Shown: positions 1 to 64,000 of the stretch, one piece after another
How the letters are laid out: every line of letters begins with the position of its first letter
Numbering within the stretch: position 1 is the first letter of the stretch
Assembly: GCA_008638415.1 (NCBI GenBank)
Contig: VWVT01000012.1
Coordinates: 62,001 to 126,000 of the forward strand
From: Nocardiopsis sinuspersici
GTDB lineage: Bacteria > Actinomycetota > Actinomycetes > Streptosporangiales > Streptosporangiaceae
Direction of reading: 5' to 3'
DNA length: 64,000 nucleotides
Made by a program: the position numbers and the translations under genes
Notes under the pieces: generated by a model
The model's database searches: none
Seen by the model: only the letters and a program-made list of their open reading frames with translations
Told to the model about the DNA's origin: nothing

Positions 1-146
1 CCCGGCTGGCCGAGGGCCACGAGCAGGACGATGAACAGCGCTACGGGAGTCAGCAGCCAGGGCTGGCGGCGTTGGGAGCCCCAGGCCACCACAACCCAGG
101 CGCCGATAACCAGTGCGCCGATGACTCCGGCCACCGCGGTCAGCAC
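1..146 (-). CDS. Membrane protein, N-terminal fragment (runs off left edge)
   Basis: Only the first 48 codons are in the window. The GTG start at 146 has a strong Shine-Dalgarno sequence (AGGAGAGGAG, complement of 153-162) about eight bases upstream. The reading begins VLTAVAGVIGALVIG and contains two hydrophobic stretches (about residues 2-19 and 29-46) separated by a short basic, polar loop (GSQRRQPW), so it looks like a two-helix start of an integral membrane protein. I do not recognise the family. The plus-strand reading across the same bases is its shadow. Confidence 0.5.
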   Translation of the reverse strand, partial: MLTAVAGVIGALVIGAWVVVAWGSQRRQPWLLTPVALFIVLLVALGQP

Positions 147-355
147 CCGCTGCTCCTCTCCTGAGAAATCGCCTTCGAACCTCAAGGATCAAGGACGCGC
201 GCCCGCACGGGCGACCGAACCGACGGGTTGTGCTCAGGTTGTGGCCGTGATGTGACCGGTTCAGCCTGGTTGCCCCGGCATAAAGTGACAAAAGGCCTAT
301 TTGGGGTGGTACCGGCCGGGTAGTTACGGAGGTTCTGGCCCGTCTGTCCGATCCC

Positions 356-1144
356 TCAGTACTTGGGCCCGACGAAGGCGTCCATCCGCGCCACCGCGGC
401 CTTCTTCGACACCGAGATGATGGTTTGGTCCTGGAACGGGGGCCGGACCCGAGTGTGGCTCTTCCATGGGATGTTGAGGCGATCGAGAGCCGTGGTGAAG
501 AGATGCACGATGTCCGACGACGTGTTGGAGAAGTGGTAGCGCGGATACTCGTAGTACTCGTTCCTGCCCTTCTTCCGGATGCGGTTGAGGATGCGACATC
601 CGTCAGAGTGGACCAGGCCACGGATGAACGGTTCAGGGTGGTCGTCGACGACCTTCTGCTGCCAGGAAGCCAACACGATGGGCCGGGAGTGCTTGTGGCC
701 CTTGCCGTGCTGGGGGAAGAGGCAGGGCCAGTGCTTGGACGCGGCTTTGACGGACGTGCACCCGTTCCTGGACACACGGAAGGTTCCGACGGGGAAGACG
801 GCCTCCATGGCGCTGGCACAAAGATCCATCAGCCCTGGATACTTGTTGTCACAGAACACCCACAGTACGTATACGCCACGTCGCGAGGTCGTGATGTGGC
901 CATCCCCGAGATAGAGCCCTAGCAGATAGGCGTAAGCCTTGTTGTCGAGTCGGGCGTCGTGACACCTGGGGCAATAGACCGTGCGGTTCTGGCGGCGTGC
1001 TTCGGTCGCTGGAGCACGCCTGTTGCCGTAGCGCCAGTGCCTGATCGCCTGCACGGAGACACCGCACTGCGTCGAGATGGCCTTGTCGGTCAGTCCCAGA
1101 GCCTTGAGTCGGAAGGTTTCATCAACTACGTCGCGTGAGTACAT
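356..1144 (-). CDS. Free-standing HTH + LAGLIDADG homing-endonuclease-like protein
   Basis: 262 aa. Residues 1-45 form a resolvase/transposase-type helix-turn-helix (LGLTDKAISTQCGVSVQAIRHWR). A short CxxCH knuckle (CPRCHD, about residue 58) follows. The rest carries two LAGLIDADG-like helices, YLLGLYLGDGH (about 73-83) and FIRGLVHSDGC (about 175-185), each with the conserved acidic residue that coordinates metal in these endonucleases. There is no host intron or intein, so the gene is free-standing. Similar proteins are widespread in actinomycete genomes and are often annotated as transcriptional regulators; nuclease activity is unproven. It lies downstream of the tRNA-Leu on the same strand, separated by a hairpin. 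The ATG at 1144 has no clear Shine-Dalgarno and is preceded by an inverted repeat. Confidence 0.75.
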   Translation of the reverse strand: MYSRDVVDETFRLKALGLTDKAISTQCGVSVQAIRHWRYGNRRAPATEARRQNRTVYCPRCHDARLDNKAYAYLLGLYLGDGHITTSRRGVYVLWVFCDNKYPGLMDLCASAMEAVFPVGTFRVSRNGCTSVKAASKHWPCLFPQHGKGHKHSRPIVLASWQQKVVDDHPEPFIRGLVHSDGCRILNRIRKKGRNEYYEYPRYHFSNTSSDIVHLFTTALDRLNIPWKSHTRVRPPFQDQTIISVSKKAAVARMDAFVGPKY

Positions 1145-1145
1145 A

Positions 1146-1165
1146 GCGTGAATATTTGCTCACGC
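1146..1165. promoter_or_regulatory. Inverted repeat abutting the HTH-LAGLIDADG start codon
   Basis: GCGTGA, eight bases, TCACGC: perfect 6-bp arms around an AT-rich centre (AATATTTG) ending one base upstream of the ATG at 1144. Its position fits an operator over the promoter or 5' end, possibly bound by the gene's own HTH domain. That role is inference. Confidence 0.4.
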
Positions 1166-1220
1166 CTGTGACATTCCGTCGATGTGATGACTACGGTGGG
1201 TTGATATGCCCGAAATGCCG

Positions 1221-1245
1221 AGAGCCGCCCTACTGGGGCGGCTCT
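1221..1245 (-). terminator. Hairpin terminator after tRNA-Leu
   Basis: GAGCCGCCC / GGGCGGCTC, 9-bp stem with a 5-base loop, directly downstream of the tRNA 3' end on the minus strand and before the LAGLIDADG gene. Confidence 0.6.
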
Positions 1246-1263
1246 TCGCGTGGCTGCTGTCGG

Positions 1264-1346
1264 TGCCGGAAGTGGGATTCGAACCCACACGCTCTTGCGA
1301 GCCAAGGCTTTTGAGACCTCTATGTCTACCATTCCATCATTCCGGC
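1264..1346 (-). tRNA. tRNA-Leu (anticodon CAA)
   Basis: The complement folds as a class II tRNA. The acceptor arms GCCGGAA (5') and TTCCGGC (3') pair, followed by discriminator A. The T arm contains GGTTCGAATCC. A long variable arm (GGCTCGCAAGAGCG) is typical of leucine tRNA. The anticodon loop CTCAAAA gives anticodon CAA, reading UUG. CCA is not completely encoded (the genome continues ACCG), as is common in actinomycetes. Confidence 0.95.
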
Positions 1347-1466
1347 TGGTTTGTCCGGTTTGCTCCGGGGGTGTCTGGAGGGGCGCCACTCCGTCAACGG
1401 TGATGTCACGATTGACGCGCAGTGCCGGTCCCGACGGTCAGCATCCTAGCGGATCTCGGTAACCTC

Positions 1467-2057
1467 GTGTACGTGACGAGGACGCAGAGCCGTGTGGTGA
1501 TCGCGGAAGACGAGGCCCTGATCCGCCTGGACCTCAAGGAGATGTTGGAAGAAGACGGCTACGCCGTCGTGGGCGAGGCCGGTGACGGCGAGACCGCCAT
1601 CCGCCTTGCCCAGGAGCTCAAGCCCGACCTGGTGATCACCGACATCAAGATGCCGGTGCTCGACGGACTCTCGGCCGCCGAGCGCATCGCGGGGGAGAGG
1701 ATCGCCCCGGTGGTGATCCTGACTGCCTTCTCCCAGCGGGAGCTGGTCGAGCGGGCACGCGAGGCCGGGGCCATGGCCTACCTGGTCAAGCCGTTCAACA
1801 AGACCGACCTCGTGCCCGCAATCGAGATGGCCACCTCCCGCTACGCCGAGTTGGCCGCGCTGGAGTCCGAGGTCAGCAACCTCCAGGACCGCCTGGAAAC
1901 ACGCAAACTGGTCGAGCAGGCCAAAGGACTGCTCCAGAGCCGCCACGGGATGAGTGAGCCCGAGGCGTTCCGGTGGATCCAGAAGAACTCGATGGATCGG
2001 CGCCTGACCATGCGCAAGGTCGCCGAAACCGTCGTCGAGACCCTCGGGGAGCAGTAA
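1467..2057 (+). CDS. pdtaR: ANTAR-domain response regulator, PdtaR type
   Basis: 196 aa from GTG 1467 (GTG 1473 is an equally possible start; neither has a good Shine-Dalgarno). The receiver domain (about residues 8-125) has the acidic pair in VVIAEDEALIR, the phospho-acceptor Asp in DLVITDIKMP, the Thr of LTAFSQ and the Lys of LVKPF. A coiled linker (LESEVSNLQDRLETRK) leads to a C-terminal ANTAR domain (LVEQAKGLLQ ... FRWIQKNSMD), which binds tandem hexaloops in RNA and antiterminates transcription. In M. tuberculosis PdtaR is phosphorylated by PdtaS; no kinase gene lies beside it here. It precedes the liv transporter as in Streptomyces, but a hairpin separates the two. Confidence 0.9.
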   Translation: MYVTRTQSRVVIAEDEALIRLDLKEMLEEDGYAVVGEAGDGETAIRLAQELKPDLVITDIKMPVLDGLSAAERIAGERIAPVVILTAFSQRELVERAREAGAMAYLVKPFNKTDLVPAIEMATSRYAELAALESEVSNLQDRLETRKLVEQAKGLLQSRHGMSEPEAFRWIQKNSMDRRLTMRKVAETVVETLGEQ

Positions 2058-2462
2058 GCGACGCTTACGGTTCCACCACCGTGAGGCTTGAGGCAGGGGC
2101 CGCACCCGACCGGGTGCGGCCCCTGCCGTTGTCCGGGGAGGGACTGTTGCGCCCCTGTCCTCCCCGGGCGGCCACGCCTCCTCCAGGATGCTTATGTGTC
2201 CTTCTGAGCACGAAGAGTGCGGAGGGGTATGCAGATCAGCCTGTGTGGGGATGGAAACAAGACAGATTGTTCAGGGTCAATCCGCCCCCGGTACCAGTTT
2301 GATCTCGTTTGCGCACAATGGGGTGACGGTTGGGTCACGTGGCTTTAGCGATGCTGAATGACCAGCCTAAATCGGGCTAAACTCACCGCACCGAACAGCA
2401 AGGACATGCGGTGTCGAATGTGTTCATTCGGCACTGCCCCCTCAGATGCGCAAGGAGCGCGC
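2058..2462. other. Intergenic: pdtaR terminator and livH promoter region
   Basis: Contains a GC-rich hairpin at 2093-2126, then a less GC-rich stretch (2200-2460) that should hold the liv promoter. TAAACT near 2378 is a possible -10 but no convincing -35 lies at the right distance. No gene is supported. Confidence 0.5.
2093..2126 (+). terminator. Hairpin terminator after pdtaR
   Basis: CAGGGGCCGCACCCG / CGGGTGCGGCCCCTG, 15-bp stem with a very short loop, 36 bases after the stop codon; no U tract, as is usual in actinomycetes. Confidence 0.65.
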
Positions 2463-4016
2463 GTGCGCACACGCCTCGTGACCGTGCTGCTCGCCCTGAT
2501 CACCGCCATCCTGGTGATCCCCGGGCCAGCTGCGACGGCAGACGAACAGGGCGGTGAGTCGCTGCACGGTCAGATCCTCAACCCGGAAGATCGGGATCAA
2601 GGTGTCGAAGGCATCAGGATCACGGTCTTCGACGGTGAGGACGAGACCGGGGCGGCGGAGACCGACTCTGATGGAATGTGGGAAGTGGAGTTGCCCGGAC
2701 CGGGCACCTACCGCGTCGTGGTGGACCAGGAGTCCGTCCCCAGTGAGTTCGTCGTACGAGAGGGCCTCATCGTCGACGGTGAAACCGAGGTGGAGGTCGA
2801 GGCCGGCGGCCAGCGGCCCCTCATCATCGGGCTGGAGCGGCCGGGCGCGTCCGACGACGACTCCGCCTCCCCCTCGGAGGAGGAGAGCGAGGACTCCGGC
2901 GCCGCGGCCGCGGACGACGAGGCCGTCGCGCCCGTGGCGGACAGCGGCGGCTCCTTCGGTGAGCGGTTCGTCCAGCTCGCCGCGGCGGGTCTCCTGTTCG
3001 GCCTGGTCATCGCGGTCTCCGCGATCGGACTCTCACTGATCTTCGGCACCACGAAGATGATCAACTTCGCCCACGGCGACATGGTGACCTTCGGCGCGAT
3101 GGCCGCCCTGGTCTTCAGCTCCGGGGCCGCCGGCCTGGGCAACTCCCTGCTGGCGATCTTCGCGGGTCTGGGGGTGGCGGTCCTCCTCGGCGGTTTCCTG
3201 GAGGGCAGGTGGCCCCGGGCGGTGCTGATCACCGCGCAGTGGACGGCGATCTTCGTCGGCATCGCGCTGGCCACCGTCCTCGGGGTCATGGGCGACGCGG
3301 TCGGCTGGAGCGTGCCGCTGTGGCTGGCCGCCGGGATCGCGGTCCTCATGGGCGCGGTGCTGGGCGCGTCGATGGAGCGCTACATCTGGCGCCCCCTGCG
3401 GCACCGCAACGTCGCGCTGATCCAGATGTTCATCGTCTCGATCGGTCTGGCGCTGGTCGTGCGCCACGTGATCCTGGTGCTCTTCGGAGCGGGGCGTTCG
3501 CGCTACGCCGGCTACCAGATCCAGGAGCCGGTGCGGTTCGGTCCCGTGGAGATGGCGCCGCGCGACCTGGTGGTCATGGCCGTGGCGGTCGTGGTCCTGG
3601 TGGGGGTGGCCTGCCTGTTGCAGTTCACCCGTATCGGCAAGGCGATGCGCGCGGTCTCGGACAACAGGGACCTGTCCGAGTCCTCGGGTATCGACGTGGA
3701 CCGGGTCACGCTGTACGTGTGGGGCCTGGGAGGGGGCCTGTCCGCGTTGGGCGGGGTGCTCTACGGGCTCAACCAGGTCGTCGAGTACGAGATGGGCTTC
3801 CGTCTGCTGCTGATGATGTTCGCCGCGGTGATCCTCGGCGGTCTCGGCACGGCCTACGGTGCGATGGTCGGCGGTCTGGCCGTCGGCATGGTGGCGATGC
3901 TGTCCACCCTGTGGTTCCCGTCCCAGCTCATGCAAGCCTGGGCTTTGGCCCTGATGATCCTCATGCTGCTGATCAGGCCCCAGGGTCTGCTCGGTCGGCG
4001 CGAGCGGGTCGGCTAG
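2463..4016 (+). CDS. livH: Branched-chain amino-acid ABC permease LivH with secreted N-terminal domain
   Basis: 517 aa from GTG 2463, with AAGGAG five bases upstream. The C-terminal 350 residues are a standard LivH permease (FGTTKMINFAHGDMV signature, about nine membrane helices, ending RPQGLLGRRE). The N-terminus is unusual: a signal peptide (residues 1-27, ending ATADE) and a roughly 85-residue region with the pattern of a transthyretin/carboxypeptidase-regulatory beta-sandwich (GVEGIRITVFDG ... TDSDGMWEVELPGPGTYRVVV). An acidic Ser/Glu/Ala-rich linker then leads to the first permease helix near residue 165. Normal LivH is about 290-300 aa. The outside domain may contact the binding protein, peptidoglycan or another partner (inference). 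First gene of livHMGF; no periplasmic binding-protein gene is adjacent. Confidence 0.9.
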   Translation: MRTRLVTVLLALITAILVIPGPAATADEQGGESLHGQILNPEDRDQGVEGIRITVFDGEDETGAAETDSDGMWEVELPGPGTYRVVVDQESVPSEFVVREGLIVDGETEVEVEAGGQRPLIIGLERPGASDDDSASPSEEESEDSGAAAADDEAVAPVADSGGSFGERFVQLAAAGLLFGLVIAVSAIGLSLIFGTTKMINFAHGDMVTFGAMAALVFSSGAAGLGNSLLAIFAGLGVAVLLGGFLEGRWPRAVLITAQWTAIFVGIALATVLGVMGDAVGWSVPLWLAAGIAVLMGAVLGASMERYIWRPLRHRNVALIQMFIVSIGLALVVRHVILVLFGAGRSRYAGYQIQEPVRFGPVEMAPRDLVVMAVAVVVLVGVACLLQFTRIGKAMRAVSDNRDLSESSGIDVDRVTLYVWGLGGGLSALGGVLYGLNQVVEYEMGFRLLLMMFAAVILGGLGTAYGAMVGGLAVGMVAMLSTLWFPSQLMQAWALALMILMLLIRPQGLLGRRERVG

Positions 4017-4026
4017 GAGAGACACG

Positions 4027-5016
4027 ATGGATATTCTTTCGATCCTCGCCGAGTCCACTCGATCGGCGCTCGGTCCGATCGCGGCGATCTACGCGCTCGC
4101 CGCCGTCGGCCTCAACTTCCACTTCGGCTACACGGGGCTGCTCAACTTCGGCCAGGTCGGTTTCATGCTGGTGGGTGCTTACGGTGTGGGCATCAGCGTG
4201 GCGGTGTTCGACCTGCCGCTGCTGGCCGGTTTCGCGGTGGGCCTGCTGTGCGCGCTCGTGCTGGCGCTGCTGTTGGGTGTTCCGACGCTGCGGTTGCGGG
4301 CGGACTACCTGGCGATCACGACGATCGCGGCGGCGGAGGTGTTGCGCCTGGTGTACCGGGCGGGTTTCGCCGAGCCGCTGACGGGCGGTGTGTACGGCCT
4401 GCAGAACCTGTCGTCGGGTTTTCGCGCGCTCAACCCGTTCGACGGGGGCACGCGTTACGGCGTGGGTGCGTTGGCCTACAACGGCAACCACATGTGGGTG
4501 CTGGTGGTGACGTGGGGCCTGGTGCTCCTGATGGTGGGTCTGACCTGGATGCTGATGCACAGCCCGTGGGGGCGTGTGATCAAGGGCGTCCGGGAGGACG
4601 AGGACGCGGTCCGCAGCCTGGGCAAGAACGTGTTCGGGTACAAGATGCAGGCGCTGGTGCTGGGTGGTCTGATCGGCGCGATGGCGGGTTGCATGCTCGC
4701 GGTGTACCAGGCCTCGATCCAGCCGGACCAGTTCAAGCCGCAGGTGACGTTCTTCCTGTGGGTGATCCTGCTGCTGGGTGGTGCGGGGCGTGTGTTCGGT
4801 CCGGTTCTGGGCGCGATGGCGTTCTGGTTCCTGATGACCTTCACCGACGGTCTGCTCAAGGGGTTCGGTTCCATGGGCTGGCTGCCGTTCCTGTCGGGTC
4901 CGGACTACGGCGCGATCCAGTTGGCCTTCGTGGGCCTGTTGCTGGTGGTGCTGATCGTCTTCCGGCCGCAGGGCATCATCGGCGACCGCAAGGAGATGCT
5001 GATCAATGTCAAGTGA
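4027..5016 (+). CDS. livM: Branched-chain amino-acid ABC permease LivM
   Basis: 329 aa. ATG 4027 follows a Shine-Dalgarno (AGGAGA) that overlaps the livH stop. It is the second membrane subunit of the high-affinity Leu/Ile/Val (or related amide/amino-acid) importer. It has the LivM signature GLNFHFGYTGLLNFGQVGFM near residues 28-47, about eight to nine helices, the EAA-like cytoplasmic loop (SPWGRVIKGVREDEDAVRSLG, about 179-199) that docks on the ATPases, and the usual end VFRPQGIIGDR. Its end overlaps livG by 11 bases, implying translational coupling. Confidence 0.93.
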   Translation: MDILSILAESTRSALGPIAAIYALAAVGLNFHFGYTGLLNFGQVGFMLVGAYGVGISVAVFDLPLLAGFAVGLLCALVLALLLGVPTLRLRADYLAITTIAAAEVLRLVYRAGFAEPLTGGVYGLQNLSSGFRALNPFDGGTRYGVGALAYNGNHMWVLVVTWGLVLLMVGLTWMLMHSPWGRVIKGVREDEDAVRSLGKNVFGYKMQALVLGGLIGAMAGCMLAVYQASIQPDQFKPQVTFFLWVILLLGGAGRVFGPVLGAMAFWFLMTFTDGLLKGFGSMGWLPFLSGPDYGAIQLAFVGLLLVVLIVFRPQGIIGDRKEMLINVK

Positions 5017-5872
5017 TGAGACGAACGTCGGTGTGGACCGTATGGCCGACGCGGAGCCGGTCCCGGGGTCGGCCAAGCCCGACCCGATCCTGGTGGCGGA
5101 CGGTGTGCGTCGTTCCTTCGGCGGTCTGACCGCTGTGGACGTGGGGCACCTGGAGGTGCAGCGCGGCACGATCACGGCGCTGATCGGTCCCAACGGTGCG
5201 GGTAAGTCCACGCTGTTCAACCTGTTGACCGGTTTCGACCGTGTGGACGGGGGCCGGTGGACGTTCCAGGGCGGGGCGGTCAACGGCAAGAGCGGTCACC
5301 GGGTGGCGCGGGCCGGGATGGTGCGGACCTTCCAGCTGACCAAGGCGCTGACCCGGATGACGGTGCTCGACAACATGCTGTTGGGTGCTCCGGGGCAGTT
5401 CGGCGAGCGGATGGCCGGTGCGTTCCTGCGTCCGGTGTGGCAGCGGCAGGAGCGGGAGAACACGCGGCGCGCCATGGAGCTGTTGGAGCGTTTCAAGCTG
5501 GTCGACAAGCGTGAGGACATGGCGGGTTCGCTGTCCGGTGGGCAGCGCAAGCTGCTGGAGATGGCGCGTTCGCTGATGACCGATCCGGCGATGATCATGC
5601 TGGACGAGCCGATGGCGGGTGTGAACCCGGCACTGGTGCAGTCCCTGCTGGGTCACATCACGTCGTTGCGCGACGAGGGCAAGACGGTGCTCTTCGTCGA
5701 GCACGACATGGACGTGATCATGGGGATCAGCGACTGGATCGTGGTGCTCGCGCAGGGGCGGGTGATCGCGGAGGGGCGTCCCTCCGACATCCGGTCCAAC
5801 CAGCAGGTGATCGACGCCTACCTGGGTGCCCAGGAGGAGACGGCCGAGGTCGGGGGGAGTGACGATGACTGA
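5006..5872 (+). CDS. livG: Branched-chain amino-acid ABC ATPase LivG
   Basis: 288 aa; ATG 5006 lies inside the end of livM with AAGGAG upstream. Cytoplasmic ATPase that powers LivHM. It has Walker A GPNGAGKST (about residues 63-71), a Q loop in RTFQLTKAL, the ABC signature SLSGGQRKLLEMAR, Walker B MIMLDEPMAGVNP and the switch His in LFVEHDMD. A non-conserved stretch of about 30 residues (MSSDETNVGVDRMADAEP...) precedes the core, so a later start such as the Met at residue 13 cannot be excluded. Confidence 0.92.
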   Translation: MSSDETNVGVDRMADAEPVPGSAKPDPILVADGVRRSFGGLTAVDVGHLEVQRGTITALIGPNGAGKSTLFNLLTGFDRVDGGRWTFQGGAVNGKSGHRVARAGMVRTFQLTKALTRMTVLDNMLLGAPGQFGERMAGAFLRPVWQRQERENTRRAMELLERFKLVDKREDMAGSLSGGQRKLLEMARSLMTDPAMIMLDEPMAGVNPALVQSLLGHITSLRDEGKTVLFVEHDMDVIMGISDWIVVLAQGRVIAEGRPSDIRSNQQVIDAYLGAQEETAEVGGSDDD

Positions 5873-6722
5873 GAACGTGAACCCGCGGCCGGGGCCTGGG
5901 GAGGTTCCGGCGGAGGCCGAGGAGGTCGCGGAGGTCCAGGAGCACCGTGAGGAGGTCCTGGAGCACGCCGGCGCCGAGGAGGCGGAGGTGGGTGGTCCGC
6001 AGGACTACCTGCTGTTGGCCAAGGACCTGGTGGCCGGGTACGTGCCGGGGGTGAACGTCCTCAACGGGTGCACTCTGACCCTGACCGAGGGCGAGGTCGT
6101 GGCGATCATCGGCCCCAACGGCGCGGGTAAGTCCACGTTGATCAAGGCGGTCTTCGGGCTGATTCCGATCCGTGAGGGCGGTCTGACCCTGCGGGGGTCG
6201 AGTATCGCGGGTCTGCCCGCGCACAGTCTGGTGGAGCGCGGTGTGGGCTACGTCCCGCAGACGCGGAACGTGTTCCCCTCGCTGACCATCGAGGAGAACC
6301 TCCAGATGGGGGCGTTCCTGCGGCCGCGTGCCTTCGCCGAGCGGTTCCGGGTGGTGGCGGGGCTGTTCCCGCTGCTGGCGGACCGGCGCAAGGCCAAGGC
6401 GGGGTCTCTGTCGGGCGGTGAGCGCCAGATGGTGGCCATGGGGCGTGCGTTGATGATGGATCCGTCGGTGCTGTTGTTGGACGAGCCGACGGCGGGTCTG
6501 TCGCCGATCTACCAGGAGGAGGTCTTCCAGCGGGTCAAGGAGGTCAACCAGACGGGTGTGTCGGTGGTCATGGTGGAGCAGAACGCCCGCCGCTGCCTGC
6601 AGATCTGTGACCGCGGCTATGTGCTGGACCAGGGCCGCAACGCCTACACGGGTTCGGGCGCGGACCTGTTGGAGGATCCCAACGTGATCGAGTTGTACCT
6701 GGGGACGCTCGCCAAGGGCTGA
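5865..6722 (+). CDS. livF: Branched-chain amino-acid ABC ATPase LivF
   Basis: 285 aa from ATG 5865, which overlaps the livG stop and has GGGGGAG about eight bases upstream (GTG 5859 would lie too close to it). Second ATPase of the importer. It has Walker A GPNGAGKST, the Q loop in YVPQTRNVFPSLT, signature SLSGGERQMVAMGRAL, Walker B VLLLDEPTAGLSP and H-loop-equivalent VMVEQNARR. LivF proteins are normally about 235-240 aa; the extra roughly 45 residues at the N-terminus are rich in Glu, Ala and Val (VPAEAEEVAEVQEHREEV) and look like a flexible acidic tail. Confidence 0.92.
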   Translation: MTENVNPRPGPGEVPAEAEEVAEVQEHREEVLEHAGAEEAEVGGPQDYLLLAKDLVAGYVPGVNVLNGCTLTLTEGEVVAIIGPNGAGKSTLIKAVFGLIPIREGGLTLRGSSIAGLPAHSLVERGVGYVPQTRNVFPSLTIEENLQMGAFLRPRAFAERFRVVAGLFPLLADRRKAKAGSLSGGERQMVAMGRALMMDPSVLLLDEPTAGLSPIYQEEVFQRVKEVNQTGVSVVMVEQNARRCLQICDRGYVLDQGRNAYTGSGADLLEDPNVIELYLGTLAKG

Positions 6723-7095
6723 TCCGGGCGGGTGCGGGGCGCGGGGCCGTGTTCGGTTCCGCGCCCCGTCCGTGGTGCCGGTGGTGCCGGTGGCCGTCTC
6801 CTGTGCGGTCCGTGTACGGGTGCCGGGGGAGATGGCGTATCGGGACCGGACAAATTACCCTGGTGGAGCGAGCACGTCCGTGCTTGGCCGGGGTCCGTCC
6901 ACACCGTGGGACCGGGCGGCAGGGAGAACACGGCTGCGGCACGGCGACGCCGGTGGCGGCCGTGCAGGAATGTCGGGCCGGTACCGGGTGTTGGGATCCG
7001 TTGAAGGGGACGGGACCCGCCGCGGCGGGCCGGTCCCAGACGCGACCGAGGGGTCGTCAGGCTAGCCGCAACCCCTTTCAGAGGAGCTTTACAAC
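6723..7095. other. Intergenic: liv terminator and erpA upstream region
   Basis: A terminator hairpin lies at 6736-6767. The rest is GC-rich DNA with one AT-richer island (ACAAATTACCCTGG near 6850) that may mark a promoter about 240 bp before the A-type carrier gene. No gene is supported. Confidence 0.45.
6736..6767 (+). terminator. Hairpin terminator after livF
   Basis: GGGGCGCGG / CCGCGCCCC, perfect 9-bp stem, 14 bases after the livF stop codon. Confidence 0.65.
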
Positions 7096-7443
7096 ATGAC
7101 GGTTCAGAGCGAGACCACCGAGGGGATCATCCTCACCGACGAGGCGTCTGCCAAGGTCAGGGCGCTCCTGGAGCAGGAGGGGCGGGACGACCTGCGCCTT
7201 CGCGTGGCCGTTCAGCCCGGTGGTTGCTCGGGGCTGCGTTACCAGCTCTACTTCGACGAGCGCGACCTGGACGGCGACGTCGTCACCGACTTCGGTGGTG
7301 TGGAGGTCGTCACCGACCGGATGAGCTCCCCCTACCTGATCGGGGCCCAGATCGACTTCGTCGACACGATCGAGAAGCAGGGGTTCACCATCGACAACCC
7401 CAACGCCACCGGTTCCTGCGCCTGCGGTGACTCCTTCAACTAG
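7096..7443 (+). CDS. erpA: A-type iron-sulfur carrier protein (HesB/IscA/ErpA family)
   Basis: 115 aa; ATG 7096 with GAGGAGC upstream. Small scaffold/carrier that passes Fe-S clusters to target enzymes. The three conserved cysteines are present: one in QPGGCSGLRYQL (about residue 44) and two in the C-terminal GSCACGDSF. It is monocistronic or the first gene of a unit with the downstream PfkB kinase, whose start lies about 250 bp further on. A housekeeping role for respiratory Fe-S proteins, such as the QcrA encoded later in the window, is plausible. Confidence 0.92.
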   Translation: MTVQSETTEGIILTDEASAKVRALLEQEGRDDLRLRVAVQPGGCSGLRYQLYFDERDLDGDVVTDFGGVEVVTDRMSSPYLIGAQIDFVDTIEKQGFTIDNPNATGSCACGDSFN

Positions 7444-7690
7444 GCGTGCCGGGGGACGGTGATCTGTCCGTCCCGGCTCGGCCGGGACGGTGGTGTCCGG
7501 GGGAGGGCGGCTGGTCCGTCCTCCCCCTCCTCGTGTCCGGGGGTGTTCGCGGTCGGCCCGGCCGGGCGGGCAGGCGATGCCCCGGCGGTACTGGATACTC
7601 TGGTGCAGTCCGGGCCGGGCGTGTCCCGGCCACATGCCATCGCCCCGTCCGGTCCCAGACCGACACCTCCCACCAAGGAGCCTTCGTCCC

Positions 7691-8662
7691 GTGCGTATCG
7701 CGGTTGCCGGATCCATTGCCACCGACCACCTGATGTCCTTCGAGGGTCGGTTCGCCGAGCAGATCATCCCCGAGCAGATCCAGCAGTTGTCGCTGTCCTT
7801 CCTGATCGATGAGCTGGACGTTCGCCGCGGTGGCGTGGCGGCCAACATCTGTTTCGGTATGGGCCGGTTCGGCCTCGACCCGGTGCTGGTGGGTGCGGCC
7901 GGGGCGGACTTCGAGGACTACCGCGCCTGGTTGGACCGCCACGGGGTGGACACCTCGGCGGTCTACATCTCCGAGTTGCGCCACACGGCCCGGTTCATCT
8001 GCACCACGGACCGGGACCAGAACCAGATCGCGTCCTTCTACGCCGGTGCCATGGCCGAGGCCCGCAACATCGAGCTGCGGCCGATCGCCGACCGTGTGGG
8101 CGGGTTGGACCTGGTGCTGATCGGCGCGGACGACCCCGCGGCGATGGTGCGCCACAGCGAGGAGTGCCGTACGCGGGGCATCGCCTTCGCCGCGGACCCC
8201 TCCCAGCAGTTGGCCCGGATGGAGGGGCCGAAGGTGCGCACCCTGGTCGAGGGCGCCCTGTTCCTGTTCGCGAACGAGTACGAGAAGGCCCTGGCGGAGC
8301 AGAAGACCGGCTGGTCCGACGCCGAGGTGCTGTCCCGGGTCGGTACCCGTGTCACCACGCTGGGGGCCAAGGGCGCCCGTATCGACCGCCGGGGTGAGCC
8401 GAGTGTGCACGTGCCCGCCGCCGTGGTCGGTGAGCTGGTCGATCCCACGGGTGTGGGCGACGCCTTCCGCGCGGGTTTCCTGGCGGCCCACTCCTGGGGT
8501 CTGTCCCTGGAGCGTGCGGCCCAGGTCGGCAACGCGACCGCGGTGCACTGCCTGGAGGCCGACGGCCCGCAGGAGTACACGCTGACCACGGCTTCCCTGC
8601 TGGATCGTCTGGAGAGGTCCTACGGGGCGGAGGCCGCCGCCGAGGTCGAGCCCTTCGTGTAG
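7691..8662 (+). CDS. PfkB-family carbohydrate/nucleoside kinase
   Basis: 323 aa from GTG 7691 (AAGGAG nine bases upstream). PfkB fold: N-terminal MRIAVAGSIATDHL, the first signature around RRGGVAANICFGMGRFG (about residues 45-61) and the second, DPTGVGDAFRAGF (about 251-263), which holds the catalytic Asp and anion hole. The substrate cannot be read from sequence; relatives are annotated as adenosine kinase or generic sugar kinase. Actinomycetes commonly keep a PfkB gene between erpA and the cta genes. rpsD follows after a 400-bp gap. Confidence 0.85.
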   Translation: MRIAVAGSIATDHLMSFEGRFAEQIIPEQIQQLSLSFLIDELDVRRGGVAANICFGMGRFGLDPVLVGAAGADFEDYRAWLDRHGVDTSAVYISELRHTARFICTTDRDQNQIASFYAGAMAEARNIELRPIADRVGGLDLVLIGADDPAAMVRHSEECRTRGIAFAADPSQQLARMEGPKVRTLVEGALFLFANEYEKALAEQKTGWSDAEVLSRVGTRVTTLGAKGARIDRRGEPSVHVPAAVVGELVDPTGVGDAFRAGFLAAHSWGLSLERAAQVGNATAVHCLEADGPQEYTLTTASLLDRLERSYGAEAAAEVEPFV

Positions 8663-9062
8663 GAAGGGCCGCGCCCGGGTTCCACGGGTCCGGTGAGGGG
8701 GCGCGGGCGGCCCCGTGGCCGGGCCTGCCGCGCGTTCGCTGGTCGTGGTGGTGTCCGCGAGCCCGTAGAGTAGTGAGTCGCGACCCGCACGACCCGGTCC
8801 GTGGACCGGGCCGCGCCCCGAACGGCCGCCTCCCCCAGGGGACGGACGGCCCGCACGGGGAGCCCCGTGCCCTCCGGTGCGCTGAAACGCGTGCCGGTGA
8901 CCCAGCCCAAGCCGTCCGCGCCGGGTCGCCGCGACGGTGGGGAACCCGCCCCGCTTTCCGCGCGCTCCGGCGCGCTGTGGCGGGCTCGGGCGTGTTCAGC
9001 GCCTCCCAGATCTAGGCCAGCCTTACCTGGGATTCCCCTGATACATCCTGAAAGGACATTGC
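8663..9062 (+). other. rpsD promoter and long structured leader
   Basis: TAGAGT at 8766-8771 is a plausible -10, which would give a leader of about 285 bases. Within it are two perfect 8-bp hairpins: CCCGGTCC/GGACCGGG (8793-8810) and GCACGGGG/CCCCGTGC (8853-8870). GC-rich palindromes follow near 8960-8985. The segment 9010-9062 is less GC-rich and contains the ribosome-binding site AAAGGA. No peptide-coding pattern is seen. Autoregulation by S4 is inference. Confidence 0.4.
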
Positions 9063-9674
9063 ATGCGCTACACCGGACCGAAGGTGCGGTTGTCCCGGCG
9101 CGCCGGCACCCCGCTGACCCGTAAGGCGGTCAGCTACTTCGAGAAGCGTCCCTACCCGCCCGGTGAGCACGGCCGCCGTGTCCGTCGCAACAGCAGCGAC
9201 TTCGCCGTCCGCCAGGCGGAGAAGCAGAAGGTGCGCTGGTACTACGACCTGACCGAGAAGCAGCTGCTGCGGATCTACGAGAACGCCAAGAAGCGTTCGG
9301 GCCGTACCGGTGAGGAGATGCTCGCCGAGCTGGAGCTGCGCCTGGCCACGGTCGTGCTGCGCTCCGGTCTGGCCGCGTCGGTCTACGCCGCGCGCCAGTT
9401 CGTCAACCACGGTCACATCACCGTGGACGGCAAGAAGGTCGACATCCCGTCGTACCAGGTCAAGCCGGGTCAGATCGTCAGTGTTCGGGAGAAGTCCCGC
9501 AACATGGTGCCGTTCGTCGAGGCCGCCGAGGGCATCCACGCCGACGACAAGATCGCCGGTTTCCTCGCGGTGAGCCACAAGGACCTGCGTGTGGCGGTCA
9601 CCGACCGTCCCAAGCGTGAGCAGATCCCGGTGCCCTTCGACGAGCAGCTCGTCGTGGAGTTCTACGCCCGCTAG
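9063..9674 (+). CDS. rpsD: 30S ribosomal protein S4
   Basis: 203 aa, full length. It starts MRYTGPKVRLSRR and has the S4 RNA-binding domain (about residues 92-155: LELRLATVVLRSGLAAS ... GHITVDGKKVDIPSYQV). It has no cysteine, so it is the zinc-independent (C-minus) form. Here rpsD stands alone rather than in the alpha operon with rpsM, rpsK and rpoA, as is usual in Streptomyces and relatives. S4 nucleates the 30S body, and in many bacteria it represses its own mRNA. A strong terminator follows. Confidence 0.98.
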   Translation: MRYTGPKVRLSRRAGTPLTRKAVSYFEKRPYPPGEHGRRVRRNSSDFAVRQAEKQKVRWYYDLTEKQLLRIYENAKKRSGRTGEEMLAELELRLATVVLRSGLAASVYAARQFVNHGHITVDGKKVDIPSYQVKPGQIVSVREKSRNMVPFVEAAEGIHADDKIAGFLAVSHKDLRVAVTDRPKREQIPVPFDEQLVVEFYAR

Positions 9675-9729
9675 CCGCTTGGGCGGGCAAGCTCCCGCGT
9701 GTGTCCTGAGGGGTGCTCGGGGGAGGTGG

Positions 9730-9762
9730 GAAGGCCGTGCGGATCCGTCCGCACGGCCTTCT
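9730..9762 (+). terminator. Rho-independent terminator after rpsD
   Basis: GAAGGCCGTGCGGA / TCCGCACGGCCTTC, about 14-bp stem followed by TTCGTG, 56 bases after the stop codon. Confidence 0.85.
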
Positions 9763-9910
9763 TCGTGTCCGGGGGCGCGTCCTGGTGTCCGGGGACGCCC
9801 TCTGATGGTGGGATCCGCCACGTCCCGAATTCGGCGCGTCTTGAATTGTTATCGCACCGGAACCGGAACTGTTTCGGCTCCGTTCGGCGGGGTTCGGGGC
9901 CCTTCCGGCG

Positions 9911-10159
9911 TCAGTACATGCGGCGGATGTGAAAAGCGCTACCCCGGCCCAGGGGCCGTTCCGTGACGAACTCGTGCATCTTCATCCGGCACCAGGCCGG
10001 GATGTCGGCGTGTGCGGCCGGGTCGTCCGCGGTGACCGCGATGACCGCGCCGATGGGCACTTCGTGCAGCCGGGCGGCCAGCATGATGATGGGGATGGGG
10101 CACTTGCGGCCCACCGCCTCCACGGTGACCGACGGCGTCTGCGACGGGTACTCGGGCAC
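9911..10159 (-). CDS. TusA/SirA-like sulfurtransferase
   Basis: 82 aa from GTG 10159, placed about nine bases after GGAGG (an upstream GTG at 10168 overlaps that Shine-Dalgarno itself). TusA-fold protein with the defining N-terminal motif RKCPIPIIMLA, whose Cys carries persulfide sulfur in this family. Sulfur may go to tRNA thiolation, molybdopterin or other pathways; the target is unknown. ThiI and thiazole synthase, other sulfur-transfer enzymes, lie elsewhere in the window but not adjacent. Convergent with rpsD. Confidence 0.85.
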   Translation of the reverse strand: MPEYPSQTPSVTVEAVGRKCPIPIIMLAARLHEVPIGAVIAVTADDPAAHADIPAWCRMKMHEFVTERPLGRGSAFHIRRMY

Positions 10160-10575
10160 GTGGTGCACCCTCCGTGTGTCGTTGTCCTGATCGTGACCAT
10201 CCTGACCCGGTCGGGCCCGTAAGGCGAACCCGGTTAAGGGTGTCGTAAACCCAGCGATACGCTCGCCTTGGTCTCTCCTCGTGGAGCGCCCGCGCCGCCC
10301 TTCGGGGCGGTGGGGACACGGTCGACGGCGAGAGGGCCCGGGGGGACGCCGGGCCGCGCTCCGTAGCCAGCCGGGAGGTCATCCTCCGCGGGCGAACGGG
10401 CCCGGCTCCACGTACCACCGCGCGCTCCGTGCGGGGGCGTCCTGGCAACACGCTGACCAGGCAAGCCCCTGGGCGGGGCGCCGTGCGGTTCGCGATAATG
10501 TTTCCCCCTGAAAAGCTTTGGATACTTAGGCCGCCCGTGGAGGATCCACGGGCTACACCGCTGGGAAGGCAATCC
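10160..10575. other. Divergent intergenic between tusA-like gene and ctaC
   Basis: Should hold back-to-back promoters. AT-richer spots are GGTTAAGGGTGTCGTAAACC (about 10231-10250) and GCGATAATGTTTCC (10491-10504), where GATAAT resembles a -10 about 75 bp before ctaC. No gene is supported. Confidence 0.4.
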
Positions 10576-11544
10576 GTGAGTCCGACCCGCCAAGAGAATC
10601 GGCGCTTCAACCTGCGCCGATGGGCACCACGCGGCGCCGCGCTCGCCGTGCTGGGGCTGGCCGCGACCGGCTGCGCGTCGAACGATCTCACTCGTTTGGG
10701 CATGCCGGAACCGATCACCGACCAGGCCGAGCGTGTCATCTCGCTCTGGCAGGGCTCCTGGGTGGCGGCTTTCGCGGTCGGCATTCTCGTGTGGGGGCTG
10801 ATCGCATGGTCGGTCATCTTCCACCGCAAGCGTTCTGAGCAGTTGCCGCCCCAGGTGCGGTACAACATGCCCATCGAAGCGCTCTACACCGTCCTGCCGA
10901 TCGTCATCATCTCGGTGCTGTTCTTCTTCACCGCGCGCGATCAGGCGATCCTGCTCGACACCGACGAGCCGGCGGACGTCAACATCCAAGTCGTGGCCTT
11001 CCAATGGGCCTGGCAGTTCAACTACCTCGACGAGAAGCAGGAGAACGGCGGGGAGGTGCTCTTCTCCCAGACGGGTGTTCCCAACCCCGACGGCACCGCC
11101 GACCCCTCGACCCAGACGACCCTGGTCCTCCCCGAGGGCGCGACCGTCCACTTCGACCTGCACTCGACGGACGTCATCCACTCCTTCTGGGTGCCGACGT
11201 TCGGCTTCAAGATGGACGTCATCCCCGGCCGTGACAACGCCTTCCAGGTGGACCTCGAGGAGGGCACCGAGGGCGAGTACATCGGTCGTTGCGCCGAGCT
11301 GTGCGGTGTCGACCACGCCCGCATGCTCTTCAACGTCGAGGTCCTTCCCCAGGACGAGTACGACGCGTGGTTCGCCGAGCAGAAGCAGGCCGCCGAGGCG
11401 GCCGCGGCCGAAGCCGCCGAGGTCGAGGAGGAGTCGGAGTCCGGAGAGGGCACGGGCGCCAACCGCCCCGGTGAAGAGGGAGCCGGGACCGGCGAAGAGG
11501 ACGCGGGCTTCGTTGGGTCTGACACCGAGGAGAACGACCACTAA
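10576..11544 (+). CDS. ctaC: Cytochrome c oxidase subunit II (aa3 type)
   Basis: 322 aa from GTG 10576. A lipoprotein-type signal peptide ends AATGC (Cys near residue 35), and two membrane helices follow (about 55-80 and 100-122). The cupredoxin domain has the complete CuA site: His in DVIHSFWVP, then [12 protein letters not shown] with both Cys, the bridging Glu carbonyl, His and Met. CuA takes electrons from the diheme QcrC and passes them to heme a in CtaD. The C-terminal 60 residues are acidic, Glu/Ala/Gly-rich and probably disordered. The stop overlaps the ctaD start by one base. Confidence 0.95.
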
Positions 11545-13217
11545 TGAGCACCAGGGACACCTCACCCGCGGGCGGCGGCAGAACACCGTCGCGTCCGGGG
11601 TCGATGATCGTCAACTGGATGACGTCGACCGATCACAAGGTCATCGGGTACATGTACCTGATCACCGCCTTCCTCTTCTTCCTGCTCGGTGGCATCATGG
11701 CGGTGCTCATGCGCACCGAGCTGTTCCTCCCGGGCATGCAGGTCATGTCCAACGAGCAGTTCAACCAGCTGTTCACCATGCACGGCACGATCATGCTGCT
11801 GATGTTCGCGACCCCGCTGTTCGTCGGGTTCTCGAACGTGATCATGCCGTTGCAGATCGGGTCGCCCGACGTGGCGTTCCCCAGGATGAACCTGTTCAGC
11901 TACTACCTGTTCCTGTTCGGCAGCCTCATCGCCGTCAGCGGGTTCCTCACCCCCGGCGGCGCGGCCAGCTTCGGCTGGTTCGCCTACACGCCCCTCTCGG
12001 ACGCGGTGCGTTCGCCGGGGCTGGGCGGTGACCTGTGGATCCTGGGTCTGGTCGTGTCCGGTCTGGGCACGATCCTGGGCGCGGTCAACTTCATCACCAC
12101 CGGCCTGTGCATGCGCGCGCCGGGCATGACGATGTTCCGCATGCCGATCTTCACCTGGAACACCCTGCTCACCAGCGTTCTGGTGCTCATCGCGTTCCCG
12201 GTGCTCACCGCCGCCCTGATCGCCCTGGGCGCCGACCGCATGGTCGGCACGCACGTCTACGACCCCGAGCACGGCGGGGCGATCCTGTGGCAGCACCTGT
12301 TCTGGTTCTTCGGCCACCCCGAGGTGTACATCATCGCGCTGCCCTTCTTCGGCATCGTGACCGAGGTGCTGCCGGTGTTCAGCCGCAAGCCGATCTTCGG
12401 CTACAAGAGCCTGGTGGCGGCGACGATCGCCATCACCGGCCTGTCGGTGACGGTGTGGGCGCACCACATGTTCCCCACCGGCGCGGTGCTGCTGCCGTTC
12501 TTCTCCTTCATGAGCTTCCTCATCGCGGTGCCCACCGGCGTGAAGTTCTTCAACTGGATCGGCACGATGTGGCGGGGCCAGATCACCTTCGAGACGCCGA
12601 TGCTGTTCGTCATCGGGTTCCTGGTGACCTTCCTCTTCGGCGGGCTGACCGGTGTGCTGCTGGCCTCACCGCCCATCGACTTCCACGTCACCGACTCCTA
12701 CTTCGTGGTGGCCCACTTCCACTACGTGGTGTTCGGCACCGTGGTGTTCGCGATGTTCGCGGGCTTCTACTACTGGTGGCCCAAGTTCACGGGGACGATG
12801 CTCAACGAGAAGCTGGGCAAGTTCCACTTCTGGCTGCTGTTCCTGGGCTTCCACGGCACGTTCCTGGTCCAGCACTGGCTGGGAGCCATGGGCTTCCCGC
12901 GCCGCTACGCCGACTACCTGCCCGGTGACGGCTTCACCGAGCTGAACCAGATCTCCTCGGTCTCCTCGTTCGTGCTGGCCGCCTCCACGTTGATCTTCTT
13001 CTGGAACATCTACGTCACCGCGCGCAGGGCGCCGAAGGTCACCGTCGACGACCCGTGGGGCTACGGCTGCTCGCTGGAGTGGGCGACCTCCTGCCCGCCG
13101 CCGCGGCACAACTTCACGTCGCTGCCGCGGATCCGCTCCGAGCGGCCCGCCTTCGACCTCAACCACCCGCACGCCGCGGCCCCGGGCGCCGTCCCGGCGG
13201 GCGCCACGAAGGAGTAG
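11544..13217 (+). CDS. ctaD: Cytochrome c oxidase subunit I (aa3 type)
   Basis: 557 aa. Catalytic subunit with twelve helices, reducing O2 to water and pumping protons. All metal ligands are present: His80 (heme a) in FTMHGT, His258 and the cross-linked Tyr262 in HPEVY, CuB His307/308 in WAHHMF, and His391 (heme a3) and His393 (heme a) in AHFHYV. The end ([18 protein letters not shown]) is typical of actinobacterial CtaD. Translation is probably coupled to ctaC through the TAATG overlap; ctaF follows after 6 bp. Confidence 0.97.
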
Positions 13218-13223
13218 GGGCGA

Positions 13224-13649
13224 ATGAAGACGCAGGCCTATCTGTTCATGGGCGTCTCGACCTTCTTCGGTCTTGCCGCCGCCCTGTACGCGTACTGGTC
13301 CTGGGAGCACGCCGGTGTGATCGAGTGGACGGGTACCACCGCCCTGGTGGTCTCCATCGGCTTCGGTTGGATGATCGGCTTCTGGCTCTGGCAGGCGGCC
13401 CGCCGCAGCGAGCACTACCACGGGCTTCCGCCGGAGGAGCGGCTGGACGGTGAGATCCAGGAGAACGCCGGCGAGTACGGGTTCTTCAGCCCGCACAGCT
13501 GGTGGCCGCTGTTCGTCGCGCTGGCCGTGGCCTTCACCGCGGTGGGCGTGGCGATCGGCTGGTGGATGGTGATCATCGGCTCCTTCGCCCTCATCCTCAC
13601 CGTCCTCGGCTGGGTCTTCGAGTACTACCGCAAGCAGTTCCAGCACTAG
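13224..13649 (+). CDS. ctaF: Cytochrome c oxidase subunit IV, actinobacterial type
   Basis: 141 aa with four predicted membrane helices (about 5-25, 33-53, 92-110, 113-133) and the conserved phrase EYGFFSPHSWWPL before the second helix pair. This small subunit is specific to actinobacterial aa3 oxidases within the bc1-aa3 supercomplex. Last gene of ctaCDF, followed by a strong terminator. ctaE, which neighbours these genes in some relatives, lies 13 kb away with the qcr genes. Confidence 0.93.
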   Translation: MKTQAYLFMGVSTFFGLAAALYAYWSWEHAGVIEWTGTTALVVSIGFGWMIGFWLWQAARRSEHYHGLPPEERLDGEIQENAGEYGFFSPHSWWPLFVALAVAFTAVGVAIGWWMVIIGSFALILTVLGWVFEYYRKQFQH

Positions 13650-13743
13650 GGCGTGTGTGGTGGGTGCCGCCCGTCGCGCAGCAGGGTGAGTATCCGCCAT
13701 ACATGCCCTAGGGGGTGCCCTCGGCCCGCCGGCCGAGCGCCCC

Positions 13744-13796
13744 GGCCCCGGAGGCCGGGCGGGTCCGCGCGACCCGCCCGGCCTCCGGGGCCTTTT
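13744..13796 (+). terminator. Rho-independent terminator after ctaF
   Basis: GGCCCCGGAGGCCGGGCGGGTC / GACCCGCCCGGCCTCCGGGGCC, about 22-bp stem followed by TTTTCG. Confidence 0.9.
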
Positions 13797-13946
13797 CGTC
13801 GTCTCGACACCGCTGTGGGCACACCGGTGCGCTGCCGGGTGAAAGGTAGGCTTTGCGCGGAACCGACCTCACCGTGGCCCCGCGGGCGCGAGCCCGCTCC
13901 GTGCGCGCCGGGGTCCCCGTCGCAACGGACGCTGGAGGTCCTTGGC

Positions 13947-15266
13947 GTGAAGGGACGTTTTTTCCGTCCGGCGCTGTGCCGCCTGGCGGCCGCGGCCGTC
14001 GCGGTCGCCGTCGCGGCGACCGCCTGCACCACCGCTCCGGAGCAGGAGCCCCGGGCGGCTCCCGGCCCGGAGCGGCCGACCGGGCCGAAGGTCAGCATCA
14101 CCCCCGAGGAGGGCTCCGCCGCCGTGGCGCCCGACACCCCCGTGCGGGTGTCGGTGGAGGAGGGCGCCATCACCGACGTCCAGGTCGAGCAGACCACCCC
14201 GGAGGGGGACGCCGAGGGCGGTGCGGACCAGGCCGCGGCCGAGGACGGCGGGGGGAAGGGGTTCCGGTTCACCGGGACCCTGAGCGAGGACGGCACCGCC
14301 TGGGTCAGCGACTGGAACATGTTCCCGGGAGCGGCGGTCACCGTGCGCGCCACCGCCGAGGACGAGGAGGGTGAGCGCACCGAGGCCGTCGCCGAGTTCG
14401 CCACCGAGGAGGCGCCGCCGGGGCAGCGCCTCGAACTGGCCTCCAACTTCCCCAACTCCGGCGACACCGTCGGCGTGGGCATGCCCGTCATCGTCAACTT
14501 CGACCTGCCGGTGCTGAACAAGGCCCAGGTCGAGAACTCCATGGTGGTCACCTCCGAGCAGGGGGTCGAGGGCGCCTGGAACTGGGTGACCGACAAGACG
14601 GCGGTGTTCCGGCCCGAGGAGTACTGGGAGCCCCACCAGAAGATCGGTGTGGACCTGCGCCTGGCGGGGGTGGAGGCCTCCGAGGGCGTCTACGGCGTCG
14701 AGAACCACAGCCTCGACTTCGAGGTCGGCCGCGAGCTGGTCGCCACCATGCACGTGCCCGACCACGAGATGGAGGTGGAGGTCGACGGTGAGGCCGTCCG
14801 CACCATCCCCGTGAGCAACGGCGAGGCCTCCGAGCGGTTCAACACCACCACCTCGGGGACCCACCTGACCATGACGAGGTACGAGTCCCTGGTGATGGAC
14901 GCGGCCACCCTCGGTATTCCCGAGGACTCACCGGACTACTACAAGCTCGACGTGGACTGGGCGGTGCGCACCTCCAACAGCGGCGAGTTCGTCCACGCCG
15001 CGCCCTGGAACGACAGGATCGGTTCGGCCGACGTCTCCAACGGCTGCACGAACATGTCGGTGGAGGACGCCCGCTGGTTCTACGAAACGGTCCTGATGGG
15101 CGACGTCCTGGAGACCACCGGGACCGACCGGCAGTTGGAGTGGGACAACGGGTGGGGTTTCTACCAGCGCTCCTGGGAGGAGTGGCTGTCCCACAGCGCC
15201 ACCGGTGAGCCGCAGGTGACCGACGGGTCGGGCACCCCCGGCTCCGTGCACGGCGAGGGACTCTAG
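13947..15266 (+). CDS. Lipoprotein L,D-transpeptidase with Ig-like domains
   Basis: 439 aa from GTG 13947 (GGAGG nine bases upstream). A lipoprotein signal peptide ends ATAC (Cys27). Two bacterial Ig-like domains follow (about 45-155 and 160-270), then a YkuD catalytic domain (about 275-400) with His in EFVHAAPWN and the active-site motif SNGCTNMS (family consensus S-x-G-C-x-x). Such enzymes form 3-3 cross-links in peptidoglycan. The architecture matches LdtMt2-like enzymes of actinobacteria. The gene ends tail to tail with the glycosyltransferase, overlapping by four bases. Confidence 0.92.
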   Translation: MKGRFFRPALCRLAAAAVAVAVAATACTTAPEQEPRAAPGPERPTGPKVSITPEEGSAAVAPDTPVRVSVEEGAITDVQVEQTTPEGDAEGGADQAAAEDGGGKGFRFTGTLSEDGTAWVSDWNMFPGAAVTVRATAEDEEGERTEAVAEFATEEAPPGQRLELASNFPNSGDTVGVGMPVIVNFDLPVLNKAQVENSMVVTSEQGVEGAWNWVTDKTAVFRPEEYWEPHQKIGVDLRLAGVEASEGVYGVENHSLDFEVGRELVATMHVPDHEMEVEVDGEAVRTIPVSNGEASERFNTTTSGTHLTMTRYESLVMDAATLGIPEDSPDYYKLDVDWAVRTSNSGEFVHAAPWNDRIGSADVSNGCTNMSVEDARWFYETVLMGDVLETTGTDRQLEWDNGWGFYQRSWEEWLSHSATGEPQVTDGSGTPGSVHGEGL

Positions 15267-16426
15267 GGCCTGTCCGCCGAGTGCCCCTGGGAGCCTCCCA
15301 GAAGGGCGTCCAGGCGCTGGGCGGTGTGGTCCCAGGTCCACCTCCGTCTCACCCACTCACGGCCGCGTGCGCCCATCTGGGCGGCGCGGTCGGGGTCTTT
15401 CAGTAGCCGGATGAGGGCCCGTGCGGTCGGTCCGGGCAGCGAACCGTCCACGACCAGTCCGGTCCGGCCGTCCAGGACCGTGTCGGGGGCGCCGCCGGAG
15501 TCGCCCGCGACCACGGGCAGACCGCAGGCCGCGGCCTCCAGGTAGACCATCCCCAGGCCCTCGGCCTCCAGGCCGCCGCGCCGTGTGCGGCAGGGCATGG
15601 CGAACACGTCCCCGGCGCAGTAGTGGGAGGGCAGGTCCCGGGTGGGGACCGGCCCGGTGAAGACCACCGAGTCCATGCCCCGCGCGGCCGAGCGCAGCCG
15701 CTGCCGCTGGGGGCCGTCGCCGACGATGAGCAGGGCCGCGTCGGGTACGTCGGCCAGGATCCGTGGCCAGGCGCGGATGAGGGTGTCCTGTCCCTTGCGG
15801 GGGACGAGCCGGGACACGCACACCACCACCGGGCGGTCGCCCAGGCCGTGGCGCTCGCGGACCTCCTCGCCGCCGGATCCGGGGCGGAAGTGGTCGATGT
15901 CCACGCCGGGTGCGAGCTGGCGCATGCGCGCGGCCGCGTCCGGGGACAGCGCCCGGGCCAGGCGGCGCCGGGTGTACTCGCCCAGGTAGGTGACGGTGTC
16001 GGTGGTCTCGCCGATCCGGCGCAGTGCCTCCCGGGGGCCGGGGAGCGCCGCCCACCAGGTCTCGTGGCCGTGGCTGATGGCGACCTGCCGTTCGACGGGG
16101 GTGCGCTCGCCCAGCCCGGCGGCGAGCAGTCCCAGGGGGGCCGCGGCGCCGTAGACCACCGAGTCGCAGTCCTCCAGGTCGGCGATGGCGCGGGCCCGCG
16201 CGGCCACCCGGGGGGTGGGCAGCAGGACGCGTGCGGCGTCGCGTACCACGGGGAAGGGCTGGTGCAGGTCGAAGTGCGGGTCGGCGGCGGCGTCGGCCGG
16301 GGCGGGGGAGGAGCAGTAGACCACGACCGACCCCTCGGGGCGGCGCAGGGCGATCTCGTGGACGAAGGACTCGATGCCCCCGGCCTTGGGCGGGAAGTCG
16401 TTGGTGATGATCAGCGTTCGCGGCAC
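15263..16426 (-). CDS. GT4 glycosyltransferase, PimB'/mannosyltransferase-like
   Basis: 387 aa. GT-B fold: N-terminal loop TNDFPPKAGGIESFV, and donor-binding region VCVSRLVPRKGQDTLI (about 207-222) and EGLGMVYLEAAACGLPVV (about 299-316), the EX7E motif of family GT4. The FPPKAGGIE start and overall pattern match actinobacterial PimB', the second mannosyltransferase in phosphatidylinositol mannoside synthesis, but other GDP-mannose-dependent enzymes are close. Its neighbours are cell-envelope genes (L,D-transpeptidase, NlpC/P60). A cytoplasmic-face membrane-associated enzyme is expected. Confidence 0.85.
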   Translation of the reverse strand: MPRTLIITNDFPPKAGGIESFVHEIALRRPEGSVVVYCSSPAPADAAADPHFDLHQPFPVVRDAARVLLPTPRVAARARAIADLEDCDSVVYGAAAPLGLLAAGLGERTPVERQVAISHGHETWWAALPGPREALRRIGETTDTVTYLGEYTRRRLARALSPDAAARMRQLAPGVDIDHFRPGSGGEEVRERHGLGDRPVVVCVSRLVPRKGQDTLIRAWPRILADVPDAALLIVGDGPQRQRLRSAARGMDSVVFTGPVPTRDLPSHYCAGDVFAMPCRTRRGGLEAEGLGMVYLEAAACGLPVVAGDSGGAPDTVLDGRTGLVVDGSLPGPTARALIRLLKDPDRAAQMGARGREWVRRRWTWDHTAQRLDALLGGSQGHSADRP

Positions 16427-16589
16427 GGGGGTGAGTCTAGGACGTGTGCGGCGGACGCGTCCGGCGGCGCGTCGCCGGGCGGGGTTTTCGTCGGCGGATG
16501 CGCGCGGACGGGCGGGATGCCCGGATTATGGTGATCTACATCGTCAAGGTGCGGATGCGGCAGTCGTTCCACACGGGGTGAACGGAGCG

Positions 16590-16620
16590 GTGCCCCGCGA
16601 CGACGGGCGTCGCGGGGCAC
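16590..16620 (-). terminator. Terminator after the first NlpC/P60 gene
   Basis: GTGCCCCGCGACG / CGTCGCGGGGCAC, perfect 13-bp stem, about 25 bases downstream of the stop codon at 16645 on the minus strand. Confidence 0.8.
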
Positions 16621-16644
16621 CGGAGCCTCGAACCGGTCCGCCGG

Positions 16645-17682
16645 TCAGGGGCGCACGGCGGTGACGAAGTTGGAGCGGTAGTAGCTGCTCAGGGTCACCG
16701 TGCCGATGGGGCGGGACGACGTGGAGGCGTGCACCATGACGTTGTCGCCCGCGTACATGCCCACGTGGTCGGGGCCGTTGCCGCCGGGGTAGAAGAACAG
16801 CAGGTCGCCGGGCTGCTTGTTCTCCCAGGAGACCCGCTGGCCCGCGTTGACCTGCTGGTAGGTGGTGCGGGGAAGGTTCACGCCCGCGGCGGCCCAGGCG
16901 GCCTGGGTCAGACCGGAGCAGTCGTAGCCGCCCGGCCCGGTGCCGCCCCACACGTAGGGTTTGCCGACCTGCGCGTAGGCGAAGTCCAGCGCGGTCTTGG
17001 CGCTGCCAGAGGCGGGACCGGTGTAGGTGGCGCCGCCTCCGCCCCCGCCTCCGCCGCCGGTCTGGCCGACGTTCTCGGTGGCCGCCGCCTGCTCCTCGGC
17101 GGTCAGCTCGGAGAGCAGTTCCTCCTGCTCCTGCATGGCGGCCTCGGCCTCCTCGGTGGCCTCCTCCGCCTTCTTCAGGGCCTCGGCGGCCTCCTCCTCG
17201 GTCTCGGACGCCTCGGCCTCCAGGGTCTCCAGGTTCTCCAGTTCCAGGACGTACTGTTCGAGGTTCTCGTCGTGCTTCTCGGACAGGTACTCCAGGTCGG
17301 CCTGGTGGGCCAGGGCGTCCTCGGGGCCGGTGGAGTCGATCAGCTGGTGGAAGGAGGTGAGGTCGATGCCGGTGTAGGTGGAGCTGGCGAGCTGGCGGGC
17401 GCCCAGGCCGAGCTCGTCCACCTTCTTCTGGGCGGTCTCGACCTCCTCCAGGATCTCCTCCAACTTCTCCTCGGCGGCCTCGTGGGTCTCCTTGGCCTCG
17501 TTGTAGGTTCCGTTGAGCTCGATGTACTCCTCTTCGAGGCTCTCGATCTCCTCGCGGACCTCCTCGGCCGTGGGTTCGGCGTGAGCCACCGCGCAGGGCA
17601 GGAGGAGGGCGGCGAAGGTGAGGGAGGAGAGGGCCGCTGTGCGGCGTCCGCGGCCGCGGCGGGATCCGGACACGTGTAGCAC
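16645..17682 (-). CDS. Secreted NlpC/P60 peptidoglycan endopeptidase with coiled coil (1)
   Basis: 345 aa from GTG 17682 (GTG 17673 is an alternative; both follow GGGGAGAAAGG). A signal peptide is cleaved around residue 35 (AVAHAE). A long Glu-rich coiled coil (about 37-205) has the features of RipA/CwlO-type regulatory domains, and a nine-residue glycine run links it to the NlpC/P60 domain (about 225-345). The catalytic Cys is in GGYDCSGLTQAAW, the His in GPDHVGMYAG, and the third polar residue is in MVHAST. It should cut D-Glu-meso-DAP bonds, and the coiled coil may keep it inactive until an FtsX-type partner engages (family knowledge). Tandem with a paralogue upstream. Confidence 0.92.
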   Translation of the reverse strand: MLHVSGSRRGRGRRTAALSSLTFAALLLPCAVAHAEPTAEEVREEIESLEEEYIELNGTYNEAKETHEAAEEKLEEILEEVETAQKKVDELGLGARQLASSTYTGIDLTSFHQLIDSTGPEDALAHQADLEYLSEKHDENLEQYVLELENLETLEAEASETEEEAAEALKKAEEATEEAEAAMQEQEELLSELTAEEQAAATENVGQTGGGGGGGGGATYTGPASGSAKTALDFAYAQVGKPYVWGGTGPGGYDCSGLTQAAWAAAGVNLPRTTYQQVNAGQRVSWENKQPGDLLFFYPGGNGPDHVGMYAGDNVMVHASTSSRPIGTVTLSSYYRSNFVTAVRP

Positions 17683-17947
17683 CTTTCTCCCCTTGTCCCA
17701 GGCCGTACGGAATCAAGGGATGCACCGGGTGGGGGCTTGGGGCCTCAGCGCGCGGTCCAGGGGCGTGGACACCGCGGACCGAGGGTGGGGAGGCCGTGGC
17801 CCCGGGGGACGTTGGGCTCGGCCCGACCCGGGCGCGGCCGTCACCGCCGGGGGGCGGTGAAAAGGAGCGACCGCGCTCGGCGACGAACACTAGTGCATGC
17901 GCGGGGACTCCCTCAACCTTTTCGTGACGTTCCACGGATTGGAGTGA

Positions 17948-17970
17948 TGTGTCCGAAACCCTCGGACACA
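17948..17970. repeat. 9-bp inverted repeat
   Basis: TGTGTCCGA, five bases, TCGGACACA. Perfect arms. It lies about 75 bases beyond the stop of the second NlpC/P60 gene and about 270 bases upstream of the first. It could be a second terminator or an operator. Confidence 0.5.
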
Positions 17971-17988
17971 CCCCCTCCCGACCGCGGC

Positions 17989-18018
17989 GGGGCCGCCACC
18001 CGGCGGGTGGCGGCCCCG
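17989..18018 (-). terminator. Terminator after the second NlpC/P60 gene
   Basis: GGGCCGCCACC / GGTGGCGGCCC, 11-bp stem with a small loop, 30 bases downstream of the stop codon on the minus strand. Confidence 0.75.
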
Positions 18019-18046
18019 TGGGCTTCGCCGTGGTGCTGCCTGCCGT

Positions 18047-19051
18047 CTAGGGGCGCACGGCGAACTGGAACTCGCTGCCCCAGTACGCGGCCAGGCCCAC
18101 GACCTCGATGTTGCGGCCGGTGCGGGGCGCGTGCACCATCTGACCGTTACCCGCGTAGAGGCCGTTGTGGCCCAGGCCCGGGTAGAAGAACATGATGTCG
18201 CCGGGCTGTAGGGCGCTCATGTCGTAGATGCGGTGGCCCACCTCGGCCTGCGCGTAGGTGGTGCGGGGCAGGTCCACGCCGCCCGCACGCCACGCGGCCT
18301 GGGTCAGGCCGGAGCAGTCGTAGCCGTTGGGGCCGGTGCCGCCGTAGACGTAGGGCAGGCCGACCTTGGAGTAGGCGAAGTCCAGGGCCGCGCCCGCGCT
18401 GCCCGAGGCGCCGCCGGTGTAGGACTGGCCGCCGCTGCCGTCGGCGCCCTCGGAGCCGGGGTCGGCGGAGGGGAACTCGGCGAGGAGGTCCTCCTGCTCC
18501 TCGATCTTCTCCTCGACCTCCTCCTTGGCCGTCTCGGCCTCCTCGAGCTTCTCCTCCGCCTCCTCCAGGGCCTCCTCCGCCTCGTCCTTGAGGGCGAACA
18601 GGCGCTCGGAGGACTCGCCGAACTCGTCCAGCTGGGCCTTCTGGGTGTCGGACAGGTAGTTCAGGTCGGCGTTCTGCTCCAGCAGGGCCTCGGGGCCGTC
18701 GGAGGAGAGGATGTTGGCCGTGGAGTCCAGGTCACCGGTCTTGTAGGTGGCGCCGGCGAGCTGCTGCACCTTCGACCGCAGCTCCTCGTAGCGCTCCTCC
18801 TCGTCGCCGACCTGCTCCTCGATGTCCTCGTAGGTGGTCTCGGCGACCTCGTGGTCCTCCAGGGCCTGGTTGTAGTCGGCGACGGCGGTCGAGGCCTCTT
18901 CGTTGAGCTCCTCGATCTTCTGCTCGACCTCTTCCTTGGTCGGGTCCGCGTAAGCGGTGCCCGGGGCGATCAGGGTGCTGGCGACGACCGCGCTGATTCC
19001 GGTCGTTGCAGCGATTCGGCGAGCCGTACGCCGACCACCGGGGTTCGTCAT
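18047..19051 (-). CDS. Secreted NlpC/P60 peptidoglycan endopeptidase with coiled coil (2)
   Basis: 334 aa from ATG 19051 (AAGGAG upstream). A signal peptide ends near residue 35 (GTAYAD). A Glu-rich coiled coil (about 36-205) is followed by a Gly/Ser linker and an NlpC/P60 domain (about 220-334) with catalytic Cys in GYDCSGLTQAAW, His in GHNGLYAG and the third residue in MVHAPR. It is clearly paralogous to the adjacent gene (same plan and similar phrases such as LDFAYxxVGxPYV), so the pair arose by tandem duplication. Separate hairpins and long gaps suggest independent transcription. Confidence 0.92.
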   Translation of the reverse strand: MTNPGGRRTARRIAATTGISAVVASTLIAPGTAYADPTKEEVEQKIEELNEEASTAVADYNQALEDHEVAETTYEDIEEQVGDEEERYEELRSKVQQLAGATYKTGDLDSTANILSSDGPEALLEQNADLNYLSDTQKAQLDEFGESSERLFALKDEAEEALEEAEEKLEEAETAKEEVEEKIEEQEDLLAEFPSADPGSEGADGSGGQSYTGGASGSAGAALDFAYSKVGLPYVYGGTGPNGYDCSGLTQAAWRAGGVDLPRTTYAQAEVGHRIYDMSALQPGDIMFFYPGLGHNGLYAGNGQMVHAPRTGRNIEVVGLAAYWGSEFQFAVRP

Positions 19052-19384
19052 GGCGGTCCACGCTCCTTGGGGTTGGGAAGTACGCACAGGGGCGCTGAGA
19101 GAACGGTCACGGGGTCCCGCGCGGGGGCGCGGGAAGGGATGAGTGCGCGGGGTTTCCGCCGGCGGACACAGGAGTGGCGTCCTATCCGATGGAGCACTCA
19201 CGTTCGGGACGAACTTAGCGGACCGTCCCGCACGGCTCAACCAGGGCCGCACGCGCATCCGTGTCCACGGTGGAGCACACCGTCGACGGGCGGTGCGTTC
19301 CACCTGCGGGGGAGGCACGGGACGGCGGGGGACGGGGTCCGCCCGGCCCGGGTGGCCGGCGACACCCGGGTGCGCGGCGCCCCG
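19052..19384. other. Intergenic: NlpC/P60 promoter region and NYN-gene terminator
   Basis: A hairpin CCCGGGTG/CACCCGGG (19347-19370) lies just beyond the NYN gene stop. The part nearest 19052 should carry the promoter of the second NlpC/P60 gene. No gene is supported. Confidence 0.45.
19347..19370 (-). terminator. Hairpin terminator after the NYN gene
   Basis: CCCGGGTG / CACCCGGG, 8-bp perfect stem with an 8-base loop, 15 bases after the stop at 19385. Confidence 0.6.
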
Positions 19385-20773
19385 TCAGCCGTGTGCCTCC
19401 AGACGGCGCAGGAAGATCGTGGAGGGCACCGCGCGCGCCCCCGCCCGGCGTACCGCCGTCACGATCTCCTGGTCGGAGGTGACCACCGCGATCGGCCGCC
19501 CCGGCGGTTCGGCGCGCACCAGCCGCACGATCAGCTCGTCCGCGGTCTCCCCGGGCGCGCTGAACAGCAGCCGCACCCGGCGGGTCGGCGCCACCACCGG
19601 CGGCGTGTCCACGTCGGCGCCGTCGAAGACGCACGTGATCTCGGCCTTGGTGCGGCTGGCCAGCCCCTTCAGCGAGTTCATCAGCCGGGTGCGCTGGTCG
19701 GCCAGCGGGAGCGTCCCGTAGCCGGTCTTGGTGACGTTGTAGCCGTCCACCAGCAGGTGCACCCTCGGCACGGTCAGCAGGTGTTCCAGCAGGCCGGGGT
19801 CGTCGTCGGGCAGCCCGCCCAGGGAGACACGCCGCTGCTGCTCGGTCTCGGCCACCAGGTCGGCGGGGTCGTCCAGGGCCGCGGGCAGCGCCAGCTCCCG
19901 GCGCAGCCCGTGTGAGGCGTCCACCAGCACGTCCAGCAGGACGCGCAGCCGCGCCTCGTCGGCGTTGCGTCCGGCGCGCACCGCGCGGCGGGCGTTCTCC
20001 ACCTGGGCCTCGGCGTTGGCCAGCCGCGACCGCAGCCGCCGGTTCTCCGACTCCAGGGTGCTGACCTGCCTGGCCGTCTCCGACTCGCGCTCGGTGGTGT
20101 CGGCCAGTGTGCGCGAGGCCCGCTCGGTGGCCTCCCGGGCCCGCTGGCGCTCGGTGTGCACCTTGCGCCGCAGCTCGGTGATCTCCGTGCGCTGCGCCCT
20201 GATCTGGGACCGCAGCCGTTCCAGCTCCGCCTGGTGTCCGTGCCGGGTCTCGTCCAGTTCGCGGCGGGCGGCGTCGAGCGCCTCGGCGGCCTCGTCCGCC
20301 TCCTTGGCGCTGGACTGGCGCTCCAGCTCCCGGTGGACGTCCTCGATGATGTCGGGCCACCCCTTGGGGCGCAGCAGGTAGGCGCATGCCGCCACCGCCA
20401 CGGGGTCGGCGGCGGGGGGCACCACGCCCGAGCGCAGGCCCTCGGCCAGTTCGGGCCACACCTGCTCGACCCGTTCCGCGACCCGGTCGCGGAAGGCGCC
20501 GTCGGTCTCCAGCTGGGCGGCGATCTGGGGTCCGGCGAGTCTGGCCCTGCGCCGGGGCTCGAACCTGGCGACCCTGCGCAGCGGCGGCGGCAGGTCGCCG
20601 GCGCGCATGCCGCTGAGCACGTCGGAGCCGTACTCGACGACGCGGGCGCGCACCGGTCCGGGCAGGGGCCGGGCCAGTGCCTCCCCGCCGCGGTCGGTGT
20701 CCGTGGCGGGGGCGTCCTCGTCGTACGGGCCGTGGTCCTCGGAGTCGCCGCCCGCCTCCGGGCGGGCGCTCAC
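19385..20773 (-). CDS. NYN-domain (YacP/Rae1-like) RNA-associated protein with coiled coil
   Basis: 462 aa from GTG 20773, which overlaps the stop of the upstream zinc-ribbon gene (GTGA). N-terminal helical region (about 40-170), a long heptad-rich coiled coil (about 180-310), then a C-terminal PIN-like NYN domain (about 330-462): VHLLVDGYNVTKTGYG with the first catalytic Asp, CVFDGADV, and VTSDQEIVTAVRRAGA. This fold includes ribonucleases such as Rae1, so RNA cleavage is plausible; the target is unknown. Actinobacterial proteins of this shape are common and uncharacterised. Confidence 0.82.
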   Translation of the reverse strand: MSARPEAGGDSEDHGPYDEDAPATDTDRGGEALARPLPGPVRARVVEYGSDVLSGMRAGDLPPPLRRVARFEPRRRARLAGPQIAAQLETDGAFRDRVAERVEQVWPELAEGLRSGVVPPAADPVAVAACAYLLRPKGWPDIIEDVHRELERQSSAKEADEAAEALDAARRELDETRHGHQAELERLRSQIRAQRTEITELRRKVHTERQRAREATERASRTLADTTERESETARQVSTLESENRRLRSRLANAEAQVENARRAVRAGRNADEARLRVLLDVLVDASHGLRRELALPAALDDPADLVAETEQQRRVSLGGLPDDDPGLLEHLLTVPRVHLLVDGYNVTKTGYGTLPLADQRTRLMNSLKGLASRTKAEITCVFDGADVDTPPVVAPTRRVRLLFSAPGETADELIVRLVRAEPPGRPIAVVTSDQEIVTAVRRAGARAVPSTIFLRRLEAHG

Positions 20774-21051
20774 GACCGACCCGTCGGGCTCTCCGCCGAG
20801 GAGCCGGTGGCGGACCGGTCGGCGTCGGGGCGGGCGATGGTCTCCACGCTGTCGGTGGCGCCGCACCAGCGGCACCTGACGTGCTCGACGATCTCGGAGA
20901 GCACGGTGTGCTCCTCGACCCGGCCGTCGCCGGCCAGGTCCAGGTGGACGTAGTCCTGCGAGCGGACCGTGCGGGTCACGTCGAACCGCGTGAGGTTGCC
21001 GCACCCGGTGCACCGCCACCGCTCACTGTCACCCGGCATCGCGATCCCCAC
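20770..21051 (-). CDS. Small zinc-ribbon protein
   Basis: 93 aa from GTG 21051, which has AGGAGG four bases upstream (ATG 21039 has no usable site). Two CxxC pairs, WRCTGCGNLTRFDVTR and VRCRWCGATDSVE, form a zinc ribbon, with a short acidic/Ser-rich tail. Its stop overlaps the start of the NYN-domain gene, so the two are translationally coupled and may act together in RNA metabolism (inference). It is divergent from the DEDDh exonuclease gene. Confidence 0.8.
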   Translation of the reverse strand: MGIAMPGDSERWRCTGCGNLTRFDVTRTVRSQDYVHLDLAGDGRVEEHTVLSEIVEHVRCRWCGATDSVETIARPDADRSATGSSAESPTGRS

Positions 21052-21176
21052 GGTTCCTCCTCGTGCTCGTGCCTTCCGGCGGTGGCCCGCCGGACCAATG
21101 TCCCCACATCTTTCCATGTCGGGCAGGTCAGACCGTATCCCGCCAGGTTGTCCCAGCCGCCGACTACCCTGACCGG

Positions 21177-22937
21177 GTGGTACGACAAGCGGCGCCCGCC
21201 GGCGTCCAAACCAGCATCAGCGACCTCGGTACACCGCTGGCCGCGGCGACGTTCGTCGTGCTGGACCTGGAGACCACCGGCACCAGTGCCACCGGTTCCC
21301 GGATCACGGAGGTCGGCGCGGTCCGGTGGCGCGGCGGCGAGGTCGTCGGCGAGTTCTCCACCCTGGTCGACCCCGGTGTCCCCATCCCGGCCAACATCAC
21401 CCTGCTGACGGGGATCAGCCAGTCGATGGTGGCCGGGGCCCCGCCCATGGAGGAGGTGCTGCCCCGCGTCCTGGCCTTCCTGGACGCCGAGCCCGGCACC
21501 GCGCTGGTGGCGCACAACGCCCCCTTCGACACCGGTTTCCTCAAGGCCGCGTGCGAGCGCCACGGGGTGGACTGGCCGGGCTACCCGGTCGTGGACACGC
21601 TGCGCCTGGCCCGGGCGGTGCTCTCGCGGGGGGAGACGCGCAACCACAGGCTCGCCACGCTCGCCGCCCACTTCGGGGCCTCGGTCACCCCCAGCCACCG
21701 GGCCCTGGACGACGCCCGCGCCACCGTGTGCGTCCTGCGGGGGCTGATCGAGCGCCTGCGCCCCATGGGGGTGTCCAGCCTGGAGGAGCTGCGGGCGGTC
21801 ACCAAGCCGCCCACGAAGGCGCAGCGGGCCAAGCGCCACCTGGCCGACGGGCTGCCCGAGGAGCCGGGGGTGTACGTGTTCACCGACGCGCGCGGGGCCA
21901 GCCTCTACGTCGGCAAGAGCAAGAACCTGCGCCGCCGGGTGCGCACCTACTTCACCGCGGCCGAGAACCGTCGGCACATCCGGGAGATGGCGGGCGTGGT
22001 GGAGGGGGTCACCCCCATCGTGTGCTCCAGCGAGCTGGAGGCCTCCGTCCGCGAGCTGCGCATCATCGCCGAGCGCAAGCCGCCCTACAACCGGCGCTCG
22101 CGCAGCCCCGAGCGCGCCCGCTGGGTCAAGCTGACCACCGACGCCTATCCGCGCCTGTCCGTGGTGCGGGCGGTCGAGGACGACGGCGCGCCCTACATCG
22201 GCCCCTACAACTCGGCGGGGGAGGCCGAGCAGGCCGGGGAGGCGCTGTTGCAGGCGTTCCCGCTGCGCCAGTGCGCCCACACCTTCGTCCCGCTGGGGGA
22301 GGCGGCGCCCCGGGTCCTGTCGGCGGGCGGCGGGCGCTGGACGGGTGCGTGCGTGCTCTCCCAGCTCGGCCGGTGCGGCGCCCCCTGCGACGGCGGTGAG
22401 AGCCTGGCCGGGTACACCGTCCACGCCGAGGCCGCGCGCGCCGCCATGACCGGTGATCCGTCCGCCGTGGTGGAGGCGCACACCGCGCGTATCGCCGAGC
22501 TCGCGGCCGAGCTGCGCTACGAGGAGGCCGCGGGTGTGCGCGACCGTCTCACGGCGTTCCTGCGCGGTGCCCGGCGGGCCCAGCGCCTGGCCGCCATCGC
22601 CGCCGTCCCGCACCTGGTCGCCTCCCGCCGTACCGGTGGGGGCTGGGAGACGTGCGTGGTCCGGCACGGCCGGCTGGCCGCCAGCGCAGTGCTGCGTCCG
22701 GGCACCGACCCGGCGGCCTTCCTGGCCTCGCTGGTCGCCACCGCCGAGTACGTGCCCGCCGGGTACGGTCCCAGCCCCAACGCCGTCCCCGCCGAGACCG
22801 AGCTGGTCCTGGACTGGCTCGCCGATCCCGCCACCCGGCTGGTGGAGGTCGAGGGGGAGTGGACATGCCCGTTGCGTAGCGCCGAGGCGCACACCGGGAT
22901 GACACACTGGGCCCATGGCCGCGCTTCCGCTCAATGA
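21177..22937 (+). CDS. DEDDh exonuclease fused to UvrC/Cho-type GIY-YIG endonuclease
   Basis: 586 aa from GTG 21177. N-terminal DnaQ-type 3'-5' exonuclease (about 22-190) with Exo I LDLETTG, Exo II NAPFDTGFL and Exo III SHRALDDA (His and Asp present). The GIY-YIG nuclease domain (about 225-310) is GVYVFTDARGASLYVGKSKN, and the C-terminal region resembles the UvrC N-terminal half, including a UVR-like helical hairpin (AELAAELRYEEAAGVRDRL). This fusion is a known actinobacterial family; a role in nucleotide excision repair as a Cho-like incision plus trimming enzyme is inferred. No Shine-Dalgarno precedes the start, which may be leaderless. Overlaps the rhomboid gene by 23 bp. Confidence 0.9.
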   Translation: MVRQAAPAGVQTSISDLGTPLAAATFVVLDLETTGTSATGSRITEVGAVRWRGGEVVGEFSTLVDPGVPIPANITLLTGISQSMVAGAPPMEEVLPRVLAFLDAEPGTALVAHNAPFDTGFLKAACERHGVDWPGYPVVDTLRLARAVLSRGETRNHRLATLAAHFGASVTPSHRALDDARATVCVLRGLIERLRPMGVSSLEELRAVTKPPTKAQRAKRHLADGLPEEPGVYVFTDARGASLYVGKSKNLRRRVRTYFTAAENRRHIREMAGVVEGVTPIVCSSELEASVRELRIIAERKPPYNRRSRSPERARWVKLTTDAYPRLSVVRAVEDDGAPYIGPYNSAGEAEQAGEALLQAFPLRQCAHTFVPLGEAAPRVLSAGGGRWTGACVLSQLGRCGAPCDGGESLAGYTVHAEAARAAMTGDPSAVVEAHTARIAELAAELRYEEAAGVRDRLTAFLRGARRAQRLAAIAAVPHLVASRRTGGGWETCVVRHGRLAASAVLRPGTDPAAFLASLVATAEYVPAGYGPSPNAVPAETELVLDWLADPATRLVEVEGEWTCPLRSAEAHTGMTHWAHGRASAQ

Positions 22938-23679
22938 CGACTACCCCGTCCGCCGAGCCCCCGTCGTCGCGTACGCGCTGATCGCGGCCAACGTCCTCGT
23001 CTACCTGATGTCGCCCCAGGCGGCGACCGCCGTGTGGTACCCGCCCGACGCCTTCGAGCGCTACTGCGCGATCCAGGACTACTTCATGTTCTGGGGCGCG
23101 GTCCCGGCCGAGATCCTCGGCCTCGTCGACCAGGTGCCGCACGCGGTGCCCGAGTGCGGCGGGTTCGGTGACAAGCCCGTGTGGTTCTCGGTGTTCGGCT
23201 CGATGTTCCTGCACGGCGGTCCGCTGCACCTGATCAGCAACCTGATGTACCTGTTCGTGTTCGGCCCCGTGGTGGAGGACCGCATCGGCAAGGTGCGGTT
23301 CCTCGCGCTGTACGTGCTCACCGGGGTCGCCGCCGCCTACGGCTTCGCCCTGACCGACGCCGACGGCACCATGCCCATGATCGGCGCCTCGGGGGCCATC
23401 TCGGGGGTGTTGGGCGCCTACCTCGTCGTGCAGTTCCGCAGCCGGGTGACCATGCTGGTGTTCGGGGTGATCCCGATGCGCCTGCCCGGGTGGGCCGTGG
23501 TGGGCAGCTACTTCGCGCTTCAGTATCTTCTCTACGTCACCACATCGAACGCCCCCGGCGCCGGCAGCGGGGTCGCCTACGCGGCGCACGTGTACGGGTT
23601 CATCGCCGGGGTGATCGCGGGACTGGTGGTGTACCGGCTGCGATGGCGCTCCGGGACGCGGCTCTCAGACGTCTACTAG
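22915..23679 (+). CDS. Rhomboid-family intramembrane serine protease
   Basis: 254 aa, six to seven membrane helices. Catalytic Ser in IGASGAISGVLGAY (about residues 157-170) and catalytic His in AAHVYGFIAGV (about 225-235). The loop-1 region FLHGGPLHLISNLMYL carries the conserved HxxxN-type pattern. Substrates are unknown. The ATG at 22915 lies within the 3' end of the exonuclease gene, so translation is probably coupled. Confidence 0.9.
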   Translation: MAALPLNDDYPVRRAPVVAYALIAANVLVYLMSPQAATAVWYPPDAFERYCAIQDYFMFWGAVPAEILGLVDQVPHAVPECGGFGDKPVWFSVFGSMFLHGGPLHLISNLMYLFVFGPVVEDRIGKVRFLALYVLTGVAAAYGFALTDADGTMPMIGASGAISGVLGAYLVVQFRSRVTMLVFGVIPMRLPGWAVVGSYFALQYLLYVTTSNAPGAGSGVAYAAHVYGFIAGVIAGLVVYRLRWRSGTRLSDVY

Positions 23680-23758
23680 GGCGTGTGCCACGGACGTGCC
23701 CCGGCGCCCCTCGCACGGCCGGCGCGCCGTCCCGCACCGAAACCGCCCTGGAGGCACA

Positions 23759-24034
23759 GTGATCACCGCGATCGTCATGATCAAGGCCGACGTCCACCGC
23801 ATCCCCGAGGTCGCCGAGGCGATCGCGGAGATCGACGGGGTGAGCGAGGTCTACTCGGTCACCGGCGGAGTCGACCTCATCGCCGTGGTGCGGGTGCGCC
23901 GGCACGAGGACCTGGCCGAGGTGATCCCCGGGCGGGTGAACAAGGTTCCCGGCGTGCTCTCCTCCGACACCCACATCTCCTTCCAGACCTACTCCAAGCA
24001 CGACCTGGAGTCGGCCTTCGCGCTGGGCTGGTAG
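23759..24034 (+). CDS. Lrp/AsnC ligand-binding (RAM) domain protein without HTH
   Basis: 91 aa from GTG 23759 with GGAGG upstream. It consists only of the alpha-beta RAM/ACT-like domain of Lrp regulators (VITAIVMIKAD ... VSEVYSVTGGVDLIAVVRV ... HISFQTY), with no DNA-binding part. Such stand-alone RAM proteins oligomerise and bind amino acids; the role here is unknown. Known actinobacterial neighbours include trpD and qcr genes, as here. Confidence 0.85.
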   Translation: MITAIVMIKADVHRIPEVAEAIAEIDGVSEVYSVTGGVDLIAVVRVRRHEDLAEVIPGRVNKVPGVLSSDTHISFQTYSKHDLESAFALGW

Positions 24035-24087
24035 CCGGCGCCGCGCCCCGCGCGGGCCCGGAAGGGGCCCGGGGCGCCCTCACGGCG

Positions 24088-24122
24088 TCCTCGGGGGCGC
24101 GGCCGCCGGCCGCGCCCCCGAG
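24088..24122. terminator. Bidirectional terminator between convergent genes
   Basis: CCTCGGGGGCGCGGCC / GGCCGCGCCCCCGAGG, 16-bp stem with a tiny loop, between the RAM-protein stop (24034) and the trpD stop (24149). Confidence 0.8.
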
Positions 24123-24148
24123 GTGCCCTCCGTGGGGCCCGCGGGCGC

Positions 24149-25261
24149 TCAGAGCGTCTTGGCGTGCTCCTGGCTGATGCGCACCCAGTGCTCCAGCGTG
24201 CGCTCGGCGGCGCCGCCGTCCACGGCGGCGGCGGCCCGCTCGTACCCGGCGCGCACCGCGTCCAGGAGCGGGCCCCGCACCCCGTCCACGGCCGCCAGCG
24301 CGGCGCCCGCGTTGAGCAGCACCGCGTCGCGCACCGGGCCGGGGCGGCCCGCCACCAGGTCGCGGACGGCCTGGGCGTTGAACTCCACGTCGCCGCCGCG
24401 CAGGTCCTCGGGCCGGGACCGGGCGATGCCCAGGTCGGCCGGGTCGAGTGCCTCGCGCCGGGCCGTGCCGTCGCGCACCACCCACACCGTGGAGGTGGTC
24501 GTGGTGGTCAGCTCGTCCAGTCCGTCGTCACCGCGAAAGACCAGCGCCGAGGAGCCGCGGCGGGCGAAGACCCCGGCGATCACCTCGCACATGCGCTCGT
24601 CGAACACCCCGATCGCCGAGGTCGAGGGCTGTGCCGGGTTGGTCAGCGGGCCCAGGAAGTTGAACACCGTGGGCACGGCCAGTTCGCGGCGCGTCTTGGA
24701 GGCGTAGCGGAACGAGGGGTGAAAGTGCGGGGCGAAGCAGAAGGTGATGCCCGCCTCCTCCGCCACCCGCACGGTCAGCTCGGGGGGCAGGTCCAGGACC
24801 ACGCCCAGGCGCTCCAGTACGTCGGCGGTGCCGCAGGAGGAGGACGCGGCGCGGTTGCCGTGCTTGACCACGCGCGCGCCCGCGGCCGCGGCCACGACGG
24901 CGGCCATCGTCGAGACGTTCACGGTGTGCGCGCGGTCGCCGCCGGTCCCGACGATGTCCAGGGTGGGGCCGGGGACGCTGATCCGGACGGCGTTGGCCAG
25001 CATCCCCCGGGCCAGGCCGGTCACCTCGGACACGTCCTCGCCCTTGGCGCGCAGCGCGACGACGAAGCCGGCGATCTGCACGTCGGTGGCCGCGTCGGAC
25101 ATGATCTCGTTCATCGCCCACTCGGTGTCGGCGGAGCTGAGGGTCCGGCCCTCCAGCAGGGCGGTGATCAGGTTGGACCAGGTCCGCTCGGTCACTGCGG
25201 ACCCCTCGTCGGGCCCGGCGGCCCGGGGACGGTCGGGGGAGGTTGCGGCGGGGACGTTCAT
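24149..25261 (-). CDS. trpD: Anthranilate phosphoribosyltransferase
   Basis: 370 aa from ATG 25261 (GGAGC upstream); a GTG at residue 23 is an alternative closer to the usual length of about 345. It transfers phosphoribose from PRPP to anthranilate in tryptophan synthesis. The PRPP/Mg motif is [17 protein letters not shown] (about 101-117), with [18 protein letters not shown] (about 133-150) for the anthranilate tunnel and [10 protein letters not shown] (about 205-214). It stands apart from other trp genes. A nearby trpD is also seen beside qcrB in Streptomyces. Confidence 0.95.
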
Positions 25262-25558
25262 CGTTGTTGCTCCACGGTGAGGAAACGGGCACAGGGGCCC
25301 CGGGCGCCGGCGCGTCGCGCGAGGGGCTGGGTGCGCGGCGCTTTCCGTCGAGGGTGGTGTCCCGGCCTTCGCGCGGCGGCCCTCACGGGCGGCGGCGGTG
25401 GCGGGCGGGCCGCCCTCAGGCGCCCGGGAAGGGAATCGGGGCGTGGCCGCGCCATCGCCCGGTGTCGGCGCCGTGGTGCAGGGCGGCGCCCACCACGCCG
25501 CGGCGGCGCAGTTCCCTCTCACCGTTCTCGGCCGTTCCCAGGCCGTGTCCCATTCCGG
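25262..25558. other. Intergenic upstream of trpD
   Basis: GC-rich, no gene seen. It contains CCGTCGAGGGTGGTG (25345-25359), whose complement matches 14 of 15 bases of the repeat family described at 50573 and 59754; the match does not extend, so it may be chance. Confidence 0.35.
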
Positions 25559-25996
25559 TCATCCGCTCAGGGCCGCGGCCCGCTGGCGCATCAGCTCGGC
25601 CAGGGACTCGGCGAGCGTGACGGGGTCGATCGGGTGGCTGACGACCTGCTCGGCCCGCGACCAGGTGGCCAGCCAGCCGTCGTCGCGCCGTCCCACCAGC
25701 AGCAGCACCGGCGGGCAGCGGTAGACCTCGTCCTTGACCTGGCGGCACAGGCCCATCCCGCCCACGGGGGAGGCCTCGCCGTCGAAGATCGCCACGTCGA
25801 TGCGCGCGGCCGGGTCGGTGTCCTCCAGCCTGCGCAGGACGACGGGCGAGGTCGCGCACTCGACGAACTCCACCTTGGGGACGTCCGCGGCCGGGCGGCG
25901 GCCGATCGCCAGCCGCACCTGCTCACGGGTGTCGGCGTTGTCGCTGTAGACCAGCACGCGCATCCTGGCACCCGTGTCCGTACCGCTGACCACCAT
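25559..25996 (-). CDS. Receiver-domain-only response-regulator-like protein
   Basis: 145 aa from ATG 25996; ATG 25963 (starting MRVLVYSDNADTREQ) is also possible. CheY-like fold: N-terminal acidic site in YSDNADTREQV, putative acceptor Asp in IDVAIFDGEASP, hydrophobic LLLVGRRDDGW in place of the usual Thr/Ser strand, and no conserved Lys near HPIDPVTL. Missing switch residues suggest it is degenerate and perhaps not phosphorylated. There is no output domain. Actinomycetes keep this gene between trpD and ctaE, so a link with respiration is possible but unproven. Confidence 0.75.
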   Translation of the reverse strand: MVVSGTDTGARMRVLVYSDNADTREQVRLAIGRRPAADVPKVEFVECATSPVVLRRLEDTDPAARIDVAIFDGEASPVGGMGLCRQVKDEVYRCPPVLLLVGRRDDGWLATWSRAEQVVSHPIDPVTLAESLAELMRQRAAALSG

Positions 25997-26478
25997 CGCG
26001 CAACCGTCCCATCGCGTCTGACCAAGGCCGCCGCCATGGGGGGTGCGGCCGAGGCGTTCGTTGGCTGTATGCCTCTGACTGTATTGCCTCGCGGCCCCGC
26101 TGCCCAGAAGGGGCGCGGGGCCCGTGCCGGATGCTGAGACCTTCGACACCACAGGATGCCAGCACGTCCGGGCGGTGCGTTAACCCGCTCCCGAGCCCGC
26201 GTTACACAATGGTGATGCTTTCGATGCCCGGGCGTTGGCCGGGGTGGGTTGGAGTGTCATCTGCGGGGGTACGAAACGCCTCAGCCGCCCAGGATCGCGA
26301 TTTTCGGTCCCCGCGGGCGCGTCGTGCGACCGCGAGAGAGGGCCGAGCCGCTACAGTAACGTCCCAGTCACGGTGAACAGCCCCTTCGGGGGCTCTGGAG
26401 CGCCTCGCGTCGCCGCCGATCCGTCGCGTTACGGGGGGTCGGGTACGGGCCTGCGCGAGATGCCGTAATAATGCTCCC
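25997..26478. other. Divergent intergenic before ctaE
   Basis: About 480 bp that should hold promoters for the receiver protein (minus) and for ctaE-qcrCAB (plus). TAATAATG at 26466-26473 lies seven to eight bases before the ctaE GTG and could be a -10 for a leaderless mRNA. No ORF is supported. Confidence 0.4.
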
Positions 26479-27105
26479 GTGGCGACAGCAACCGCGAACC
26501 CAAATACAGCACCGACACCAGCACATGGTGCGGCAAAGCGTCCTGACCTGGTGAGTGTTGGCACCATCGTGTGGTTGGCCAACGAACTCATGTTCTTCGC
26601 CGCGCTGTTCGCGATGTACTTCACCATCCGATCGGTGACGAACGGAAACCCCGAACTGGGGGAATGGCCGGCAACCCACCTCAACGTCCCGTGGGCGTCG
26701 GCCATCACGCTCGTCCTGGTGGCCTCCAGCTTCACCGCGCAGGCCGGCGTCTGGGCCGCCGAGCGCGGTGACGTCAAGAAGCTGCGCATGTGGTTCTTCA
26801 TCACGTTCTTCATGGGCCTGTTCTTCGTTCTCGGACAGGCGTATGAGTACTACGAGCTCATCCTCCACGAGGGCCTGACTCTGCAGTCGAGCGCTTACGG
26901 GTCGATGTTCTACCTGACCACGGGCTTCCACGGACTCCACGTCATCGGTGGGTTGGTCGCGTTCCTCATCATGCTGGGACGCACGTACGCCGCGAAGCGC
27001 TTCACCCACCAGCAGGCGACCAGCGCGATCGTCGTGTCCTACTACTGGCACTTCGTCGACGTGGTCTGGATCGCTTTGTTCTGCACCATCTACTTCATCC
27101 AGTAA
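26479..27105 (+). CDS. ctaE: Cytochrome c oxidase subunit III
   Basis: 208 aa, five membrane helices. Conserved subunit III features are [41 protein letters not shown] and the final [22 protein letters not shown], the signature end of the family. Start at GTG 26479, with no Shine-Dalgarno but a -10-like TAATAAT just upstream, consistent with a leaderless transcript. First gene of ctaE-qcrC-qcrA-qcrB, the usual actinobacterial arrangement that links oxidase and bc1 genes. Confidence 0.96.
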
Positions 27106-27122
27106 CCCGAAACGGGGAAACC

Positions 27123-28040
27123 GTGAAATGGATCACCGCGCGGCGACGGCATCCCCTGGCGGGGTATGTCGTCGTCATCCTCGCGCTAGCCCTGTTCGGG
27201 GTGGGGTACGCCGCCCTGGCGCCCACCTCCGACCAGGCCCAGGCGCAGACCCTCGCCGTTGACGCCCCGTCACCCGACGACGTGAACGTCCTCGAGGGCA
27301 AGCAAGTCTTCGACCAGACGTGCGCGACCTGCCACAACTACGACGGCAGCGGTACCGAGCAGGGGCCCGACATCCGGGGGGTCGGCCCCGCGGCCGTCAA
27401 CTTCCAGGTCAGCACGGGGCGCATGCCGTCCATGGACCCGGACAGCCAGATGCCGCGCAAGCCGATGGCCATCTCCGAGGAGGCCCTGCAGAACCTGATC
27501 GCCTACTACAACGCGGAGATCAGGACCGACGACCTGGGCCCCGACATCCCCTACGACGTTCCCGGCGAGGCGCCCCAGCGCGACCGGTTCGAGAGCGAGG
27601 AGGCCTACGAGGCGGCGGTCGAGGAGTACCAGACCGAGTACGAGGCCTACGTCCAGGGCGCCGAGGACACGGACATGGGCATGCGGCTCTACCTGACCAA
27701 CTGTGCGCACTGCCACGGCTGGTCGGGCGGCGGCGGCGCCCTCACCGACGGCCGCTGGGCCCCCGAGATCCACGACGCGTCCCCGCGCCAGATCTACGAG
27801 GCCATGGTCAGCGGCCCCGGCGCCATGCCGATGTTCAGCGACGGCGTCATCGAGCCCCAGGAGAAGCAGGAACTCATCTCCTACGTGAAGACCCTCCAGT
27901 CCGAACCGGACGCGGGCGGCATCTTCGCCCTGGAGAGGGTCGGCCAGGTGGCCGAGGGCCTCATCGCATGGGTCGTCGGCCTTGCCCTGATCGTTGCCTG
28001 TGCGATCTGGATCACCGCGAAGCAGCGAGCCCATGACTGA
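27123..28040 (+). CDS. qcrC: Diheme cytochrome c subunit of the bc1 complex
   Basis: 305 aa. An N-terminal membrane anchor (about 13-33) and a C-terminal anchor (about 277-297) flank two cytochrome c domains, each with a CxxCH heme site: CATCH (about residue 67) and CAHCH (about 197), with axial Met candidates in GRMPSM and GAMPMFSDG. It replaces soluble cytochrome c and hands electrons directly to CuA of CtaC. Compared with typical actinobacterial QcrC (about 270 aa), it has an extra acidic, Tyr/Glu-rich stretch of about 30 residues between the hemes (RDRFESEEAYEAAVEEYQ). Overlaps qcrA by 8 bp. Confidence 0.96.
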   Translation: MKWITARRRHPLAGYVVVILALALFGVGYAALAPTSDQAQAQTLAVDAPSPDDVNVLEGKQVFDQTCATCHNYDGSGTEQGPDIRGVGPAAVNFQVSTGRMPSMDPDSQMPRKPMAISEEALQNLIAYYNAEIRTDDLGPDIPYDVPGEAPQRDRFESEEAYEAAVEEYQTEYEAYVQGAEDTDMGMRLYLTNCAHCHGWSGGGGALTDGRWAPEIHDASPRQIYEAMVSGPGAMPMFSDGVIEPQEKQELISYVKTLQSEPDAGGIFALERVGQVAEGLIAWVVGLALIVACAIWITAKQRAHD

Positions 28041-29163
28041 GAACAACACCAACGACAACAACGAGGCCGGGGGCCCCGCGCCCGAGCGCGTGGTCGGCAC
28101 TCCCAAGGCCGGAGAACGCGTGGTGTCCGAAGCGGGGACCTCGGCGGCCCCGGAGAGCGGCCACGAGGGCCCGTACAAGGCCTCCGAGACGCACGGGCGG
28201 CCCGAGGAGACGCAGCGGCGGGGCGAGAAGCTCGCCTCGCTGTGGTTCGTCCTGGCCTTCCTGGGCGGTATCGGCTTCCTGGCCTCCTACTTCGTGTTCG
28301 GACCTGAGGCGATCGCCGAGCCGCAGATCGCCCAGTACTCGAACATGCTGCTGGGTGGCACGCTCACCCTCTCCCTGTTCGGTATCGGCGCGGGCATGAC
28401 CGTCTGGGCCCGCCAGGTGATGCCCCACTACGAGGTGGCCTCGCCCTATGACGAGCTGCCCTCCAGCGAGCAGGAGAAGGGCTCCTTCGGCGCGTTCTTC
28501 ATGAGGGGCGCCGACGAGAGCGGCTTCACCAAGCGCCCGCTGATGCGGCGCACGCTCATCCTGGCGATGCTGCCGCTGGGCCTGGCGCCGATCGTGCTGC
28601 TGCGCGACACCGGCCCGCTTCCCGGCAACAAGCTCAAGAACACCGTGTGGGAGCCCGGTCTGCGCATGTACGTGGAGGGCACCCACCGTGCCGTCCGCGC
28701 CGAGGACTTCGAGAACGATCCCAACGCGATGATCTCGGCCCTGCCGGCGATCGACGACGAGCACCACCCGCACGGGATCAGCCTCGACGAGATGGCCAAG
28801 TCCGTGATCCTCCTGATCAAGATCCCGGAGGGCGACTGGGAGGAGCGGATGAAGGAGGAGGTCGAGGGTACCGACGGTGTGACGCGCCTGAACTGGACGC
28901 ACAACGGCATCATCGCCTACTCCAAGATCTGCACCCACGTGGGCTGCCCCGCGGCCCTGTACGAGAGCACGACGCACCGCATCCTGTGCCCGTGCCACCA
29001 GTCGACGTTCGACGCCGCGAACGCCGCAGAAGTCGTCTTCGGCCCGGCGCACCGCCCGTTGCCGCAACTGCCGATCAGCGTTGACGATGAGGGCTACCTC
29101 ATCGCGACCGGCGACTTCACGGCGCCGCCCGGTCCGACGTTCTGGGATTACGCGAAGGACTAG
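28033..29163 (+). CDS. qcrA: Rieske iron-sulfur subunit of the bc1 complex
   Basis: 376 aa from ATG 28033, inside the end of qcrC. A polar N-terminal tail (about 1-65) is followed by three membrane helices (about 70-92, 102-122, 180-197), as is characteristic of actinobacteria. The Rieske fold has cluster ligands in CTHVGC (about 300) and CPCHQS (about 322). It oxidises menaquinol at the Qo site of QcrB and passes electrons to QcrC. QcrB starts three bases after the stop. Confidence 0.96.
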   Translation: MTENNTNDNNEAGGPAPERVVGTPKAGERVVSEAGTSAAPESGHEGPYKASETHGRPEETQRRGEKLASLWFVLAFLGGIGFLASYFVFGPEAIAEPQIAQYSNMLLGGTLTLSLFGIGAGMTVWARQVMPHYEVASPYDELPSSEQEKGSFGAFFMRGADESGFTKRPLMRRTLILAMLPLGLAPIVLLRDTGPLPGNKLKNTVWEPGLRMYVEGTHRAVRAEDFENDPNAMISALPAIDDEHHPHGISLDEMAKSVILLIKIPEGDWEERMKEEVEGTDGVTRLNWTHNGIIAYSKICTHVGCPAALYESTTHRILCPCHQSTFDAANAAEVVFGPAHRPLPQLPISVDDEGYLIATGDFTAPPGPTFWDYAKD

Positions 29164-29166
29164 TCG

Positions 29167-30819
29167 ATGAGTAAGACCACGCAAGCACCCAAGGCGCTTC
29201 GCGGCGTCGGCAACTTCATCGACGACCGCTTCCACCTGGCCAAGACCGGCGAGAAGAACCTGCGCAAGGTCTTCCCGAACCACTGGTCGTTCATGCTGGG
29301 TGAGATCGCGCTGTACTCGTTCATCATCCTGCTGATCACAGGTGTCTTCCTCACGCTCTGGTTCAAGCCGAGCATGGGGGAGATCATCTACGACGGCTCC
29401 TACGACCGCCTCCGTGGCGTTCCCATGTCGGAGGCCTACGCCTCCACGCTCTACATCACCTTCGAGGTGCGCGGCGGGCTCCTGGTCCGCCAGATCCACC
29501 ACTGGGCCGCGCTGATCTTCGTGGCCTCCCTGGTGGTGCACGCGCTCCGCGTGTTCTTCACCGGCGCGTTCCGCAAGCCGCGCGAGATCAACTGGCTGAT
29601 CGGCGTCGCGATCTTCGTCCTGGCCATGCTCGAGGGCCTCTTCGGCTACTCGCTGCCCGACGACCTGCCCTCGGGCATGGGCGTGCGGATCCTCCAGGGC
29701 GTGATGATGGCGCTGCCGCTGATCGGCCCGTACATCTCGATGTTCCTCTTCGGCGGGGAGTTCCCCGGCGAGGACATCATCACGCGGCTGTACATGCTGC
29801 ACGTGCTGGCGATCCCGGCCCTGCTGCTGGGCCTGATCGTGGCGCACTTCATGATCCTGTGGCACCAGAAGCACACCCAGTACCCCGGCAGGGGGCGTAC
29901 GGACAAGACCGTGGTCGGAACACCCATGTTCCCGGCGTTCGCGGTCAAGGCCGGCGGGTTCTTCTTCTTCACGTTCGCCGTGATCGCGGTCCTGAGCGCG
30001 TTCGTCCAGATCAACCCGATCCACCTGTTCGGGCCCTTCACCCCGACGTCCATCACCTCCGGGCTCCAGCCCGACTGGTACATGGGCTTCATGGAGGGGT
30101 CGCTGCGCATCTTCCCGAACTGGTTCGACATCGCGCCCTTCGGATACGCGATCCCGACGGCCGTGCTGGTGCCGGGCCTGGTCGTTCCGGGCCTGGTCTT
30201 CGGTGGTATGGCCGCCTGGCCGTTCATCGAGCAGTGGATCACCGGTGACAAGCGTGCGCACAACGTCGCCGACCGTCCGCGCAACGCGCCGGTGCGCACC
30301 GGCGTGGGCGCCGCGGGCGTCACCTTCTACGGTGTGCTCTGGCTGGCCGGGTCCAACGACATCCTGTCGGAGACCTTCTCGGTCGAGCTGTACGTGACCA
30401 CGTACATCTTCCGTGTGCTGGCCATCGTGGGACCGGTCCTGGCCTTCGTCATCGCCAAGCGCATCTGCCTGGGCCTGCAGCGCCGTGACCGGGAGACCCT
30501 GGAGCACGGCTACGAGAGCGGGACCATCCAGCAGCTGCCCAGCGGTGAGTTCATCGAGGTGCACAAGCACAACTCCGAGGAGACGGTCCACGTCCTGGAG
30601 AGCAAGCCGACCATCGCCTCGACGGCGCTGGCCGACGACGCCGACGTCGACGACAAGGGTGTGGAGAACCCCAAGGCCCGCAAGGGCACCGGGAAGCTCC
30701 GTCGTGCCCTGGCTCACTGGTACACCAAGGACAACGTGCCCATCGACGGTGTGGAGGCGCACAGCGGCCACCACCTGCACCACTCCGCTCCGGAGGGTGA
30801 GAAGGAGGCCGCCCACTAG
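29167..30819 (+). CDS. qcrB: Cytochrome b subunit of the bc1 complex
   Basis: 550 aa. Eight or nine membrane helices with the four heme-b histidines in HHWAALIFVASLVVHALR (about residues 111-128) and HVLAIPALLLGLIVAHFM (about 215-232). The Qo-site motif is PDWYMGF, the variant of PEWY common in actinobacteria. A hydrophilic C-terminal extension of about 120 residues ends in a His-rich run. Last gene of the unit, followed by a strong terminator. This subunit is the target of Q203-type inhibitors in mycobacteria. Confidence 0.97.
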   Translation: MSKTTQAPKALRGVGNFIDDRFHLAKTGEKNLRKVFPNHWSFMLGEIALYSFIILLITGVFLTLWFKPSMGEIIYDGSYDRLRGVPMSEAYASTLYITFEVRGGLLVRQIHHWAALIFVASLVVHALRVFFTGAFRKPREINWLIGVAIFVLAMLEGLFGYSLPDDLPSGMGVRILQGVMMALPLIGPYISMFLFGGEFPGEDIITRLYMLHVLAIPALLLGLIVAHFMILWHQKHTQYPGRGRTDKTVVGTPMFPAFAVKAGGFFFFTFAVIAVLSAFVQINPIHLFGPFTPTSITSGLQPDWYMGFMEGSLRIFPNWFDIAPFGYAIPTAVLVPGLVVPGLVFGGMAAWPFIEQWITGDKRAHNVADRPRNAPVRTGVGAAGVTFYGVLWLAGSNDILSETFSVELYVTTYIFRVLAIVGPVLAFVIAKRICLGLQRRDRETLEHGYESGTIQQLPSGEFIEVHKHNSEETVHVLESKPTIASTALADDADVDDKGVENPKARKGTGKLRRALAHWYTKDNVPIDGVEAHSGHHLHHSAPEGEKEAAH

Positions 30820-30837
30820 GGCGTTCACCACGTCATC

Positions 30838-30871
30838 GACGGACCCGGCCGCGAGTGCGGCCGGGTCCGTC
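30838..30871 (+). terminator. Terminator after qcrB
   Basis: GACGGACCCGGCCGC / GCGGCCGGGTCCGTC, 15-bp stem with a 4-base loop, 19 bases after the stop. Confidence 0.85.
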
Positions 30872-31066
30872 GTGTTGCGGGCCTTCGCGCGGCCTCTGGC
30901 CGCCCTCTGCCCGGCGCCGGCCGGCGTGGTGTGCCGTCGGCGGGAGGGCCTTCGCGCGAGCTCTGTCCGGCCTCCGTGCGGGCGTGGGGCCGCCCGTGGC
31001 GGCGCGTGCGGGCGTGGGGCCCCGTCCGGCGGCCGCACGTACGGGTCTGGTGTGCTGGCGGCCGCT

Positions 31067-31104
31067 GGAGGGAGGGAGGGAGGGAGGGAGGGAGGGAGGG
31101 AGGG
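31067..31104. repeat. (GGGA)n tract with G-quadruplex potential
   Basis: Nine runs of GGG, each separated by a single A (31070-31104), followed by TGGAGGGGAGGGG. Four or more closely spaced GGG runs satisfy the usual G4 pattern many times over. Confidence 0.85.
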
Positions 31105-31291
31105 TGGAGGGGAGGGGCGCGGGTTCCCACCCCTTCCACGGGGAACCGTCCCGTGGAGGCACCGGTCCGGCGGTGACACCGCACGCCCGCCCGGTCGGCC
31201 CGCGGCCCCGCCGCGCGGAGGCGCCGTGAGACGGCGGGAGCCGGCCACCCCCGAGGGGACGGCCGGCTCCGGCGCGGCGGTGCTACGGGGC

Positions 31292-33091
31292 TCAGCCCGC
31301 GTAGATGTCGTCGATCTCCTTGCTCCACTGCTTGCTGACCACGTGGCGCTTGACCTTCAGGGAGGCGGTCATCTCGCCGCTCTCCTCGCTGAAGTCGTTG
31401 GGCAGGATCTTGAACTTCTTGATGCCCTCGGCCTTGGACACCGCCTTGTTGGCGTTGTCCACGGCCTCCTGGACGGCGGCGTTCAGGTCCGGGTCCTCGG
31501 TCAGGTCGGCGACCTCACCGGTCTTGTTGTTGGCCTCCCGCCACTGCGCGAACGACTCGGGGTCGATCGTGACCAGCGCGGCGATGAACTTGCGGTTGTC
31601 GCCGACCACCATGCACTGGCTGACCAGGGCGTGGGCGCGGATGCGGTCCTCCAGCACGGCCGGGGCGACGTTCTTGCCGCCCGCGGTCACGATGATCTCC
31701 TTCTTGCGGCCGGTGACGCTCAGGAAGCCGTCCTCGTCCAGTGAGCCCAGGTCGCCGGTGCGGTAGAAGCCGTCCTCAGTGAAGGCCTCCTTGGTGGCCT
31801 TCTCGTTCTTCCAGTAGCCGACCATGATGTGGTCGCCCTTGAGGAGGATCTCGCCGTCGTCGGCGATCTTCACGGTGGTGCCGGGAAGCGGCTGGCCCAC
31901 GGTGCCGATCTTGTTGAACTCGGGGCTGTTCACGGAGGTGGGAGCGGTGGTCTCGGTGAGACCGTAGCCCTCGATGATGGTGAAGCCGATGCCGCGGAAG
32001 AAGTGGCCGAGGCGGGCGCCCAGCGCGGAGCCGCCGGAGACGGCGTAGTCGGCGTTGCCGCCCAGCGCCGCGAGCAGCTTGCCGTAGACCAGCTTGCCGA
32101 ACAGCGCGTGCCTGAGCTTGAGCCCGAGGGGGATGCGGCCGGTGGCGAGCGCCTTGCTGTAGGCGATGGCGGTCTCGGCGGCGGCGTTGAAGATCTTGCC
32201 CTTGCCCTCGGCCGAGGCCTTCTGCTCGGCCTTGGTGTAGACCTTCTCGAACACGCGGGGGACCGCGAGGAGGAAGGTCGGGCGAAAGACCGAGAACTGC
32301 TCGATCAGGTCCGGGCCGGTGGAGGGGAAGTGGCCGAGGGTGGCCCTGGCCTCGATGACCATGACCTGTACGAAGCGGGCGAAGACGTGGGCCAGCGGCA
32401 GGAACAGCAGGGTGGAGGGGTTCTCCCTGCCGAGCATGACCTGTTTGGCGGGGCCGTTGAGCGCGTTGCGGGAGATGAACAGGAAGTTGCGGTGGGTGAG
32501 CTCGCACCCCTTGGGGCGGCCGGTGGTGCCCGAGGTGTAGATGAGGGTGGCGATGTCGTCGACCTTGACCGCGGTGCGGCGCTTGTCCAGCGTCTCGTCG
32601 CTGACGTCGGCGCCCGCGGAGCGCAGCTCGGCGTACTCGGGGCCGTCGAACCTCCAGACCGGGCCGAGCTCGGGGGTCCTCTCGCGGACCGACTCCATGC
32701 GCTGGGCGTGGTCCTCGCTCTCCACGAAGGCGGCCTTGGCGCCGGAGTCGGACAGGATCCACTCGACCTGCTCGGCGGAGGAGGTCTCGTAGATCGGAAC
32801 GGTCACACCGCCGACGGACCAGATGGCGTAGTCGACGACGGTCCACTCGTAGCGGGTGCGGGACATCAGGGCGACGCGGTCACCGTGCTCGATGCCGGCG
32901 TCGAGCAGGGCCTTGGCGTACGCGGCGATGTCGCCGTGCAGCTCAGCCACGGTGACGTCGCGCCACTGGCCGGACTCCTGCCGACGGGCGGCGACGGCGT
33001 TGGGCTCGCTGGCCGCGCGCTCGTAGAGCGTGTCGGTCAGTCGCGCGTCATCGGAGATCTCAGCCTTCGCGGGAGAGCTGTATTCGCGCAC
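31292..33091 (-). CDS. Long-chain fatty-acid-CoA ligase (FadD15-like)
   Basis: 599 aa from GTG 33091 (AGGAG seven bases upstream). AMP-forming acyl-CoA synthetase: P-loop TLIYTSGTTGRPKGCELTH (about 177-195), A5 motif GYGLTETTAPTS, A7 YRTGDLGSLDEDGF, A8 GRKKEIIVTAGGKNVAP, and catalytic Lys near the end (MTASLKVKRHVV). It activates long-chain fatty acids for lipid synthesis or degradation. Synteny with PlsC and glucokinase genes downstream is similar in Streptomyces. The upstream region has a 14-bp palindrome that could be a TetR-type operator. Confidence 0.93.
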   Translation of the reverse strand: MREYSSPAKAEISDDARLTDTLYERAASEPNAVAARRQESGQWRDVTVAELHGDIAAYAKALLDAGIEHGDRVALMSRTRYEWTVVDYAIWSVGGVTVPIYETSSAEQVEWILSDSGAKAAFVESEDHAQRMESVRERTPELGPVWRFDGPEYAELRSAGADVSDETLDKRRTAVKVDDIATLIYTSGTTGRPKGCELTHRNFLFISRNALNGPAKQVMLGRENPSTLLFLPLAHVFARFVQVMVIEARATLGHFPSTGPDLIEQFSVFRPTFLLAVPRVFEKVYTKAEQKASAEGKGKIFNAAAETAIAYSKALATGRIPLGLKLRHALFGKLVYGKLLAALGGNADYAVSGGSALGARLGHFFRGIGFTIIEGYGLTETTAPTSVNSPEFNKIGTVGQPLPGTTVKIADDGEILLKGDHIMVGYWKNEKATKEAFTEDGFYRTGDLGSLDEDGFLSVTGRKKEIIVTAGGKNVAPAVLEDRIRAHALVSQCMVVGDNRKFIAALVTIDPESFAQWREANNKTGEVADLTEDPDLNAAVQEAVDNANKAVSKAEGIKKFKILPNDFSEESGEMTASLKVKRHVVSKQWSKEIDDIYAG

Positions 33092-33621
33092 GTGGTGCTC
33101 CTGGACATGTACGGGGTTCTGGTGATGGGGACGTGACGACCGTAACAACAGGACCTACTCGTGAGTAGAAAGTGTTGCCGTTCGGTATCCAAAGGTAATC
33201 CTGACGAAGGTGTGGCGCGAGGTGAACGCGCTGTTCACAGCGGCGCTCCCTCTGCGCCGGGCACTCCGGCTCCCGTCCCCGGGGCAGGGTGTGTACGCGG
33301 TGCCAGGCCCGTTCGCGGGTGTGTGAGGCCGCGCGGGCCGTCCGGGAGCGCGCAGGTCAGAGCAGTGATCCCGGTTACTCCTCGTACGCACGCGAGACTA
33401 TACGCCTGGCGTGACTTTTGTGCACATTAATAGAGTTATGCGTCCTTTGTAACGTTTCCGAACTCCGGGAGGTTCCAGGGTCGGCCGCCTCCTCGCGTGC
33501 CCGGGTTCGGGGCCCCCGTGTGCCCACCCTGGTTCCTCCCTGATCCTGCGACGAGAAGCCCCCGGACGCCCGGGGCGCCGGTTACCGTGAAGCAGAACGC
33601 GGCGCGAAGGAGGAACCTGAC
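33092..33621. other. Divergent intergenic with two palindromes
   Basis: 530 bp between the minus-strand acyl-CoA synthetase and the plus-strand hypothetical gene. It contains CTACTC-GT-GAGTAG (33155-33168) and GTGAAC-N5-GTTCAC (33222-33238), then an AT-richer segment (33410-33460: CACATTAATAGAGTTATG) likely to carry promoters. No gene is supported. Confidence 0.55.
33155..33168. promoter_or_regulatory. Candidate TetR-type operator upstream of the acyl-CoA synthetase
   Basis: CTACTC GT GAGTAG: perfect 6-bp inverted repeat, 64 bp upstream of the GTG start. Its shape (TACTC..GAGTA) resembles operators of TetR-family regulators of lipid metabolism in actinobacteria. The regulator is not in the window. 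Confidence 0.4.
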
Positions 33622-34077
33622 ATGGCGGAGAACGCTGATCGCAACGGTGGTTCGGGCGAGGGCGGGGGCGTGAACCCCGACATCGTCGACGACGCGCTGA
33701 AGCTGGTCGACAGCCTCCAGCGCAGGCTGCTGGCGGCCGGGGTCCGGCGCGGGGTCAGCGCCGTCACCTCGCCGCCCCCGAGCAAGGGGGACGTGTGGGA
33801 GGAGGCCATCCGCATGGAGTCGGACCAGCAGCGCCCCGCGCTGGAGGAGGTCCTCGACATCGTGCGCACGTCCGCCCCCGAGGTCGCCGGTCACCTGGGC
33901 CGGGCGGGACTGGCCATGGTCGGAGCCCTGGGCCGCACCTGGGACGTGGTCGAGCGCTCCCTGGAGCAGACCCGCGCCGACGCCGCCGACCAGCGGCGCT
34001 CCGGGGAAGATCCGGGGCCGGGCCGCGACGGGGGCACGGCGGGCGGTACCGAACGCCGGGTCACGGCAAGGGAGTAG
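33622..34077 (+). CDS. Uncharacterised actinobacterial protein
   Basis: 151 aa, soluble, with no signal peptide or membrane segment. Gly/acidic-rich ends flank a helical core (NPDIVDDALKLVDSLQRRLL ... EVLDIVRTSAPEVAGHLG ... GLAMVGALGRTWDVVERSLE). GGAGG lies upstream of ATG 33622. It occupies the place where Streptomyces has a small uncharacterised protein before glucokinase; a DUF5304 relationship is possible but I cannot show it from the sequence. Codon usage is normal for the window. Confidence 0.7.
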   Translation: MAENADRNGGSGEGGGVNPDIVDDALKLVDSLQRRLLAAGVRRGVSAVTSPPPSKGDVWEEAIRMESDQQRPALEEVLDIVRTSAPEVAGHLGRAGLAMVGALGRTWDVVERSLEQTRADAADQRRSGEDPGPGRDGGTAGGTERRVTARE

Positions 34078-34223
34078 GCGCCGGGGAGCGGGTCCGAAGC
34101 CGGGGGTGTCCCGGGTGCCCGGGGCCTGGTTTAATCGAGGGGCCTCGCGCATATGGAAACCCTCTGCCATGAACCTTGAGACTTATGTCAGAGTTCGGGC
34201 GTAAGTACGAAGGAGCTGCCCCC

Positions 34224-35165
34224 ATGCTGACCATCGGCGTAGACATCGGCGGTACCAAGATCGCCGCCGGAGTCGTCGACCCCGCCGGGCAGATCCTGGA
34301 CAAGGTCAAGTACCCCACGCCCAGCGACGACCCCGCCGCGCTGGCCGAGGTCGTGGCCAAGGCCGTCGACGAGCTGCGCGCGAGGCGGGGCGCCGTCGAG
34401 GCGGTCGGCGTGGGGGTGGCCGGGTTCGTGGACGAGGACCGCGCCACCGTGCAGGTCGCCGTCAACCTCGGGCTGCGCGAGGAGCCGCTCAGGGACCGTG
34501 TGCGGGAGCGTGTCGGCCTGCCCGTCGTCATCGAGAACGACGCCAACGCCGCCGCCTGGGCCGAGGCCAGGTTCGGGGCCGGACGCGGCAGCGACCACAT
34601 CGTCTGCGTCACCCTGGGCACCGGCATCGGCGGCGGCCTGGTCATCGGCGGCACCCTGCACCGGGGCCGCTACGGCGTGGCCGCGGAGATCGGCCACTAC
34701 CGGATGGTCCCCAACGGGCGCCGCTGCGCCTGCGGCAACCACGGCTGCTGGGAGCAGTACGCCAGCGGCCGCGCCCTGGTCGCCGAGGGCCAGGACCGGG
34801 CACGCACCGACCCACGGGCCGCCGAGCGCATGCTCAAGCTCGCCGACGGCGTCGTCGAGCAGGTCCAGGGCCACGTCATCACCCAGGCCGCGCTGGAGGG
34901 GGATCCGGCGGCCCTGGAGTGCTTCGCCGCCGTGGGCGAGTGGGCCGGGCTCGGCCTGGCCGACCTGGCCGCCATCCTCGACCCCGAGTGCTTCGTCCTG
35001 GGCGGCGGGGTCTCCGACGCCGGGGCCATCATCCTGGAACCGGTGCGCGCCTCCTTCGCGCGCCACGTCCCGGGCCGCCCCAACCGCCGCCTGGCCGACG
35101 TGCGCCTGGCCGAACTCGGCGGCGAGGCGGGCATCGTCGGCGCGGGAGACCTCGCCCGGCACTGA
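34224..35165 (+). CDS. glkA: ROK-family glucokinase
   Basis: 313 aa from ATG 34224 (AAGGAG eight bases upstream). ATP motif GVDIGGTKIAAGVVD (about 5-19), sugar-binding/catalytic IENDANAAAWAEARFG, phosphate motif VTLGTGIGGGLVIGG, and the ROK zinc site His in AEIGHYRM plus CACGNHGCWEQYASG. No N-terminal HTH, so it is a kinase rather than a ROK repressor. It phosphorylates glucose and, in Streptomyces, GlkA also mediates carbon catabolite repression. PfkA for the next committed glycolytic step is 8 kb away. Confidence 0.93.
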   Translation: MLTIGVDIGGTKIAAGVVDPAGQILDKVKYPTPSDDPAALAEVVAKAVDELRARRGAVEAVGVGVAGFVDEDRATVQVAVNLGLREEPLRDRVRERVGLPVVIENDANAAAWAEARFGAGRGSDHIVCVTLGTGIGGGLVIGGTLHRGRYGVAAEIGHYRMVPNGRRCACGNHGCWEQYASGRALVAEGQDRARTDPRAAERMLKLADGVVEQVQGHVITQAALEGDPAALECFAAVGEWAGLGLADLAAILDPECFVLGGGVSDAGAIILEPVRASFARHVPGRPNRRLADVRLAELGGEAGIVGAGDLARH

Positions 35166-35275
35166 CCGGCCCCGGCCCGGGCGGCCCCGCGCACACGTGG
35201 CCCCCGCGACCTCCACCGTGTGGACGCCGCGGGGGCCGACCGCCGTCCGCCGGTCCGGGCGGCCGCCGGACCGCC

Positions 35276-36088
35276 CTACTCCTTGGAGCCCTTCCTCGCG
35301 GCCCGCCTCTCCGCACGGCGGGCGCGGCGCTCCTCCTTGCGCTGTCCGCGCTCGGCGCGTCTGCGGTCCTTGTCACTGGCGTGCTGCTCGCGCCGGGCCT
35401 CCTTAGCCTCGGCCTCCAGCTCTTCCTTGATCGACTGCGCGTAGCGGTCCACGTACTCCTGGCCGGACAGCTCCATCAGCGCGTACATGATCTCGTCGGT
35501 GACCGCCCGCAGCACGCGGGGGTCCCTCTCCATGCCGTAGTAGCGGGAGAAGTCCAGCGGCTTGCCGAACCTGACCTTCGGGCGCACCCCCAGCTTGGGC
35601 ACGGTACGGCCCGGAGGCATGATCTTCTCCAGGTTGATCATCGCCATCGGGACGACCGGTGCCCTGGACTCCAGCGCCAGGCGGGCCACACCGGTACGGC
35701 CCCGGTACAGCTTGCCGTCGGGGGAGCGGGTGCCCTCGGGATAGATCCCCAGCAGGTCGCCGCGCTTGAGCACCCTCAGACCGGTGCGCAGCGCCGCCTC
35801 GCTGGCCTTGCCTCCGGAGCGGTCGATGGGGATCTGCCCCACCCCGGTGAAGAAGGCCCGGCTCAGCAGGCCCTTCACACCCGTGCCGGTGAAGTACTCG
35901 GCCTTGGCCAGGAACGTGATCTTGCGCGGTAGCGGCAGTGGGCCGAAGAAGTGGTCGGAGAACGACAGGTGGTTGCTGACCATGATGGCCGGACCCCGGC
36001 GCGGCACGTTCTCCACACCCTCGGCACGCGGTTGCCACAGCACGGCCAGAACCGGCCCCAGGAACGCCTTGACCACCCAGTAGAACAT
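35276..36088 (-). CDS. 1-acyl-sn-glycerol-3-phosphate acyltransferase family protein
   Basis: 270 aa. PlsC fold with catalytic NHLSFSDHFF (the NHx4D-type motif, about residue 39), glycerophosphate-binding GIYPEGTRSPDG (about 114-125) and an N-terminal hydrophobic segment for membrane association. The last 40 residues are extremely basic (Arg/Lys/Glu-rich), perhaps binding membrane phosphates. It should acylate lysophosphatidate in phospholipid synthesis. Divergent from the esterase gene. Confidence 0.9.
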   Translation of the reverse strand: MFYWVVKAFLGPVLAVLWQPRAEGVENVPRRGPAIMVSNHLSFSDHFFGPLPLPRKITFLAKAEYFTGTGVKGLLSRAFFTGVGQIPIDRSGGKASEAALRTGLRVLKRGDLLGIYPEGTRSPDGKLYRGRTGVARLALESRAPVVPMAMINLEKIMPPGRTVPKLGVRPKVRFGKPLDFSRYYGMERDPRVLRAVTDEIMYALMELSGQEYVDRYAQSIKEELEAEAKEARREQHASDKDRRRAERGQRKEERRARRAERRAARKGSKE

Positions 36089-36472
36089 CGCTCAGATCAC
36101 CCCTGCACACGCGGGGAGCACTGGGCAGGGTCTGCCACGATCACTGTCCCGCTCGGCCGACATTGCCAGGTGGGTCCGCGCCCGAGTGACACGGGGAGAG
36201 CCGCCTGACGTGCGCCATCCTCCCACCGTGTGGGGGCGAGTGCCAAAGCGCCCCCGATCGGGCCCTTCGCCCATCGCAGAAGAGGATACTCAGTCGGCCC
36301 GCGCGGCACGCGACTCCCCTCTCCGCTCCGGAGGCGGGAGCGTTAGTGTGCACTCATGGCAAACAGTCCGCCGAGCGGCTAGCCTCACGGCTGGAGGCAG
36401 GATCGGTGCGCCCCCGACGACCGCGCTCCGGCCACCCGCGTCCCCGTACCGCATGACTCCTGGAGCCGCTCC
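36089..36472. other. Divergent intergenic between plsC-like and esterase genes
   Basis: 384 bp, no gene seen. GGCTAGCCTCACGGC near 36373 includes TAGCCT, a weak -10 candidate for the esterase gene about 100 bp downstream. The segment 36270-36300 (GCAGAAGAGGATACTCAG) is less GC-rich. Confidence 0.35.
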
Positions 36473-37270
36473 GTGAGACCGTCCAACGCCCTCCCCCTGA
36501 TCCCGGGCGCGGAGCCGTTCAGCCACCGCGGGTCGGAGGTCGGCGTCCTGCTCTGCCACGGGTTCACCGGTTCGCCGTACTCGATGCGTCCCTGGGGCGA
36601 GTACCTGGCCGCCGCCGGACTCAGCGTGGAGGCGCCCCTGCTGCCGGGGCACGGCACGGTCTGGCGGGACATGAACCTCACCACCAGCGACGACTGGCTG
36701 GCCGAGGTCGAGCGGGCCCTGCTGGAGCTGGCCTTGCGCTGCGCGGAGGTGTTCGTCATGGGACTGTCCATGGGCGGCGCCCTCACCCTGCGCCTGGCGC
36801 AGCGGCACCCCGACCTCGTACGCGGAGCCGTTCTCGTCAACCCCTCCCTTGCCGTGGAGGACCCGCGCCTGCCCCTCATCGCCCCGTTCCGCCGGGCGAT
36901 CTCGCGGATCATGCCCTCCACACCCGGCCTGGCCTGCGACATCTCCAAGGACGACACCTCCGAGGGCGGCTACGACCGCGTGCCCACCGCGGCCGCGGCG
37001 ACACTCCCGAAGCTGTGGCGCGAAGTTCAGGAGGGCATGTCCGGTTTGCGAGCGCCGATCCTGGCCTACCGGAGCACCCAGGACCACGTCGTGGGACCGA
37101 GCAGTCTGCGTATCCTCGCTAGGAGAGCGGTCAACACCCGGCTGATGATCCACCCGCTCCACGACAGCTACCACGTGGCGACCCTCGACCATGACGCCGC
37201 CACCATCTTCGACGGGAGCCTCGCCTTCGTGCGAGAGCACAGCAGAAGCGGGGAAGGAGCCGACAGATGA
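36473..37270 (+). CDS. Alpha/beta-hydrolase esterase/lipase (Est30-like)
   Basis: 265 aa from GTG 36473 (TGGAGC upstream). Oxyanion/lid region LLCHGFTGSPYSMRP, nucleophile elbow FVMGLSMGGAL (Ser near residue 100), acid in STQDHVVGPSS, and His in LHDSYHVATLDHDA, the pattern of carboxylesterase/monoacylglycerol-lipase family COG1647. Likely a cytoplasmic short-chain ester hydrolase. Its stop overlaps the next start (ATGA), so the two genes are coupled. Confidence 0.88.
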   Translation: MRPSNALPLIPGAEPFSHRGSEVGVLLCHGFTGSPYSMRPWGEYLAAAGLSVEAPLLPGHGTVWRDMNLTTSDDWLAEVERALLELALRCAEVFVMGLSMGGALTLRLAQRHPDLVRGAVLVNPSLAVEDPRLPLIAPFRRAISRIMPSTPGLACDISKDDTSEGGYDRVPTAAAATLPKLWREVQEGMSGLRAPILAYRSTQDHVVGPSSLRILARRAVNTRLMIHPLHDSYHVATLDHDAATIFDGSLAFVREHSRSGEGADR

Positions 37271-38202
37271 CGCAACGTCGGGGCAACGGCCTGCTCGCCG
37301 ACGCCTACGTGCCCCTGATCCTGCTCGCGTCCCCGCACGCCGACCTGATGCTGGAGGCCCTGCGCCGCAGCGGCATCGCCGCCTACGCGGTCCCCCTGGA
37401 CGAGGACGTCCTCGACCCCGCCGGAGGCCAGGACGACGACCCGCCCACCGACCACCTGTACGTGGACGCCGAGGAGAGGACCGCCGCCGAGCGGGTCCTG
37501 GGCGCAGAACTGCCCGAACTGGACGACCGCCCCGAGGCGGCGCCCGACCTGCTGGCCCCGCGTGAGCCCCGGCCCGACACAGACGACGAGGAGGGCGGCG
37601 GGACCGCCGCCTCCGGAAGCCCGGCCCCGGGCGCTTCGGCCTCCGACGCCACGGTCGGCGGCGACCTGCTGGACGGCCCGCCCGACAACGTCGACCCCGA
37701 CGCCGCTCCCGCCGAGCCCGCCGACGAGGACGAGGTCTGGAACGACCTGGTCGCGCGCTTCTACGACGACGCCGACACCCCCGCCGAACGGCGCCGCGCC
37801 TCCTGGCCCGACGCCGAGAACCTCGGCGCACCAGAACGGGACGGGGACACCTTCTCCGTCGGCGACCTCCTGGCCGAGGGGCCCGCGGAGGCCGGCGGCG
37901 GCCGCGACGAAGCGGAGGAGGAGGCCCGCCGCCGGGCCGAGGCGGAACTGGAGGGCCACTACGAGCCGCCGCCCCCGCCGCCCCTGCTCCAGGGCGACCG
38001 GGTGGGCATCGCCGCCTGGTTCGGCCTGCTGGGCGCACCGGTGCTGGTGTTCGGCGCCGCCTTCGTCGGCGTCACCCTGCCCAACTGGCTGATGTTCGCG
38101 GCGGTGCTGGCGTTCCTGGTCAGCTTCGTCGTGCTCATCCTGCGCATGACCGACTCCCGGCCCCCCGACGACGGCGGGCCCGACAACGGGGCGGTGGTCT
38201 GA
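37267..38202 (+). CDS. Membrane protein with DUF2007-like N-terminus
   Basis: 311 aa. ATG 37267 overlaps the esterase stop by four bases. Residues 13-80 (VPLILLASPHADLMLEALRRSGIAAYAV ... DHLYVDAEERTAAERVLGAEL) resemble the small DUF2007 signal-transducing fold. A long acidic, Pro/Asp/Glu-rich disordered region (about 85-235) follows, then two C-terminal helices (about 249-270 and 276-297). Function unknown. Coupling with the esterase upstream and the MacS-like kinase four bases downstream suggests one operon. Confidence 0.75.
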   Translation: MTQRRGNGLLADAYVPLILLASPHADLMLEALRRSGIAAYAVPLDEDVLDPAGGQDDDPPTDHLYVDAEERTAAERVLGAELPELDDRPEAAPDLLAPREPRPDTDDEEGGGTAASGSPAPGASASDATVGGDLLDGPPDNVDPDAAPAEPADEDEVWNDLVARFYDDADTPAERRRASWPDAENLGAPERDGDTFSVGDLLAEGPAEAGGGRDEAEEEARRRAEAELEGHYEPPPPPPLLQGDRVGIAAWFGLLGAPVLVFGAAFVGVTLPNWLMFAAVLAFLVSFVVLILRMTDSRPPDDGGPDNGAVV

Positions 38203-38205
38203 CCA

Positions 38206-39393
38206 CTGGGCTTCGACGTCCCCCTCTGGCGGTCCTTCGCCGTCTTTCGCGCGGCGGCCCTGGCCTACTCCCTGCTCCTCGCCGTCCAGCACCACGAACA
38301 CCTGTCCCGGCCCTGGCTGGCCTGGACGGTGCTGGCGGTGATGTCGGCGTGGACCGTGGCCACCACGTACGGCTACGCCCGGCCCGAGCACCGCACCTGG
38401 CGCCTGCTCACCGCCGACCTGGCGGTGGCCTTCGCGTGCCTGTTCGCCACCGCCGCCGCGGCCACGCCGTTCTACCTCACCCAGGCCCCGCCGCTGAGCG
38501 GCTACTGGTTCGCCGGGGCGGCCCTGGCGGCCAGCGTCATCTGGGGCAGGCGCGGCGCGGCCACCGTCGCCCTGCTCTACGGGATCTGCGACATCACCCT
38601 GCGCGTGGTCATGGGCGCCGCCGTGACCGCCGCGACCGCCCGCGGCGTGGTGCTGCTCCTCCTGGCCGGGCTGGCCGTCGGGTACATGGCCCGGGTGGCC
38701 GGGCAGGCCGAGGAGCGCTTCGCCCGGGCGGTCGCGCTGGAGGCGCGCATCCGCGAGCGCGAGCAGCTGGCCCGCTCGATCCACGACTCGGTGCTGCAAG
38801 TGCTGTCCCTGGTGGGGCGGCGCGGCGCCGAGGCCGGGGGAGAGGCCGCGGAGCTGGGACGGATGGCCGGTGAGCAGGAGGTGCGGCTGCGCGCCCTGGT
38901 CGCCGACGGGCTGCCCTCGGAGGCTCCCGCGGACGGGGAGGGGGCCGCGGGGAGGAGGCCCGGCCACACGGACGCGGGAGGGCCCGGCGCAGCGGTGGCC
39001 GGCGGGTCGGTGGACCTGCGCGAGCTGGTGCGCCGCACCGAGTCGGTCCACGTGTCGGTGTCGGCGCCCGCCACACCCGTCACCCTGCCCGCGCACACCG
39101 CCGAGGAGCTGGCCGCCGCCGTCCTCGCCGCCCTGGACAACGTGCGGCGGCACTGCCCGCGGGGCACCCGCGCCTGGGTCCTGGTGGAGGACGAGGAGGA
39201 CGCGGTGACCGTTTCCGTGCGCGACGAGGGTCCCGGCATCCCGCCCGGGCGGCTGGAGGCGGCCCGCTCCGACGGCCGCCTCGGCGTGGCCCAGTCCGTC
39301 CGTGGGCGCCTGCGCGACCTGGGCGGCACCGTCGAGTACGTGTCGGTCCCGGGGCAGGGCACCGAGGTGGAGATGCGCGTTCCCCGGCGCTGA
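38206..39393 (+). CDS. macS: MacS-like sensor histidine kinase
   Basis: 395 aa if it starts at CTG 38206. The first ATG/GTG codon in frame (GTG 38329) would remove 41 residues (LGFDVPLWRSFAVFRAAALAYSL...) that match the usual beginning of the family, and a stop at 38200-38202 limits any earlier start. Five or six membrane helices (about 10-160, DUF5931-like), then dimerisation helix with phospho-acceptor His193 in LARSIHDSVLQVL, and the ATPase domain with N box DNVRRHC and G boxes DEGPGIPPGRL and GRLGVAQSV. MacS-MacR controls morphology and antibiotics in Streptomyces. The likely partner, macR, lies 5 kb away on the other strand. Confidence 0.85.
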   Translation: MGFDVPLWRSFAVFRAAALAYSLLLAVQHHEHLSRPWLAWTVLAVMSAWTVATTYGYARPEHRTWRLLTADLAVAFACLFATAAAATPFYLTQAPPLSGYWFAGAALAASVIWGRRGAATVALLYGICDITLRVVMGAAVTAATARGVVLLLLAGLAVGYMARVAGQAEERFARAVALEARIREREQLARSIHDSVLQVLSLVGRRGAEAGGEAAELGRMAGEQEVRLRALVADGLPSEAPADGEGAAGRRPGHTDAGGPGAAVAGGSVDLRELVRRTESVHVSVSAPATPVTLPAHTAEELAAAVLAALDNVRRHCPRGTRAWVLVEDEEDAVTVSVRDEGPGIPPGRLEAARSDGRLGVAQSVRGRLRDLGGTVEYVSVPGQGTEVEMRVPRR

Positions 39394-39424
39394 GGCGCCC
39401 CGGCGCGGGACGGCCGCGGAAGGC

Positions 39425-40171
39425 TCACAGGGGCGGGCCGTGGCCCGGTTCCTCCTGGTGGGAGAAGCGCTGTTCCCGCCAGGGGTCGGCACGGTTGTGG
39501 TAGCCGCGCTCCTCCCAGAAGCCACGGCGGTCCGCGGTCATGTACTCCACCGCGCGCAGCCACTTCACGCTCTTCCACCCGTACAGGTGCGGTACCACCA
39601 GCCGCAGCGGGGCACCGTGCTCGGGGCCGAGCGGCTCCCCGCCCCGGTGGGTGGCCAGCAGCACCCCCTCGGACAGGAAGTCGTCCAGGCGCAGGTTCGC
39701 GCTGTAGCCGTACTCGCCCCAGGCCATCACGTGCGTCACCTCGGGCGCGGGCGGGACGGCGGCGACCAGGTCGGCGGCGCTCACCCCGTGCCAGGGCACC
39801 TCGGGGATGCTGAAGCGCATCACGCAGTGGAAGTCGCTCGTCGAGTCCACACGCGGAAGCCGGGTGAACTCCTCCCACGTCCAGCGGTAGGACCCCAGGT
39901 CCTCGGTCGCCCCCATGATCCGGAAGTCCCACCTTCGCGGGCGGAAGGCGGGAACCGGTCCGTAGTACAGCGGCTTGTGCTCGTGGCGCACCGCCTGGCC
40001 CGGAGGCAGCCGCGACCGGTCTTCCCTCGCGCCGCCCCCGTCCGTTCCCTCGGACAATCCGTCCCCCTGCTCGTCTCTCGGCCCCCGGGGCCGTGCCCGC
40101 CCGGTCGGAGCGGGACGCGCTCCCGGCGTCCGGCCATCCTGCCAGGCGCCGACGAGAGCCAGGTCACTCAC
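39425..40171 (-). CDS. Sulfite-oxidase-like molybdopterin oxidoreductase
   Basis: 248 aa from GTG 40171; an earlier start is possible but the added residues look unlike protein. SUOX/MsrP-type fold with the molybdenum-ligating Cys in STSDFHCVMRFS (about residue 120), then VPWHGVSAADL, DDFLSEGVLLATHRGGEPLGPEHG and LRLVVPHLYGWKSVKWL, all family signatures. It lacks a Tat signal, so it is cytoplasmic. Substrate unknown (sulfite or a sulfoxide). Convergent with macS and divergent from the aro leader. Confidence 0.88.
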   Translation of the reverse strand: MSDLALVGAWQDGRTPGARPAPTGRARPRGPRDEQGDGLSEGTDGGGAREDRSRLPPGQAVRHEHKPLYYGPVPAFRPRRWDFRIMGATEDLGSYRWTWEEFTRLPRVDSTSDFHCVMRFSIPEVPWHGVSAADLVAAVPPAPEVTHVMAWGEYGYSANLRLDDFLSEGVLLATHRGGEPLGPEHGAPLRLVVPHLYGWKSVKWLRAVEYMTADRRGFWEERGYHNRADPWREQRFSHQEEPGHGPPL

Positions 40172-40203
40172 CCCGGTCGTGCGCGAACCCGGGGGGAGTG
40201 CGC

Positions 40204-40209
40204 TATAGT
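40204..40209 (+). promoter_or_regulatory. -10 element of the aroF leader promoter
   Basis: TATAGT, close to TATAAT. A start site six to eight bases downstream would fall on or next to the leader-peptide ATG (40217), giving a leaderless leader peptide. No clear -35. Confidence 0.6.
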
Positions 40210-40216
40210 CACTGCC

Positions 40217-40288
40217 ATGCAGCGAAACTTCTGGCGCTTTTATGGCTACCGGCCCGATACCCCGGTCGCCTGTAAAGCGCTGCGCTGA
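40217..40288 (+). CDS. Aromatic-rich leader peptide of DAHP synthase
   Basis: 23 codons: MQRNFWRFYGY followed by RPDTPVACKALR and TGA. Five of residues 5-11 are aromatic (Phe, Trp, Phe, Tyr, Tyr), so all three end products of the shikimate pathway are sampled. It starts just after a strong -10 and is followed by a terminator hairpin, and the next gene is the first enzyme of aromatic biosynthesis. This is the layout of ribosome-mediated attenuation. I infer that shortage of charged aromatic tRNAs stalls the ribosome and favours read-through. Confidence 0.85.
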   Translation: MQRNFWRFYGYRPDTPVACKALR

Positions 40289-40331
40289 CACAGACGACTT
40301 GAACCCCGGGCCGGTAGAGCCCGGGGTTTTC
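40246..40331 (+). promoter_or_regulatory. Attenuator with alternative pairing upstream of aroF
   Basis: Terminator: AACCCCGGG (40302-40310) pairs with CCCGGGGTT (40320-40328), then TTCTCG. Alternative: CTACCGGCCC (40246-40255, inside the leader ORF) is exactly complementary to GGGCCGGTAG (40308-40317), which overlaps the terminator arm and loop, so the two cannot form together. A third helix, GCGCTTT (40234-40240) with AAAGCGC (40274-40280), encloses the first antiterminator arm and covers the Trp-Arg-Phe codons, so a ribosome there would melt it. Confidence 0.75.
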
Positions 40332-40392
40332 TCGTGTCCCGGGCTTCACGCGGTTCGGACCTCCAACCGACAAGCAGCTAGGGACACCCCAC

Positions 40393-41439
40393 ATGGTCAT
40401 CGTGATGGCACCGGACGCCACCTCGGACAACATCGGCGATCTCGTCGAACTCGTCGCCTCCGCCGGAGGCGAGGCCTACGTGACGCGCGGCGTGAGCCGC
40501 ACGATCATCGGCCTCGTCGGCGACGTCGAGCGCTTCCAGGACCTGGGCCTGGCCGCCAAGCCGGGGGTCAGCGACGTCCTGCGCATCTCCGTCCCCTACA
40601 AGCTCGTCAGCCGCGAGAACCACGACAGCCGCAGCGTCGTCAGTGTGCGCGGCGTGCCCATCGGCGGCGACAACGTCACCGTCATCGCCGGGCCGTGCGC
40701 CGTCGAGACCCCCGAGCAGACCCTCGCCGCGGCGCGGATGGCGCTGGAGGCCGGTGCGTCCCTGCTGCGCGGCGGCGCCTACAAGCCCCGCACCTCCCCC
40801 TACGCCTTCCAGGGCCTGGGCGAGGAGGGCCTGAAGATCCTCTCCGAGGTGCGCACCGAGACCGGACTGCCCATCGTCACCGAGGTCGTGGACGCCGCCG
40901 ACGTCGAACTCGTCGCCTCCTACGCCGACATGCTCCAGGTCGGCACCCGCAACATGCAGAACTTCGCCCTCCTGCAGGCCGTGGGCGACGCGGGCAAGCC
41001 CGTCCTGCTCAAACGCGGCATGAGCGCCACCATCGAGGAGTGGCTGATGGCCGCCGAGTACATCGCCCAGCGCGGCAACCTCGACATCGTCCTGTGCGAG
41101 CGCGGCATCCGCACCTTCGAGAAGGCCACCCGCAACACCCTTGACATCAGCGCCGTCCCGGTCGCCCAGAGCCTGTCCCACCTGCCGGTGATCGTCGACC
41201 CGTCCCATTCGGGCGGCAAGCGCGACCTGGTCCTGCCGCTCTCGCGCGCGGCCGTCGCGGTCGGCGCCGACGGTGTCATCGTGGACGTGCACCCGAGCCC
41301 CGAGAGCGCCCTGTGCGACGGCCCGCAGGCCCTCCTGCGGGAGGACCTGGCCGAGCTGCGGGACCTGGCGGGCACCCTGGCCACCCTGAACGGGCGTGTC
41401 CTCACCCCGGCGCCCGACCTCCAGCCGACCCGCATATGA
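40393..41439 (+). CDS. aroF: 3-deoxy-7-phosphoheptulonate synthase, type I-beta
   Basis: 348 aa. Condenses phosphoenolpyruvate and erythrose 4-phosphate, the entry step of the shikimate pathway. An N-terminal ferredoxin-like regulatory domain (about 1-70, MVIVMAPDATSDNIGDLVEL) is typical of the I-beta class (Thermotoga-like), where it mediates feedback by Tyr/Phe. The barrel contains IAGPCAVETPEQ (metal Cys), GGAYKPRTSPYAFQGLG, VGTRNMQNF, LLKRGMSATIEEW, LCERGIRTFE and VDPSHSGGKRDLV. The attenuator upstream plus this domain imply control at both RNA and enzyme level. Confidence 0.95.
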   Translation: MVIVMAPDATSDNIGDLVELVASAGGEAYVTRGVSRTIIGLVGDVERFQDLGLAAKPGVSDVLRISVPYKLVSRENHDSRSVVSVRGVPIGGDNVTVIAGPCAVETPEQTLAAARMALEAGASLLRGGAYKPRTSPYAFQGLGEEGLKILSEVRTETGLPIVTEVVDAADVELVASYADMLQVGTRNMQNFALLQAVGDAGKPVLLKRGMSATIEEWLMAAEYIAQRGNLDIVLCERGIRTFEKATRNTLDISAVPVAQSLSHLPVIVDPSHSGGKRDLVLPLSRAAVAVGADGVIVDVHPSPESALCDGPQALLREDLAELRDLAGTLATLNGRVLTPAPDLQPTRI

Positions 41440-41459
41440 GGTCGCGGAGCTGAGACGAC

Positions 41460-41494
41460 GGTGCCCCGACCCCGTCACCGGGAGCCGGGGCACC
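41460..41494. terminator. Bidirectional terminator between aroF and thiI
   Basis: GGTGCCCCG / CGGGGCACC, 9-bp arms, between the two convergent stop codons. Confidence 0.65.
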
Positions 41495-41573
41495 GCGGAC
41501 CCCCGGGTCCGTTCTCCGGGCGGCTCGGCCACGGGGACGGGCCCGGCGGAGCCGCACCCACGGCAGGCGCCGC

Positions 41574-42863
41574 TCAGGCGGGGGTGGCCACCGGCGCGCT
41601 CGCGGGGGCCACGCGACTGGGCGCCTCATCGCCCAGGAAGCTGGGCTTGTGCACCTGCGCGGTGGAGACCAGGTGCTCGGCCAGCTCCTCGGCGTCCAGG
41701 CGCTTCTCGATCTGGCGCAGGTCCGGGATCTTGGCCGCGGTCTCCACCTGGCGCGGGGTCAGCATGGTGCAGCAGTCCTCGTCGGGCAGCTCCGAGATGG
41801 CCAGCGTCCCGATCCGGCGCGCGTGGTCCATGATCTCGGTCTTGTCCATGCCGATGAGCGGACGCAGGATCGGCAGGTCCACCGCGTCGTCCAGGGCGGT
41901 CAGGTTGGTCATGGTCTGGCTGGAGACCTGGCCCAGCGCGTCCCCGGTGATCAGGCACTCCGCGCCCAGGTCGTCGGCGAGCGCCTCGGCGGTCTTGAGC
42001 ATCAGACGGCGCTGGGCGACGATCTGCAACCGCTCGATCCCCGAGGTCTTCAACTGCTGCTGGGCCTTGCCGAAGGGGACCACGAACAGCCGCGAGCCCA
42101 CCTGGTAGCGGTCAAGCTGGCGGACCAGGCTGTAGGCCTTGTAGATGGACTCCGGGCCGGTGAACGGCATCCCGGAGAAGTGCAGGAAGTCGACCTTCAG
42201 GCCGCGCCGGATCATCCGGTGCGCGGCGACGGGGGAGTCGATCCCGCCCGACATCAGCACCAGGCCGCGGCCGCTCATCCCGGCGGGCAGGCCGCCCTGT
42301 CCGGGGATGCCGTCGGTGAACACGAACGCCTCGTCCCTGTCCACCTCCACGTACAGGGTGTTGTCGGGACGCTTGAGGTTCACCTTGTACCCGTACGCCT
42401 CGATGACCTTCGAGCCCAGGTACCCGGCCAGTTCCGAGGAGGTCATCTCGAAGCGCTTGTCGCGGCGGCGGGCGCGCACGGCGAAGGTGCCCTCGCGCCC
42501 GGCCATGGAGCGCACGCCGATGTCGGTGATCGCGTCCAGGTCCTTGGCCACCCGGCGGACCAGGTGCACCCACACCACGCCCATCACGTTGGCCATGCGG
42601 TCGGCGATCTCGGCGATCTCCAGGTCGGAGGCCCCGGGCTTGCGCACGATGATCACGCCCGCGCCGCGCTGGGAGAGGCGGACGTCGCCCAGGTCGCGCA
42701 CGGAGGAGCGGATGTTGTTGTGCAGCCGCCGCTCGAAGAGCTTGCGGTTGGAGCCCTTGAGGACGATCTCGCCGAGCTTCATGAGCACGCAGAGCTCGCC
42801 GAGCCCGGCGTCGGATCCGGCCTGGGCTGCGGTGAGCGGCGCGGATTCAGGCGACGCGGACAT
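41574..42863 (-). CDS. thiI: tRNA 4-thiouridine / thiazole sulfurtransferase ThiI
   Basis: 429 aa from ATG 42863 (GGAGG seven bases upstream). N-terminal ferredoxin-like plus THUMP domain (about 25-185), then a PP-loop ATPase domain with VLMSGGIDSPVAAHRM (about 202-217) and GDALGQVSSQTMTNL. It ends soon after EDCCTMLTPRQVETAAK, with no C-terminal rhodanese domain, so sulfur must come from another protein. It transfers sulfur to tRNA U8 and in some bacteria to ThiS. The thiOSG genes 5-8 kb away fit that second role, but ThiI is not in their operon. Confidence 0.93.
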   Translation of the reverse strand: MSASPESAPLTAAQAGSDAGLGELCVLMKLGEIVLKGSNRKLFERRLHNNIRSSVRDLGDVRLSQRGAGVIIVRKPGASDLEIAEIADRMANVMGVVWVHLVRRVAKDLDAITDIGVRSMAGREGTFAVRARRRDKRFEMTSSELAGYLGSKVIEAYGYKVNLKRPDNTLYVEVDRDEAFVFTDGIPGQGGLPAGMSGRGLVLMSGGIDSPVAAHRMIRRGLKVDFLHFSGMPFTGPESIYKAYSLVRQLDRYQVGSRLFVVPFGKAQQQLKTSGIERLQIVAQRRLMLKTAEALADDLGAECLITGDALGQVSSQTMTNLTALDDAVDLPILRPLIGMDKTEIMDHARRIGTLAISELPDEDCCTMLTPRQVETAAKIPDLRQIEKRLDAEELAEHLVSTAQVHKPSFLGDEAPSRVAPASAPVATPA

Positions 42864-43269
42864 GGTGCTACCTCCGGTGAGTACCTTCGTGCCCCGGTGC
42901 GGGGCGGGTGTGGCGGTGGCGGTGGCGGGACCGGGATCGCCCGTCGCCGTCTTCCAGTATCGAACATCCTCCCCACCGCTCCGTCCATTCTCGGGTACGC
43001 ACTCGGTGAGGGGCACCACGTGGAGGGGTGTGCGCGGGCCCGGGACCGCGGGAGCCCCCGGACGCGGTGCGCCCCCCTCCCTGGGAGCTGGGAGAGGGGC
43101 GCGGTCCGGTACGGAAGGGGCGGCGCGCGTGTGGCCGGCGGCCGACGCCTGCGGGAGCCCCGGGAGGATCCGGGTCCCGGGCTTCCGGGCCGTGTTTCCT
43201 TGGGGCTCCGCCGCGCTTCGCCTCGTGCTCGGGCGCCGCGGGTACGGGAACCTCCGGCCCCTGCGGTAC
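42864..43269. other. Intergenic between thiI and pfkA
   Basis: Upstream region of thiI and downstream of pfkA, both on the minus strand. It contains GTGGCGGTGGCGGTGGCGG (about 42910-42928), a short GGTGGC repeat, and a hairpin GCGCCCC-C-CTCCC / GGGAG-A-GGGGCGC (43069-43102) that may be a terminator. No gene is supported. Confidence 0.45.
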
Positions 43270-44295
43270 CTAGCCGAAGAAGACCTCGGCCTCCTCGTAG
43301 CGCTCGGCGGGAACGGTCTTGAGGGTGTCGGTGGCCTCGGCCAGGTTCACGCGGACGATGTCGGTGCCCTGCAGGCCGACCATCTTGCCGAACGACTTCT
43401 CGTGCACGGCCTGGATGGCGTTCACGCCCAGGCGGGTGGCCAGGACCCGGTCGAAGGCGCTGGGGGTGCCGCCGCGCTGCACGTGGCCCAGGACCACCGA
43501 GCGGGCCTCCTTGCCGGTGCGCCTCTCGATCTCCTCGGCCAGGTTCTGCCCGATGCCGCCCAGGCGCACGTGGCCGAAGGCGTCCTTCTCGCCGGTGGCC
43601 AGCTCCATCTGCCCCTCCTTGGGGTGGGCGCCCTCGGCGACCACGATGATCGGCGCGTACTGGGTCTCGAAGCGGCTCTCGACGTGCTTGACGACCTCGT
43701 CGATGTCGAAGGGGCGCTCCGGGATGAGGATGACGTTGGCGCCCGCGGCCATGCCCGAGTGCAGGGCGATCCACCCGGCGTGGCGGCCCATGACCTCCAC
43801 CACCAGCGCGCGGTGGTGCGACTCGGCGGTGGTGTGCAGGCGGTCGATCGCCTCCGTGGCGATGTTCACGGCCGTGTCGAAACCGAAGGTGTAGTCGGTC
43901 GCGTTGAGGTCGTTGTCGATGGTCTTGGGCACGCCGACGACGTTGACGCCGCGGTCGTACAGCTGGCGGGCCACACCCAGGGTGTCCTCGCCGCCGATGG
44001 CGACCAGGGCGTCGACGCCCAGTCCGGCCATGTTGTCCTTGACCCGCTCGACGCCGCCCTCGATCTTCATGAGGTTGGTGCGCGAGGAGCCCAGGATGGT
44101 GCCGCCCCGGGGCAGGATGCCGCGCACGGCCGTCACGTCCAGCGGCATGGTGTCGCCCTCCAGCGGGCCGCGCCAGCCGTCCCGGAAGCCGATGAACTCG
44201 TAGCCGTAGTCCTTGATGCCCTTGCGGACCACGGCGCGGATGACCGCGTTCAGACCAGGGCAGTCCCCGCCACCCGTCAGAACTCCGACTCGCAT
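43270..44295 (-). CDS. pfkA: 6-phosphofructokinase, group III
   Basis: 341 aa from ATG 44295 (AGGAG upstream). MRVGVLTGGGDCPGLNAVIR phosphate loop, catalytic TIDNDL (general base Asp), VEVMGRHAGW and GHVQRGGTPSAFDR. The residues that distinguish phosphoryl donors read IGGEDTLG and VPKTIDND, that is, Asp at the position of E. coli Gly104 and Lys at Gly124, a pattern linked to pyrophosphate-dependent enzymes but also found in Streptomyces enzymes measured as ATP-dependent. The donor therefore cannot be called. It makes fructose 1,6-bisphosphate in glycolysis. Confidence 0.94.
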   Translation of the reverse strand: MRVGVLTGGGDCPGLNAVIRAVVRKGIKDYGYEFIGFRDGWRGPLEGDTMPLDVTAVRGILPRGGTILGSSRTNLMKIEGGVERVKDNMAGLGVDALVAIGGEDTLGVARQLYDRGVNVVGVPKTIDNDLNATDYTFGFDTAVNIATEAIDRLHTTAESHHRALVVEVMGRHAGWIALHSGMAAGANVILIPERPFDIDEVVKHVESRFETQYAPIIVVAEGAHPKEGQMELATGEKDAFGHVRLGGIGQNLAEEIERRTGKEARSVVLGHVQRGGTPSAFDRVLATRLGVNAIQAVHEKSFGKMVGLQGTDIVRVNLAEATDTLKTVPAERYEEAEVFFG

Positions 44296-44446
44296 TCGAC
44301 TTCTCCTCGACCTTGTGAGCTCCTGGGCGCATGGCGCCATATGGTCTAGACCATAGTGGGCGCGGGGATCCGAGGCCAACCCGGGTGGGTGAACACCGGC
44401 CGAACCCGCGCCGCGGGGGCGGGAGGCGCCCCCGGGGACGGGCCTG

Positions 44447-45103
44447 TCACCCGTCCAGGCCCCGGTCGATGGCGTAGCGCACCAGCTCCACCCGGTTGTG
44501 CAGGTGCAGCTTGGTGAGGGTGTTCTGCACGTGGTTCTGCACCGTGCGGTGGGAGATGGCCAGCCGCTGCGCGATCTGCTTGTAGGCCAGCCCCTTGGCG
44601 ACCAGGCGCAGCACCTCGGTCTCACGGGGGGTCAGCGCGGGCGCCTCCGGGCCCGGGTCCCGCTCCGCCGAGGACAGCCTGCGGTACTCGCCCAGCACCA
44701 GGCCGGCCAGGCCCGGGGTGTACACGGCCTCGCCCGCGTGCACCCGGCGCACCGCGTCCAGCAGTTCCTCACGGCCCGCCGACTTGACCAGGTAGCCGGT
44801 CGCCCCGGCCTTGACCGCGGCCAGTACGTCGTCGCCGGCCCCGCTCGCCGACAGCACCAGCACCCTCGGGGGCTCGGGCAGCGCCACCAGGCCCGCGGTC
44901 AGCTCGACCCCGCCCATGTCCGGCAGGTGCAGGTCCACCACGGCCAGGGTGGGGCGTGCGGCCGGGGCGATGCGCAGCGCCTTGGCCCCGTCGCCCGCCG
45001 TCCCCACCACGTCGATCCCGTCCTCGCCGAGATCGCGCGCGACCGCGTCGCGCCACATCGGGTGGTCGTCCACCACCAGTACCCGGATAGCCTCGCTCTC
45101 CAT
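44447..45103 (-). CDS. macR: MacR-like LuxR-family response regulator
   Basis: 218 aa from ATG 45103. Receiver domain (about 7-125) with VLVVDDHPMWRDAV, acceptor Asp in LAVVDLHLP, LVLSASGAG and YLVKSAG, then a LuxR/NarL HTH (about 150-213: LTPRETEVLRLVAKGLAYKQIAQRL ... TVQNHVQNTLTKL). The HPMWRDAVARDL and VQNTLxKLxLHNRVELVRYAI phrases match MacR of Streptomyces, whose gene sits beside macS. Here the probable kinase gene is 5 kb away. TAGGCT seven bases before the ATG with no Shine-Dalgarno suggests a leaderless mRNA. Confidence 0.88.
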   Translation of the reverse strand: MESEAIRVLVVDDHPMWRDAVARDLGEDGIDVVGTAGDGAKALRIAPAARPTLAVVDLHLPDMGGVELTAGLVALPEPPRVLVLSASGAGDDVLAAVKAGATGYLVKSAGREELLDAVRRVHAGEAVYTPGLAGLVLGEYRRLSSAERDPGPEAPALTPRETEVLRLVAKGLAYKQIAQRLAISHRTVQNHVQNTLTKLHLHNRVELVRYAIDRGLDG

Positions 45104-45237
45104 GCGGGTGAGCCTATCCCGCCCGCGTCCGCGCGGGGCCGGGGAACGTCGAAGGGGCGTGCGGGCCCGGCCTGCCCGCACGCCCCTTCCCGAGGCCGTG
45201 CTCCCACGCTCCGGGGGCGGCGCCCCCCCGGGGTGCG

Positions 45238-47223
45238 TCAGTCGTCGCCCCGGTCGCCGAAGTCGCCCAGGTCGATGCCGCCCGGGGTCGCGGTGATCGT
45301 GATCTCCGTCTTCTTGGGGGCCTTGCCGGTGTGGGACTGGTGCGTCACGACGTCGCCGCCGAAGAGCTTCTCGACCTTGACCTTGAAGCCGGCCTCCTCC
45401 AGGGCCTTGCGCGCGTCCTTCACCTTCATGTCGACCACGTCGGGGATGGCCACACCCGGCGGGCCGGTGGAGACGGTCAGGGTGACGGTGTCGCCCGCGC
45501 CGACGCCGGCGCCGCTGTCCGGGCTCTGCTGGATCACCTTGCCCTCGGCGACGTCCTCGCTCTCCTGCTCGACCACCTCGACGGTCAGGCCGAGGTCCTG
45601 CAGGGCCGTGCGCGCGCCCTCCAGGTCCTGGCCGACCACGGGGGGCACCGAGATGCTGCGGCTGACGGAGATCGTGACCGTCCCCTCCCGGTCGGCCTCC
45701 TCCCCGGCCGCGGGGTCGGTGGAGACCACCGTTCCCGGCTCGACGTCCTCGGCGTCCACCTCCTTCTGGACCACGTTCTCCGGGGCGAAGCCGAGGTCCT
45801 CCATCTGCTTGAGGGCGTTGGCGGAGTCCTCGCCCTCGAGGTCGGGCATGGACACCTTCTGCGGCCCCTTGGACAGGTGGACGGTGACCTCGGCGTCGGG
45901 GGACAGGCTCTCCCCGGCCGCGGGGTCGGTCTCGGCGACCGCGCCGGCCTCGACGTCGCTGTAGACGGTCTCGTCGGAGAGTACGTAGACCAGCCCCTCG
46001 GAGCGGATCAGCTCCCGTGCGGCCTCGGGGGCGGAACCGACCACGTCCGGAACGTCCGCGTAGCGGCCGGAGAGGAACCACCAGCCCGAACCGAGCACGA
46101 TGACCGCCAGGACCGCCGCGCCGATCCCGATCAGCAGGTTGCGGCGGCGCCGGTCGTCGGGTCCGCTCCGGTAGTCGTCGTACCCGTCGTCATCGTCGTA
46201 GCCGTCGTATCCGTCCCCGTCCAGGCCGGCGGAGTTCATGTCCACGATCATCGTGGCGTTCTCGGTGCCCGGGCCGGCCCCGCCGGCGATGAGCTGCGGG
46301 GCGGTGACCGAGGACGTGGCCGCCGTCGGGGTGACGGGCGTCAGCGGGGCCCGGCCCGCCGTGGAGGAGGCGGGCAGGACGTTGAGGACCTCCAGGACCT
46401 TGGCCAGGTACTGGCCCGCGTTGCCCAGGCGGTACCGGGGATCGCGTTCGGTGGCCTTGGTGACCAGCCCGTCCACCTCGGGCGGCAGGCCCGGCAGGAA
46501 GTGCGAGGGGCGCGGGACGTCCTCGTTGACGTGCTGGTAGGCGATCGCGATGGGCGTCTCGCCGGTGTGCGGCTGGCCGCCGGTGAGCAGCTCGTAGAGC
46601 ATGATGCCCGCCGCGTACACGTCGCTGCGCGCGTCGGCGGTGCCCCGCTCGATCTGCTCGGGTGCCAGGTAGGCGGCCGTGCCCATGAGGGTGCCGGTAC
46701 GGGTCAGGCCCTGGTTGGACTGCTCCACGGCGCGGGCCAGGCCGAAGTCGGCGACCTTGACCCGGCCGTCCTCGGTGATGAGGACGTTCTCGGGCTTGAC
46801 GTCGCGGTGCACCATGCCCGCCTGGTGGGCGGCGCCCAGAGCGGCCAGCACGGAGGCCATCACGTTCAGGGCGTCGCGCGGGGCCAGGCGCCCCTGGGCC
46901 TTGAGCAGGTCGCGCAGCGTGCGTCCGGGAACGTACTCCATGGCCAGGAACACGTGCCCCTGGTCCTCACCCTGGTCGAAGACCTGGACCACGTTGGGAT
47001 GGGAGAGCTTGGCGACGGAGTGGGCCTCGTTGATGAAGCGCTGGACGAAGGTGGGGTCCTGCGCCAGCGAAGGATGCATCACCTTCAGCGCCAGGCGCCG
47101 GTCCAGCCTCAGGTCGTGGGCGACGTAGACGGTCGCCATCCCGCCTCCGGCGATCCTGGACTCGACGAAGTAGCGTCGGTCCAGGGTGGTGCCTACGAGC
47201 GGGTCGGAAGTCGTCATGTCCAC
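45238..47223 (-). CDS. PASTA-domain Ser/Thr protein kinase (PknB/PknL-like)
   Basis: 661 aa from GTG 47223 (ATG 47217 also possible). Hanks-type kinase (about 17-275): glycine loop IAGGGMATVYVA, Lys47 in ALKVMH, catalytic HRDVKPEN (Asp141), DFG 159-161 and an activation loop with Thr residues. A juxtamembrane acidic, Tyr/Asp-rich stretch leads to one membrane helix (about 362-385) and four extracellular PASTA repeats (about 388-655), the peptidoglycan/lipid II sensor of PknB-type kinases. An Rv2175c-like gene, whose M. tuberculosis counterpart is a PknL substrate, lies 3 kb away. Confidence 0.95.
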   Translation of the reverse strand: MDMTTSDPLVGTTLDRRYFVESRIAGGGMATVYVAHDLRLDRRLALKVMHPSLAQDPTFVQRFINEAHSVAKLSHPNVVQVFDQGEDQGHVFLAMEYVPGRTLRDLLKAQGRLAPRDALNVMASVLAALGAAHQAGMVHRDVKPENVLITEDGRVKVADFGLARAVEQSNQGLTRTGTLMGTAAYLAPEQIERGTADARSDVYAAGIMLYELLTGGQPHTGETPIAIAYQHVNEDVPRPSHFLPGLPPEVDGLVTKATERDPRYRLGNAGQYLAKVLEVLNVLPASSTAGRAPLTPVTPTAATSSVTAPQLIAGGAGPGTENATMIVDMNSAGLDGDGYDGYDDDDGYDDYRSGPDDRRRRNLLIGIGAAVLAVIVLGSGWWFLSGRYADVPDVVGSAPEAARELIRSEGLVYVLSDETVYSDVEAGAVAETDPAAGESLSPDAEVTVHLSKGPQKVSMPDLEGEDSANALKQMEDLGFAPENVVQKEVDAEDVEPGTVVSTDPAAGEEADREGTVTISVSRSISVPPVVGQDLEGARTALQDLGLTVEVVEQESEDVAEGKVIQQSPDSGAGVGAGDTVTLTVSTGPPGVAIPDVVDMKVKDARKALEEAGFKVKVEKLFGGDVVTHQSHTGKAPKKTEITITATPGGIDLGDFGDRGDD

Positions 47224-47696
47224 GGCGGAGTAGTGTCCTTGCTGCGGGGAGCGCGGGCTGTCGCGGCCGGTGGCGCGTACCCGACACCGGGTGTCGAACC
47301 GACACGATAGCGGAAGCCCGCGCGGAGTCTGCCCCGCGGTTCACGGTCGCGTCGCCCCGCTCCACCGTTGGTGGGGATGCTCGCGCCTGGGTCGTCTTCG
47401 TGCGCGCGCTGCCCTCGCGGCCGGGGCGCACACCTTTTCCACGGTAGGGGACGGGGCCAAACGCCCCGGGCGTGAACCACCCGCCTCACGCCGCACTCGG
47501 CGGGGCGGCCCTGACCACGGTCGACGCCCTCGCGGACCGGGCCGACGGCGCTCCGTTCCCCTCCCGTCGGGGTCGGAAGGGGCACAGAACGCCACATCGG
47601 TTTCAGGAATCACTTTGATCTCATCGGCCACATGCGTGTGTCCGTGAGAGTGTCCCAACTCTCGTCGGTCTCCCCGGCCTGCTCCCGGCCGCCGCG
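47224..47696. other. Intergenic upstream of the PASTA kinase gene
   Basis: 473 bp, both flanking genes on the minus strand. It should hold the kinase promoter. The segment 47590-47660 is less GC-rich (CGGTTTCAGGAATCACTTTGATC). A minus-strand reading from TTG 47658 begins with a His-rich stretch but shows no coding signature and is not called. Confidence 0.4.
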
Positions 47697-48694
<998 letters not shown>

Positions 48695-48696
48695 TG

Positions 48697-49938
48697 CTAC
48701 TCCCACTGCTTCCGCTTCGTCGTGCCCCCGCCGCCGAACACCCGGTCCGCGGCGAAGCGCTGGGCGTACTCCGGCAGGACGCCGGTGGTCAGTGCCCGGG
48801 CCATGACCTCGCCGGTGACCGGGGTCAGCAGCACCCCGTGCCGGAAGTGCCCGGCGGCCAGGTGCAGCCCCGGTACCCGGGTGGGGCCCAGCAGGGGCTC
48901 GTTGTCGGGTGAGCCCGGGCGCAGGCCCACACAGGTCTCGGTGATCTCCAGCTCACTCACCCCGGGGACGAGTTCGCGTGCGTCCCGGAGCACCTGCCAC
49001 AGCCCCCCGGCGGTGAGCGAGGTGTCGTGGCCCAGCTCCTCCTGGGTGGCGCCGATGACCACCTCGCCGTCGGCGCGCGGCACCAGGTAGGTCGGAAAGC
49101 CCCTGACGAGTCCGCGGACCGTCCGGCCGACGATCGGCGGCTCACCGGCGGGCACCCGGGCGCGCAGCAGCTGGCCCTTGACCGGGCGCAGCGGCGGGAC
49201 CACCGGCTCGGGGACCCCGACCGCGTCGCCCCAGCAGCCCGCGGCCAGGACCGCCTGGTCGGCGGGCAGCAGCCGACCGTCGTCCAGGCGCACGCCCAGC
49301 CGGGTGCCGTCCGGGCCGGGGGCGAGGACCTCCTCGGCCCGCCCGGCGATCTCGGTGACGCCCGCGCGCTCGCCCGCCACGGCCAGGGCGCGCAGCAGCC
49401 GCCGCGGGTCCACGGAGTGGTCGTCGGGGGCCAGGAGGCCGCCGCGCACGGACGGGGCCAGCATCGGCTCCAGGCGTCGGCACCCGCGGCTGGTCAGGCG
49501 TTCGGTGGCGATGCCCAGGCGCTGGTGGAGTTCGTGCAGTTCGGTGAGGACGGCCAGGTCGTCGCGGTCGAAGGCGACCAGGAGCGTGCCGGTGGCGCGG
49601 TGGCCCACGCCGAGGCCGCTGGCCTCCTCCAGTTCGGTGACGAAGTCGGCGTACATGGCAGCGGAGCGGACCCCCAGCTCCATGAGGGGCTCCTCGCCGA
49701 ACACCGCCTCGGTGGCGGGGGTGAGCATGCCCGCCGCGACGGTGGAGGCGGCGCGGGCCCCGGCCGGGTCGGCCACGGGGTCGGGTTCGACCAGGGTGAC
49801 GGACAGCCCCCGTTGGGCGGCGCGCCAGGCGGTGACACGCCCGACGAGGCCGCCGCCGACCACGACGACGCCGCGGTCGCCGGCACGTCCGTCGGTGGGG
49901 TGCCCCATGGGGGAGCGGGGGGTGTTCGAAGTGCGCAC
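48697..49938 (-). CDS. thiO: Glycine oxidase ThiO
   Basis: 413 aa from GTG 49938. The start is chosen because GGGAGGGGA lies ten bases upstream, whereas ATG 49908 has no such site; longer readings would run into the riboswitch. FAD-dependent oxidase: GVVVVGGGLVGRVTAWRAAQRGLSVTLVEPD Rossmann motif near the N-terminus, middle PVKGQLLRAR, and the C-terminal FAD loop GLHLAAGHFRHGVLLTPVTG. It oxidises glycine to the imine used by ThiG in aerobic thiamine synthesis. First gene of the TPP-controlled thiOSG operon. Confidence 0.95.
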   Translation of the reverse strand: MRTSNTPRSPMGHPTDGRAGDRGVVVVGGGLVGRVTAWRAAQRGLSVTLVEPDPVADPAGARAASTVAAGMLTPATEAVFGEEPLMELGVRSAAMYADFVTELEEASGLGVGHRATGTLLVAFDRDDLAVLTELHELHQRLGIATERLTSRGCRRLEPMLAPSVRGGLLAPDDHSVDPRRLLRALAVAGERAGVTEIAGRAEEVLAPGPDGTRLGVRLDDGRLLPADQAVLAAGCWGDAVGVPEPVVPPLRPVKGQLLRARVPAGEPPIVGRTVRGLVRGFPTYLVPRADGEVVIGATQEELGHDTSLTAGGLWQVLRDARELVPGVSELEITETCVGLRPGSPDNEPLLGPTRVPGLHLAAGHFRHGVLLTPVTGEVMARALTTGVLPEYAQRFAADRVFGGGGTTKRKQWE

Positions 49939-49950
49939 GGCGCTGGTCTC

Positions 49951-50040
49951 CCCTCCCTTCGCCGGCATGATCCGGATCAGGTTCGTGCGGTCGGAGGCTG
50001 CCAGCCTCCCTCTCAGCCGGGTATCACCCGGCTCCCGCGG
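49951..50040 (-). ncRNA. TPP riboswitch (THI element)
   Basis: On the minus strand: CGGGAGCC ... CCCGGCTGAGAGGGAGGC, then ACCGCACGAACCTGATC and CGGATCATGCCGGCGAAGGGA. These are the conserved pyrimidine-sensing (CUGAGA) and pyrophosphate-sensing (ACCUGAUCNGGNUNAUNCNNGCGNAGGGA) parts of the thi box. Its 3' end runs straight into the purine-rich Shine-Dalgarno of thiO, so control is probably at translation initiation. Confidence 0.97.
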
Positions 50041-50191
50041 GATGTGTGGGTCCGTCCCCATTCTAGGGCGTGTCCGCCGAACACGCCCTGGGGCCTCCGC
50101 CGGAGCGGGAAACGGGCGGATTCCGAGCCGAGAGCCGTCTCATCCGCGCCACAGGTGCACCGCACGTGCGGGGATGTGGCAGATTGGTGCC

Positions 50192-50551
50192 GTGACACAA
50201 AGCGACATGGACATCGACGCACTGGTCGGCGAGTGGCTGACCCTCAAGGAGGCGGCCCAGCCGCTGGGCGTGAGCCCGAACCGGATCAAGACACTGATCC
50301 GTGAGAACCGACTGATGGGCGTGGTCCGCGGAGGTGAGCTGTCCATCCCCGCCGCGTTCGTCGACGGCCACGACCTGGTCAAGGGACTGCCGGGCACGGT
50401 GATGCTGCTCAGCGACGCGGGGTTCTCCACCGAGGAGGCCCTGCGCTGGCTGTTCACACCCGACGACTCCCTGCCGGGCACGCCCATCCAGGCCATGCGT
50501 GAGAACCGGGGCACCGAGGTGCGCCGCCGCGCGCAGAGCATGGCCTTCTAG
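50192..50551 (+). CDS. Rv2175c-like winged-HTH DNA-binding protein
   Basis: 119 aa from GTG 50192 (ATG 50207 is an alternative). N-terminal winged HTH with MerR-like recognition WLTLKEAAQPLGVSPNRIKTLIRENRLMGVV (about 15-45), and a C-terminal half LPGTVMLLSDAGFSTEEALRWLFTPDDSLPGTPIQAM, both matching the Rv2175c family. In M. tuberculosis Rv2175c is encoded next to PknL, and phosphorylation by PknL abolishes its DNA binding. Here thiGSO and the riboswitch lie between it and the PASTA kinase. Its targets are unknown. Confidence 0.88.
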   Translation: MTQSDMDIDALVGEWLTLKEAAQPLGVSPNRIKTLIRENRLMGVVRGGELSIPAAFVDGHDLVKGLPGTVMLLSDAGFSTEEALRWLFTPDDSLPGTPIQAMRENRGTEVRRRAQSMAF

Positions 50552-50860
50552 TTCGCGTGCCCGCGGGCCCGCCCGTCACCCTCCACCATCCTCGACGGTC
50601 GGCCTCCGGCCGTGGTTCCTCACGAAGGGCTCGGGGCGCCAAGGACCGGGGTTCTTCGGCGTCGCCCACGCCTGAGGCCCGTGCCCACGCCGTCGCCCGC
50701 CGCGATCCTCAGCGGACGCCTACGGCGCAGCACCCGTCGCGGCCCGGCTCCTCCCGTGGAACCCGCCCCCCGCACACGGTTCGGACCGGAATCTGCGGGG
50801 GGCGCGCCGTCGCGCTCCCTCCCCTTGGGCCCGCCCGGCTCAGGGCCTAAGGTGAGCGGT
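50552..50860 (+). repeat. Intergenic with copies of a dispersed palindromic repeat
   Basis: 309 bp before thiE. GCCCGCCCGTCACCCTCC at about 50569 starts a segment (to about 50620) shared with the 3' end of pyrR, and a more diverged relative (GATCCTCAGCGGACGCCTAC, about 50704) follows. The cores CGGCCTCCGGCCG and GCCTACGGC are small palindromes. It should also hold the thiE promoter. No riboswitch is seen here. Confidence 0.6.
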
Positions 50861-51535
50861 GTGAGGACCAGCCACGGAACCAGCCTGCGCAAGCGCCTGG
50901 ACACATCCCTTCTGTACCTGTGCACCGACGCCCGGACCGGGCGGGGCGATCTCGCCGAGTTCGCCGACGCCGCCCTGGCCGGGGGAGTGGACATCATCCA
51001 GCTCCGGGACAAGGGCCTGGAGGCCCGGGAGGAGATCGCGGCCCTGGAGGTGATGCAGGATGCCTGCGAGCGGCACGGCGCCCTGCTCGCGGTCAACGAC
51101 CGCGCCGACATCGCCCGCGCCGTGCGCGCCGACGTCCTCCATCTGGGCCAGCGCGACCTGCCCGTCCCCATGGCCCGCGACATCATCGGCGCCGATCCCC
51201 TCATCGGCCGCTCCAACAACGACGCCGACGCCGCGGCCGCCTCCGCCGAGGACCCCGGCAGCGACTACTTCTGTGTCGGCCCCACCTGGGCCACGCCCAC
51301 CAAGCCGGGCCGCCCGGCCGCCGGGCTGGACCTGGTGAGGCGGGCCGCGGCCCTGGGCGCCGACCGCCCCTGGTTCGCCATCGGCGGGATCGACGCCGAC
51401 AACATCGACCAGGTGCTGGACGCCGGTGCCCGCAGGGTCGTGGTCGTGCGCGCGATCACGGAGGCGCCGGACCCCCGGGCCGCCGCCGCGGAGCTGCGCC
51501 GGCGCCTGACCGCCAGGACACCCGGACAGGGCTGA
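50861..51535 (+). CDS. thiE: Thiamine-phosphate synthase
   Basis: 224 aa from GTG 50861 (AAGGTG five bases upstream). It couples HMP-pyrophosphate with thiazole phosphate to give thiamine phosphate. TIM barrel with [15 protein letters not shown] (diphosphate-binding QxR...K), [44 protein letters not shown] and [16 protein letters not shown]. On the opposite strand from thiOSG and without a visible riboswitch of its own. Confidence 0.95.
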
Positions 51536-51557
51536 GGCACGGGCGCCCGGCCCCGGT

Positions 51558-52565
51558 TCAGGACACCAGCAGGACCTTGCCGAGGACCGTGCGCCCCTCC
51601 AGCGCGGCGTGCGCCCGGCTCGCCTGCTCCAGCGGCAGGGCCAGCCCTACGTGCGGGGTGATCTCGCCCCGGCGGGTCAGCTCCAGCATGTACCGCAGGG
51701 CGCTTCGCCTGTCGTCGGGGTCCTGTGCCTGCAGGTCGAACAGGCCCAGTACCTCGACACCGCGGCGCCCGGCCTCCTCGGTGTCCACCTCTGAGAAGCG
51801 GCCCCCCGCCGTTCCGTAGCCGATGAAGCGTCCGCCGTCGGCCACGGCCCCGAAGGCCGCCTCGCCCAGGGCGCTCCCAGCGCCGTCCAGGACGACGTCG
51901 ACCCCGGTGCCCCCGGTGAGCTCGAGAACCCGCTTCTCCCAGCCCGGCCGGGAGTAGTCCACGGCCTCGTGCGCGCCCAGCTCACGGGCGAGCGCCAGTT
52001 TGGCCTCTCCCCGGGCCGCGGCGAGGACCCGTGCTCCGGCCGCACGGGCCAGTTGGACGGCCAGGCTGCCCGCCCCGCCGGTGGCGGCGGCGACCAGGAC
52101 GGTGCTGCCGGGGCCGAAGGCCGCGGCCCGCTCCAGCGCCAGCGCGGTCGGCCCGTCGTGCAGCAGTGCCAGCGCCGCCTTCGGGTCCACCCCCTCGGGC
52201 ACCCTGACCAGTGCCGACTCCGGAACGGCGGCCCGCTCGGCGTATCCGTCCACGGGCAGGGTGGTACGCCCCTCCGACGCGTCCGTGTGCCCGGTGTCGG
52301 TGACCACCAGGGCGTCCGTCCAGCCCGGGTCCACGTCCTCACCGAGCGCGGCCACCCGCCCGACCACTCCCGCGCCGGGGACGTAGGGGGGAGACACGGG
52401 GAAGTACTCCCCTCCCCAGCCGCTCCGGACCAGGGTGTCCAGATACATGACGTTGGACGCCCCGACCTCCACCAGTACCCGTCCGGGCCCCACCTCGGGT
52501 TCGGACACCTCCCGGGCCACCAGGACCTCGGGACCGCCGAATCCGTCCACCACCACCGCGCGCAT
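51558..52565 (-). CDS. Zinc-binding-dehydrogenase/quinone-oxidoreductase family protein
   Basis: 335 aa from ATG 52565 (GGAG five bases upstream). Medium-chain reductase: GroES-like N-terminal half (MRAVVVDGFGGPEVL) and NADPH Rossmann half VLVAAATGGAGSLAVQLARAAGARVLAAAR (about 142-171). It lacks the Cys/His zinc ligands of alcohol dehydrogenases, as in quinone oxidoreductases. Probably reduces quinones or enones with NADPH. Convergent with thiE. Confidence 0.87.
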   Translation of the reverse strand: MRAVVVDGFGGPEVLVAREVSEPEVGPGRVLVEVGASNVMYLDTLVRSGWGGEYFPVSPPYVPGAGVVGRVAALGEDVDPGWTDALVVTDTGHTDASEGRTTLPVDGYAERAAVPESALVRVPEGVDPKAALALLHDGPTALALERAAAFGPGSTVLVAAATGGAGSLAVQLARAAGARVLAAARGEAKLALARELGAHEAVDYSRPGWEKRVLELTGGTGVDVVLDGAGSALGEAAFGAVADGGRFIGYGTAGGRFSEVDTEEAGRRGVEVLGLFDLQAQDPDDRRSALRYMLELTRRGEITPHVGLALPLEQASRAHAALEGRTVLGKVLLVS

Positions 52566-52724
52566 CTCTTCTCCTCCGTGTCCGCCTCGCCGACACCGCA
52601 CATCCTTCTTCCTCAACAATGCTTGAGGTCAATGCCGCCGTGGAGAAAGCCGGCGGCGCAGCGGCCCGCAGGCGGTGGAACCGCCGCGCGCGGGGCACGG
52701 CGGTGGCGGGGTGGCGGCCCGGGG

Positions 52725-53618
52725 TCAGACCGCGACGTGTGACAGGGCACTGGGATGGCGCCGGAGGAAGCCCTCGATGGACTGGGCCGGGTGTCCGGTC
52801 AGCTCGGGGACGGTGGGCGCGACCACGTCCAGTTCCCCGGAGGCGATCGCCTCGTACGACGACACCCATCCCTCGACGGCCCAGTCGGGGGCGCCGCCGC
52901 CGCGGCGCGACTCCAGCGCCTCCTCGCGGGTCTCGGGCACGTACCGGACCGGGCGGCCGGTGAGCGTGCTCAGCCTGTCCACCGCCGCGCCCAGGGACAG
53001 GGCCTCAGGGCCGGTGACGTCGTAGGTGGCGTTGTCGGAGCTGAGCGTGGTCATCGGGTCGGTCAGCACCGCCGTGGCCACGTCCGCCACGTCGTCCCGC
53101 GAGACCCACGCGACCCTGCCCTCGCCGGCCGGGCCGCGCACCACGCCGCCGTGGTCCACCCAGTCCGGCAGCAGGTCCAGGTACAGGCTGGGCCTCAGGA
53201 ACGTGTGCCGCACCCCGGTCGACCGGATGTGCGCCTCGGTGAAGAAGTGGGTGCGCGCGAACGTGAACGTCGCCGCCGGGCCCGCCCGCAGGAAGGACAG
53301 GTAGACGATCCGGGAGACCCCGGCCTTGATCGCGCCGTCCACCGCGCTCAGGTGGACGTCGACCCGGTCCTCGGACTCGGTCGCCGAGACCAGGAACAGC
53401 GTGTCCACCCCCCGGCACGCCCGTTCGAAGGCCTCCGTGTCCTCGTAGGCCGCCATCGCCGCGCTGCTGCCGGGATACTCCGGGGCGCGGTTGATGTCAC
53501 GTACGATGAGCCGCTGGGACATCCCCAGCCTCGCGATCCGGGCGGCGACCCGCCCGCCCAGCGCCCCGGTCGCCCCGGTCACCCCTATGGTGTGGTTTGT
53601 CATGTGATCGTCGCCCAT
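52725..53618 (-). CDS. NmrA-like NAD(P)-binding protein (atypical SDR)
   Basis: 297 aa from ATG 53618 (GGAG four bases upstream). NAD(P) motif TIGVTGATGALGGRVA (about 9-24), LFLVSATESEDRVDVHL and RIVYLSFLRAGP. The catalytic YxxxK of classical SDRs is absent, as in QOR2/NmrA atypical members, which act as redox sensors or quinone reductases. The same-strand DUF418 gene lies 57 bases upstream. Confidence 0.85.
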   Translation of the reverse strand: MGDDHMTNHTIGVTGATGALGGRVAARIARLGMSQRLIVRDINRAPEYPGSSAAMAAYEDTEAFERACRGVDTLFLVSATESEDRVDVHLSAVDGAIKAGVSRIVYLSFLRAGPAATFTFARTHFFTEAHIRSTGVRHTFLRPSLYLDLLPDWVDHGGVVRGPAGEGRVAWVSRDDVADVATAVLTDPMTTLSSDNATYDVTGPEALSLGAAVDRLSTLTGRPVRYVPETREEALESRRGGGAPDWAVEGWVSSYEAIASGELDVVAPTVPELTGHPAQSIEGFLRRHPSALSHVAV

Positions 53619-53674
53619 GACACTCCATCCTGCGTTACGAGGGCGTGCCGGGCACTCACCGGCACGCCCCTTTT

Positions 53675-54955
53675 TCACGCCTTCGGATCACGGCCGCCGA
53701 CCGGGCCCTCCTCCGGCTCCCGCGCGCCTCCCGCGACCGGTCCGCGGTAGGCCAGGCGGCGCAGCAGCACCTCGGCCGGCCCGCGCCTGCCCGCCCGCTC
53801 CAGCGCATGGGCCGCCACCACCGTCACCAGCCACACGCCGACCGCGAACAGGAACATCGACCACGACGTCAGGTGGGCCCCCACCCCCAGGCCCCAGGCC
53901 GCCAGGACCGGCGCGCACAGCACCGACTGGGCCAGGTAGGCCGACAGGGAGCGCTTGCCGGTCGCGGCCAGCGCCTCCACCACCGGGCCGGATCCGCGCC
54001 CGCGCTCCTGGAGCCGGCGCGCCGCCAGGGCGATCAGCGACACGTACCCGAGCCCGCAGGCCAGACCGGTCACCATGTGCGGCATGCTCAGCATGCTCGC
54101 CTGCGTGGGGGACAGTTCCCAGACCCCGACCTGGGCCAGGGCCGAGGGCAGTCCGCCCAGCCAGCCGACGGTGACGCCGGCGAACGCGGTCAGGCGCAGG
54201 AGCGCCAGGTTGTTCCCCGGCTCCTCCAGGATCCGGTGGCGCGCCGCCCAGTAGCCGAGCAGGATCGCCGTGGGCACGGCCAGGCCCAGCAGGCCCTGGC
54301 CCAGGACGACGAGCGGCCACGCCGTCAGACGGCCCAGCGCGGCGCCCCACAACGAGGGTTCGCCGATGTTGGCGGCCAGTTGTTCGAGGCCGGGCGCCGG
54401 GGATGCGGCGCCGTCGGCGGGGGTGAACGCCAGCCCCACCAGGCTGAACGCCGACAGCAGCAGCATCAGCCCGGTGATCGCGCCGGCCCACACCAGCAGC
54501 GTCCTGTCCGCGCGCCGGAGGAACAGCCAGCCCAGCACCAGCCCCGCCAGGCCGTAGGCACCCAGGACGTCGCCCATCCACAGCAGCAGGGCGTGCACGA
54601 AGCCGAACACGAGCAGCCACAGGTTGCGGCGGCGCAGCAGCGCGTCCACGTCCCGCGCACTGGTGCCCGCGGCCTCCTGGCGCCGGGCCAGCTGCACCAT
54701 GCCGTAGCCGAAGAGGAAGGCGAACATCGGATAGCTGCGCGAGTCCACCGCCATGACGGTGAAGAACTGCGCGACGGCGTCCAGAGCGCCCGCGGGTTCC
54801 GGGTGGGCGCTCATCCCGCTCATGGGGACCGCCCACAGGTACCAGGCCGTGTTCGCGATCGCGATGAACAGCAGCATGGACCCGCGTGCCAGGTCGGGGG
54901 CGAGCGCCCGCTCACCCGCCCCGGCCGGTCCGCGTGCAACGGCGTGCCCAGGCAT
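53675..54955 (-). CDS. DUF418 multi-pass membrane protein
   Basis: 426 aa, about ten membrane helices. Typical DUF418 features: RGSMLLFIAIANTAWYLW at the first helix, SRSYPMFAFLFGYGMVQLARRQE, LLVFGFVHALLLWMGDVLGAYGL, and the C-terminal GKRSLSAYLAQSVLCAPVL. The family is related to acyltransferase-3 membrane proteins, but its reaction is unknown. Upstream sequence (54970-55020) is less GC-rich and should hold the promoter. Confidence 0.85.
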   Translation of the reverse strand: MPGHAVARGPAGAGERALAPDLARGSMLLFIAIANTAWYLWAVPMSGMSAHPEPAGALDAVAQFFTVMAVDSRSYPMFAFLFGYGMVQLARRQEAAGTSARDVDALLRRRNLWLLVFGFVHALLLWMGDVLGAYGLAGLVLGWLFLRRADRTLLVWAGAITGLMLLLSAFSLVGLAFTPADGAASPAPGLEQLAANIGEPSLWGAALGRLTAWPLVVLGQGLLGLAVPTAILLGYWAARHRILEEPGNNLALLRLTAFAGVTVGWLGGLPSALAQVGVWELSPTQASMLSMPHMVTGLACGLGYVSLIALAARRLQERGRGSGPVVEALAATGKRSLSAYLAQSVLCAPVLAAWGLGVGAHLTSWSMFLFAVGVWLVTVVAAHALERAGRRGPAEVLLRRLAYRGPVAGGAREPEEGPVGGRDPKA

Positions 54956-55118
54956 GGAAGGCCTTCCGGTCGAGATATGTCTTCTTTTGATTCAACCGGA
55001 GGCGGTTGCCGGGCACAATACGCCCCCGCGGGGGAGGAACCCTTCAAAAACCCCTAGGGAGAACCCCTGAAGCCGTCGGGTGAGGGCCCGAGGAGAGGAC
55101 CCCGGCGGGAACCGGGAG

Positions 55119-56201
55119 TCAGTGGGAGCGGGAGGTGGCCGCCACCACCAGCCGGCGCAGCGGCTCGCGTGCGTCGGCGTCCAGCTCCGGGCTCTCCAGG
55201 GCCCGGACGGCCTCGTCGGCGTACTCGCCGATCATCTTCTCGCACACCATCAGGGCGCCCGACTCCTCGATCAGGGAGCGCATCCACCCCACCGACTCCA
55301 CCGACAGGTCCGGCGCGCCCAGCAGCGAGCGGAACCGCTCGGCGTCGGCCGCGCCCACGCGTGCCAGGGTCTCGGCGACCACCAGCGTCCGCTTGCCCTC
55401 GCGCAGGTCGTCGCCCGCGGGTTTGCCCGTGGTGGAGGGGTCGCCGAACACGCCCAGGACGTCGTCGCGCAACTGGAAGGCGATGCCCAGCGGGATGCCG
55501 TAGGCGGTGTAGACCCCGGCCAGCTCCTCGTGGCGGCCCGCCAGGGCGGCGCCCAGGTGCAGCGGGCGCTCCACCGTGTACTTGGCGGACTTGTAGCGCA
55601 TCACGCGCAGCGCGGCCTCGCGGGTGGCGGTGCCCCGCACCTGCTCCAGGGTGTCCAGGTACTGCCCGGCCATCACCTCGGTGCGCATCGCGTCGAACGG
55701 GGGGCGCCCGTCCCGCAGCACCTCCGCGGGGAAGCCGCTGGCCTGGTACATCTCGTCGGACCACACCAGGCACAGGTCGCCGATGAGGATCGCCGCGCCC
55801 ATGCCGAAGCCCTCGCTGTCGCCGCTCCACCCGTGGTCGGCGTGCAGCTTGGCCAGCCGTTTGTGGGTGGCGGGCATCCCGCGGCGGGTGTCGCTGTTGT
55901 CGATCACGTCGTCGTGGACGAGCGCGCACGCCTGGAGGAACTCCAGGGAGGCCGCGGCCCGGACCACCCGCTCGTCGTCGGCCGCGCCGCCCGCTCCCCG
56001 CCATCCCCAGTAGCAGAAGGTGGGCCGCAGGCGTTTGCCGCCGGAGAGCATCGCCTCCAGCGCGTCCATCGCCGGGGCCAGTTCCTCGCCGATCTCCAGG
56101 ACCTGGGCCCGGTGGGCGGCACTGAATCCGGACAGCTCATGGTCCACGTCGGAGCGGATCACGGAGACGGGTGAGGCGGACGGGGAAGAGGAAGGCACCA
56201 T
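55119..56201 (-). CDS. Polyprenyl (geranylgeranyl-type) diphosphate synthase
   Basis: 360 aa from ATG 56201. Trans-prenyltransferase with the first Asp-rich motif [12 protein letters not shown] (about 95-106), the second DDVLGVFGD (about 239-247), GGKRLRP and [16 protein letters not shown]. Residues before the first motif (ALVH) lack bulky aromatics at positions 4-5, favouring C20 or longer products, but the exact chain length is not certain. A promoter with -10 GATAAT lies just upstream. Confidence 0.92.
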
Positions 56202-56210
56202 GGTCCGCAC

Positions 56211-56240
56211 ATTATCGGCTGTCCGGCACGGGCCGGTCAT
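56211..56240 (-). promoter_or_regulatory. Promoter of the polyprenyl synthase gene
   Basis: On the minus strand: ATGACC (56240-56235), 18-base spacer, GATAAT (56216-56211). The ATG start lies nine bases after the -10, so the mRNA would have almost no 5' leader. Confidence 0.55.
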
Positions 56241-56354
56241 CCCTCGCCTGGCCGGCCCGCCCCGGGCCGTGCCCGGAAGTGGTGTCCGCCACTGGTCTCA
56301 CGGAGTGGGACGTCACTCCCACCGGGAGGGGACGCCTCGCCTATGGTGGTGTCC

Positions 56355-57308
56355 ATGCTGTCAGCACCGACACGCCCCGTGGCGCCCAGAAACCCGGCCC
56401 CCAGGCCGCGTCATATCCGCGAGCTCCTCGACGCGGGCGAGCCGATGTTCTCCTTCGAGTTCTTCCCCCCGCGCACGCCCCGGGCGCAGGAGCGCCTGTG
56501 GCGCGCCATCCGGGAGATCGAGGCCCTCGGCCCCTCCTTCGTCTCGGTCACCTACGGCGCCGGCGGCAGCACGCGCGGGATGACGGTGGAGACCACCGAG
56601 CGCATCGCGACCGACACCACCCTGCTCCCGGTCGCGCACATGACCCTGGTCGACCACTCCGTCGCCGAACTGCGCCACCTCGTGGGGCGCCTCGCCGACG
56701 CGGGCGTGTCCAACATGCTCGCCGTTCGCGGCGACCCGCCCGGGGACCCCAACGGCGAGTGGGTCACCCACCCCGAGGGGCTGACCTACGCCGAGGAACT
56801 GGTCCGCCTCATCAAGGACAGCGGCGACTTCTGCGTGGGCGTGGCGGCCTTCCCGTTCAAGCACCCGCGCTCGGCCGACGTCGAGACCGACACCGACTAC
56901 TTCGTGCGCAAGTGCGAGGCGGGCGCCGACTACGCCATCACGCAGATGTTCTTCGACCCCGAGGACTACCTGCGCCTGCGCGACCGGGTGGCCGCGCGCG
57001 GCTGCGAGGTGCCCATCATCCCCGAGGTGTTCCCCGTGGTGCGCACCTCGTTCATCCCGCGCTCGGAGCAGCTCTCCGGGGCGCCCTTCCCGCGCGACCT
57101 GGCCGAGCGCTTCGAGTCCTTCGGCGACGACGCCGAGGCCGTGCGGGCCTTCGGCATCGAGTACGCCCAGCGCATGTGCGAGCGGCTGCTGGCCGAGGGC
57201 GCGCCGGGCATCCACTTCATCACCTCGAACCAGTCCACGGCCACCAGGCAGATCTATCGGGAGATCGCCGGTCACCGGAGCCGGCCAGAGGCAGCCGGGC
57301 GGCCATGA
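56355..57308 (+). CDS. metF: Methylenetetrahydrofolate reductase
   Basis: 317 aa from ATG 56355 (ATG 56343 is possible; TATGGT at 56341-56346 looks like a -10 for a leaderless start at 56355). FAD-binding barrel: [82 protein letters not shown] and [14 protein letters not shown]. It makes 5-methyl-THF for methionine synthesis. The last 89 bases overlap the convergent GNAT gene. Confidence 0.95.
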
Positions 57309-57834
57309 TCGAGAAGGGCTGACCGGGGCTGCCGGGGAAGGAGAAGTCCTCCAGCACCTCGGTGAAGCCGCACGAGCGGTACAGGTGGCGCGCCACGGAG
57401 GGCCCCGAACGGGTGGACAGCACCGCGGTGGGCTCCGGGCGGCCCCGGCACAGGGCGTGGAGCAGGGACCGTCCCACGCCCCGGCCCTGTGCGCGGGGGT
57501 GGACGTGCACCTCGGCGATCTCCAGCGGGTCGGACAGGTAGCGGCGCACCTGCCGGGTCCGCCCGCACGCGTGCAGTTCCCGCACGACCGTGTCGTGCCA
57601 CCACTGTCCCGAGCACCCGTGGAAGGCGTAGGCGAAGCCGACCGGGTGGCCCCCGCGCACGGCGACCACCGCGCGAAAGCCCGGATGGCCGGCGTGGTTG
57701 TTCATGACGGACGCTCGTCCCGGCAGCTGCTCCGGGGGCGGCCGCATGGCCGCCTCGTACACCTGGAGCAGCGCGGGGACGGCGTGCGTGAAGGCGGGTG
57801 GGGCCAGTTCACGCAGTTCGGTATCGGCGTCCAC
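57220..57834 (-). CDS. GNAT-family N-acetyltransferase
   Basis: 204 aa from GTG 57834. Acetyl-CoA motif [21 protein letters not shown] (about 110-129), preceded by [20 protein letters not shown] and followed by [18 protein letters not shown], which fits the GNAT fold. Substrate unknown. The stop lies inside metF on the other strand, so the C-terminal 30 residues ([20 protein letters not shown]) are antisense to metF and may not be conserved. Confidence 0.82.
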
Positions 57835-58154
57835 ACCCCAACACTAGCCCCGAACCGCGGGGCCCGCCCGGGTTCGGCGCGGACGGCGCGCGGGCCCCGA
57901 GGGGTTCTTGACGGGTCCGTCGGGCTGGGGTTAACTGGACGGTGTCGAACAGGAGTTCGACCGACTCCGCCGGGTCCCCCGCTCGGCGGAGGGGGCGGTG
58001 CGGCCGGGTTGGGGAGGGGAAGCCCCACGTCCGGCTCGCACCGCCCTCCCGGGTCCCACCACGCGCCCCGGAAACGACGAGAGCCGGCGCCTCGGCGCCG
58101 GCTCTCGTCGAGCGGGTGGGGTTCCTCGTCTGCCGTGTCCTGGACGGTCCGCCC
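57835..58154. other. Intergenic between GNAT and bldD genes
   Basis: 320 bp. Holds the bldD terminator (58075-58110) and GC-rich DNA with a short palindrome CCGCTCGGCGG near 57979. GGGGTTAACTGGACGG (57929-57944) is the only AT-richer spot and may belong to the GNAT promoter. No gene is supported. Confidence 0.45.
58075..58110 (-). terminator. Terminator after bldD
   Basis: CGACGAGAGCCGGCGCC / GGCGCCGGCTCTCGTCG, 17-bp perfect stem, 45 bases downstream of the bldD stop. Confidence 0.85.
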
Positions 58155-58649
58155 CTAGAAGGCGTCGACCGCGCGACGCGCCTCAGGGTCGAGAACACCC
58201 CAGTTGATGAGCTCCTCGGTCAGGTCGCCGGGCGACTTGTCGTAGATGACCGCGAGTGAACGCAGGTCCTCCTGGCGGATGGAGAGCACCCGCCCGTTGT
58301 AGTCGCCGCGCTGGCTCTGGATCGTGGCGACGTAGCGTGAGAGCGGCCCGGCCTTCTCGTGCGGCAGCTGCTGCATGCGCTCCAGGTCGATGACCAGCTT
58401 GGGTGTGGGTCCCAGCGGGGTGGGAGCCGCGCCGCCGGGCAGCAGCTCCGACATCGGCACACCGTAGAAGTCGGCCAGCTCGGCGAGCTTCTGGACGGTG
58501 ACGGCACGGTCGCCGCGCTCGTAGGAGCCGACCACGACGGCCTTCCAGCGTCCGTGGGACTTCTCTTCCACCCCGTGCAGGGACAGGCCCTGCTGGGTGC
58601 GGATGGCACGCAGCCGCGCACCGAGGGACTTGGCGTATTCGGATGGCAT
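58155..58649 (-). CDS. bldD: Developmental master regulator BldD
   Basis: 164 aa. N-terminal XRE-type HTH (about 8-70: LGARLRAIRTQQGLSLHGVEEKS ... YERGDRAVTVQKLAELADFY) and a C-terminal cyclic-di-GMP domain. The ligand signature RxD-X8-RxxD is intact: Arg114, Asp116, Arg125, Asp128; residue 127 is Glu, where S. coelicolor has Asp, at a variable position. In Streptomyces a c-di-GMP tetramer dimerises BldD, which represses sporulation genes during vegetative growth. bldD next to pyrR is conserved in actinomycetes. A candidate self-binding site lies upstream at 58770-58782. Confidence 0.96.
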   Translation of the reverse strand: MPSEYAKSLGARLRAIRTQQGLSLHGVEEKSHGRWKAVVVGSYERGDRAVTVQKLAELADFYGVPMSELLPGGAAPTPLGPTPKLVIDLERMQQLPHEKAGPLSRYVATIQSQRGDYNGRVLSIRQEDLRSLAVIYDKSPGDLTEELINWGVLDPEARRAVDAF

Positions 58650-58769
58650 TTCTTGTCGCTCCCGGCCGTGACGGTGGCTGGCGTGGTGGGGGAGACGTCC
58701 GCTCGTACTCGGCGGGCCGCCTATGCGGTCCAGCGGATGGTCACGGGATGCAACCCCACCCGGCAGTGG

Positions 58770-58782
58770 TTACAGACAGTGA
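58770..58782. promoter_or_regulatory. Candidate BldD box
   Basis: TTACAGACAGTGA: both half sites of the BldD consensus (TnAC ... GTnA) with the right 5-base spacing; the central CWG is not matched (GAC). About 120 bp upstream of bldD, consistent with autoregulation as in Streptomyces. Confidence 0.4.
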
Positions 58783-59039
58783 CGGTAGGGGGGTCTGCCT
58801 CCCAGGTCAAGCCGTTGGTGTGAAACGCGACTAATCAGTGGCCAAACCGTGCGTAAGTGAGACACCTCTCATGTGCGGACCGAACGGGACGAGTCGTGCG
58901 CCACGATGGCCCGAAAAGCCCGTCCCTCCTGGGTATTTCAGGTTTCACCCGGTTCATGGGCGAATCCCGTGTGTGGCGACATGACTACATTCGGATAGGT
59001 GTGTACGGGTCTAGAATGTGATGAGAGTCACACTCGTGA

Positions 59040-59887
<848 letters not shown>

Positions 59888-59888
<1 letters not shown>

Positions 59889-60796
59889 TGCGCCACCTGC
59901 TCTCCACCGGAGACCTGTCCCACGACGAGGCCACCCTCATCCTGGACACCGCCGCCGAACTCGCCCAGGTCGGCGACCGCTCCGTCAAGAAGCTCCCCAC
60001 CCTGCGCGGGCGCACCGTGGTCAACCTCTTCTACGAGGACTCCACCCGCACCCGCACCTCCTTCGAACTGGCGGCCAAGCGCCTGTCCGCGGACGTCGTC
60101 AACTTCTCCGCCAAGGGCTCCAGCGTCTCCAAGGGCGAGAGCCTCAAGGACACCGCTCTGACACTGCAGGCCATGGGCGCCGACGGCGTCGTCATCCGGC
60201 ACAGCGCCTCGGGCGCCGCGCACCGCCTCGCGAACTGGGTCGACGGCTCCGTGCTCAACGCGGGCGACGGCACCCACGAACACCCCACCCAGGCCCTGCT
60301 CGACGCCTTCACCATGCGCTCGCGCCTGGGCCGCCTGGAAGGGTTGCGCGTGGCCGTCGTCGGCGACATCCTGCACAGCCGTGTCGCCCGCTCCAACGTG
60401 CTGCTGCTCACCACCCTGGGCGCGCACGTCACCCTGGTCGCGCCGCCCACCCTGCTGCCGGTCTCGGTGCACACCTGGCCGTGCGAGGTCTCCTACGACC
60501 TCGACGCCGTCCTGCCCAAGTCCGACGTGGTCATGATGCTGCGCGTGCAGGCCGAGCGCATGCACGAGTCCTTCTTCCCCTCCACGCGCGAGTACAGCCG
60601 CAACTACGGGCTGGACGGCGAACGCCTCTCCCGCATGCCCGAGGACGCCATCGTCATGCACCCGGGGCCCATGGTCCGCGGTATGGAGATCTCCGCCGAG
60701 GTCGCCGACTCGCCCCGGTGTACCGTCACCGAACAGGTCGCCAACGGTGTCAGCCTGCGTATGGCGGTGCTCTACCTGCTGCTCAGCGGTTCCTGA
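59888..60796 (+). CDS. pyrB: Aspartate carbamoyltransferase catalytic subunit
   Basis: 302 aa. Carbamoyl-phosphate motif [18 protein letters not shown] (about 48-65), [12 protein letters not shown] loop, [24 protein letters not shown] and [11 protein letters not shown]. It joins carbamoyl phosphate and aspartate, the first committed step of pyrimidine synthesis. No pyrI regulatory subunit gene accompanies it, and a DHOase (PyrC) follows, as in other actinobacteria. Confidence 0.97.
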
Positions 60797-61016
60797 CGGC
60801 GCCCGTCCCGGGGCCCGCCCCGCCGCGCCCGGTACCCGGGCGCCCCGGAGGCCGGGAACCCCCGGAGCCCTCCGGTGAGGCGGCGCGGCCCTCCCCGCGG
60901 TCCCACCCACGGACCCTCCGGCGGCCCCGGCGGCGCCCGGACCCACCAGCCGCCCAGCCGCGCTCCGGCGCCCACGAACCCTTCCCAACCGAGAACACGA
61001 GGAAGCCAACACCGCG

Positions 61017-62318
61017 ATGCCCGACACCAACGGACCGCACCTGATCCGCGGCGCCAGCCCTCTCGGCGGCGCCCCCGTCGACCTGCTCCTGGCCGACGGC
61101 AGGATCGCCGCGATCGGCCCGGGCCTCGACGCCCCCGCCGACGCCGAGACCGTCGACGCCTCCGGCCTGGTCGCCCTGCCAGGCCTGGTGGACCTGCACA
61201 CCCACCTGCGCGAACCCGGCCGTGAGGACGCCGAGACCGTCGCCACCGGCTCCCGGTCCGCCGCCATGGGCGGCTACACCGCCGTCCACGCCATGGCCAA
61301 CACCGACCCCGTCGCCGACACCGCCGGGGTCGTCGAGCAGGTCTGGCGCCTGGGCCGCGAGGGCGGGTACTGCGACGTGCGCCCCGTCGGCGCCGTCACC
61401 GTCGGCCTGGCCGGACGGCAGCTCTCCGAGATCGGCGCCATGGCCGACTCCGCCGCGAAGGTCCGCGTCTTCTCCGACGACGGCGTCTGCGTCTCCGACG
61501 CCCTGCTCATGCGCCGCGCCCTGGAGTACGTCAAGGCCTTCGACGGCGTCGTCGCCCAGCACGCCCAGGAGCCCCGCCTGACCCAGGGCGCCCAGATGAA
61601 CGAGGGCCGCGTCTCCGACCGCCTCGGCCTTCCCGGGTGGCCCGCGGTCGCCGAGGAGGCGATCATCGCCCGCGACTGCCTGCTCGCCCAGCACGTGGGC
61701 TCGCGCCTGCACGTGTGCCACGTCTCCACCAAGGGGTCGGTGGACATCATCCGCTGGGCCAAGGCCCGCGGCTGCGACGTCACCGCCGAGGTCACCCCCC
61801 ACCACCTGCTCCTGACGGAGGAGCTGGTGGAGGGCTACGACCCCGTCTACAAGGTCAACCCGCCCCTGCGCACCGCCGAGGACGTCCAGGCGCTGCGTGA
61901 GGGACTGGCCGACGGCACGATCGACATCGTCGCCACCGACCACGCGCCCCACCCCGTGGAGGCCAAGGAGACCGAGTGGTCCACCGCCGCGATGGGAATG
62001 GTCGGGTTGGAGACCGCGTTGGCCGTCGTGCAGCGCACCATGGTCGACACAGGGCTGCTCACCTGGGCCGACGTCGCCGACCGCATGTCCGCGGCCCCGG
62101 CACGTGTGGGCCGTGTCCACGAGCACGGCCGCGGTCTCGCCGCCGGCGAGCCCGCCAACGTGGTCCTGTACGACCCGGCCGCGCCCGTGGAGGTCGACGG
62201 GGCGGCCATGGTCACCAAGAGCAGCAACACCCCCTTCCGGGGCATGACCCTGCCCGGCCGGGTACGCGCCACGTTCCTGCGCGGTGCCCCGACCGTCCTG
62301 GAGGGGAAGATCCAGTGA
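61017..62318 (+). CDS. pyrC: Dihydroorotase
   Basis: 433 aa from ATG 61017 (AGGAAG upstream). Class I amidohydrolase: zinc-binding [16 protein letters not shown] (about 60-75), [28 protein letters not shown] and catalytic Asp in [15 protein letters not shown], followed by the typical [13 protein letters not shown] end. It closes carbamoyl aspartate to dihydroorotate. A 220-bp gap with GC-rich palindromes separates it from pyrB. In Streptomyces a small membrane-protein gene usually lies between pyrC and carA; it is missing here. Confidence 0.97.
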
Positions 62319-62368
62319 GCACAGCATCGAAAGACCAGGCCAGCCCTGGCGTGGAGGAGGGGGCGAAC

Positions 62369-63511
62369 GTGTCCGAGACAACCGGCGGACCGGCGATTCT
62401 GGTACTCGAGGACGGCAGGGTCTTCCACGGCCGCTCCTTCGGTGCCACCGGCGAGACCTTCGGCGAGGCGGTCTTCAACACCGGCATGACCGGCTACCAG
62501 GAGACCCTCACCGATCCCTCCTACCACCGTCAGATCGTGGTGATGACCGCCCCGCACATCGGCAACACCGGCGTCAACGACGACGACCCCGAGTCCGGCC
62601 GCGTCTGGGTCGCCGGGTACGTCGTGCGCGAGCCCGCACGCATCACCTCCAACTGGCGCGCCCAGCGCACCCTGGACGAGGAGCTGCGCCACCAGGACGT
62701 GGTCGGCATCGCCCTCACCGGCACCCGTGCCCTGACCCGGCACCTGCGCGACAAGGGCGCCATGCGCGCCGCCATCAGCACCACCGAGACCGACCCGAAG
62801 GCCCTGTTGGCCCGCGTGCGCGAGCAGCCGTCCATGGCCGGCTCCGAGCTGGCCGCCGAGGTCAGCACCCGGGAGCCCTACGAGGTCCTGCCGCCCGAGG
62901 GCGTCGAGACCCGCTTCCACGTCGCCGCGGTCGACCTCGGCATCAAGGCCATGACGCCCCAGCGCCTGGCCGAGCGCGGATGCAGGGTCACCGTGCTGCC
63001 CGCCGCGGCCACCGCCGAGGACATCCTCGCGCTGGACCCGGACGGGGTGTTCTTCAGCAACGGCCCCGGCGACCCGGCCACCGCCGACGGCCCCGTCGCC
63101 GCGATGCGCGGCGTCATGGACGCGGGTAGGCCGCTCTTCGGCATCTGCTTCGGCAACCAGATCCTGGGCCGCGCCCTGGACCTGGGCACCTACAAGCTGC
63201 CCTTCGGGCACCGGGGCGTCAACCAGCCGGTGATCGACACCCGCTCCGGCCGGGTCGCCGTCACCAGCCAGAACCACGGCTTCGCCGTCGACGCCCCCAT
63301 CGGCACGCCCTTCGACACCCCCTACGGCCGGGCCGAGGTGAGCCACGTCGGCCTCAACGACCAGGTCGTCGAGGGCCTGCGGCTGCTGGACCGCCCCGCG
63401 TTCAGCGTCCAGTTCCACCCCGAGGCCGCCGCCGGCCCCCACGACGCCGCCGAGCTCTTCGACGCGTTCGTCGACCTGATGTCCGCCCAGCCCGCTTCGG
63501 CTGTCAAGTAG
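62369..63511 (+). CDS. carA: Carbamoyl-phosphate synthase small subunit
   Basis: 380 aa from GTG 62369, which has GGAGGAGG upstream and gives the usual family length; GTG 62315, overlapping the pyrC stop (GTGA), is the alternative and would add 18 residues. Glutamine amidotransferase: N-terminal [29 protein letters not shown], nucleophile Cys in [12 protein letters not shown], and His/Glu in [11 protein letters not shown]. It supplies ammonia to CarB for carbamoyl phosphate used by PyrB and arginine synthesis. Confidence 0.96.
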
Positions 63512-63527
63512 CAAGAGGGAACAGAGC

Positions 63528-64000
63528 ATGCCGCGCCGTAGTGATCTTTCATCCGTCCTCGTGATCGGCTCCGGTCCGATCGTGATCGGGCAGGCGGCCG
63601 AGTTCGACTACTCGGGAACCCAGGCCTGCCGCGTCCTGCGGGCCGAGGGCCTCCGGGTCATCCTGGTCAACTCCAACCCGGCCACGATCATGACCGACCC
63701 GGAGATGGCCGACGCCACCTACGTCGAGCCGATCACCACCGAGATGATCGAGAAGATCATCGCCAAGGAGCGCCCCGACGCGCTCCTGCCCACCCTGGGC
63801 GGGCAGACCGCGCTCAACGCCGCCATCGACCTGCACGAGTCAGGCATCCTGGACAAGTACGGCGTCGAGCTCATCGGTGCCAACGTCGAGGCCATCCAGT
63901 CCGGAGAGGACCGCGAGAGCTTCAAGGGCATCGTGGAGCGCATCGGCGGCGAGTCCGCCCGCTCGCGCATCTGCCACACCCTCGACGAGTGCCTGGCCGC
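63528..64000 (+). CDS. carB: Carbamoyl-phosphate synthase large subunit, 5' part
   Basis: 157 codons in the window; the gene continues past the right edge. ATG 63528 with AGAGGGA upstream, 16 bp after carA. It begins with the CarB pre-ATP-grasp domain: [55 protein letters not shown] and [16 protein letters not shown], all strongly conserved. The full protein is normally about 1,100 aa with two ATP-grasp halves. Confidence 0.97.

Follow-up and report, generated by a model that had tools for sequence, protein, structure and literature searches.

Leaders of the trpL and pheL type in Proteobacteria combine control codons, mutually exclusive helices and a terminator, and in the classic attenuation scheme a ribosome that stalls on the control codons frees arm 2. 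The AroR transcript of Corynebacterium glutamicum is said to have been found leaderless by Neshat and colleagues in 2014. In the excerpts of the literature drawn on here, a Phe-Tyr-Phe leader peptide precedes aroF (cg1129) of C. glutamicum and its attenuator transcript was detected by RNA-seq (PMC4046766), and stalling under Phe limitation was reported to enhance transcription, with no response to Tyr (PMC11802643); the AroR work (Neshat et al., 2014) is cited in PMC8079986 and PMC11802643. Amino acid attenuators of Actinobacteria such as TrpL1 of Streptomyces lividans, as excerpted, have a leaderless peptide, a Rho-independent terminator and an amino acid matched to the gene, and the RNA-seq table in the same excerpts holds eight leaders, none of them for aroF or a chorismate mutase (PMC8079986). 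The authors of a 2005 survey, in the retrieved portion, report having observed no conserved RNA structure upstream of phenylalanine/tyrosine operons in Actinobacteria (PMC1262725), and the terms DAHP, chorismate, aroF, aromatic and pheL are absent from the main text, as retrieved, of a premature-terminator survey (PMC2965389). Excerpts from the open-licence PMC literature yielded no description of an aroF leader in the present group, of a three-way codon set, of the fold reported below or of a Streptomyces chorismate mutase leader. Given these statements of the 2005 survey (PMC1262725) and the S. lividans table (PMC8079986), the aroF and chorismate mutase leaders would be unlisted control points.

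In the current study, we characterized the region upstream of aroF in a 64,000-nt stretch of DNA from Nocardiopsis sinuspersici (hereafter, the window), whose genome measures 6.15 Mb. We consider it highly likely that aroF is controlled by a ribosome-mediated transcription attenuator carried on a leaderless transcript, and the leader very probably lets the ribosome sense Phe, Trp and Tyr and decide whether aroF is read. This kind of system is already known, AroR of C. glutamicum being the precedent, and the initial annotation had been right to recall attenuation of aro genes in Corynebacterium (PMC4046766 and PMC11802643, as excerpted). As in AroR, a leader peptide with aromatic codons stands before a DAHP synthase gene; AroR, however, has Phe-Tyr-Phe with no mention of Trp in the excerpts, whereas the window peptide carries FWRFYGY and lacks the Phe-Tyr-Phe motif, as the latter is given in the excerpts. 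PF18152 matches 2 of 14 control genomes and is present in the window's DAHP synthase; C. glutamicum has no match to it, so AroR's target would belong to another subfamily. The window leader shares with TrpL1 a leaderless peptide (predicted in the window), a terminator and amino acids matched to the gene, but TrpL1 reads one amino acid and controls trpE, whereas here three aromatics are encoded before aroF. Control codons, exclusive helices and a terminator likewise recall trpL and pheL of Proteobacteria; unlike in those, the start is predicted to be leaderless, one peptide would serve three end products, an extra conserved hairpin spans the stop codon, and arm 2 would be left uncovered by a ribosome on the stop codon. 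Calling peptide and fold a distinct class was too strong, as the anatomy is that of a ribosome-mediated attenuator with a distinctive fold.

The features of the locus are collected in Table 1. In profile searches, the aroF product matched PF00793 (271.7 bits), PF18152 (60.9 bits) and NF006421 (474.1 bits, cut-off 335), and it belongs to the type I-beta DAHP synthases. Its best named relative, at 94% identity, comes from a Nocardiopsis.

Table 1. Features of the aroF leader region, in window coordinates.
Feature	Position	Strand	Remarks
-10 box TATAGT	40204-40209	+	predicted transcription start 40216-40217, i.e. leaderless
Leader ORF, 23 codons plus TGA, peptide MQRNFWRFYGYRPDTPVACKALR	40217-40288	+	ATG 40217-40219, read from sequence
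Control codons TTC TGG CGC TTT TAT GGC TAC (F5 W6 R7 F8 Y9 G10 Y11)	40229-40249	+	
Peptide-region hairpin	40232-40282	+	40232-40240 with 40274-40282; 40244-40246 with 40268-40270; 40248-40252 with 40262-40266
Arm 2, antiterminator 5' strand	40246-40256	+	
Hairpin spanning stop codon, inside antiterminator	40264-40299	+	40264-40268 with 40295-40299; 40270-40273 with 40290-40293
Intrinsic terminator within GGGGTTTTCTC	40301-40331	+	stem 40301-40311 with 40319-40329, T run 40327-40330
Arm 3, antiterminator 3' strand, overlaps terminator 5' arm	40307-40317	+	
aroF	40393-41439	+	348 aa, type I-beta DAHP synthase, N-terminal ferredoxin-like domain

Among the best 80 of 579 named loci encoding aroF relatives, an aromatic leader peptide was found at 43, on the same strand and starting 138-228 nt upstream of aroF. 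The groups that bear it include Nocardiopsis, Streptomonospora, Microbispora, Planotetraspora, Herbidospora, Nonomuraea, Actinomadura, Actinoallomurus, some Nocardioides and MAGs. No leader was counted at the remaining 37 of the 80 loci; 13 of them (L049-L051, L055, L056, L062, L064, L067, L072, L076, L079, L080, and L082) hold an aromatic short ORF that by eye is not a leader, and at none of these 13 does the box-plus-ORF pattern occur within 320 nt. Upstream DNA was read by eye at 24 loci, which added only L048; the 37 loci without a counted leader include 14 outside this reading, and L075 offers only 143 nt of upstream DNA. A leader also precedes aroF in four further genomes of the phylum (L102, L103, L105, and L108), in which genes were recognised by motif or by eye; the L105 copy of aroF is missing its first part, and for L108 the peptide comes from a by-eye reading of the reverse strand.

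A mechanical pattern, consisting of TANNNT, 6-8 nt and an ORF of 12-35 codons with at least three F, W or Y in residues 2-16, matched the window only once in 128000 nt of both strands, at the aroF leader itself. In the 80 relatives it matched at 40 loci in the 320 nt preceding aroF (25600 nt in total), each of them a counted leader, against 5 matches in 918848 nt elsewhere on both strands, a background that is unmatched for promoter regions; L048, L065, and L070 are counted leaders outside the pattern. In principle the hairpin might serve simply as a terminator or insulator, with the ORF open by chance, as terminators between genes are common and the arm matches are individually weak when set against synonymous recoding, but the concentration of the pattern before aroF, the leader at 43 of 80 loci and an upstream neighbor in the window that lies on the opposite strand make this hardly credible.

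Flanks sampled at six leader-less loci showed that such aroF relatives can adjoin specialised-metabolism-like genes: a glyoxalase/dioxygenase-family gene and a type I chorismate mutase at L030, an AMP-binding enzyme at L061, and a ketoacyl synthase at L074. All aromatic amino acids, and many actinomycete antibiotics, are made by way of DAHP synthase, and it would make sense if end-product control had been lost at loci of this type.

The strong -10 box and immediate 23-codon ORF of the initial annotation were read again from the sequence, the ORF starting 7 nt past TATAGT. When the window is added to the 43 relatives, 43 of the 44 leaders have a TANNNT box at -12 to -16 (first base, counted from the start codon; 28 at -13), L070 being the sole leader without one. 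GAGG, AGGAG and GGAGG occur in none of the 44 within 18 nt before the start codon, and GGAG occurs there in L070 and L071. Because of this spacing and the lack of GAGG, AGGAG and GGAGG before the start codons, the aroF transcript is predicted to be leaderless. As a separate observation, TGCGC lies directly 5' of the -10 box (TGCGCTANNNT, window 40199-40209) and is common to many leaders of different families.

Phe, Trp and Tyr codons are all present in 35 of the 44 aroF leaders (Phe in 44, Trp in 36, Tyr in 43); Trp makes up 0.3% of aroF residues, yet it is found in those 36 leaders. That a single short peptide covers all three, as initially proposed, is true by sequence, and sets these leaders apart from the chorismate mutase and trpE-type leaders described below, which carry codons for their own products only. 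All three amino acids may act in vivo. Escherichia coli has three feedback-inhibited DAHP synthase isoenzymes, and if a single leader senses three products, one RNA would do the work of these three. Codon choice is also unusual: Phe is written TTT at 45 of 88 positions in the leaders vs. 0 of 257 in the downstream aroF genes, and Tyr is written TAT at 41 of 62 vs. 1 of 204. Most of the stretch that holds these codons is unpaired in the L017 fold (Streptosporangiaceae), so UUU and UAU are not accounted for by pairing there. Such heavy use of UUU and UAU makes the leaders a clean test case for whether synonymous codon choice tunes attenuation. The second Tyr codon had been suggested as a site where stalling decides the outcome; its TAC (40247-40249) is indeed overlapped by the antiterminator arm, but this is not a general feature, and Y11 was rejected as a generally decisive site because outside Nocardiopsidaceae the position is mostly Asp, His, Asn or others.

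Two folds compete in the leader RNA. The first, over 40217-40336, has -58.0 kcal/mol (z -5.1; none of 200 shuffles as good) and comprises the peptide-region hairpin plus the terminator. Both had been proposed from the sequence, the terminator stem being now read and folded, and the third helix over the aromatic codons appearing in the minimum-energy fold from 40232-40240/40274-40282 onward to 40244-40252/40262-40270, where it hides arm 2. The second, over 40244-40317, has -38.2 kcal/mol (z -5.3; again none of 200 shuffles as good) and is an 11-bp helix enclosing the stop-codon hairpin, an element absent from the initial annotation. The perfect 10-bp helix described there (40246-40255 with 40308-40317) is perfect, but its length is 11 bp. 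Since the antiterminator helix uses the 5' arm of the terminator, the two folds are mutually exclusive. Rfam release 15 gave no match at the gathering score for 40150-40420, and matches with E up to 10 were to unrelated families below their cut-offs. Against synonymous recoding, the single-sequence match of arm 2 to arm 3 reached p<=0.05 in 12 of the 44 leaders with the codon use of two window genes and in 8 of 44 with leader codon use, four terminators being misplaced; the window itself gave p 0.047 and 0.050. As these values are only marginal, single-sequence significance was set aside as main evidence, and the weight for the arm 2-arm 3 pairing comes from conservation.

A MAFFT alignment was made of 33 of the 44 leaders, taken from the nearer families. 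In it, the eight core pairs of the antiterminator are formed in 85.9% of cells, and two arm 2-arm 3 columns covary, one between C-G and G-C (15 and 11 sequences) and one between G-C and A-U (20 and 11). None of 500 shuffles reached the paired percentage or the covariation score, whereas simpler counts of pairs and of types were reached by 12 and 268 of 500. Because the 11 switched sequences are one clade, this test overstates independence, and for that reason a lineage-swap comparison was made, in which the arm 2 of each of 15 lineages was set against its own and other lineages' terminators in 20000 permutations. By stem score, for which the terminators of L012, L034, L046, L047, and L048 were placed by hand-set anchors, 1 of 20000 permutations was as good as the cognate sum (p 5e-5), and by duplex energy p was 0.00065. 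Even in the distant lineages L057, L065, and L070 the cognate stem score exceeded every swapped one. An antiterminator that excludes the terminator is supported by covariation, the stem-score exceptions being Nocardioidaceae, L034, L041, and L071, where the cognate was not above the swapped, and L013, where it was about equal; by duplex energy L025 and L065 fail too and L071 passes. For the stop-codon hairpin, no permutation of 20000 was as good (13 lineages, 42 sequences; exceptions L011, L013, and L041), two leaders with short segments being left out of the hairpin lineage tests. The peptide-region hairpin was not significant (p 0.056), and in Nocardiopsidaceae arm 2 and its downstream partner paired no better than swapped segments. 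Among the conditions that the initial annotation named as jointly refuting its reading was a lack of conservation of peptide and alternative pairing; the peptide recurs at over half of the 80 loci (43) and the pairing is cognate across lineages with the exceptions given, so the reading, supported overall, was not refuted on this point.

The terminator-like hairpin is paired in 91.9% of cells of the 33 aligned leaders, and the RNAalifold consensus of this alignment contains the terminator only; two exclusive folds compete in it, and gaps introduced by MAFFT break the stop-codon hairpin. Control of aroF at translation, with leader hairpins hiding the ribosome site in place of termination, has a parallel in the S. 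lividans leuA leader, reported in the excerpts to lack a typical terminator (PMC8079986). Here, however, the hairpin is kept throughout the 33 aligned leaders and aroF begins 62 nt past the terminator, and we judge translational control to be very improbable.

For transcription attenuation, the following course may be proposed. RNA polymerase would start at the predicted site, so that the ribosome loads straight onto the 5' AUG. When too little of the tRNA for Phe or Trp, and probably also for Tyr, is charged, the ribosome would stall at codons 5-9, leaving arm 2 at or past its front edge while the stop-codon hairpin folds; arm 2 would then close over this hairpin by pairing with arm 3, the terminator would be blocked, and aroF would be transcribed. 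When aromatic tRNAs are charged, the ribosome would reach the stop codon, melt the stop-codon hairpin and stand between arms 2 and 3. With the arms held apart, arm 3 would pair with the 3' arm of the terminator and transcription would end.

Counted from where the A-site codon starts, the front edge of a ribosome is about 12 nt away. Across the 11 Streptosporangiaceae, arm 2 begins 8-9 nt after the start of the last aromatic codon and 11-21 nt after the starts of the earlier ones; in the window the 11-bp arm begins 17, 14, 8, and 5 nt after the starts of F5, W6, F8 and Y9, respectively, and is overlapped by Y11. In a stall model of equilibrium folding with a ribosome mask, the antiterminator probability for the window was 1.0 for a stall at F5, W6 or F8, 0.94 at Y9 and 0.63 at Y11. 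Modelled stalls at the first aromatic codon gave antiterminator means of 0.94-1.00 in four groups, and stalls at the last one gave lower values, with a mean of 0.47 in Nocardiopsidaceae. This drop at the last codon, seen at Y11 of the window as well, would be expected if a real attenuator sensed no more than one or two of the aromatics (Phe and/or Trp) and a stall at a Tyr codon covered the nearby arm 2, and AroR, with its Phe-Tyr-Phe, is reported in the excerpts to respond to Phe and not to Tyr (PMC11802643). On the other hand, Tyr occurs in all but one of the 44 aroF leaders, 41 of its 62 codons are the rare UAU, and the modelled stall at Y9 keeps most of the antiterminator; we therefore rate this narrower sensor as possible rather than probable.

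The equilibrium model backs stalling at Phe and Trp codons and fails to explain the off state. Modelled arm 2-arm 3 pairing with no ribosome and with a ribosome on the stop codon was 0.98 and 0.87 in Nocardiopsidaceae, 0.80 and 0.91 in Streptosporangiaceae, 0.37 and 0.63 in Thermomonosporaceae, and 0.41 and 0.56 in the rest. As equilibrium folding largely keeps the antiterminator in the off condition in the first two of these families, a kinetic or steric switch would be needed. In 39 of the 44 leaders the terminator has its start 15-22 nt past the stop codon's first base, which is just past a ribosome located there, and such a ribosome would sit on the stop-codon hairpin. We infer that it both melts this hairpin and separates the arms; the alternative is a race between folding and polymerase.

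Leaders were also found at other aromatic branch points. In the same genome, the leader MIRRYHVFSQPTLPSAART precedes a chorismate mutase gene (PF01817); Tyr and Phe are its only aromatics, and it is accompanied by a TAACAT box and a terminator-like hairpin. A gene with a PF04715 match (32.9 bits), and by that match probably trpE, is preceded by the leader MRHTTTQAQWWRRP (L124, G000:C9, position 946 onward), which follows a TACACT box, is predicted to be leaderless and contains Trp only. A chorismate mutase of this kind occurs in 116 of the 150 genomes searched within the order. The 30 best-scoring loci, which comprise that of the genome itself, 25 of its genus and 4 of two other genera, all carry a leader, with Trp in none and Phe as the sole aromatic in 6; the box belonged to the search pattern at these 30 loci and is no separate evidence. 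The fold of the genus's chorismate mutase leaders (L125-L150) differs from that of the aroF attenuator, with no obvious antiterminator by eye. These leaders start 187-272 nt upstream of the match, and by eye they show GCCGACG-/CGTCGGC-like copies in the peptide, past the stop codon and again past the terminator.

A model built from the aroF leaders (R1) was run on 396 Actinomycetota genomes and matched in 124 at E<=0.01, many of the listed matches being partial, restricted to the terminator end and not counted as leaders; 19 of 29 new loci were read. After the window, the best ten matches are full-length and belong to one family, whose genomes measure 6-10 Mb, and the eleventh is in another. 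All 11 precede a chorismate-mutase-like gene, PF01817 being confirmed in 7 of the 11 proteins, those that were scanned, and Trp occurs in one of the 11 leaders (L099). We call the family of ten Streptomyces-like, since S. lividans TrpL1 matches all 6 of its genomes tested. The ten Streptomyces-like genomes carry the aroF-type module before chorismate mutase, nine of them without Trp, and the typical peptide is MLTQTTFLFTYGNRPTGCHGRAA, with Leu in place of the Trp of the Nocardiopsis leader. The leader codons follow the branch, with Phe, Trp and Tyr at aroF, Tyr and Phe at chorismate mutase, and Trp only at the trpE-type gene.

From leader to terminator the locus would give a discrete RNA of ~115 nt, as would be needed if a trans-acting sRNA or a small protein were the actual product and control of aroF incidental. 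The codon set nevertheless changes with the downstream gene, and aromatic codons and alternative pairings recur upstream of aroF across lineages, so an independent product seems most unlikely. For the origin of the attenuator, we offer a tentative hypothesis that we think somewhat improbable as a whole: one ancestral leaderless module with a stop-codon-hairpin antiterminator may have been set before different branch points of Actinomycetota, its codons edited to Phe, Trp and Tyr at DAHP synthase and to Phe and Tyr at chorismate mutase in the Streptomyces-like genomes, with rare UUU and UAU sharpening the response and the off state arising from a stop-codon ribosome that separates the arms rather than covering one.

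The same genome has a second DAHP synthase gene (PF00793) on contig C5 (L001, G000:C5, reverse strand), upstream of which the leader pattern search found no aromatic leader and where a terminator-like GCGTCTCACGAAATGAGACGCTTTTTC is present; a class II enzyme is represented by a partial 35-bit match only. In L005, a record titled Glycomyces fuscus, aroF is 93% identical to that of the window and the leader peptide is identical, and its name or assembly looks doubtful. In the window, the nearest gene upstream of the leader, on the opposite strand, encodes a PF00174 domain protein. The mechanical start of this divergent molybdopterin-domain oxidoreductase ORF (39425-40291, minus strand) takes it through the leader on the opposite strand, and its true start is probably further in, because the Pfam domain begins only at residue 111. 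The window also contains a TPP riboswitch at 49937-50048 on the minus strand (67.8 bits).
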